A stretch of 28,593 nt of DNA. Source: a virus. A model generated the notes under the pieces. That model was not told where the DNA came from. It searched no databases and saw only the letters and a list, made by a program, of their open reading frames with translations. Shown here in pieces: positions 1 through 28,593 of this stretch. The stretch is taken from positions 1 to 28,593 of the IMG/VR virus record IMGVR_UViG_3300025770_000073; one strand, 5' to 3'. The stretch's first letter is position 1. Each line of letters begins with the position of its first letter. The position numbers and the translations under genes were made by a program.

Positions 1-293
1 CTGTTGCTGTATACTACTTCCCATTGCTCTTCCAACCACCGTTCCCTCACGTGTTCTCCTATACTATATATAACCTTCGGCAGTAATAGCGTGATCCGTG
101 CTACATGACCGACGCTCTCGGAGCTTCGCCCTCGCAGTGGTACCACGCACAAACCCTCACTCCGCATTAGTCAACGCGACCAAGCCACAACCTGAGTCAA
201 GACAACACTACGTCTTGCCTAGTGGGTTCTAGCTACGTCATCGTCTGCGACGCGTGATCGCCTCATCGAACCGCACTGATTAAGAAGGTGACT
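1..293. other. Gene-free left edge
   Basis: No convincing coding sequence or tRNA is visible. There is a short perfect hairpin (CAAGAC at 198-203, GTCTTG at 212-217). A 12-bp sequence, GTCTGCGACGCG, occurs at 243-254 and again at 331-342, each time shortly after AGCTAC. The role is unknown. Confidence 0.5.
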
Positions 294-422
294 ATGACTT
301 GTGCTTCGATTCGACGCGATCCAAGCTACAGTCTGCGACGCGCTAACAATGTCTTAGCACGTTGCCTTCAGTCCATTCCAACGGCTAAGAAACCACACGT
401 GCCTAAGACGAACCCCGACTGA
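294..422 (+). CDS. Possible small basic protein, 42 aa
   Basis: A short ORF starts at an ATG five bases after AAGAAGG, a fair ribosome-binding site. It ends in a TGA that is also the end of the left arm of a perfect inverted repeat (411-422 with 447-458). The peptide is Arg/Lys-rich, especially near residues 7-8 and 15-16, and contains two Cys. No family is recognised. It could be a real small phage protein or a leader peptide coupled to the hairpin behind it. Support is limited to the binding site, the position of the stop and a protein-like composition. Confidence 0.33.
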   Translation: MTCASIRRDPSYSLRRANNVLARCLQSIPTAKKPHVPKTNPD

Positions 423-458
423 GGCCATGCAACAAGGCTGGTTTAATCAGTCGGGGTT
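411..458. repeat. Perfect 12-bp inverted repeat
   Basis: AACCCCGACTGA (411-422) is the exact reverse complement of TCAGTCGGGGTT (447-458), with a 24-nt loop that can form a small inner GCC/GGC pair. No T-run follows, so it is not a standard intrinsic terminator. It sits directly on the stop codon of the small ORF 294-422. It may be an RNA end structure, an attenuator or a protein-binding palindrome. Confidence 0.7.
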
Positions 459-576
459 CACGACGAGCAAGCTCGGTCGGAGAGAAGGCTACTCAGCCCT
501 TCCAACTGCCCAACAGAAAGATTAGTGGAATCGTTTGTGTCTCTCGTTCAAAAGCGAACGACGACAAAAACGATCT

Positions 577-599
577 CGCCCTACGAAACGGGCGTTTTT
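577..599 (+). terminator. Rho-independent terminator, probable
   Basis: CGCCC (577-581) pairs with GGGCG (590-594) around an 8-nt loop and is followed directly by five T. An outer AAAAACG/CGTTTTT pairing could extend the stem and make it act on both strands. It would end a rightward transcript coming from the 294-422 area. Confidence 0.55.
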
Positions 600-614
600 G
601 AATATAACCGAATC

Positions 615-693
615 CCTTCGGGTGTCGTACGTTTTTGCCCCCGCGACGCACGTTAGTTTGCTGATTTGTCGCGGTGGCAAAAACACCCGAAGG
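615..693. repeat. Large imperfect inverted repeat
   Basis: The left arm (615-647) and right arm (668-693) are complementary over about 26 pairs, with one mismatch and one bulge of about 7 nt on the left side, around a 20-nt loop. The outer part is CCTTCGGGTG against CACCCGAAGG; the inner part ends in CCGCGAC against GTCGCGG. No U-tract follows on either strand. It is likely a structured RNA or a protein-binding element. Confidence 0.65.
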
Positions 694-923
694 AGTGCTT
701 TCGTCTACCCTCTGCACAGTGCCTACAGCCGTTCGTCATGCTACTATCCGCGAAGTCCCTTCCAGAAGCCCCCAAAACCACCTCGCTCAGATGGCCAACC
801 CGTCGCTTCGCTTTCTTGTCAAGGGACCGTGGGTCCCAGAACCTCAGATTCTTTCAACAAAACGAGCCGTTGTTTCGCAAACAGAAGAAGCGCGAACCAA
901 CCAGTTTTCTTGAAACAATCAGA

Positions 924-973
924 GAACCTCGCCCACGAACCCTATGACAAGCCGGGCATTCGGTTCCTTTTTT
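924..973 (+). terminator. Possible terminator before the first clear gene
   Basis: GAACC (924-928) can pair with GGTTC (962-966), and GCCC (931-934) with GGGC (954-957) inside it; six T follow at 968-973. The stem is interrupted, so this is weaker than the other terminators in the window. It would insulate the gene at 1023 from upstream transcription. Confidence 0.4.
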
Positions 974-1022
974 AACTGTATTTAGTACACACTCTACCAC
1001 CACATATCGAAGGAGCAGTAAG

Positions 1023-1358
1023 ATGAGTGCATTAGACATGCCGAATTTAGAAGCTTGGGCTATCAATTACGACGTTCGGCTTCATTCCGATGTCAACCGT
1101 AAGCACTGGGCCAAGAGCGGTATCGTTGCCTTTGACGATAAAGACTCGGCCAATCAGTTTTATTCAGCCGCAGTTGCAAAGCATCACCGTGACTGCATCA
1201 CGACTTGGAAGATCGACAGAGCGAAGGACCCGCTGTATATCATCTGCTTGATTCCCCGCTATGCTGAAGCATTAGAGCGTAGCAAGCCCTTAACAGAAAG
1301 ATTAGTGGAATCGGCTCCTGTCTGCAACATTGCTTGGTCATCTCACGAAGGCCGGTAA
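1023..1358 (+). CDS. Hypothetical phage protein, 111 aa
   Basis: The function is not recognised. The start at 1023 follows a clean GAAGGAG ribosome-binding site. The protein is soluble and mixed in charge, with no signal peptide, membrane segment or known motif. Its 3' end (codons around residues 91-97, TERLVES) carries the second copy of a 22-bp sequence also present in non-coding DNA at 512-533. Its N-terminal region around NLEAWAINYD is similar at DNA level (23 of 27 bases) to the end of the gene at 1453. It is probably an early phage gene. Confidence 0.7.
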   Translation: MSALDMPNLEAWAINYDVRLHSDVNRKHWAKSGIVAFDDKDSANQFYSAAVAKHHRDCITTWKIDRAKDPLYIICLIPRYAEALERSKPLTERLVESAPVCNIAWSSHEGR

Positions 1359-1367
1359 GGAGTTTGC

Positions 1368-1409
1368 AATGCACTGGCTTGGGAGTTAACCCTCTCAGGC
1401 CAGTGCATT
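1368..1409 (+). promoter_or_regulatory. Hairpin over a duplicated start site, possible leader peptide
   Basis: AAGGAGTTTGCAATGCACT occurs at 1357-1375 and again just upstream of, and into, the gene at 1453. In the first copy the ATG (1369-1371) opens a six-codon reading frame, MHWLGS, with a stop at 1387-1389. The same ATG lies in the left arm of a perfect 11-bp hairpin (AATGCACTGGC 1368-1378, GCCAGTGCATT 1399-1409). The right arm runs into a copy of the early-region repeat element (1401-1415). This arrangement suggests a translated or masked leader, but that is inference. Confidence 0.45.
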
Positions 1410-1415
1410 CCCGTG
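1401..1415 (+). repeat. Early-region repeat element, copy A (partial)
   Basis: CAGTGCATTCCCGTG matches the first half of the element found at 3586, 3748, 4113 and 4535. The second half (AAAAGATTGAAAG in the others) is replaced by TAGTTAGTAG. It lies about 40 bases upstream of the gene at 1453. Confidence 0.45.
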
Positions 1416-1452
1416 TAGTTAGTAGATGTTCACCATAACGAAGGAGTTTGCA

Positions 1453-1614
1453 ATGCACTACATGATCTTCGACGGTAAAATCTTCCGGTTTCTTGAGCAA
1501 GATGTACACTTCTGGGTTCAGCAGTTACTTGGTGGGGTTATCCTACCATTGGAGTATGTCCACGGACTCAATTACGATTTGGAAGCTTGGTCTACCAATA
1601 ACGAAGGACTTTAA
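1453..1614 (+). CDS. Hypothetical small protein, 53 aa
   Basis: Not recognised. The start at 1453 is chosen because AAGGAG (1441-1446) is placed correctly before it; an upstream ATG at 1426 has no binding site. The protein is aromatic-rich (HYMIFDGKIFRF at the N-terminus) with a moderately hydrophobic middle, but no clear membrane helix. Its last 16 residues (LNYDLEAWSTNNEGL region) resemble the N-terminal region of the 111-aa protein encoded upstream, and the DNA matches over 27 bases with four differences, pointing to a local duplication. Confidence 0.6.
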   Translation: MHYMIFDGKIFRFLEQDVHFWVQQLLGGVILPLEYVHGLNYDLEAWSTNNEGL

Positions 1615-1627
1615 GAGGAGAACTAAG

Positions 1628-1873
1628 ATGGAGGAGTTTAGCATGGACAAAGTAGCTGGATGTGATGGTTGTGGTGAGAATGTGACTTACCGTGACCCTT
1701 ATGGTCAGGTCGGACTTTTGGTTTGTGGAGAATGCAATGGTGGTCTAGCTATAGCTGGCCCCTGTGGAACGGCACGGCAAGCAGATGGCTCTTGGGATGA
1801 TTCACCCGCTGATCCATTTGAGATAGGCTGCATGCTACTACTACCCCTCTTGACGGTTCTGAACATTGTCTGA
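1628..1873 (+). CDS. Small zinc-ribbon-like protein, 81 aa
   Basis: The start at 1628 follows AAGAGGAG; an internal ATG at 1643 with GGAGG before it is an alternative. Two C-x2-C pairs (C12/C15, CDGC, and C33/C36, CGEC) separated by 17 residues suggest a zinc ribbon. The C-terminal 16 residues are strongly hydrophobic (GCMLLLPLLTVLNIV) and may associate with the membrane or be buried. It is one of four small double C-x2-C proteins in this early region. No named family is recognised and the role is unknown. Confidence 0.6.
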   Translation: MEEFSMDKVAGCDGCGENVTYRDPYGQVGLLVCGECNGGLAIAGPCGTARQADGSWDDSPADPFEIGCMLLLPLLTVLNIV

Positions 1874-1947
1874 GGATAGCACGGAGTAAAAAATTTTTTG
1901 GATTAGTGCAAAGATTGCAGGATATATACTGACATTAGACCTTGACT

Positions 1948-1976
1948 TGTCACTACAATATCCTTACATTTAGTAT
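1948..1976 (+). promoter_or_regulatory. Putative sigma70-type promoter
   Basis: TTGTCA (1948-1953, five of six consensus bases) and TAGTAT (1971-1976, four of six) are 17 bases apart, within AT-rich DNA. Transcription would begin at or close to the GGG of the hairpin at 1981, placing that hairpin at the very 5' end of the transcript of the 372-aa gene. Confidence 0.45.
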
Positions 1977-1980
1977 AGTT

Positions 1981-2011
1981 GGGTGGCAGATGTATCGAGC
2001 ATCTGCCACCC
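1981..2011 (+). promoter_or_regulatory. Perfect 12-bp hairpin in the 5' leader
   Basis: GGGTGGCAGATG (1981-1992) and CATCTGCCACCC (2000-2011) are exact reverse complements around a 7-nt loop. There is no T-run after it. As RNA it would be a very stable 5' stem, of the kind known to protect transcripts from decay; as DNA it could be an operator just downstream of the promoter. It ends about 22 bases before the GAAGGAG of the gene at 2049. Confidence 0.65.
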
Positions 2012-2048
2012 CAATCACCACCACCACCACATGAAGGAGTAGCAAGCT

Positions 2049-3167
2049 ATGGCGATCAAGAACAAGGTAGTCAAGTGCGACACATTAGCGCAAGCTTACA
2101 AGATGAAAGCGCAAGCGGATCTTCGTCCCGACATCCTGTCGGCATGGGTCAATCGGAAGGCCACCCCTTCGGGCAAGTTCGTCCTGACCTGTAAGTGCAA
2201 GGTAGTCGATCCTTCGGAGTATGGCATCGCGCAGCAGTCGAGCGTGTCGCAGCGTGTCGCGTTCCTCGCTGGTCAAGCTCGTAAGCATAGCGACAAAGCC
2301 AAACCGATGGCTACCCCGTCCATTCTGCTCGGCGTTGACTCCAGCCTGATGGATGAGGAGCAACACCGGATGCGGGCTTTAGAGCGGGCAATGTATCAAG
2401 ATGATACACAGGCCAAACTCGCGTCTGAAATCACCATTGATCAGTATGGTGCCACCGGAACAACGCGCACCTGTCACTACATCAACGCAGTCGAGGCGAA
2501 GGATTTACGCAAGGCTGGCATCCGCTGGTATTACTACCGTGCGGACGCAGAGAAGGCGGCGCGGTCGTGGATCAAAGGTGCTACGCGCAAGGCGGGCAAC
2601 TTCTGCATCGTCTGGAAAGAGGAGGAGATCTACTACCTCGCCTTCAACCGTTACGCAGTCGATGCGATTGACGGTAAGATATGCTGGATCTTCCGTAGGC
2701 ACAAGCAACTCTCGCCGCTCGACATCGGCTGGTCCTGTGAAGACTCGGTCACTCGTGATCACTGTCACTGGGCCGTAGAGGCTACCGATCCCGCAAGCGG
2801 TAACGTGGTCACTTTTACCATTCCGGCCTATGAAGCTAATACGGCAGTCAAGCGCGTTTTAGATCGCTGTCCGGGCTTTCAGATCGTAGACTGCAAAGAG
2901 GTCGACTCCTCATGGGCCGATCATGTGCCATATGACACGGTCGAGAGCTTTCTCGTGGACGATTACGAACGCGATTATGACCCGCTGAACAATGACGTTG
3001 ACATCAGCAGTGTCTCAAATCGACACGGTGCCACTACGGACAAGGGCACGTTCAAGCCCGACCAACTGTCGGATATGTCGGCGGCTGAAGTAGCGGAGTT
3101 GGTGCAGTCTTCGGCGGCATACGCTGAGGTCGAAGATATTAGCGGGGTAATGAGCTTTGACTCTTAA
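2049..3167 (+). CDS. Hypothetical protein, 372 aa, stand-alone unit
   Basis: No family is recognised. The start at 2049 follows GAAGGAG with normal spacing. It is a soluble protein with several Cys, including a CKC at about residues 49-51, and a markedly acidic C-terminal third (around residues 285-320, rich in D/E/Y). The residue 130-240 region is rich in Trp, Tyr and Lys/Arg. No signal peptide, membrane helix or nucleotide-binding motif is seen. Codons are more GC-rich and regular than in the neighbouring small genes. It has its own promoter-like site, a 5' stabilising hairpin and a strong terminator, so it is probably expressed separately and strongly. Such an early monocistronic phage gene could act in host takeover, but that is inference only. 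Confidence 0.8.
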   Translation: MAIKNKVVKCDTLAQAYKMKAQADLRPDILSAWVNRKATPSGKFVLTCKCKVVDPSEYGIAQQSSVSQRVAFLAGQARKHSDKAKPMATPSILLGVDSSLMDEEQHRMRALERAMYQDDTQAKLASEITIDQYGATGTTRTCHYINAVEAKDLRKAGIRWYYYRADAEKAARSWIKGATRKAGNFCIVWKEEEIYYLAFNRYAVDAIDGKICWIFRRHKQLSPLDIGWSCEDSVTRDHCHWAVEATDPASGNVVTFTIPAYEANTAVKRVLDRCPGFQIVDCKEVDSSWADHVPYDTVESFLVDDYERDYDPLNNDVDISSVSNRHGATTDKGTFKPDQLSDMSAAEVAELVQSSAAYAEVEDISGVMSFDS

Positions 3168-3191
3168 CAAGTTGGAAGCGTAGCATTTAAT

Positions 3192-3257
3192 AAGGGGGGC
3201 TGGTGCTGAGGACACCTATTAAGGTGGAACATCACTCGGCACTGGCTCCCCTTTTTT
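3192..3257 (+). terminator. Strong rho-independent terminator
   Basis: The arms 3192-3210 and 3235-3253 pair over 19 bases if G-U pairs are allowed, ending in a T-run (3252-3257). The loop itself carries a perfect small hairpin (CACCT 3213-3217, AGGTG 3222-3226). All four non-Watson-Crick positions are G-U in the rightward RNA, so the structure is selected on the plus strand. It closes the 372-aa gene unit. Confidence 0.8.
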
Positions 3258-3287
3258 GCTGGACCACAGGTCCCGCTCCTGCGGGGA

Positions 3288-3337
3288 ATTAGAAAAAGCC
3301 ACTCGCAACAGCATTAGAAAAAGCCACTCGCAACAGC
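3288..3337. repeat. 25-bp tandem direct repeat
   Basis: Two exact, adjacent copies (3288-3312 and 3313-3337) of a 25-bp unit beginning ATTAGAAAAAGCC and ending GCAACAGC, just downstream of the terminator. There are only two copies, so it may be a replication slip or a pair of protein-binding sites. Confidence 0.8.
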
Positions 3338-3585
3338 ACCCCACAGTAACACCACACAAGGAGAACCCTACCCCCCCATAATTGATTACAGGCACTGCAA
3401 CAGCACCCCCCTTCCTCGCCTTACCGACCCGCACGGGTGGCGGGGATGAGGGATATAATAAATAGCTTCTGCTTCCTTACCCGAATACTAACTGCGAGTG
3501 CTCGAGCGGGTGGGTGCGCCGCGCCGCTCCTAAAGCATCTTCAATCCTCAAGCGGTTAGCGTGGCAAGGAGCTTCGATCTCAGGT

Positions 3586-3613
3586 CGGTGCAGACCCGTG
3601 AAAAGATTGAAAG
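3586..3613 (+). repeat. Early-region repeat element, copy B
   Basis: CGGTGCAGACCCGTG followed by AAAAGATTGAAAG. Shared core: GTGCA, one or two bases, then an (A/C)CCCGTGAAAAGATTGAAAG-like stretch. It is not followed by a clear gene; only very short frames start near 3598 or 3614. Confidence 0.65.
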
Positions 3614-3747
3614 ATGAGCAAAGGGAAAAGCTCAGGATCAGAAGATTAGGAGCGAGCCTCAAACTTCCCTCTTGCTAAGGTTGGGGGCGGGGGAACAACG
3701 TATAAACCTTATTTCTAACATTCGGCTTTTTAGCTCGGTCTACACGC

Positions 3748-3776
3748 CAGTGCATGACCCGTTAAAAGATTGAAAA
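3748..3776 (+). repeat. Early-region repeat element, copy C
   Basis: CAGTGCATGACCCGTT followed by AAAAGATTGAAAA. It ends six bases before the first stem of the probable structured RNA at 3782, so it could be the promoter or processing signal of that RNA. Confidence 0.65.
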
Positions 3777-3781
3777 TACTC

Positions 3782-3927
3782 CCTCATTACCTGCGTCCTA
3801 CTGGGGAGTTGAGGCGCGTGCAGAGACTCTGCGAGATGGGTAATGAGGAGTGAGGCGAGGGGGGCTTGTTCCTGTGGCACGGGGAGCTATCAAATGATAG
3901 TTGGTGCTGCAGCCCCCTCGTCTTTTT
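3782..3927 (+). ncRNA. Probable small structured RNA ending in a terminator
   Basis: A perfect 10-bp stem (CCTCATTACC 3782-3791, GGTAATGAGG 3839-3848) encloses a tight hairpin (GCAGAG 3820-3825, CTCTGC 3827-3832). It is followed by a long nested hairpin: CGAGGGGGGCT 3856-3866 with AGCCCCCTCG 3911-3920, GCAC 3877-3880 with GTGC 3904-3907, and CTATC 3887-3891 with GATAG 3896-3900. A T-rich tract TCTTTTT (3921-3927) follows. No protein is encoded. The element copy immediately upstream and the terminator at the end give it the outline of an independent small RNA. It does not match a family I can recall; the function is unknown. Confidence 0.45.
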
Positions 3928-4112
3928 GTGGAAAGGGAGCAGGCGGCAACGACTTTCAGCTAACCCTTCCTTCTTAGCTGATGAACACGTTATCTCATCC
4001 GAGATCAACTGCGTTGTTTGACGAAACTCACAGTGCTGTGGTGGCATTGGCCTGTCTCCCAACACCCCCCAAGATTGAGCTACGAATAAACCTCGTTTGA
4101 AACTATACAGTC

Positions 4113-4142
4113 CAGTGCAATCCCCGTGAAAAGATTGAAAGG
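4113..4142 (+). repeat. Early-region repeat element, copy D
   Basis: CAGTGCAATCCCCGTG followed by AAAAGATTGAAAGG. The end of this copy runs straight into the GAAAGGAG ribosome-binding site of the gene at 4152, so it lies in the leader or promoter of the ssb-containing gene run. Confidence 0.65.
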
Positions 4143-4151
4143 AGAAAAGAT

Positions 4152-4349
4152 ATGACAGGAGAGTATAACCGTATCCAGCATATACACCGCGATGTGATGG
4201 AAACGAAATACGGTGTGCAAGAACTTCGGAGAGAGCTGCAGTATTTAGATAAGAAGCTGAACGCTCTGATGTTCGGGCCGCAACAAGCCTATATGGATGA
4301 ACTCCTAAAGAAAGAAGAGGAGAAGAATGAACAGAGAAAAGCAGGCTGA
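4152..4349 (+). CDS. Small coiled-coil protein, 65 aa
   Basis: Not recognised. The start at 4152 follows AAAGGAG at the end of element copy D. The sequence is highly charged and helical; residues 20-65 have a heptad-like spacing of Leu/Val/Met and a Lys/Glu-rich tail (LLKKEEEKNEQRKAG), which suggests a coiled coil. It overlaps the next gene by 23 bases, so the two are probably translationally coupled. Confidence 0.65.
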   Translation: MTGEYNRIQHIHRDVMETKYGVQELRRELQYLDKKLNALMFGPQQAYMDELLKKEEEKNEQRKAG

Positions 4350-4551
4350 TAAAATCTTAGAGTCTCTAATTGACGGAGCAACCATCACCCCGTCAATGGC
4401 AATGAATGAGTGGCGGTGCTATCGGCTCGCCGCAAGGATTAAAGACCTCAGAAACGAAGGCCATCAGATCGTCACGGACAGGATACCTATTAGCCACGGA
4501 TATGTAGCGGGCTATAGAATGGTTAAAGCTGCTCCGGTGCAGGACCCGTGA
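4327..4551 (+). CDS. Winged helix-turn-helix protein, 74 aa
   Basis: The pattern ILESLIDGATITPSMAMNEW, then a C-[FY]-RLAARI-x-DLR-x-EGH-x-I stretch and a YVAGYRM end, matches the small phage winged-HTH family (helix-turn-helix domain, HTH_39 type): a lead helix, a 'TP..A...W.C.RLAARI' helix pair, and a beta wing ending in Y-x-x-G-Y. Such proteins are common in phage early regions and are taken to bind DNA; the target is unknown. It overlaps the coiled-coil gene upstream. Its last codons and stop lie within element copy E. Confidence 0.75.
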   Translation: MNREKQADKILESLIDGATITPSMAMNEWRCYRLAARIKDLRNEGHQIVTDRIPISHGYVAGYRMVKAAPVQDP

Positions 4552-4564
4552 AAGATTATGAAAG
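4535..4564 (+). repeat. Early-region repeat element, copy E
   Basis: CGGTGCAGGACCCGTG followed by a diverged AAAGATTATGAAAG. Unlike the other copies it overlaps coding sequence: the end of the HTH gene (its TGA is inside the CCCGTGA) and the start of the zinc-ribbon gene at 4558. A CAGTGCATGTCC at 4605-4616 may be a further partial copy. Confidence 0.5.
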
Positions 4565-4719
4565 AAAAGAGAGAAGAAAGGACATGGGAAAAGCTGAAAG
4601 ATTGCAGTGCATGTCCTTGGTTTAAGCTATATCAAAGAGATCCAGATAAGGCACAAACGATGTGTCCTGAGTGTGGATTTCGATTTACACAAAGGAGTAT
4701 TCGGCATGAACGGAGTTAA
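4558..4719 (+). CDS. Small zinc-ribbon protein, 53 aa
   Basis: A short ORF with two C-x2-C pairs (C16/C19 in CSAC, C36/C39 in CPEC) separated by 16 residues, the second in CPECGFRF, a classic zinc-ribbon knuckle. The flanks are basic and likely bind nucleic acid. No strong Shine-Dalgarno sequence is visible; the ATG lies within element copy E, seven bases after the stop of the HTH gene, so coupling or the element itself may drive translation. The 3' end overlaps the ssb start by 14 bases. The zinc-ribbon pattern makes chance unlikely. Confidence 0.65.
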   Translation: MKEKREERTWEKLKDCSACPWFKLYQRDPDKAQTMCPECGFRFTQRSIRHERS

Positions 4720-5128
4720 TCGGCAGACTTTGATTGGTCACTTAGGTAGTGACGTTGAATTGAAGACCCTTCCTTCGGGTGATCCGGTAGTGAATGTAAG
4801 TATTGCCGTGACGGATACCTGGAAAGGTAAGGATGGCGAAGAGCAGAAGAACACCAACTGGTTCAAGCTCGCCATCTTCAAGAAGCCAGCAGAAATATGG
4901 GAGAAGCATGCCTTTAAAGGGCAGAAGGTTTTCGTAGAAGGACCAACGCGCAACCGCTCCTACGACAATGCAGAAGGCGATAAGGTGTATGTCTCCGAGG
5001 TCCTTGTTCGGGACTTCCAGTTTCTCACATGGAAAGATGATGTGACAGCACAGGTCGGAGAATCACAGCCAGCCTTTGGTGGTCCCGTAGCACCCGAATC
5101 AACAGGCAATGATGGACTTCCCTTCTAA
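4706..5128 (+). CDS. ssb: Single-stranded DNA-binding protein
   Basis: Coats single-stranded DNA during phage replication and recombination. Residues 1-110 form the OB fold in the usual order: NRQTLIGHLGSDVELKTLPSG, then VVNVSIAVTD, the NTNWFKLAIFKKPAE strand with its conserved Trp-Phe, and GQKVFVEGPTRNRSYDN. The C-terminal tail is short and ends in GNDGLPF, close to the acidic D-D-x-P-F tip that recruits partner proteins. At 140 aa it is a little shorter than typical bacterial SSB. The start at 4706 has AAGGAG eight bases upstream; longer in-frame starts would cover the zinc-ribbon gene. It is followed by a strong terminator. Confidence 0.93.
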   Translation: MNGVNRQTLIGHLGSDVELKTLPSGDPVVNVSIAVTDTWKGKDGEEQKNTNWFKLAIFKKPAEIWEKHAFKGQKVFVEGPTRNRSYDNAEGDKVYVSEVLVRDFQFLTWKDDVTAQVGESQPAFGGPVAPESTGNDGLPF

Positions 5129-5157
5129 GGGTCAGCATTAATGAGTGTGTTGACCTT

Positions 5158-5205
5158 GGTCTGCTTGTCCGGTTCCCCTCGCCGGATGAGCAGACCTTTT
5201 CTTTT
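5158..5205 (+). terminator. Rho-independent terminator after ssb
   Basis: GGTCTGCTTGTCCGG (5158-5172) pairs with CCGGATGAGCAGACC (5182-5196) over 15 bases including two G-U pairs, around a 9-nt loop, followed by TTTTCTTTTT. It ends the 4152-5128 unit. The next gene starts 14 bases further on, so read-through or another promoter must supply it. Confidence 0.9.
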
Positions 5206-5218
5206 TGGAGATTACACC

Positions 5219-5395
5219 ATGCAAGCGATGAAGGATAAGATGGATAGCTATGACGAGTCTGTTGAATTAGAGCAACGACTAGCACTTGCAGATGATCATG
5301 TAAGAGGATTGCAGAAAGATTTAGTGTGGGCAAGGGCTGTGATTGAGCATCGCAACGAACAGATCCAGCGCATACTTGGAAAGAAGGCGAGCTAA
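5219..5395 (+). CDS. Small coiled-coil protein, 58 aa
   Basis: Not recognised. The ATG at 5219 follows TTTTTGGAG; an alternative ATG lies at 5228. The protein is helical and charged, with a Leu-spaced stretch (VELEQRLALADDHVRGLQKD) typical of a coiled coil. The stop and the next start share TAATG, so the two genes are coupled. Confidence 0.6.
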   Translation: MQAMKDKMDSYDESVELEQRLALADDHVRGLQKDLVWARAVIEHRNEQIQRILGKKAS

Positions 5396-5556
5396 TGTTT
5401 TGCACCGAGGATATATGGAAGGCCACCGATCAGTGGTGGGAAGGTGGACCTGAACCCAAAGAGTGTGAGGGTTGTGATGGGCAAGTGGAAGATGAGTTAG
5501 CTGATGACAGTGAGTTCTGCGTGGAGTGCTTAGAGATAGCGGAGCATGTAGGATGA
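5395..5556 (+). CDS. Small acidic zinc-binding-like protein, 53 aa
   Basis: A short ORF starting in the TAATG overlap with the gene before and ending in the ATGA overlap with the gene after. It has two C-x2-C pairs (C24/C27 in CEGC, C42/C45 in CVEC) 14 residues apart and a strongly acidic body. The overlaps on both sides and the paired cysteines support a real gene. It resembles the other small double C-x2-C proteins of this region in layout, not in sequence. Function unknown. Confidence 0.65.
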   Translation: MFCTEDIWKATDQWWEGGPEPKECEGCDGQVEDELADDSEFCVECLEIAEHVG

Positions 5557-5744
5557 GCCTCACTAAACGATTCTTCTCTACGCTATTAGAGCTTGAAGTA
5601 TACATAGATTGGGCAGAAGAAAACAAAGAGACAGCAAAGTTTTATGTCGGTGGCGTTGATGTCAGCGAGTCATTAACGTCGAGCGAAAAAGAAGACGCAT
5701 TCAAACAGATGGAGGAAAGTTATGAGCGCAGTATCAGATCATGA
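5553..5744 (+). CDS. Hypothetical small protein, 63 aa
   Basis: Not recognised. The ATG at 5553 overlaps the TGA of the previous gene (ATGA). The protein is mostly helical with an acidic second half. Its end overlaps the next gene by 23 bases; that gene's ribosome-binding site (GGAGGA) is inside this one. Confidence 0.65.
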   Translation: MSLTKRFFSTLLELEVYIDWAEENKETAKFYVGGVDVSESLTSSEKEDAFKQMEESYERSIRS

Positions 5745-6675
5745 GGTGGAAGTAGAGCAGGCTCGTGTTGAAGTGGATCACCTCAATCGCATACAGGTGG
5801 GTGATGACATTGGCGAGAATGAGCTTTGGAATCACGCAGGGTCAGTCGAGGTAACTTATGATGATCTTCGACAGATCCCTACGCCAGAAGACACCGCTAC
5901 TTACACGGCGATAGGTCATGCGGATATGGCCGAGACCTTATACAAACACGCAGATCGGCTGATGGCGCCGAAGGACTTCTATCTGGCAGGGCAGAAGTAT
6001 CTGGTGAGTAAGAATGGGGATCGCATGTTCTTCATTCACTCCTACCGCAACGGTGACACGGGCATGCAACTGGCACTGGCGGGTCGCAACTCCCTCGACA
6101 AGTCTATGCTGGCCGCGATTGCAGTGGGTGGTAAGGTTATCGTCTGCGATAATCTCGCTATGATTACTGAGGATGGTATCACAATCATGCGAAAGCATAG
6201 TGGGAATGCACGGAATCACCTGAATGATCAGATCATCTTGGGCATGGTCAAGGCTACTGATAACTGGGATGATATGCGCCGAGATCGGGATTTCATGGTA
6301 GAGACTAAGGTCGATCAGCACCACGGATATCGGTTGATGGGTGAAGCAAAAGCTTTGACGGCTAATAATAAGTCTGCATCGAAGAGGTTACTGTCATCTA
6401 ATAAGGAGTGGTCGGCAGCACAGTCGTATTGGGAAGATCAGAAGCATGAGTATGAGGGAGGCAACCGCACCCTATGGGCGTGGTATAACTCCTTCACCGT
6501 GGACATGAAGAGTCTTAAGCCAGAGTTGCAACTGGCACAGCACTCGTCGCTTCATGCCGTAGCAATGAACTCAACCTTACACCGGAAGTTAGGTGGTGAT
6601 GAAGAGGTTAGCGAGGGACATCGGTTCGGCCAGATCATAGAGGATTTAACAACCAACAGGGTAAGCGATGACTGA
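5722..6675 (+). CDS. DUF932-like phage protein, 317 aa
   Basis: The central part (about residues 85-170) shows the pattern of the phage and plasmid DUF932-type family: a conserved GRNSLDKSMLAAIAVGGKVI stretch, then VCDNLA, then a short segment and an RKHSGNA motif. In relatives this reads 'RNSHDKS...G.R.FVCDNLAF....K..RKHT'. The function of the family is not firmly known; members sit in phage and plasmid early regions near recombination or replication genes, as here. The C-terminal half (about 180-300) is helical. The start at 5722 has GAGGA just upstream. Confidence 0.65.
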   Translation: MSAVSDHEVEVEQARVEVDHLNRIQVGDDIGENELWNHAGSVEVTYDDLRQIPTPEDTATYTAIGHADMAETLYKHADRLMAPKDFYLAGQKYLVSKNGDRMFFIHSYRNGDTGMQLALAGRNSLDKSMLAAIAVGGKVIVCDNLAMITEDGITIMRKHSGNARNHLNDQIILGMVKATDNWDDMRRDRDFMVETKVDQHHGYRLMGEAKALTANNKSASKRLLSSNKEWSAAQSYWEDQKHEYEGGNRTLWAWYNSFTVDMKSLKPELQLAQHSSLHAVAMNSTLHRKLGGDEEVSEGHRFGQIIEDLTTNRVSDD

Positions 6676-7174
6676 TCCTGATTATGTGCCAAGCTCCACC
6701 CCTCGTCGGGCATTGACGAGGGGTGCGGTTGAGCGGGCCAGTAAGATATATGCTTCTGTAAGCCAAGCGGCAGGGTCATTGGGCGTTCACTCATTGACAT
6801 TCAAGAGGGCTTTGGAACGCTATGGAATCGCGGGGCCGAAGAGTAAAGACCGCTACTCTTTGGCCCCCATAAAAGCAAAGATGGGAAGGAATGGAGACTG
6901 GGATGGATGGGCGCGTCTATCTGCTGCGGTCGTAGCAAGTTCATTCCATGAGATCCAACGACTACAGGAGGGTATCAATGAAAGGCATTGCCGTGAGAAG
7001 GATCGGGATGAAAAGCAATCGGATATAGATACTATCGTTAGGGCATTGAAGAACCCCTTGAATCCGTTTGTAGTGTATCTGGACTGTAAGGGGCATCATA
7101 TAGACGACGCGCACATAGAGAGAGCATTGGAACTCATCAAGGAAAAGGTTGAGGGAAAGGGAGTTGACCTATGA
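6668..7174 (+). CDS. HTH-containing hypothetical protein, 168 aa
   Basis: Residues 24-53 (ASKIYASVSQAAGSLGVHSL and the following TFKRALERYG) read as a helix-turn-helix: 'S.S.AA..LGV....F.RALE..GI', similar to the recognition region of phage transcription regulators. The rest is helical with no known domain. It overlaps the DUF932-like gene by 8 bases and the next gene by 4. It could be a DNA-binding regulator, but no family is assigned with confidence. Confidence 0.6.
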   Translation: MTDPDYVPSSTPRRALTRGAVERASKIYASVSQAAGSLGVHSLTFKRALERYGIAGPKSKDRYSLAPIKAKMGRNGDWDGWARLSAAVVASSFHEIQRLQEGINERHCREKDRDEKQSDIDTIVRALKNPLNPFVVYLDCKGHHIDDAHIERALELIKEKVEGKGVDL

Positions 7175-7377
7175 GTATGACACGGCAGCACTTCAAAGAG
7201 ATTGCAAGCGAGTTAAAGCGTGTCTCGGCAAGTCATGAGACATGCGTTGCAATGGCCCGTGCTTGCATGAGATTCAACCCGAACTTTGCTGTGTATCTAT
7301 TCTTCTGTGCTTGTGGAATTGATGCGGATGAGGCGAGTAGTTTAAAGGATGACTTCTTAACGGAGTGGGTTGTGTAA
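7171..7377 (+). CDS. Hypothetical small protein, 68 aa
   Basis: Not recognised. It starts within an ATGA overlap with the previous gene. It is helical with several Cys and a modestly hydrophobic stretch (FAVYLFFCACGI, about residues 39-50) that is too short to be called a membrane helix. Confidence 0.6.
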   Translation: MSMTRQHFKEIASELKRVSASHETCVAMARACMRFNPNFAVYLFFCACGIDADEASSLKDDFLTEWVV

Positions 7378-7389
7378 AGGGAGAATGAT

Positions 7390-7644
7390 ATGAGCGATAA
7401 ACAGTATTGGGATTGCGACCATTGCGATGAACGATATCCGTTGTCAGGATACACGCAATACGAATGGGAGGAGGTTGATGGTGAAGTGTATTGGCTTTGT
7501 TGTGTTTGCTATGATGTTGCTAGGCAATTCAATGACGAGCCTAATTCTCAGTTGAAATCATATAGGTTCCGGATCAGGAGGAGTGGAGCTACATATAGGT
7601 TCCAGATCCAGATTAAAAAGGAGACCGATATCTCAGGTGCGTAA
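7390..7644 (+). CDS. Zinc-ribbon-like small protein, 84 aa
   Basis: The ATG at 7390 follows AAGGGAG. It has C-x2-C at C9/C12 (CDHC) and C37/C38/C40 (CCVC), 24 residues apart, with aromatic residues between, consistent with a zinc finger. Near the C-terminus the segment YRFRIRRSGATYRFQIQIKK contains a short internal repeat that is also visible in the DNA (ATATAGGTTCCRGATC twice, around 7560 and 7595). The basic tail may bind nucleic acid. Confidence 0.62.
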   Translation: MSDKQYWDCDHCDERYPLSGYTQYEWEEVDGEVYWLCCVCYDVARQFNDEPNSQLKSYRFRIRRSGATYRFQIQIKKETDISGA

Positions 7645-7654
7645 CGACAATGTA

Positions 7655-7683
7655 TTGACATTACAACTTACGGAGGTTATATT
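7655..7683 (+). promoter_or_regulatory. Strong sigma70-type promoter, probable
   Basis: TTGACA (7655-7660, full match) and TATATT (7678-7683, five of six) are 17 bases apart. Transcription would start near 7690, after the ATG of the small membrane gene at 7684, so this promoter would serve the Gam-like gene rather than the membrane gene. Confidence 0.6.
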
Positions 7684-7803
7684 ATGAGGGGCAGAGTAAT
7701 AGATAAAGCATTCGCTGTAGTGACGGTGGTGTCATGTTCTTACATCGTCATTCATGTCTTCATCCCTTTTCTAATGGAGGTCTTTGGTAATGGAGGACAT
7801 TAA
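7684..7803 (+). CDS. Small membrane protein, 39 aa
   Basis: A short ORF with a good ribosome-binding site (CGGAGGTTATATT before the ATG). After a basic start (MRGRVIDK) it has one hydrophobic segment, about residues 9-33, long enough to span the membrane (AFAVVTVVSCSYIVIHVFIP onward), then a short tail. It overlaps the start of the Gam-like gene by 14 bases. A strong promoter lies across its start codon. The function is unknown; single-helix early phage proteins often act on the host membrane, but nothing specific supports that here. Confidence 0.6.
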   Translation: MRGRVIDKAFAVVTVVSCSYIVIHVFIPFLMEVFGNGGH

Positions 7804-8341
7804 CGTAGAACCAACAAGGCCCCACGCTGGCCGCGCAGTAGATGGAAGTGAGAAGCCTATCGTTGATGCGATCCAAGCGGAGGAAGCAATTGAGTATGTT
7901 CTCTACTGGGAAAAAGAAAAGGAGAAAGTTAAGGCTCATGTGGAAAAGCTCAGAGGTAGGGCTGATAAGTATGAGATGAATGAGAATGCTCGGATTGACC
8001 GTAAGATACAGTATCATACCGACAGGTTGAGGAACTTTACGGTTGATGAGATCAAGCATAAGAAAGAAAAGTCAGTCAACTTAGCGACAGGCACATTGAG
8101 CCTAACAAAGAGGCAGCCAGAGATTACCATCTTCCAAGAGATTGAATATAGGAAGTGGGTATCAATGCAGGTAGCGCATCATGGAATGCGGAATGATGAC
8201 TTCTACACCATCAAGGAACCAGTTGAAGGTAAGATCAGTAAGGAAAAGCTGAATAAGTATTTCAAGAAGACCGGAGAGATCCCCCAAGGGGTGCAAGTGG
8301 AACACCACGAGGACACCTTTAAGGTTGAAGGATTGGATTGA
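7790..8341 (+). CDS. gam: Gam-like host-nuclease inhibitor
   Basis: Resembles the Mu/lambda-type Gam family, which protects linear DNA ends from host exonucleases. The first 95 residues form the long charged helical region. A conserved block follows (SVNLATGTLSLTKRQPEI, compare 'K.V.L.TGTL..R...P.I'), and the C-terminal part has IKEPVEGKISKEKLNKYFKK then 'G.IP.GV.VEH.ED.FKVE', matching 'K...DK..LK..L..GE..PGV.I...E.F.V'. At 183 aa the length fits the family. The ATG at 7790 has GGAGG nine bases before it. Gam next to a RecT-like protein and SSB makes a recombination set. Identification is from remembered family pattern. Confidence 0.78.
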   Translation: MEDINVEPTRPHAGRAVDGSEKPIVDAIQAEEAIEYVLYWEKEKEKVKAHVEKLRGRADKYEMNENARIDRKIQYHTDRLRNFTVDEIKHKKEKSVNLATGTLSLTKRQPEITIFQEIEYRKWVSMQVAHHGMRNDDFYTIKEPVEGKISKEKLNKYFKKTGEIPQGVQVEHHEDTFKVEGLD

Positions 8342-8367
8342 CATTGCATAAATAGGTTAAGTGTAAT
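8338..8367 (+). promoter_or_regulatory. Strong promoter for the RHH-recT pair
   Basis: TTGACA (8338-8343, full match; it shares bases with the gam stop codon) and TGTAAT (8362-8367, five of six) are 18 bases apart. The -10 box is the left arm of the operator at 8361-8383. Confidence 0.7.
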
Positions 8368-8383
8368 ACATTCATCATTACAC
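8361..8383 (+). promoter_or_regulatory. Probable operator of the ribbon-helix-helix protein
   Basis: GTGTAAT (8361-8367) and ATTACAC (8377-8383) form a perfect 7-bp inverted repeat centred in a 23-bp site that covers the -10 box and start point. The first gene downstream encodes a ribbon-helix-helix protein, a class that usually binds such short palindromes at its own promoter. A lone ATTACAC half-site is seen at 5211-5217. Confidence 0.6.
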
Positions 8384-8414
8384 CCCAAGTAACTCTATGT
8401 AATGGAGGTTAATG

Positions 8415-8705
8415 ATGAGTAATTCTAAAGACGGAGATAGGAAGACGCATATCATGCAGATCCGTATCCCCGGAACTTTATGGAAGAAGTTTCAGATACT
8501 ATGTGATCAGTCGGATGCCACTCCATCTGAAACTGTTAGAGAAATGATTCGTAATGTTGTTCGTGAGTCCCGTAATCTTGATGCTCTACTAGCGGAACAC
8601 GAACAGAACATAAGAACGAGAATGAAATCCCCTGCTGAAGTCGCGTCTGAGACAGCAACTAATCTCAAGAAAGATTCGGTGAAGTGGGAGGACCCCCCAA
8701 ACTAA
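8415..8705 (+). CDS. Ribbon-helix-helix (Arc/CopG-like) regulator, 96 aa
   Basis: The N-terminal 50 residues follow the ribbon-helix-helix plan: a short beta strand with alternating basic and polar residues (KTHIMQIRIPGTLWKKFQIL), a first helix, then SDATPSETVREMIRNVVRES as the turn and second helix. These proteins dimerise and insert the ribbon into the DNA major groove. The C-terminal half is charged and flexible. The ATG at 8415 is six bases after GGAGG; the one at 8412 is too close. It probably represses its own promoter and so controls the RecT-like gene directly behind it. Confidence 0.78.
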   Translation: MSNSKDGDRKTHIMQIRIPGTLWKKFQILCDQSDATPSETVREMIRNVVRESRNLDALLAEHEQNIRTRMKSPAEVASETATNLKKDSVKWEDPPN

Positions 8706-8713
8706 GGAGCAGT

Positions 8714-9781
8714 ATGCCTAATCTTGCTACGTATTATTCTCCCACCTCTATAGATGATGCGGTGCGCGTATCATCTGCCCTTGCTGCGTCGGGTATGTTC
8801 CCCGATGTCAAGAAACCTGAGCAAGCTTTCGCTAAGATGATGGCGGGAGCAGAGCTTGGGTTCGGCCCCTTCGCTGCGCTCAGTGGTGTTGATATTATAC
8901 AGGGAAGGCCAGCGATCCGCGCTAACTTAATTGCTTCAGCAGTCAAAGCTAATGCCAAATACGACTTCCTTGTGAAAGAACATACTGAGACTAAATGCAC
9001 AGTAGAGTTCTTTGAAATCTTTGGAAGTGGAACGTTGAGTGAACGGCACAGTATTGGCACATCAACCTTCACAATGGATGACGCAAAGAAAGCTAGTCTT
9101 ACCAGCAAAGCTGTATGGAAACAATATCCACGCAACATGCTATATGCCAGAGCAGTAAGCAATGGTGTGCGCTGGCATTGCCCTGATGTATTCCACGGAT
9201 CAACAGTCTACACACATGAAGAGTTAGGGGCTGAAGAACCTATTGAAGTGGAGAGTATTGTGATCCAAGAAGACAAGCCGACAGAAAAAGAAAAAGCAAT
9301 CGAACAAGTAGTTGATACATTAAATGGGGATGTCGAAGAGCCGCCGCCTACCCGTGACATAGGTGAGCAGTCCAATCGTTTCTATAGATTTCTGGAAGCG
9401 ATGAAGGCTGAGAAAGCCCGCATCGGTGTGCCGCTATACTATAGTGTGCTTCGTGAGCATGGATTAGACAAGAGTAATAGCGTTGGCAAGATGGACTTTG
9501 CTAAGATGGGTAAGGTCTATAGTGCCGCTAAGGAATGCGGTGACTACCGAGAAGAAGATTACTCTTGGCGTAGGACATTAGACTGTGTTGAAAGTCGACG
9601 AATGCGCCGAGCAGAGAAAGAGAAAGTATCTTCTATTGCCGATATATTAGGTGGTATTATTAATCAACCACCATTACTAGATGAGGTCGACAGTGCGGAT
9701 GACCTTAGTGTTGGATACGAACCCGAAGACAGGGAGAAGATAGTTACTAAGTTCAGCTCAGAGTATTACCAAGCAGATTAA
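8714..9781 (+). CDS. RecT-like single-strand annealing protein
   Basis: Residues 1-170 match the RecT-type annealing family in order: an opening helix (IDDAVRVSSALAASGMFPDV), a 'QAFAKMMAGAELGFGPFAAL' segment (family: 'A..ki..G.ElGi.P..Al..i.vi.Gkp.l.A'), then VDIIQGRPAIRANLIASAVK, and then WKQYPRNMLYARAVSNGVRW and C-P-D-V (family: 'W..yPr.ML.aRA.s...r...Pdv'). Such proteins anneal complementary strands in phage recombination. The C-terminal half (about 180-355) is charged, helical and not assigned. The start at 8714 follows AAGGAG. No partner exonuclease is seen nearby; the Gam-like protein upstream could make one unnecessary. A terminator follows. Confidence 0.75.
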   Translation: MPNLATYYSPTSIDDAVRVSSALAASGMFPDVKKPEQAFAKMMAGAELGFGPFAALSGVDIIQGRPAIRANLIASAVKANAKYDFLVKEHTETKCTVEFFEIFGSGTLSERHSIGTSTFTMDDAKKASLTSKAVWKQYPRNMLYARAVSNGVRWHCPDVFHGSTVYTHEELGAEEPIEVESIVIQEDKPTEKEKAIEQVVDTLNGDVEEPPPTRDIGEQSNRFYRFLEAMKAEKARIGVPLYYSVLREHGLDKSNSVGKMDFAKMGKVYSAAKECGDYREEDYSWRRTLDCVESRRMRRAEKEKVSSIADILGGIINQPPLLDEVDSADDLSVGYEPEDREKIVTKFSSEYYQAD

Positions 9782-12700
9782 TTCCCTAAGCCGAGTGATT
9801 GGAGTGGGCTAATCCCTCCAGTTGCTCGGCTTTTTTTATTCTCATCTGGATCATACTTCTTGAGGCCAGTGAAGTATAGCCAATCATACTTCTTGCCCTT
9901 TAGTAAGTTGCCCATATCAATCTCCTCTCCGTAAAGCCTCCTCACCGTAGATGGAAGAGCAAAGGACTGTGCTGCGCGCAGTGCCTTGTGGTTTGCTTGC
10001 TCCATCCCCCCATCAATCAGCGAAGTCATCATCCCCGTTACCTTAGTCATCGTGTCACCGAATGGACCCATAAGATTCTTTACCACGGAACCTGGGAGAC
10101 CGTAGCGGCCGCTATCTTTTACCATATCAGCGGGGATGTCATAGGCTGGTGGCGTTGTGCGATCACTGATGTTAGTACCCGGCAAGGCATACGCCCCACC
10201 ACCGATTAAGGCGAAGTAAGCAATAGCATGCTTAGCTAAGGGTGCGTAGTCATCTGAATTACTAAACCTCTTACCATCATGCCCCTTCGTCAGTGCCTTG
10301 GCTACTAAGCCGAGGGTGAAGTCCGTCTGGTGCATGGGGTATGACTTGAACATAAGAAACAAGCGGCCCACTGGACTGCGTAGGATAGGTGCTGTCCCTG
10401 CACGGGAGAATGAGAAGTGGGTTTCTTCTACCAGTTCACGAGCCTTATGTAATGAAGCACCGTGTCCATCACCCATCTCTATATACTCTTTATAGGCGGC
10501 GAGTAATGTGGTTTCACGGTTGACCTCTTCCGAATACTTGGCAATGAACATGGACTTGTCTTGTAGATACTTGAGCGATCCCGCTGGCCCATCAAGGAAC
10601 TCTTGCTGCCTACCTACATCTCTACTTATACCCGACTCAGCAATGAGATCGGATATATTACGTCCGTTAAACGTCTTGTCTTTACCCACGCCGAAGACCG
10701 TGTGAGCATAACCCCAAGCTACATTCTTAGCCTTTAGCATCGCCAGCACATTGGTTAGAATCTGTGTCTGGTTAATCATACCATGTGCTATATTCAACCC
10801 TAGCTTAGCTACGATTTGTGTGCGGTATAAAAAGTTAGAAGTAGATGCGGCCATGTACGGGTTATTCGCTGCATTGCGGGTATCGTCTATACGCTTAGCT
10901 AGTACGCCACGTATCTTCTTGAGTGCGGCCTTCTCCTTCTTATCGCCCGTGACACGATCCCTCAAGCGAGTCATGTCATCCAACTCATTGAGCCACTTGC
11001 GTGATTCGAACATTAACTCAGAGTCATTAGGATTCAGTCGCGCACGTTGTAGTATAGCCGCGTCCTTACCACCAATGAACCCTACCAGCCGATCTACAGT
11101 AGAGTTAAAGACATGACTATCACTAAAGACATGGGCTACCTTTTGTCTAAAATCAGTAGGCATACCCATTGCATAGCGTAGGTATTTAGATAAGTCCTCT
11201 GCGATGTCTTGGTTGCCTTCGCTTACGAGCTTAAGCATTGCACTGCGCCCATGCTGTGCTATCTTGTCATTCGTAATCTTAGCAGACGCACCACGGATAT
11301 ACATACTCATGACTTGCTGGTAGTCATGCTCAAAGTGATCAAGGTTCGCTTCGCGCTTACGCAAGTGCCTGAACCCACGGCTCGGTGCTTCCGGTGATTC
11401 AATGGGTGCATCTGCCCCGAAGTCTTCCATCATAGATTTGAGCTTGCGGTTGGATGCGTTATCCATCGTGTTGCTTACCGAGGCCGCAACGTATTCGCCC
11501 GACCTATCAGAGAAGATATGAGGGATGTAGTAAGAGATACGCTTATTTTTCCCCAACCCTAAGTCATCTGCTATGGAGTTAGTCAGGCGAAGGTGCATGT
11601 CAATAGCTTCATTGATGTTGGGATTCTTAGCCATCGAAGGGTATGCTTTGATAGCAGTTGCCCTTGGCGCACCGTTGTTCATGTCCTCAACGACATTAAA
11701 GAAGTCATAGAATAACTTCTTCGTGTCTTCCTTTTTAATATCACGCTGCACTTTACCAGAAATCTGGTCTAGTATGTTGGCATTGTGCGGGATGCCTGTA
11801 ATAAGCTCTTCGATGTTCTGTAAGGTATCTCCCCCCTGCACGTAGTCCATCCACTTACCTTCCAACGACTGCTTCTCTACGGTCAGTCGGACGGTGTTAC
11901 GTATAGCCATTGCACTCATAGGGTGTGAACCAAAGCCAAGGACCTTGCTCGTTGGCACCCAGAACTTACGGAAAAGCGTATGCAGTGGGCCTCGCGCCTT
12001 ACGCTGCACATCTTCTGGTATCTCCATGTCGGCGTACTCTTGCAAGGGTGGGTTCTGCACGGGATCATTACCGAACCTTCTGCTATTTCCAGCCTCAGCC
12101 ATGCGATCAATGTCGTTTATTGCTCGGCTATTTCTCCTCGTCTTCACTGTAATAAGGTCTTCCGTAAGCCGATCAATGTGTTCGTTCGCACTTGCAACTG
12201 TAATGTTATCAGGTAGAAACTCCAGCGAGTGCATCTCGTTCAGCGTATCATCTTTCCTAATGGCATTAATTAAACCAGCTAGCCTCTCTCTCTGTTCAGC
12301 GGTAGCGGGGGATGCGCCGCCGACCTGAGTGGGGGTAGAAGTGAAGGGAAAGTTACTAGGCTCTATAGATTCCGCAGCTTCTTGAATGGGCCTGCCAGTG
12401 ACACTGATCTTCCACCCCTTCGATGTCCTATACCACCGATCTTTCCCTGTCTTGTCATTGCGTATCATTACCGCATCCTCGGCGGTATCAACGACAGTCC
12501 CTTCGATGGTCTGCTTGGCACTAGGCGAGATAGCTCGGCCGATCGCGCCCATATCGTCGGGCGAAAATTCCGAGTGTTGCTGTAGGGCGTTCGACCTTTT
12601 GATCCCTAACTTCTCATCGGTCTTCTCTGCAAAGTTATTATGATTACGGTTGCCTTCCTCAAAGCGAGGCGTTTCAGTTGGGTTCTCTGGCTTATCTATA

Positions 12701-14184
12701 ACTGCAATACGCTTGTTCTTTTCCTTAGCCTTAGCCCTAGTGTCTAACGCCAACTTGTTTACCCAGTTCTCATAAGCCGCCCTGCTTGTATCAACTTCGT
12801 AATTAGCAACCCCTGAATTTTCAGCCGCCACCACTTTCTTCTTTGCATCTTCCGAACCTCCATACCACTTCTTCCAAGTGAGGTAAGGGTGGCGAAAGTG
12901 TTCGATCTCATGGGTGACAACAAAATCTCTTAGGTCATCTATCGTATCAAAGCCACCCGACACGCCGTAGACACCACCCTGAGAATGCTTGTAGCTATCG
13001 GGATTATCGTATAGGGATTTAAGATTCTGCTCATCTACGAAGACCACCTTCTTTGGGTTATTACCAGCGGTGACTCGGACAGTCCCTACGATGTTGTCTT
13101 TTAAAGATCGTTTGTTGTTGAAGTATATCTCTCCATCCCACTCACCTAAGCCTGTATTGCTTTTGATTGCAGTAAATTCTTCTACAGGAAAAGACTTGCC
13201 CTCTCTTCCGAAAGACCACCCCGTCTTAGGCGAAATGACATTAGAATCAGGTAGGATAATATCATCAGCCCGACCACTCTCCTTGTTGTGCCGTAGTACT
13301 GCCGAATCATTCATCGACTCCATCTGCTTTACCGACTCACCATCAGTAAGGGCCATAGTTACCCTGTCAGGATCGTCCATCGCCCGCACATCAATAGGCA
13401 TCTGATCGAAGTCAGGCGGCACACCCGGTACAAGAGACTCTCCGTAAGCGTCCGTGTTACTAAGGATCTCCTGTGCGCCACCATCTGGCGCATCTAAGTC
13501 CATCTGGTTCTCTAGCTCAGTCTTTACTTCCTCCCGTATAGTGTTGCCCTCTTCTAATATATTGTCTGTGCTGCCTACCCCCGGCACCTTACGTCGTGCC
13601 AGATACTTCATCACTTTACGACCTAATATCTCTGACCCAATACCCAGTGCCATCCACTCAGCAAAAGAGTTATCTAATTCAGATAGGTCATCTGCTCTAT
13701 AGGTATGAGCCAATGAACCAAGGACAGCTTCTGGTGTCGAAGCGGCCGCTATCTCGGAGACCTTGCCTACTATACCAGCACTCTTACCTGTGATACCCCG
13801 CTTTAATAGAGAGTCAACTACACGCTTGCCAACTGGAACACCCACGCGCATACCAGTTTTAAACAAAGCACCGCCACTAGCCATACCGCCCAGTAGCCTA
13901 CCCGCTTCCCTCGCTGGCTGCACTTCGCCAAGCAAGGGAAGGTCTACGGTGCCAGCATCCTTACCATACTCTTCAAGGTCCACTAGCCCATAGGTAGCCC
14001 CTTCGGGTATACCCGCTGTAAAAGCTGCAATATTATCTTGTATTGTATTAGTAGGATCTTCAAATTCAGAGACATCATACCCTCTCTGTTTGAACTTGTC
14101 CAAAAATTGATCTTTGCGGAAAGGTCGCTTAGCTACATACTCAGCAATCTTAACCTTGATCTCATCAGGTAATGGATTTGCCAT
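9778..14184 (-). CDS. Giant internal virion / polyvalent protein, 1468 aa, HExxH motif
   Basis: Probably a DNA-ejection protein carried in the particle; size, place at the end of the structural block and domain style fit podovirus internal proteins. Residues 100-180 hold Gly/Ala-rich amphipathic helices. At 425-429 is HEIEH, a zinc-protease signature, in a context DFVVTHEIEHFRHPYLTW, with a YEN..VN..AL helix about 50 residues later that could give another ligand. Residues about 1115-1400 resemble a large-polyvalent-protein-associated C-terminal domain (LPD38-like): an N-x-x-x-Q helix near 1125-1145, PVGRLFLMFKSYP near 1272-1290 and a hydrophobic helix near 1320-1340. The coding end overlaps recT by 4 bases, tail to tail. 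The protease call is inference from one motif. Confidence 0.75.
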   Translation of the reverse strand: MANPLPDEIKVKIAEYVAKRPFRKDQFLDKFKQRGYDVSEFEDPTNTIQDNIAAFTAGIPEGATYGLVDLEEYGKDAGTVDLPLLGEVQPAREAGRLLGGMASGGALFKTGMRVGVPVGKRVVDSLLKRGITGKSAGIVGKVSEIAAASTPEAVLGSLAHTYRADDLSELDNSFAEWMALGIGSEILGRKVMKYLARRKVPGVGSTDNILEEGNTIREEVKTELENQMDLDAPDGGAQEILSNTDAYGESLVPGVPPDFDQMPIDVRAMDDPDRVTMALTDGESVKQMESMNDSAVLRHNKESGRADDIILPDSNVISPKTGWSFGREGKSFPVEEFTAIKSNTGLGEWDGEIYFNNKRSLKDNIVGTVRVTAGNNPKKVVFVDEQNLKSLYDNPDSYKHSQGGVYGVSGGFDTIDDLRDFVVTHEIEHFRHPYLTWKKWYGGSEDAKKKVVAAENSGVANYEVDTSRAAYENWVNKLALDTRAKAKEKNKRIAVIDKPENPTETPRFEEGNRNHNNFAEKTDEKLGIKRSNALQQHSEFSPDDMGAIGRAISPSAKQTIEGTVVDTAEDAVMIRNDKTGKDRWYRTSKGWKISVTGRPIQEAAESIEPSNFPFTSTPTQVGGASPATAEQRERLAGLINAIRKDDTLNEMHSLEFLPDNITVASANEHIDRLTEDLITVKTRRNSRAINDIDRMAEAGNSRRFGNDPVQNPPLQEYADMEIPEDVQRKARGPLHTLFRKFWVPTSKVLGFGSHPMSAMAIRNTVRLTVEKQSLEGKWMDYVQGGDTLQNIEELITGIPHNANILDQISGKVQRDIKKEDTKKLFYDFFNVVEDMNNGAPRATAIKAYPSMAKNPNINEAIDMHLRLTNSIADDLGLGKNKRISYYIPHIFSDRSGEYVAASVSNTMDNASNRKLKSMMEDFGADAPIESPEAPSRGFRHLRKREANLDHFEHDYQQVMSMYIRGASAKITNDKIAQHGRSAMLKLVSEGNQDIAEDLSKYLRYAMGMPTDFRQKVAHVFSDSHVFNSTVDRLVGFIGGKDAAILQRARLNPNDSELMFESRKWLNELDDMTRLRDRVTGDKKEKAALKKIRGVLAKRIDDTRNAANNPYMAASTSNFLYRTQIVAKLGLNIAHGMINQTQILTNVLAMLKAKNVAWGYAHTVFGVGKDKTFNGRNISDLIAESGISRDVGRQQEFLDGPAGSLKYLQDKSMFIAKYSEEVNRETTLLAAYKEYIEMGDGHGASLHKARELVEETHFSFSRAGTAPILRSPVGRLFLMFKSYPMHQTDFTLGLVAKALTKGHDGKRFSNSDDYAPLAKHAIAYFALIGGGAYALPGTNISDRTTPPAYDIPADMVKDSGRYGLPGSVVKNLMGPFGDTMTKVTGMMTSLIDGGMEQANHKALRAAQSFALPSTVRRLYGEEIDMGNLLKGKKYDWLYFTGLKKYDPDENKKSRATGGISPLQSLGLGN
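9788..9837 (+). terminator. Rho-independent terminator of the rightward genes
   Basis: AAGCCGAG (9788-9795) pairs with CTCGGCTT (9825-9832), with an inner GGAG-type stem against CTCC, followed by TTTTTTT (9831-9837). It ends the recT transcript. It lies inside the last codons of the 1468-aa gene on the other strand, whose C-terminus is therefore fixed by hairpin sequence. No T-run serves the leftward direction. Confidence 0.85.
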
Positions 14185-14186
14185 TA

Positions 14187-15269
14187 TTACGACCCTCCCC
14201 TGCCATAAAAGTCTGTAGTAGTAGGTGATGGGGTATATGGTCGAATACCAGTAGCATCTTGAAAGGATTGAGTCTCTGCATCAGGGCTAAAGTTATGGAA
14301 AATATCGTCTCTTAGGCCGGGGAAAGCTCGCCCATCCTTATAGAAAGATCCGTCCCATTTATTTTGATACCCACCTCCTTCAGCACTCGGCTCTTCTTCG
14401 CCCCCACCAATATCAGGCTCCCCCTCCGTGGTCGCTCCTGCTTTTTTATCAAGAAACTTAAACATTTCCTCAAATATTCTATTTTCTTCCTCATCGGCAC
14501 CTGCACTAAGGGCATCCATAAACGTAGACATAATAACCTTGGCGATTGCCTCTTTCTTTTTATCTTCCATGTCGATCATGCCATTGTCTTCAAGAGCTTT
14601 AATAACTTGAGGTATTGTTGCAGCAACTTTAAGGTTTAAACCATCGGCCTTCGGCTCGCTTCTAGTCCACGCCTCTTTACCCTGTGCCGCTAAGTAAGGA
14701 TCAAAAACAAAAGTCTGCCCATCGTTTTCAAAGACCTTATACCTTCCTGACTCTATCTGAAGCTTATCAATATCTAAGCCCTTGTCTTTGAAATACCTGT
14801 CCCATACCGCTACCTGTTCATGTAGGGTCTGGTTTCTCTCTTGGATAGTAAGACTCTTCTCTGCAAGTTGATTTTTCAAAGTGCCTAAATGCCACTCGTC
14901 AAGCTGTCCTTGTTTTGTAATATCTTCAGTTGCCTTGTTGTGTCGCACTACCTCATCGACACGTTTTTCGTCAACGCCAACGCTCCGTGACTTAAGGGCT
15001 AGTTCCTGTCCTTGAGGACTGTTCGGATCAAAGGCATACTGGCTTGGGTTGAACTGATAGGGGTCCGGCTTACCATAGTTCTGACGGAGCATATCCATGA
15101 TACCCTGCTGTGGCGCACCTCCCTGCGTTGCCGAAGGATCTGCTTGAGGACGATACCCCGACATCATCATTATGCGATTCATCTCGTTCTCAGACTCAAG
15201 GTTCTTCTGCTTTTGTGCCTCGGCCTGCTGCTGTGCTTGGCCTAAGACTCCGAAGATTCCACCTATCAT
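14187..15269 (-). CDS. Probable internal virion protein, 360 aa
   Basis: No firm family. The N-terminus is hydrophobic (MIGGIFGVLGQAQQ) then Gln-rich and helical. The middle (about 95-175) is long helix with many charged residues. A low-complexity acidic Gly/Glu segment lies near 280-300. Position between two very large proteins and the 1468-aa protein suggests part of the ejection apparatus. The start has AAAGGA just upstream; only 2 bases separate it from the next gene. Confidence 0.6.
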   Translation of the reverse strand: MIGGIFGVLGQAQQQAEAQKQKNLESENEMNRIMMMSGYRPQADPSATQGGAPQQGIMDMLRQNYGKPDPYQFNPSQYAFDPNSPQGQELALKSRSVGVDEKRVDEVVRHNKATEDITKQGQLDEWHLGTLKNQLAEKSLTIQERNQTLHEQVAVWDRYFKDKGLDIDKLQIESGRYKVFENDGQTFVFDPYLAAQGKEAWTRSEPKADGLNLKVAATIPQVIKALEDNGMIDMEDKKKEAIAKVIMSTFMDALSAGADEEENRIFEEMFKFLDKKAGATTEGEPDIGGGEEEPSAEGGGYQNKWDGSFYKDGRAFPGLRDDIFHNFSPDAETQSFQDATGIRPYTPSPTTTDFYGRGGS

Positions 15270-15281
15270 TATCCTTTACCC

Positions 15282-18074
15282 CTATCGAAATGCTGGTTGC
15301 TGTATAAGATTATTAAACATACCGCCACCCTGTGCATACAGTGCGTTTGCAAGGTTCCCCTGCGATTCAGCCGCCGAATTGTAACCCTGTATCGCCGCCC
15401 CTATATTGGGCTGAACCGAATTACCTAATCCAGCTAATGAGTAGCGTAACCCCTCGTCCCGCTGGCGTTGGGGTTCGTAGTAACTCGCCTGTAGCTGGTT
15501 CATGTAATTGAGATAGTCATTGTTAGCATTGCGCTGTAACTGATCTTGCATCCCCATCTCCTGATAGACCCTACCCTGTTCGCCGCCAAGGGCAGAGGAG
15601 AGGTCTTGCAGTCTACCACGCGACATCGACTCATCAAGGCCAGCCGCTTGCATCTGGAACTGACTCTGCACTGCTGTCTTGTCTCTGGCGCGACCCTCTT
15701 CTACTTCGCGTATTGCTGCGCGGTAAGCTGGTGATCCGAGATCATCCGTGACAGCAAACTGGTTCTTTACTCGCTCAATAGCATCGTCGTAATTCTTATC
15801 AAGGGAACGCTCTTGGCCGTTAAGAATCTCATTCTGTCGTGTGTCGTAAGGATTGGCCCCACCTACACGGTTCAGGACATTCTCAATCAACGGGACTCGC
15901 ATGGCTCCCGTGTAATCTTGGATGGCAGGCATATCTAGTACGGGGTTCGCTATCTGCTGGTCTGTAAAACCCTGATTAGTCGACCCCTGCCAATCAACAT
16001 TCTTATTGGCATCCTCCATCGTTGAAACAACAACGTCATCATAGTCAGCAAAGCCCGTATTGATCTGCTTCGCTATGTCATCAAGATTCCCTGAGCTAAC
16101 CAAGTCCGTCATGTCCATCTGGTTAGGCATAATCCCCTCAATGTCACCAAGGGTAGGGATAAGGTTTTGAAGGTTACGTATCTGACCTTCCAAGGCACTC
16201 ATCCAAGCGTTATTGCCACCTAACTGACTATTTATTCCTGTTATTCCAGCCGTTAGTGGATCAACCATCTGACCAAATTGATCAGTGAACGTATCACTTA
16301 AAGAGCCGATGTCCCTCCCAAACTGATCGCCCATATTCATCATACCTGTATCGAAGCGATTGCCCATGTTCGTCATGTCTTTCCCGAACTGACTCCCCAT
16401 ATTCCTCAGTCCGGTATTAAACCGACTCCCCATGTCCATCATGCGGGTATCAAAACGATTACCCATATTAGAGAGACCCGTGCTGAACTGACTCCCTAAA
16501 TTGTCCATGCCTTGATTGATTAAACCAAACTGACCCATCTGCTGAGAGTTACCAAACAGTTGGTCGTTCATCCCCGTTATACTATTGTTTAACCCTCCAA
16601 AGCCTTGCCCGACTTGCTGGCCCAACCCTGCAAAGCCAGCCCCCATATTGGCACCCATGTCACCCATGACACCGCGATTGCCTTGCGCCCCGTATCCATA
16701 AGCACTTGGATCGCCAAAGAGTTGGTTGTTATACCTTGCAAGCTGACCACCTATTTGGTCGAAGCGGCCCCCCATATTGGCAAAGTTGTTGTTCATTCCA
16801 CCAAAACCAGATTGGCCGAACATATCCTTATTCAACGAACCCAGTTGACCGCTTATTCCCTGTTGATTAGTGAGTGAATCAGCCATGCCCTCTTGCATGG
16901 CACCCGAATTGGCAGTGTATTGGTTGTTGAACCGATCAAACGAATTGCCGAAGTCTGAAAACTGATTGCCAAGTCCCGCTATGCCCGTATTAACATTGCC
17001 TAAATTGGCATTGATATCACCTACATTGCGATTGATACCGCCGATGTTATTATCTATAGCATTAAGACGTGGATCAAGTGCATCGAACCCTTGATTGATT
17101 TGCTTGTTTGTGTAGTTGAACCCATCCCCCACGCCCTGCATGAAGTTGCCTTGGTTCTGCCCGAACTGTTGCTGGTTCGCAAGGATGCTATTAATACCCG
17201 AAGCGTTAGGGTTGCCTTGGTTTGCTAGTGCCTCATTTAATTGATACTGGTTTACCCCACCACCCTGCACATTCACATCGGGTGTGGCTACGGATATATT
17301 TGGACTGAAAAAGTTAGGGTTACTTTCAGCCCACTTGGTCATTGCTGCACCGAAGTCGAATGGTGCGGCAGTGATAGATTCTCCTGTAGGTTGTGTGGCT
17401 CCGGTAAAAGGTTCGCTTGTAGGGTTGAGGAGATGCGCACCAGGAGCATTGTTTGTAATGTCAATCCCCGGTCCAGTATCAATCCCCGGTCCAGTATCAA
17501 AAAGCCCCGTATAATTTGTTGGGTTATCACCAGATAACCCAGGGAGACTCAGGTCTGTCAAATCAACTCCCGGTCCAGCTTCAAAGGTTTCAGGTAAGCC
17601 AGATTGCATACTAAAACCCGGAATCCTACTTGCTCTTTCTCCAGTAGGATTCCAAGCACCTAGTCCTGATACTGTGCTTTCAGTCCGAGATTCCCCCGGA
17701 GCAAGACCGTCAACGGTAAAAGTATTCTTATAGCCAGTAGCAAGGTCGTAAGCATTTGGTAGCTTAGTGTTGTAAGTCCGGCCTGCATTGTTAGATGAGT
17801 TGACGGGATCGGAGGGAGTTACGGAAAAGTCTCCGGTGCTTGTGTCAAAGAGAGCGCCACCCCCTGCATTCTGGCTATTGACATTATTTGCATTGTCAGT
17901 CTCGCCAAAGTCAGCCATCTTATAGCTAGGAAGCTGGACATCCTTACCGCCATAGAGATCATTTAACTGAGTGTCATTCAGGCTAAGTCCGTGCCTCTTG
18001 AGTGCCTCAGATCGCATCTGATCTCGGCTCATCATTAGAAACTCATTACCGAATAAACTACTTGCCCTTGGCAT
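15282..18074 (-). CDS. Large Asn/Gly/Gln-rich repeat protein, 930 aa
   Basis: Likely an internal virion or ejection protein. The middle is built of repeats: residues about 340-380 have a 7-8-residue N-I-G-x-I-N pattern; residues about 525-590 have five 11-12-residue units of the type N-M-G-x-[RQ]-F-[DNG]-x-x-[ML]. Near 195-205 an 18-bp DNA repeat (17461-17478 and 17479-17496) encodes GPGIDT/GPGIDI, with a degenerate third copy around 17564. The last 230 residues are helical, with several Tyr/Gln-rich turns. A ribosome-binding site AAGGG precedes the ATG. No catalytic motif is visible. It could also be a tail-tip or fibre-like component. Confidence 0.65.
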   Translation of the reverse strand: MPRASSLFGNEFLMMSRDQMRSEALKRHGLSLNDTQLNDLYGGKDVQLPSYKMADFGETDNANNVNSQNAGGGALFDTSTGDFSVTPSDPVNSSNNAGRTYNTKLPNAYDLATGYKNTFTVDGLAPGESRTESTVSGLGAWNPTGERASRIPGFSMQSGLPETFEAGPGVDLTDLSLPGLSGDNPTNYTGLFDTGPGIDTGPGIDITNNAPGAHLLNPTSEPFTGATQPTGESITAAPFDFGAAMTKWAESNPNFFSPNISVATPDVNVQGGGVNQYQLNEALANQGNPNASGINSILANQQQFGQNQGNFMQGVGDGFNYTNKQINQGFDALDPRLNAIDNNIGGINRNVGDINANLGNVNTGIAGLGNQFSDFGNSFDRFNNQYTANSGAMQEGMADSLTNQQGISGQLGSLNKDMFGQSGFGGMNNNFANMGGRFDQIGGQLARYNNQLFGDPSAYGYGAQGNRGVMGDMGANMGAGFAGLGQQVGQGFGGLNNSITGMNDQLFGNSQQMGQFGLINQGMDNLGSQFSTGLSNMGNRFDTRMMDMGSRFNTGLRNMGSQFGKDMTNMGNRFDTGMMNMGDQFGRDIGSLSDTFTDQFGQMVDPLTAGITGINSQLGGNNAWMSALEGQIRNLQNLIPTLGDIEGIMPNQMDMTDLVSSGNLDDIAKQINTGFADYDDVVVSTMEDANKNVDWQGSTNQGFTDQQIANPVLDMPAIQDYTGAMRVPLIENVLNRVGGANPYDTRQNEILNGQERSLDKNYDDAIERVKNQFAVTDDLGSPAYRAAIREVEEGRARDKTAVQSQFQMQAAGLDESMSRGRLQDLSSALGGEQGRVYQEMGMQDQLQRNANNDYLNYMNQLQASYYEPQRQRDEGLRYSLAGLGNSVQPNIGAAIQGYNSAAESQGNLANALYAQGGGMFNNLIQQPAFR

Positions 18075-18080
18075 TTTCTT

Positions 18081-18596
18081 TTACCCTTGTCGTTGTTGCT
18101 GTTGTGCCATCAAAGCCATCTGGTTTTGATGTGCGATCTTCTGCTGTTGCTGTGCTATTATTTGCTCCGGTGTCATGCTCATTGAATTCTGAACATTGGC
18201 CCCACCTTGACCCTGCGCTAGTGCGGGTGCCATATTTGCACCCGCAAGGTTTACCCCCGCTGGACGGAAGGAGCTTTCCCCTGAGACACCTGGCACTCCA
18301 GCCCGTTGTAGGTTTTCATATGGATTAGAGAACTTGATGCCCTGTGGCATAAAGCGAGGCATCTCCTGATTCTGTCGTTCCGCCAAAGACTTCAACAGGT
18401 CGGCGCGGAATGGTTGCTCCACCCCAAACTGACTCTGCTGCATCTTAAGCTGTTCGTTTGAAATCTGAGCCATCATCTTATCATACTCAGACTGCTTGCC
18501 TTGTGCTTGTGATCCAGTAAAAGCAGACCACAATGACCCCAGTGCGGGAAGCCCATACTGTAGTCCATACTTAGCGATTGTTGCTGGATCTGGCAT
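18081..18596 (-). CDS. Probable internal virion protein, 171 aa
   Basis: The N-terminus (GLQYGLPALGSLWSAFTGSQ) is a short amphipathic or hydrophobic helix, followed by Gln-rich helix and a strongly Gln-rich C-terminus (AQQQQKIAHQNQMALMAQQQ). This style resembles small podovirus ejection proteins such as T7 gp14 in layout, though no sequence match is claimed. It abuts the next gene upstream by sharing a base at 18596. Confidence 0.55.
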   Translation of the reverse strand: MPDPATIAKYGLQYGLPALGSLWSAFTGSQAQGKQSEYDKMMAQISNEQLKMQQSQFGVEQPFRADLLKSLAERQNQEMPRFMPQGIKFSNPYENLQRAGVPGVSGESSFRPAGVNLAGANMAPALAQGQGGANVQNSMSMTPEQIIAQQQQKIAHQNQMALMAQQQQRQG

Positions 18597-18964
18597 TACG
18601 TCACCTCCAATTCAAGGAACTCTTCTTTTTCTTCATACTGAGCTTTGATCACGTTGCGCCTGTCATGATCTCTTTTCAACGTGTTACTACTATCCCACAC
18701 AGCTTTCTTTAGGGCGAGGAGTGCTTTGATCTGCTCCTCCCTTAAATGATTTATTGTATTCGCTGGCGTACCGGTATTGTCTTCTTGCTGAACAGCCCCC
18801 ACTGTCAAGAAATCATCCAATGACTCTTGTTGAGCGACATGCTGAGTGCAGTTCTTCCACTGGCCTAAACCAGCCTGTAAGCGAATGATTAACTTCTCAA
18901 CCTTTTCAATTGTAGCAAGGTCAAGTTGGTGCATTCTCTCGTCTAAAGTATATACGTCTTTCAT
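18596..18964 (-). CDS. Hypothetical helical protein, 122 aa
   Basis: Not recognised. It is almost wholly helical and charged, with an 'REEQIKALLALKKAVWDSSN' helix in the middle of the second half. It overlaps the gene upstream by 4 bases (ATGA type), so the two are coupled. It may be a minor virion or assembly protein by context. Confidence 0.6.
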   Translation of the reverse strand: MKDVYTLDERMHQLDLATIEKVEKLIIRLQAGLGQWKNCTQHVAQQESLDDFLTVGAVQQEDNTGTPANTINHLREEQIKALLALKKAVWDSSNTLKRDHDRRNVIKAQYEEKEEFLELEVT

Positions 18965-19335
18965 ACTTTCCTCAGTGTTTGTCTGTTGCGAATGTAATCT
19001 GCACGTTCTTCCTGTGGACTAATGCCGACATTACAGAGGACGCTCGACTCGGCTGATGTCCCAGACTTGACCACATGAACGACTAGCCAGCCCAAGTCTC
19101 CTGTGTCGGTGCTGTTCAACTGGACTGTATACCAACCATTGCCTACTTCAGCCCAAGCTCCATCGCTTGCACTAGCAAAGGATGCTCCGTTCTTACTGAT
19201 GGTTATCGTGGGCGATGAAACGCCTGTCTCCAACGTAGACAGGTCCGTCCCATCAACCAACAACACAGGCACCTTCTGTTCAGCAACGCCATGCGATAAG
19301 CGTATTTGCCCATTGTGATACCCGACTTTAGCCAT
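18961..19335 (-). CDS. Beta-rich minor structural protein, 124 aa
   Basis: Residues 20-95 follow a beta-sandwich pattern common in phage tail or fibre-associated proteins: VPVLLVDGTDLSTLETGVSS, then TITISKNGASFASASD, then EVGNGWYTVQLNSTDTGDLG, W-L-V-V-H-V. In relatives, 'LTVTISKDGG.......VGNGWY.L.LTA.DT...G.L....' is seen in tail attachment or host-range modules. No enzyme motif. It overlaps neighbours on both sides. Confidence 0.6.
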   Translation of the reverse strand: MAKVGYHNGQIRLSHGVAEQKVPVLLVDGTDLSTLETGVSSPTITISKNGASFASASDGAWAEVGNGWYTVQLNSTDTGDLGWLVVHVVKSGTSAESSVLCNVGISPQEERADYIRNRQTLRKV

Positions 19336-19538
19336 TACTCTTCCGCATCTTCATCTCTTGGATCAACTCGTTCGATGAGCAATTCAAGTTGATTAATCGC
19401 CCCCGAATGTGCTGTTATAGCTTCCTTGATCTCATTCATTTTAGTTATGAATGAGTTATGCTGCTCGACAAGACCATCTCTGTCTGAGTTACGTGCTTGT
19501 AGATCATCTTTTAACTGCTCAAGCGTGAGGTCGCTCAT
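19335..19538 (-). CDS. Small coiled-coil protein, 67 aa
   Basis: Helical and charged with heptad spacing (LEQLKDDLQARNSDRDGLVE, later INQLELLIERVD) and an acidic end. It lies directly downstream of the holin-like gene, where lysis accessory proteins are often found, but it has no signal peptide, lipobox or membrane segment that would make it a spanin. Function unknown. The start follows AGGAG. Confidence 0.6.
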   Translation of the reverse strand: MSDLTLEQLKDDLQARNSDRDGLVEQHNSFITKMNEIKEAITAHSGAINQLELLIERVDPRDEDAEE

Positions 19539-19546
19539 GATTACTC

Positions 19547-19780
19547 CTATGATAAATGGTTAGTAAAAAGTTGACGTATGAAGTTTACGCCAACGGATAA
19601 TCCAGCAACGGTATACGGTACTACCTCAATAGCAGTAAGAGCAGTAGGCATATACCCCAAACCGACAATAACACTATACAGAGCAGCACCAACTCCACCC
19701 ACCGCAAAACCTTTCGTAATTTTCGCAGCTTCTGTTTTGCCGATACCAATTTGAACATATCGAATAAGTAAGTCTTTCAT
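19547..19780 (-). CDS. Holin-like membrane protein, 77 aa
   Basis: The start at 19780 is preferred: AAAGGG lies nine bases before it, while the ATG at 19789 is too close to that site, and longer frames overlap the upstream gene. After a basic, amphipathic start the protein has two hydrophobic segments, about residues 24-43 (AVGGVGAALYSVIVGLGY) and 47-68, with a short turn and a basic end (IRQLFTNHLS). Size and topology fit a class II holin, which makes the hole in the inner membrane at lysis. No endolysin is recognised nearby, so the role is inferred from topology and position only. Confidence 0.55.
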   Translation of the reverse strand: MKDLLIRYVQIGIGKTEAAKITKGFAVGGVGAALYSVIVGLGYMPTALTAIEVVPYTVAGLSVGVNFIRQLFTNHLS

Positions 19781-19793
19781 TGGGTTCATCCCT

Positions 19794-20210
19794 TTAGTCT
19801 TCGCCATTGGGTGTGTGTCCGTTTGGACCTTCAGACGCTTTCCAATAATCCTCCGAGTCCAGCTTCTCCAGCGGCTTTTCAATCCGCATACTCGCTAATG
19901 CCGTATTAGCAACCGCCAGCTTAGTCCCGCCAACCAACGTCCCGTGGCGGTAGGTATATAGATAAAACACCGTCTTCGTTAGTCCTACTCGCGCTATGCG
20001 TCCGGGTCTACCGTCCACGATGACCACATCGTCCTCATCGTAGTCACTTCCAAAGAACACTTGCAGCCCTGCTACGCTCTGCTCTATCGAAGACTTGAAC
20101 AACAGTAGGGCAAACGCTACAACGAATATCCACGCATACTCACTGATGATGTGAGCGAGTCCACTCTGCGCTCCGAACTCTACGAGTGCGTCAGCGGCTG
20201 TGGTCTCCAT
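19794..20210 (-). CDS. MscS-like mini protein: one helix plus beta domain, 138 aa
   Basis: A hydrophobic helix at about residues 25-39 (WIFVVAFALLLF) is followed by SSIEQSVAGLQVFFGSDYDE and a beta stretch, DDVVIVDGRPGRIARVGLTK, then T, then KLAVANTALASMRIEKPL. This follows the order of the third helix and beta domain of MscS channels ('...N...G......F..GD.V...G..G.V..I....T......G....PN..L....I.N'). The full channel has about 286 residues; the first two helices and the C-terminal cage domain are missing. The tail is acidic. The gene lies next to the holin-like gene in the lysis region. It may form a small membrane pore, modulate lysis or bind the host channel. The ribosome-binding site GAGGA is very close to the ATG. 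Confidence 0.6.
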   Translation of the reverse strand: METTAADALVEFGAQSGLAHIISEYAWIFVVAFALLLFKSSIEQSVAGLQVFFGSDYDEDDVVIVDGRPGRIARVGLTKTVFYLYTYRHGTLVGGTKLAVANTALASMRIEKPLEKLDSEDYWKASEGPNGHTPNGED

Positions 20211-20236
20211 TCCTCAAGCCGGATCGCGCGGCGGTT

Positions 20237-21404
20237 GCATGTTACGCAGATTCCAGTGCGGTGATCTTGGCCTCTGCTGCTTCGAGGCGGGTCTGTAACT
20301 CTTGGACGACTTTGAGTCCAATCTGAGACAATACAGAATATTTTGCACTTTTCGTCGTGGTGCCTAAGTCAATCAACTCCTTTTCAGTTACCTCAACTTC
20401 GTTGCCGTCTAAGTCAGTCGTATATGTCGGGTTGCCGTCCTCGTCCAATACAGGTACTTGACGCTCTTCGGTGTCGTTAGACTCAGAAACCAGACCGGGA
20501 AAAACCGTCTCCAACTCTTGGGCTACTACTCCGAATTGCGCGGGTGCATCTGCGTCTACAAGGACATCGTCTTTGCGGCGAAATTTACGAAAACGAACGG
20601 CTTTGAAATCGTCCCAATAGTCCCTCGCATCTACAATGTCTTGCTTGATTTTAATGTCTGAAATTGCTCCATATGAATTGTTGGCATTAGTGGCATTGCC
20701 ATTCGTGGCTACGATAAAACGCTCACCAGCATTGTCATGTAAATAAAGAAAATATTCTGAGGTGGTGCCCGTCACGCCCCCCGTCATTTTCATCGACAAT
20801 CCGCGAGGAGTCGAGGTAGCGGAGTTCTGTATGTCCATCGCCCCCCCATCACTTTTCACGGCCTTGACACTTAATGCGCCATCGGCGGCGATCCGCATAC
20901 GCTCGGCGGCGTTGACATCAAATTGCATATAATCACTTGAATGAACGTAGCGGATAAAGCCAATATCGGCATCGTCAGCATCACCAAAATAGACTCCGCT
21001 GACGTTGCCCGCCGCAGTTAATAGAGATAACCCCACGTTCTGACTATTCTCTACAATCAGATCGTCACCATTAACTACAGCGGTTCCTCCACTACTTCCA
21101 GTTCGCACGTTTAGCGTTCCCTGCGTACGCGCAATGCCCACCCCTGCGTTGCCCACGACATTGAGCGTAGTCCCGTCAAACGTCAGGTTCGCCTCGGCAC
21201 TCAGCGCACTCGCCCCATTGCCCGTCAAAAGACTACTGGTCGCTACCGTAGTGAGGCCCGTCCCACCGTCTGCCACGCCAATCGTATCAGCCGCAACAAA
21301 CTCAGCGAGGCCGTTGGTGTCCGTGCCGCTGTAGGTGGCTTTGATCGGCTTCTTGTCAGCCATTGTTGTTGTCCTTTATTAGTTTGTGCATGTTACGCAG
21401 ATTC
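20237..21404. repeat. 17-bp direct repeats bracketing the S74 fibre gene
   Basis: GCATGTTACGCAGATTC is present at 20237-20253 (covering the stop of the fibre gene) and at 21388-21404 (covering the stop of the 102-aa gene). The segment between them is exactly one gene. This is the pattern left by insertion or duplication of a gene cassette, or a hot spot for its loss by recombination. Confidence 0.8.
20242..21363 (-). CDS. Tail fibre or spike with S74 self-cleaving chaperone domain, 373 aa
   Basis: Binds the host surface after trimer assembly. Residues 1-80 are low-complexity fibre (GGTGLTTVATSSLLTGNGAS); 84-152 is a beta module with DLIVENSQNVGLSLL and YFGDADDADIGFIRYVHSSD, also found in the adjacent 907-aa fibre. 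From about 230 the intramolecular chaperone (Peptidase_S74) begins: SDIKIKQDI with the expected Ser235 and Lys240 pair, then FRKFRRKDD, FGVVAQELETVFPGLV and KYSVLSQIGLKVVQELQTRL ending in a coiled coil. In the family this domain cleaves itself off after folding. The whole gene is bracketed by 17-bp direct repeats. A ribosome-binding site AAAGGA precedes the start. Confidence 0.88.
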   Translation of the reverse strand: MADKKPIKATYSGTDTNGLAEFVAADTIGVADGGTGLTTVATSSLLTGNGASALSAEANLTFDGTTLNVVGNAGVGIARTQGTLNVRTGSSGGTAVVNGDDLIVENSQNVGLSLLTAAGNVSGVYFGDADDADIGFIRYVHSSDYMQFDVNAAERMRIAADGALSVKAVKSDGGAMDIQNSATSTPRGLSMKMTGGVTGTTSEYFLYLHDNAGERFIVATNGNATNANNSYGAISDIKIKQDIVDARDYWDDFKAVRFRKFRRKDDVLVDADAPAQFGVVAQELETVFPGLVSESNDTEERQVPVLDEDGNPTYTTDLDGNEVEVTEKELIDLGTTTKSAKYSVLSQIGLKVVQELQTRLEAAEAKITALESA

Positions 21405-21701
21405 TTCAGCATCGCGTTGAGCGCGGGTCTTGTAATCGTCTGCCGCAAACACTGCCGCGATTATTTCATCGTCTGTATTGACGTTGGGATCTGCGAAATA
21501 CGTTGCACGATGCTCCTCCAGTAGTATTTTTTTACTGTGATTGATTTTGCCCATCAACGCTTCAGTCACCCACGATTCCACCGTTGGAACTTGGTGTAAC
21601 ATAATCTGCAAATCTTGGGCCGTAATATTGGCCTCGTCCAGTACGTTGAGGTCGTTGAATTTGCAGTCTAACACTACACCATCGCTATTAATTGTTGCCA
21701 T
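21393..21701 (-). CDS. Hypothetical fibre-region protein, 102 aa
   Basis: Not recognised. Mixed beta then helix, ending in an acidic region (AEESA). A good AAAGGAG lies before the start. It lies between two fibre genes and could be a fibre assembly factor or small tail component. Its stop codon region is one of the 17-bp repeats. The C-termini of this protein and of the S74 fibre both end in ESA, because of that repeat. Confidence 0.6.
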   Translation of the reverse strand: MATINSDGVVLDCKFNDLNVLDEANITAQDLQIMLHQVPTVESWVTEALMGKINHSKKILLEEHRATYFADPNVNTDDEIIAAVFAADDYKTRAQRDAEESA

Positions 21702-21715
21702 TTTTTAACTCCTTT

Positions 21716-24439
21716 TTACCCAACTAAGTGACCCGAAAAATAATTAGTGATATTAGTTGATCCTTGTATATCAACCACCTTTGTCCCACCACCCACCTGT
21801 ACTTTTGCCAACACCACATCACCCGCCGCGAGGTTCATCAGAAGGCTATAACTGTATGAAAAAACATTGCCCCAAGAATGAACGGCAGTCATGTTCCACG
21901 GATTGATATAGCCCGACCTAATACCACCGCTGTTGGTGGACGTCATACTTATGTGGCATCTTGTATGCGTACTGAGTAATCCCTCCAAATAGATCCCTAC
22001 GCTCATTTGATACAGACCCGCCACTGGAGCCGTAAATCCACCAGTCGAAGCATTGTGGTCTGAATTGCGGTCATAGACTTCTGTATTTCCAATCAACGTG
22101 ACCCACGTGTCATCACCCGTTGCATTGGAATTTGTCGCACCGTATCTGTTCATAAACGCAGGGTTATTTGGTGTGGTTATTGCACCTGTACCGTCGATCT
22201 GCATTGCCAGAGAACTGCTGGTATAGAAGTCCATACTATTGCCGTTATGCTGGTACAAGATCCTGCCTATGTCTGCGGCGGCGGCATCGCCAAAGAAAAC
22301 GCTCGACGCATTAGTGGTCCCATCGCATAGAATCGAAATACCCGTATTGCCAGAACCCTCAACCACCAAATCGGCGGCAGTCGCACTTGCGGCTGCACCT
22401 GACAGACCTCGACCAATAATCGCCTGTTGCGTTCCAGTCGGCACTGATAGGACTTCGGCATCCGCATCATTCTTGATCGTCACATCATTCGTGCTACCTT
22501 GCCCCGTGAGAATCAAGCCCTCGGCGGCAGTGTATCCTATTGCCGCATCATCGCCAGCAGCAGTATCTCCCAAAACTTGCAATCCGGTAACTTTGGCATG
22601 TCCTGTTCCATGCGGCGTAACCAAGATGTTTCCATTACTAACCGACACAATCGACTGACCATTAACGTCAAGGTTGCCGCCGAGTTGGGGCGAGGTGTCG
22701 GAGACAAGACTCTCGCCCACTGCCGCCGAGGTCAGCGCAATAGGATCAGAGGTAGTGCCATCCGACTTGATAAAGGGCATCGACGCGGCTGTGGCTGAGA
22801 CCGTGACGATGGTCGTATCGCTTCCATTGTCCGTAGCAGTAACGCCCGCCCCGACAAAGTTTAGGTTGGCACGGGACGTTAAGCCCGATCCTTCTTCTTG
22901 TATCGTATGACCAGAAGATGCGGCGGCACCCCAAACGGCATCGCCACTCCCATTAATTTGCAGGACATGACCATCGCTGCCCGCTGCCAGAAGCGCTGGA
23001 TTGCCCCCGCTATCACCTACGATAATCTTGCCTCTGGCAATACCAGCCAACTGAGCGATGCCTACTGCATTATCGGTTATGTTAAGTGTGACACCAGCAT
23101 TCTCAGCCCCAGAGTTAGCCACTGTAATATGGCTGTTCCCTGCATCGGCCACTGTTGCCACATAATTACCCGTAGTGTCAGTGGCTAATGCCACTGAGTT
23201 GGCTTGTATCGTCATAGCTCCACTGGAAGCAAGAGCAATATCCCCGCTTACTGCTACCGACTCCCAACTATCGCCATCGGCCACCATTAATCTACCAGCA
23301 GTAGCCGTAGTTGATCCTACGTCAGATAAGTCAGCAAAAGCAGAAGCCGAAGAACTCCCTGCCCCTATGGTAGATCGGACTGCTGCTGCGTCTGCATCAT
23401 CAAGAATCGTCCGGGCAAAAGCAGATAAGGCAGTGACTACATAAGTATCCGAACCACTAGTGTAGATCATCTTATCTGCGGCAGTGGTAAGGCCAGCGAT
23501 ACTATTAAGCCCTGCATCATATGCTTGGACATTGCTTCCGATTGCTAAGCCCAGATTGGTTCGCGCACTGCCAGCACTAGATGCTCCCGTGCCACCGTGT
23601 GAGACAGCTACGTCTGTCGCGGCCCAAGTTCCGGTTCCTACGGTCCCGACTGTTACAAGATTAGCCAGTGAAGTCAGGTTGGTGTTGGTGCCAGCCAAGG
23701 TAACGGCCCCCGTGTCGGCCATAGTAGCATCACCCGACATGACATTATCAATCCACTTCGACGTGCCTGTGTCATACAGTAGCATTGAGGCATCGGCAGC
23801 CGAGGTGATGTTCGTATCACCCAACTCACTTAATGTGTCCGTAGGGTTCTTATCGGGAAATGAGGCTAGAAAGAAATTGATCTTCCCTGTGCTGGCATGA
23901 TCTTCCACAATCACGCCAACTACCTGAACCAGATTACCGCCCGTGGGCCTAGTTAAAGTCCAGCCGCCTGCTGAAGTATTCAGGTAGACCGGATCACCAA
24001 CGGCACCCGCTGAAGTGTTGAGTGAAGCAACCTGACTAAAGAGAGATACAGTACCGGCTGTATTGTCAGCTATATCCGCTTCCACAATAGCTTGAGCGAA
24101 GTATGTGGTAGACATCGAAGTTGTAGTAATTGCTTTTACGATTTTCGGGAAGGTCTCACTGCCAACCGTAGCGGAGTCCTTCATGTAGACTAATGAGCCA
24201 GCCGCAATAGATGAGCCGGTATCATTGTATACCTGAGTGCGAACACCCAGTAGCCCTGTGTTTGCTCTTAAGTCAGCAGGGCGAATGCCATTAGCTTGTA
24301 CATTAGACGTATCTATGCCCGTAGTATTAAGGAGTGTCCTCACCTTCTGAAATGGAACAAGAACATCATCCCAACTATGAGCTTTTACATTATTCACGCC
24401 AGTTTCTAAAAAGGCAGCACCGTAATCAAGCGTTGGCAT
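21716..24439 (-). CDS. Tail fibre with C1q-like C-terminal head, 907 aa
   Basis: Receptor-binding fibre. The N-terminal 65 residues probably attach to the virion. Residues about 68-190 form the 'AG..VY......T.........G.V.......' beta module common in phage fibres (ending in VVGVIVEDHASTGKINFFLA). Residues 250-620 are fibre repeats with the classic SHGGTGASSAGSARTNLGLA motif near 280. Residues about 673-733 share a module with the S74 fibre (DLVVEGSGNTGISIL, FFGDAAAADIGRILY). The last 145 residues read as a C1q/TNF-type jelly roll: STGGFTAPVAGLYQMSVGIY and later LNLAAGDVVLAKVQVGGG, ending in TNYFSGHLVG. This head probably recognises the host. It overlaps the upstream gene by one base. Confidence 0.88.
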   Translation of the reverse strand: MPTLDYGAAFLETGVNNVKAHSWDDVLVPFQKVRTLLNTTGIDTSNVQANGIRPADLRANTGLLGVRTQVYNDTGSSIAAGSLVYMKDSATVGSETFPKIVKAITTTSMSTTYFAQAIVEADIADNTAGTVSLFSQVASLNTSAGAVGDPVYLNTSAGGWTLTRPTGGNLVQVVGVIVEDHASTGKINFFLASFPDKNPTDTLSELGDTNITSAADASMLLYDTGTSKWIDNVMSGDATMADTGAVTLAGTNTNLTSLANLVTVGTVGTGTWAATDVAVSHGGTGASSAGSARTNLGLAIGSNVQAYDAGLNSIAGLTTAADKMIYTSGSDTYVVTALSAFARTILDDADAAAVRSTIGAGSSSASAFADLSDVGSTTATAGRLMVADGDSWESVAVSGDIALASSGAMTIQANSVALATDTTGNYVATVADAGNSHITVANSGAENAGVTLNITDNAVGIAQLAGIARGKIIVGDSGGNPALLAAGSDGHVLQINGSGDAVWGAAASSGHTIQEEGSGLTSRANLNFVGAGVTATDNGSDTTIVTVSATAASMPFIKSDGTTSDPIALTSAAVGESLVSDTSPQLGGNLDVNGQSIVSVSNGNILVTPHGTGHAKVTGLQVLGDTAAGDDAAIGYTAAEGLILTGQGSTNDVTIKNDADAEVLSVPTGTQQAIIGRGLSGAAASATAADLVVEGSGNTGISILCDGTTNASSVFFGDAAAADIGRILYQHNGNSMDFYTSSSLAMQIDGTGAITTPNNPAFMNRYGATNSNATGDDTWVTLIGNTEVYDRNSDHNASTGGFTAPVAGLYQMSVGIYLEGLLSTHTRCHISMTSTNSGGIRSGYINPWNMTAVHSWGNVFSYSYSLLMNLAAGDVVLAKVQVGGGTKVVDIQGSTNITNYFSGHLVG

Positions 24440-26091
24440 TATCGTCTATCCTCTGCGTAACCCATCAATGTCCATGAGTTTATTTGTATTGGAGCTTCTA
24501 TCACACCCTCGTCATATATTTCTAATTCAAACTTCTTACCCAATACACCAACACCCGCTCGTTGGGTAACAAACTCACCAGAGTTCCACGATCCACCATC
24601 CCCCCACCGACCCACTGTGGAATCAGCAGTCCATAGGTTTAGCCCACGGGCAATATCGATCTCTGTTGTGCTGACACCACCATCACCCGCACACCGTGCC
24701 TTGAGCGTGAAGTTCCCTTCTTGTGTAGCGCGTAAGTTTAGCTGGCGTAATGATTTTGTATTCTCTCGTATGCCATCTTTATGACCATCATACCCATCAC
24801 GATAGATATACATGGGCATTAATGTCCCATCATCTTTCGATGTGACCTCGGCATCCATCTCATACACTAAGCCATCTCTTCCACAAAAAGCTCTTCGTTG
24901 ACCCGACGTATTAGGGACACCCGAAGAATTGACTTGGACTGAAAAGAGAGTGGTCGATGGAAAAACATTGCTATTGAGATTGTAATTATTGCGAATGCGC
25001 CACATCGGATAGGCGCCTTCGGCCCCCTGAGAATGCGCTATGGCCGAATCCAGATTTAGGCATAAGAGCATACTGTTTTCTGTCTTGCCTTTACCTGTTA
25101 CTGCAAACCGCACTTCATTGTATTCTGGAACCCACACGCCCTCGACGTTGCTGAAATACTCCGGGGCCAGCCCATCAAGCCCTTGGTAGTCAATGCCGCG
25201 CACTAGATTGCGAATAGGTTCGTGCAGTGGGACGAGAGAAGGCATGGAATTACCGGACTGCACGACCATCATAGGTCCTTCTTCCGACCAAAAGAACCCG
25301 TAATTCTGTAGTCCGTTACCTGTGCCTCTACTCGCAACAACAAAACTCTGGAAGTTAATAGGGCCGATCTGATCGGAGATGCTGTCGTGATCCCAATCAT
25401 ATGGCGAAGCGGTACCGAGGTAATAGGCCCGTGTGAACGTGCGACCCCCGACGATCAAGAACGGTCCCAAAACCCCGGCACCTTTTATCTCTTCACCATA
25501 CGTGTTAGTTATTCGTATAGCGTAATCAGCATTCCACACACTAGAATCACGGACATCAGAAGGGTAGAAATAAGAAGGAAAGGAGGCATTACCAAATGCC
25601 ATAAGCCTATTAGCGTAAACAACACCGAACTTGCTGGTGTTTATATCAGAAGACCCCGGTGTCGTGACGGTCCCACTGTGGTCAACAGCCCTCAGTGTAT
25701 GCCCATCGAAGACGTGCATCTTATCGGCAAACATAAGCGCACTTGGCCGAACGGTTCCATTAAAGGAGACATCACTGCCACCTGACTGCAAAACAGCCCA
25801 TGAGCCAGAGTTATACTTATAAGCTTTTGTGGCACTACCTTGGTCTTGGAAGACATAAAGTGCTTGTGTCCCGTTATTGAACTGAGCGTCTACACCGCAT
25901 ACCGTATCCCCTGACGCGACTGCGCTGGCGGTAAGAGCCTTAATGCCCTTATCCTTAGTCAGTGCGCCAAGGATAGAGACATGGACATTTTGCAAATTGC
26001 GGTAACGAGGGATGCTCTCGCTAACATCTTGTCGTATCCCGCCCAAGATAGTATCCTCAGACCAAGTGAAATGTCCTCCACGACTCATCAT
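24439..26091 (-). CDS. Beta-propeller nozzle / stabilisation-like protein, 550 aa
   Basis: All-beta protein with recurring short blades such as ALYVFQDQGSATKAYKYNSG, 'GTVRPSALMFADKMHVFDGH', NRLMAFGNASFPSYFYPSDV and 'GPFLIVGGRTFTRAYYLGTA', as in beta-propellers. Podovirus tail nozzle proteins (T7 gp12, P22 gp10 type) have this architecture and gene position between the adaptor and the fibres. The C-terminal 120 residues look like a beta-sandwich (FTLKARCAGDGG..., GVIEAPIQINSW). No enzyme motif. It starts within an ATGATGA overlap with the small AT-hook-like gene, so translation is probably coupled. Confidence 0.68.
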   Translation of the reverse strand: MMSRGGHFTWSEDTILGGIRQDVSESIPRYRNLQNVHVSILGALTKDKGIKALTASAVASGDTVCGVDAQFNNGTQALYVFQDQGSATKAYKYNSGSWAVLQSGGSDVSFNGTVRPSALMFADKMHVFDGHTLRAVDHSGTVTTPGSSDINTSKFGVVYANRLMAFGNASFPSYFYPSDVRDSSVWNADYAIRITNTYGEEIKGAGVLGPFLIVGGRTFTRAYYLGTASPYDWDHDSISDQIGPINFQSFVVASRGTGNGLQNYGFFWSEEGPMMVVQSGNSMPSLVPLHEPIRNLVRGIDYQGLDGLAPEYFSNVEGVWVPEYNEVRFAVTGKGKTENSMLLCLNLDSAIAHSQGAEGAYPMWRIRNNYNLNSNVFPSTTLFSVQVNSSGVPNTSGQRRAFCGRDGLVYEMDAEVTSKDDGTLMPMYIYRDGYDGHKDGIRENTKSLRQLNLRATQEGNFTLKARCAGDGGVSTTEIDIARGLNLWTADSTVGRWGDGGSWNSGEFVTQRAGVGVLGKKFELEIYDEGVIEAPIQINSWTLMGYAEDRR

Positions 26092-26225
26092 TTTTTGGGT
26101 GGTCTTCCTCTCCGCTTCTTCTGCGGCGGTGGGGCATTTGTAATATTTACATGCGCTTTAACTGGTTGCGAAGGGTTTCTCGGCAACTGGACATCATCGG
26201 CAAAAATGGGTGCGGCTCTTGGCAT
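26088..26225 (-). CDS. Small basic protein with AT-hook, 45 aa
   Basis: A short ORF that fills the gap between the adaptor gene and the nozzle gene exactly: it begins one base after the adaptor stop codon and ends overlapping the next start. Residues 36-45 read KKRRGRPPKK, an AT-hook (core RGRP with basic flanks), which binds the minor groove of AT-rich DNA. The first 30 residues are extended and Pro/Ala-rich. The ribosome-binding site is weak. Tight fit and motif support a real gene. It could coat or bridge DNA at the portal end, or be a regulatory protein; this is inference. Confidence 0.6.
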   Translation of the reverse strand: MPRAAPIFADDVQLPRNPSQPVKAHVNITNAPPPQKKRRGRPPKK

Positions 26226-26226
26226 T

Positions 26227-27159
26227 TTAATACCCGTTATAATTAGAGGGGTAAACGGTCTCAAGCTTCTGATCTTGCCGTTTGCTGATCCAAGCGAGGA
26301 GGTCGAACATCAACCCCTGCCGACCGGGACTTCCGAAAAACAAAGCCTGTAGTTCCCCGAACCTATTGCGGTTCTTAATCGCACCCTCCATAGCGGCGCG
26401 AACAGTAACGGCACTGTGGTGATCTTCGGGAACAGGACAGACCACGGCGTACTTACTCACATCATCACCATACGAGACTGGGGTGACACCCCAAGCACTC
26501 TCCACAGTAGCCGTTCTAGTCGAGCCATTGTAGTCAGTTATCCGCTTGTACTCGCCCACCCCACTCCCTGAAATAATCTGGACGGTCATGCCGTTATAGA
26601 AATCATTACGTCTATCTACTACACCAAAAGTGGCGGCGTAGTTCGGCGTAGCGTCTGAGAAGGTTATTGAGGTGGATGTTCCAGCACTCGTAAAGCCCTC
26701 AAGCATGTTGCCATAAGAAGGGACATACCATATACGCACGGCAGCGGCAGCGGCCGCATTGGGCGTAGGCTCTATGCGGATGTTATTCCCCTCCATCATA
26801 AATGAGTAAAAGGGGTGAAGATCTACTAATGTCCCCACGCCTTGAAAGCTGAAGTAGTCGCGTAACTGAGCCGCAGGCAATGGCCCATTCGTATCATTTG
26901 CCAGTGTGTCTGTTAAGTTCTCAGCCATGACGATGCGTGAACCCAAGCGAGCGTTGACGGGCAGGGCGTATGTCTCCTGACCAGCGACTAGATCCAGTGT
27001 AGTCGTTTCAATAAAGAAGCTTGGGTCTTCCTCAACGATCTTACGGCATAGCTCCTGTTGGGCAGAGTGCAGTCGGCGCATGATCTCGGCACCATCAAAA
27101 AACCCATCTAGTGCATCAAGGTGGTTCTTAAAGTCTGTCACCATCTCTGATGGTATCAT
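26227..27159 (-). CDS. Probable head-tail adaptor, 310 aa
   Basis: The N-terminal 60 residues are helical (MRRLHSAQQELCRKIVEEDP), then the pattern TTTLDLVAGQETYALPVNAR and 'R....IEPTPNAAAAAAVRIWYVPS' as in SU10-type phage adaptor proteins, which connect portal and tail. A middle domain (about 170-250, with FYNGMTVQIISGSGVGEYKR) is beta-rich and appears inserted. The C-terminal helix returns to the adaptor plan (AVTVRAAMEGAIKNRNRFGE). Position just after capsid and before the nozzle protein agrees. It overlaps the gene upstream by ATGA. Confidence 0.65.
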   Translation of the reverse strand: MIPSEMVTDFKNHLDALDGFFDGAEIMRRLHSAQQELCRKIVEEDPSFFIETTTLDLVAGQETYALPVNARLGSRIVMAENLTDTLANDTNGPLPAAQLRDYFSFQGVGTLVDLHPFYSFMMEGNNIRIEPTPNAAAAAAVRIWYVPSYGNMLEGFTSAGTSTSITFSDATPNYAATFGVVDRRNDFYNGMTVQIISGSGVGEYKRITDYNGSTRTATVESAWGVTPVSYGDDVSKYAVVCPVPEDHHSAVTVRAAMEGAIKNRNRFGELQALFFGSPGRQGLMFDLLAWISKRQDQKLETVYPSNYNGY

Positions 27160-27587
27160 ATTGCACGCTCAATCGCAGGTTTATAATCTTCTTTAGGTAA
27201 GTTAGGTGATCCAAAATCCTCACTGGCTTGGTCCCGTAGAGGCTTTGCAATTTCTTTAGCTATATCAGCCACGTCCGATTTCCAATCCTTATCTATTTCC
27301 TCTTGCCGCTTGTCTTGCTTTGCCATCATCTCATCAATCACCCGCCTTGCGCCCAAGCGATGGTGGTCTGATGCAGCAAGGGTATTAAGCACTCGGTCAT
27401 CAAGGTTACGATACTCATTGTTCGGGCCTTTGACCGTCATAATGTGTGTTTCAATGTCATATAATTTATTGCCTGATGGAGTAAAGCGAGTTATTACCCA
27501 ACGCTCATTTGGAACATTCCATCGGACATTAAGCTTCTCGTCGTATCTCTTTAGCTTCTTTATAAAACCATGATCGGGTATATACAT
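27156..27587 (-). CDS. Conserved-type structural-region protein, 143 aa
   Basis: The N-terminal part has LKRYDEKLNVRWNVPNERWV, and later NEYRNLDDRVLNTLAASDHH; such 'L.VRW....RW.I.R.......Y..LD.R.L..L...D' proteins are known next to phage capsid genes, but no function is established. The C-terminal half is a long charged helix. It may be a minor head or assembly protein. The start at 27587 has only a weak ribosome-binding site. Confidence 0.65.
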   Translation of the reverse strand: MYIPDHGFIKKLKRYDEKLNVRWNVPNERWVITRFTPSGNKLYDIETHIMTVKGPNNEYRNLDDRVLNTLAASDHHRLGARRVIDEMMAKQDKRQEEIDKDWKSDVADIAKEIAKPLRDQASEDFGSPNLPKEDYKPAIERAI

Positions 27588-27607
27588 TGGGGGCCTTTAG
27601 ATGTACA

Positions 27608-27642
27608 TGTGAGGGTAGAGCCGCCTCGACCCTACCCTCACA
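27608..27642 (-). promoter_or_regulatory. Perfect 11-bp hairpin between capsid and next gene
   Basis: TGTGAGGGTAG (27608-27618) and CTACCCTCACA (27632-27642) are exact reverse complements around a 13-nt loop. In the leftward RNA no U-run follows, so it is probably a partial terminator, an RNA-processing site or a 3' stabilising stem that keeps capsid mRNA abundant relative to downstream genes. Confidence 0.65.
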
Positions 27643-27647
27643 GGATG

Positions 27648-28593
27648 TTAACGGGTGAGGTCTTTAATCACACCGTTGTTGCCGGGATCAGTGCAGCCCA
27701 TGTTGCCATACTTGAATAGCGTAGCATCATAGTGCGCTTTACCCTGCTGACGATGGAGGACGTTACCGTCTTCATCATCAAAGTCGAAGTCACTCAACTC
27801 GTAGAAGCCAAGCGTATCTTCGTCCAAGAAATACACGACATCATCATCAGTTTCAGAAGTATTGCTTTGCACATGGCAATCCCGATCAAAAACAATCGGA
27901 ACACCACCCCACTCAATAGCCGTAAAACCACCTTCAAACTTCTGCTGATCACCGGGAGTATAGCGGCGTTGTTGAGTCATTAGGTCAGCAATTCTACGAT
28001 ACTGAACGCGATTAGTAATACCGAAAGAGACACTACCTTCACCCTGCTCTTCGATGGTTAACAGAGCATCATCAAGAATAGTATCAGTGATTGCACGGTC
28101 CGCGCCGCCATTGGCAAAAACTTGTGCATTCCACTCGGGGTAATCACCGCGAACAATATTTTGAAGGGTTCCGGTATTACTAATAATCCCCTCAAGGCCC
28201 ATGCGCTCATAGCGATTAGCTTCGGCAATACCAGCAGCACGAGAACCCGTGCGAGTAATCCAGTCAGTTGCTTGAATCGCAGAGTTAGTGGCGGCAGCGT
28301 GCGTCACAACAGCACCAGATACACCCGTAACTGATAGTGCTGCATAACGTGCCGCGTGACCACCAGCCGCGTTCTGCCAAACATCAATAAGCATGCCAGT
28401 TTTAACCGCGTGGGTAGTTGAGTCCATCGTGATCGTATTAGCAGTATTATCTGCTGATAATATAGTGCCAAGACTACCCTCACCAGCACCGAAGTGCTGA
28501 CGATTCAAGTCATTGCGAAGATCACGCTCAATCCCCTCCATCTCCGAAGAGACTACGCGGATAAAAGCACCCTCGTCATTGCGCGAGGCGGCA
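27648..28593 (-). CDS. Major capsid protein, 5' end beyond the window
   Basis: The frame is open to the right edge, so the start lies outside. The visible N-terminal part AASRNDEGAFIRVVSSEMEG followed by IERDLRNDLNRQHFGAGEGS matches the helix of phage major capsid proteins ('..R...AF......E..... .L...LNRQ..GDG.G.L'). A beta insert follows (residues about 40-110 of the visible part), then a helical core with NRVQYRRIADLMTQQRRYTP and the common 'P.......I.F..FEGG.....I.W.GVPIVFDRDCH' capsid signature. The last 50 residues form a beta loop. This protein builds the shell. At least 315 residues are present. Confidence 0.88.
   Translation of the reverse strand, partial: AASRNDEGAFIRVVSSEMEGIERDLRNDLNRQHFGAGEGSLGTILSADNTANTITMDSTTHAVKTGMLIDVWQNAAGGHAARYAALSVTGVSGAVVTHAAATNSAIQATDWITRTGSRAAGIAEANRYERMGLEGIISNTGTLQNIVRGDYPEWNAQVFANGGADRAITDTILDDALLTIEEQGEGSVSFGITNRVQYRRIADLMTQQRRYTPGDQQKFEGGFTAIEWGGVPIVFDRDCHVQSNTSETDDDVVYFLDEDTLGFYELSDFDFDDEDGNVLHRQQGKAHYDATLFKYGNMGCTDPGNNGVIKDLTR

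Follow-up and report, generated by a model that had tools for sequence, protein, structure and literature searches.

A cage-less, one-helix relative of MscS channels encoded by uncultured SU10-like and T4-like phages

A 138-aa protein encoded in a virus record of 28.6 kb (28,593 nucleotides, analysed at full length and hereafter called the window) is almost certainly a remote relative of the MscS beta-domain superfamily, an identity that we regard as secure. The protein is a cage-less, one-helix variant of this superfamily and not an MscS channel: two features that define the canonical channel, the TM1-TM2 paddle and the alpha/beta cage, were looked for and are absent, and we therefore do not file it under that name. 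This minimal MscS-fold unit, one helix shorter than the smallest described channel that we found, recurs in different lineages of uncultured phages. As a true MscS relative that often lies beside a gene for a small, holin-like membrane protein, it suggests that the phages carrying it equip the host membrane with a minimal valve or plug of their own. Our best single guess, at a probability of about 40%, is an accessory ring in the inner membrane that acts as a minimal valve late in infection.

Gene and domain organization

The layout of the gene and of its surroundings is given in Table 1. Over seven relatives, in which synonymous sites are nearly saturated, the mini gene shows pN/pS values of 0.14-0.40, and of 0.04-0.31 within the beta domain; ratios this low indicate a selected protein under purifying selection. 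The only visible Shine-Dalgarno-like motif, GAGG (window 20208-20220), lies 1 base from the ATG, an unusually short spacing, and its placement in the sequence hints at weak translation or at translational coupling with the upstream gene.

Table 1. Positions of the mini gene, its domains and its neighbours in the window
Feature	Position	Strand	Basis or remark
Tail-fibre protein, C-terminal Peptidase_S74 chaperone	20242..21363	-	Directly precedes the mini gene; upstream border of the cassette
Miniature MscS-like gene	19794..20210	-	138 aa, ATG start; stop codon 19794-19796
Short N-terminal helix, residues 5-15	20166..20198	-	AlphaFold model and alignment
Sole transmembrane segment, residues 20-38, within long helix 17-52	20097..20153	-	TM prediction, AlphaFold
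TM3b-like half of the helix, residues 39-53	20052..20096	-	hhalign, conservation
MscS-type beta domain, residues 54-114	19869..20051	-	Pfam, hhalign, Foldseek
Short variable tail, residues 115-138	19797..19868	-	Alignment, AlphaFold; alpha/beta cage domain absent
Two-TM holin-like protein, 77 aa	19547..19780	-	39% identical to a 75-aa protein (L013:1867-2091)
Small probable coiled-coil protein, 67 aa	19335..19538	-	Comparable small proteins in the cassette of relatives (by eye)
124-aa protein	18961..19335	-	Conserved just downstream of the cassette

Transmembrane prediction finds a single segment across the whole mini family, without the TM1-TM2 sensor paddle that would precede TM3; in MscS, TM1-TM2 are the tension sensors. 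Acidic residues before the segment and basic residues after it suggest an orientation with the N-terminus outside and the C-terminus inside, as for MscS TM3. According to the family alignment, the short helix at residues 5-15 is absent from shorter members such as L054. Residues 39-53 (KSSIEQSVAGLQVFF) are aligned by hhalign to MscS QGSLSNLAAGVLLVM, G48 corresponding to MscS G121. Small residues at positions 23, 26 and 32 are kept in at least 94% of family members and, together with position 48, are the only conserved small residues of the helix, in an alignment that is reliable over the end of TM3 only. An invariant aspartate (D60) stands where MscS has G133, and the PN motif keeps an invariant asparagine (N102) with its proline in about 10% of members. 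The mini proteins stop about 10-45 residues past the beta domain and have no C-terminal alpha/beta domain with side portals.

Relationship to the MscS beta-domain superfamily

Taken alone, the window protein has a sole Pfam match, to PF00924 (MS_channel_2nd), over residues 41-83, with an E-value of 0.047 and 14.3 bits, below the cut-off of 20.2. The same Pfam family is matched by 10 of 12 close relatives, which match almost nothing else, and the curated cut-off is exceeded by L066 (26.9 bits, E 5.3e-6), by L025 (20.8 bits) and by the second copy on L091 (24.1 bits). Altogether 11 of 50 records lie above it, including one ordinary host MscS in a MAG, and scores among relatives reach 28.5 bits; the branch 2 contigs except L091, and all branch 3 contigs tested, lie below.

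Profile-profile alignment takes the relationship beyond Pfam. With hhalign, the mini family matched eight full MscS proteins at a probability of 92.5 (E 4.8e-7), residues 34-108 of the window protein falling on residues 107-173 of E. coli MscS, and inclusion of all branches raised this to 95.6 (E 1.2e-8). The probability climbed with family diversity, from 10.8 for close relatives only to 86.7, 92.5 and finally 95.6, while an unrelated neighbour family used as a negative control gave 0.2 (E 0.34). The aligned region extends from the last part of TM3 across the beta domain, at an identity of about 16-22% over the aligned part.

Predicted structures agree. The AlphaFold model with a mean pLDDT of 79.8 shows a single long helix (17-52), then a small barrel (strands 62-65, 68-75, 79-88 and 91-101) and a short helix (102-105); a small barrel after a membrane helix is also the arrangement of the MscS beta-domain superfamily. 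Two models of the family were computed (pLDDT 67.9 and 79.8). In Foldseek searches of the PDB, MscS-type channels took ranks 1-46 for the first model (best E 9e-4) and ranks 1-50 for the second (best E 2.8e-3), with probabilities of 0.95-1.00, modest E-values and TM-scores of 0.33-0.47. The leading matches of both were MscS, YnaI, MscK, MSL1, MSL10 and Flycatcher1, and the TcMscS structures 9bgu, 9bgq and 9bgt were among the matches of the second.

Could a small beta barrel resemble MscS by chance? The sub-threshold Pfam score of the window protein, the modest Foldseek E-values and a search of PDB chains with the sequence profile, which gave no significant MscS match, would all fit such an accident, although this last result is expected at so large an evolutionary distance. 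Against it, relatives exceed the curated Pfam cut-off, hhalign support grows with diversity while the control stays low, helix, beta domain and asparagine motif are co-linear with MscS, and nearly all of the PDB fold matches listed belong to one family. In view of the larger families, the negative control and the two models, we reject chance likeness as highly improbable. The proposal of the initial annotation that the protein keeps only the beta domain and the last, pore-type helix of MscS is thus borne out by Pfam in relatives, hhalign, AlphaFold with Foldseek and the single TM segment (residues 20-38), and the profile comparison that it called for came out in favour of MscS, through PF00924 in several relatives and through both hhalign alignments.

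Distribution of the family

The family was gathered by iterative IMG/VR scans with family alignments. A first set comprised 109 matching stretches, a second branch 8 loci and a third 66 loci; roughly 180 uncultured viral contigs other than the window carry a mini-MscS protein, and all three branches come from uncultured phages of SU10-like and T4-like type. Members of two branches can share one contig (L091/L112): on L091, two genes from different branches lie almost in tandem (5968-6315 and 6676-7005), about 360 bases apart.

Among 50,697 phage records, tblastn with eight members (the window protein, L008, L066, L049, L136, L138, L113 and L159) found no relative; the only match, in Edwardsiella phage pEt-SU (E 0.9), falls inside a large virion protein and was discarded. 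PHROGs holds no family matching the mini protein. A first pattern scan of bacterial genomes returned no mini-MscS, and a second returned two MAG contigs that carry it with phage genes nearby; when 61 relatives of one of these MAGs were searched by HMM, further phage-like loci turned up in another MAG.

Full-length E. coli MscS, used as an approximate query sequence, matches 17 records of the phage collection. The annotated records that we opened are bacterial contigs, and the others are unannotated faecal scaffolds, so that the 17 records are not evidence of phage MscS. In L120, L123 and L124 the full-length gene adjoins metL, waaA and gspE, and MscS matches in phage databases accordingly need checking.

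Genomic neighbourhoods

The window contains SU10-like head genes and S74 tail-fibre genes; its minus strand encodes probable virion proteins, its plus strand functions in DNA metabolism (RecT-like, DUF932). A 1468-aa protein (9778-14184), a short C-terminal stretch of which resembles DarB-like, very large phage and Rhizobium phage proteins, is possibly an injected virion protein. Directly downstream of the mini gene the initial annotation had seen a holin-like gene, and it is indeed there: the 77-aa product has two TM segments, and its ATG lies 14 bases past the mini gene stop (an in-frame ATG at 19789 would make it 80 aa).

Among SU10-like relatives, the mini gene adjoins, on either side, a gene for a coiled-coil and two-TM protein (c7). 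The order in L013 is mini gene, c7, a small coiled coil and the 75-aa relative of the window's 77-aa protein; a GH108 endolysin lies some 2 kb farther on, encoded on the other strand. L111, a contig of a Marinimicrobia MAG with phage head genes, carries a tandem of the mini gene, a TM and coil protein and an adjacent GH108 endolysin; the TM and coil gene is spanin-like (weak PHROG match to Rz-like, E 0.0096). L139 runs in one direction from a GH108 endolysin through a lipoprotein, a TM and coil protein and the mini gene to the two-TM protein c4; L142 is similar, the endolysin lying about 1.5 kb upstream of the mini gene in both. Relatives without the mini gene were located through the conserved 124-aa protein of Table 1, and in three of these (L129, L133 and L134) other small TM proteins occupy its slot, which points to the mini gene as an accessory of a membrane-gene cassette and not as its only holin. 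Beside the mini-less cassette of L129, a 181-aa protein (4870-5412, minus strand) looks by eye like an M15-type peptidase and has no Pfam or PHROG match.

The neighbours in branch 3 are mostly tail and baseplate genes: about 50 contigs have a T4-type baseplate block ahead of the mini gene and usually c4 after it (gene identities by eye), and c4 follows the mini gene in about two-thirds of the 66 loci. Other T4-like contigs place it near an outer-membrane-like protein, a lipoprotein, a thioredoxin and a POPDC and cNMP-binding protein; at L049:9503-10159, a POPDC-like membrane protein carries a cyclic-nucleotide-binding domain, and both Pfam matches score above cut-off. Two type-IV-pilin-like proteins (by eye) adjoin the gene in a further T4-like contig (L105:6556-7692), and members of the L054 group carry it by itself, on the opposite strand. 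The c4 proteins (for example L136:1893-2267 and L205:3486-3758) form a widespread, unnamed two-TM family and may represent a membrane or lysis protein that has gone unrecognised in marine T4-like phages. We count 348 phage records with a c4 relative, nearly all of them from Vibrio phages, and in none was the mini protein detected. In the cultured Pelagibacter phage Mosig, c4 alone is found at the corresponding place, between baseplate-hub genes.

Position thus varies strongly between lineages, and we reject a constant place in a lysis cassette. The lysis region of the initial annotation stands in part: L111, L013 and L139/L142 have a GH108 endolysin next to the mini gene or no more than about 2 kb from it, but no recognisable endolysin appears among the window ORFs scanned, the 77-aa protein matches no Pfam or PHROG family, holins included, and most T4-like contigs have their GH108 gene 9-100 kb from the mini gene or none that was found.

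Possible functions

We propose that the mini protein would be embedded in the inner membrane of the host, the acidic N-terminus pointing outwards and the beta domain lying in the cytoplasm, where this domain would assemble the protein into a ring, a heptamer by analogy. Late in infection this ring may act as a minimal valve that relieves or tunes osmotic and membrane stress, in an accessory role beside the small membrane proteins that the phage itself encodes, and so could keep the infected cell from bursting before programmed lysis. Three things lead us to favour the minimal valve: how the protein is built, the precedent of TcMscS (PMC12334622) and the membrane genes nearby. The MscS beta-domain homology, the predicted fold, the one TM helix, the frequent pairing with a small two-TM protein and the GH108 endolysins near some members speak for it; the many T4-like contigs in which the gene is not near a recognised endolysin, the solitary genes of the L054 group and the tail and baseplate surroundings of branch 3 speak against it. 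With TM1-TM2 absent and few of the small packing residues of TM3 apparently kept (23, 26 and 32), closing of the pore in the manner of MscS is not assured. It is improbable, in our estimate, that the one-helix ring is the smallest working mechanosensitive element known and the tension-responsive part of a lysis or envelope programme, opening or triggering its two-TM neighbour as the weakened wall lets tension rise.

The same architecture would suit a dominant partner of host MscS, whose subunits join or cap host rings through the beta domain and close or alter them; this might, for instance, retain ions and turgor up to the moment of lysis or thwart a second phage. A ring-forming beta domain and a pore-type helix kept while sensor helices and cage are lost is what one would expect of a poisoning subunit, and an ordinary MscS (G050:C46) is present in the Marinimicrobia MAG to which L111 belongs. 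We nevertheless consider such a partner rather unlikely: the family spans different phage types with no visible specialisation to one MscS, and the low identity over the aligned part makes mixed rings doubtful. A lysis protein proper, either a holin-like or lysis-timing pore or a beta ring that gates or clusters the neighbouring two-TM protein, would account for the small TM genes adjacent in three lineages, for the endolysins of L111, L013 and L139/L142 and for the spanin-like gene of L111. This too seems fairly unlikely, for L129 keeps the rest of the cassette without the mini gene, the c4 partner occurs in its 348 records without a detected mini protein, and most T4-like contigs lack an endolysin neighbour. 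In Pfam and PHROG, the mini protein matches no known holin family.

The baseplate neighbourhoods raise another alternative, in which the protein is not a channel at all and serves as a beta-ring scaffold, anchored in the membrane, that helps to assemble the tail or baseplate, to bring in DNA or to organise the envelope. Branch 3 genes are flanked by baseplate hub genes on one side and a large gene of hub or tape type on the other, the window gene lies between the tail fibre and further probable virion genes, and phage Mosig carries c4 by itself at the baseplate-hub site corresponding to branch 3. Among beta-barrel folds, however, the likeness is specifically to MscS, and gene positions differ widely between lineages, so that we judge a scaffold distinctly unlikely. 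Whichever applies, the consequences differ: a mini protein that conducts would redefine how little structure a mechanosensitive channel requires and show phages controlling host turgor, whereas one that does not would mean that the MscS beta ring has been reused as a plug or scaffold.

Comparison with known systems

We found no description of the mini-MscS family in a literature search that covered few subscription papers. Related viral proteins are on record. A viral-metagenome study names MscL and mechanosensitive channels among viral genes (PMC13288924). The gp51 protein of the cultured myovirus Paraglaciecola Antarctic GD virus 1 (PANV1) is reported to match MscS (6RLD) in HHpred at E 7.2e-17 and to have a TM helix that is only weakly predicted (PMC9239159); on that description, it resembles the mini protein in being an MscS-matching phage protein. 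The BFVD models A0A1B1IQW5 (138 aa, 46% identity), A0A516MLU7 and A0A516LVN0 are viral proteins without a name that resemble it in size and predicted fold.

With E. coli MscS and the bacterial and plant MscS/MSL proteins (PF00924), the phage protein shares the beta domain, the end of TM3 with the G121 glycine and the asparagine of the PN motif. Unlike them, it lacks TM1, TM2 and the alpha/beta cage, has D60 in place of the family-conserved G133, keeps the PN proline in a minority of members only and appears to have largely lost the small-residue packing of TM3.

The closest parallel is TcMscS of Trypanosoma cruzi, a heptamer with tension-gated currents that has only TM2, TM3 and the beta domain (PMC12334622); this precedent weakens the earlier objection that a full channel needs more of the protein. 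In both proteins the beta domain directly follows the pore helix, the alpha/beta cage and TM1 are absent, a short N-terminal helix is present, and chain lengths are similar (137 residues in the TcMscS structure). TcMscS is a eukaryotic gene product that has TM2 besides TM3 and proven channel activity, whereas the phage-encoded protein, known here from its sequence, has one TM helix fewer.
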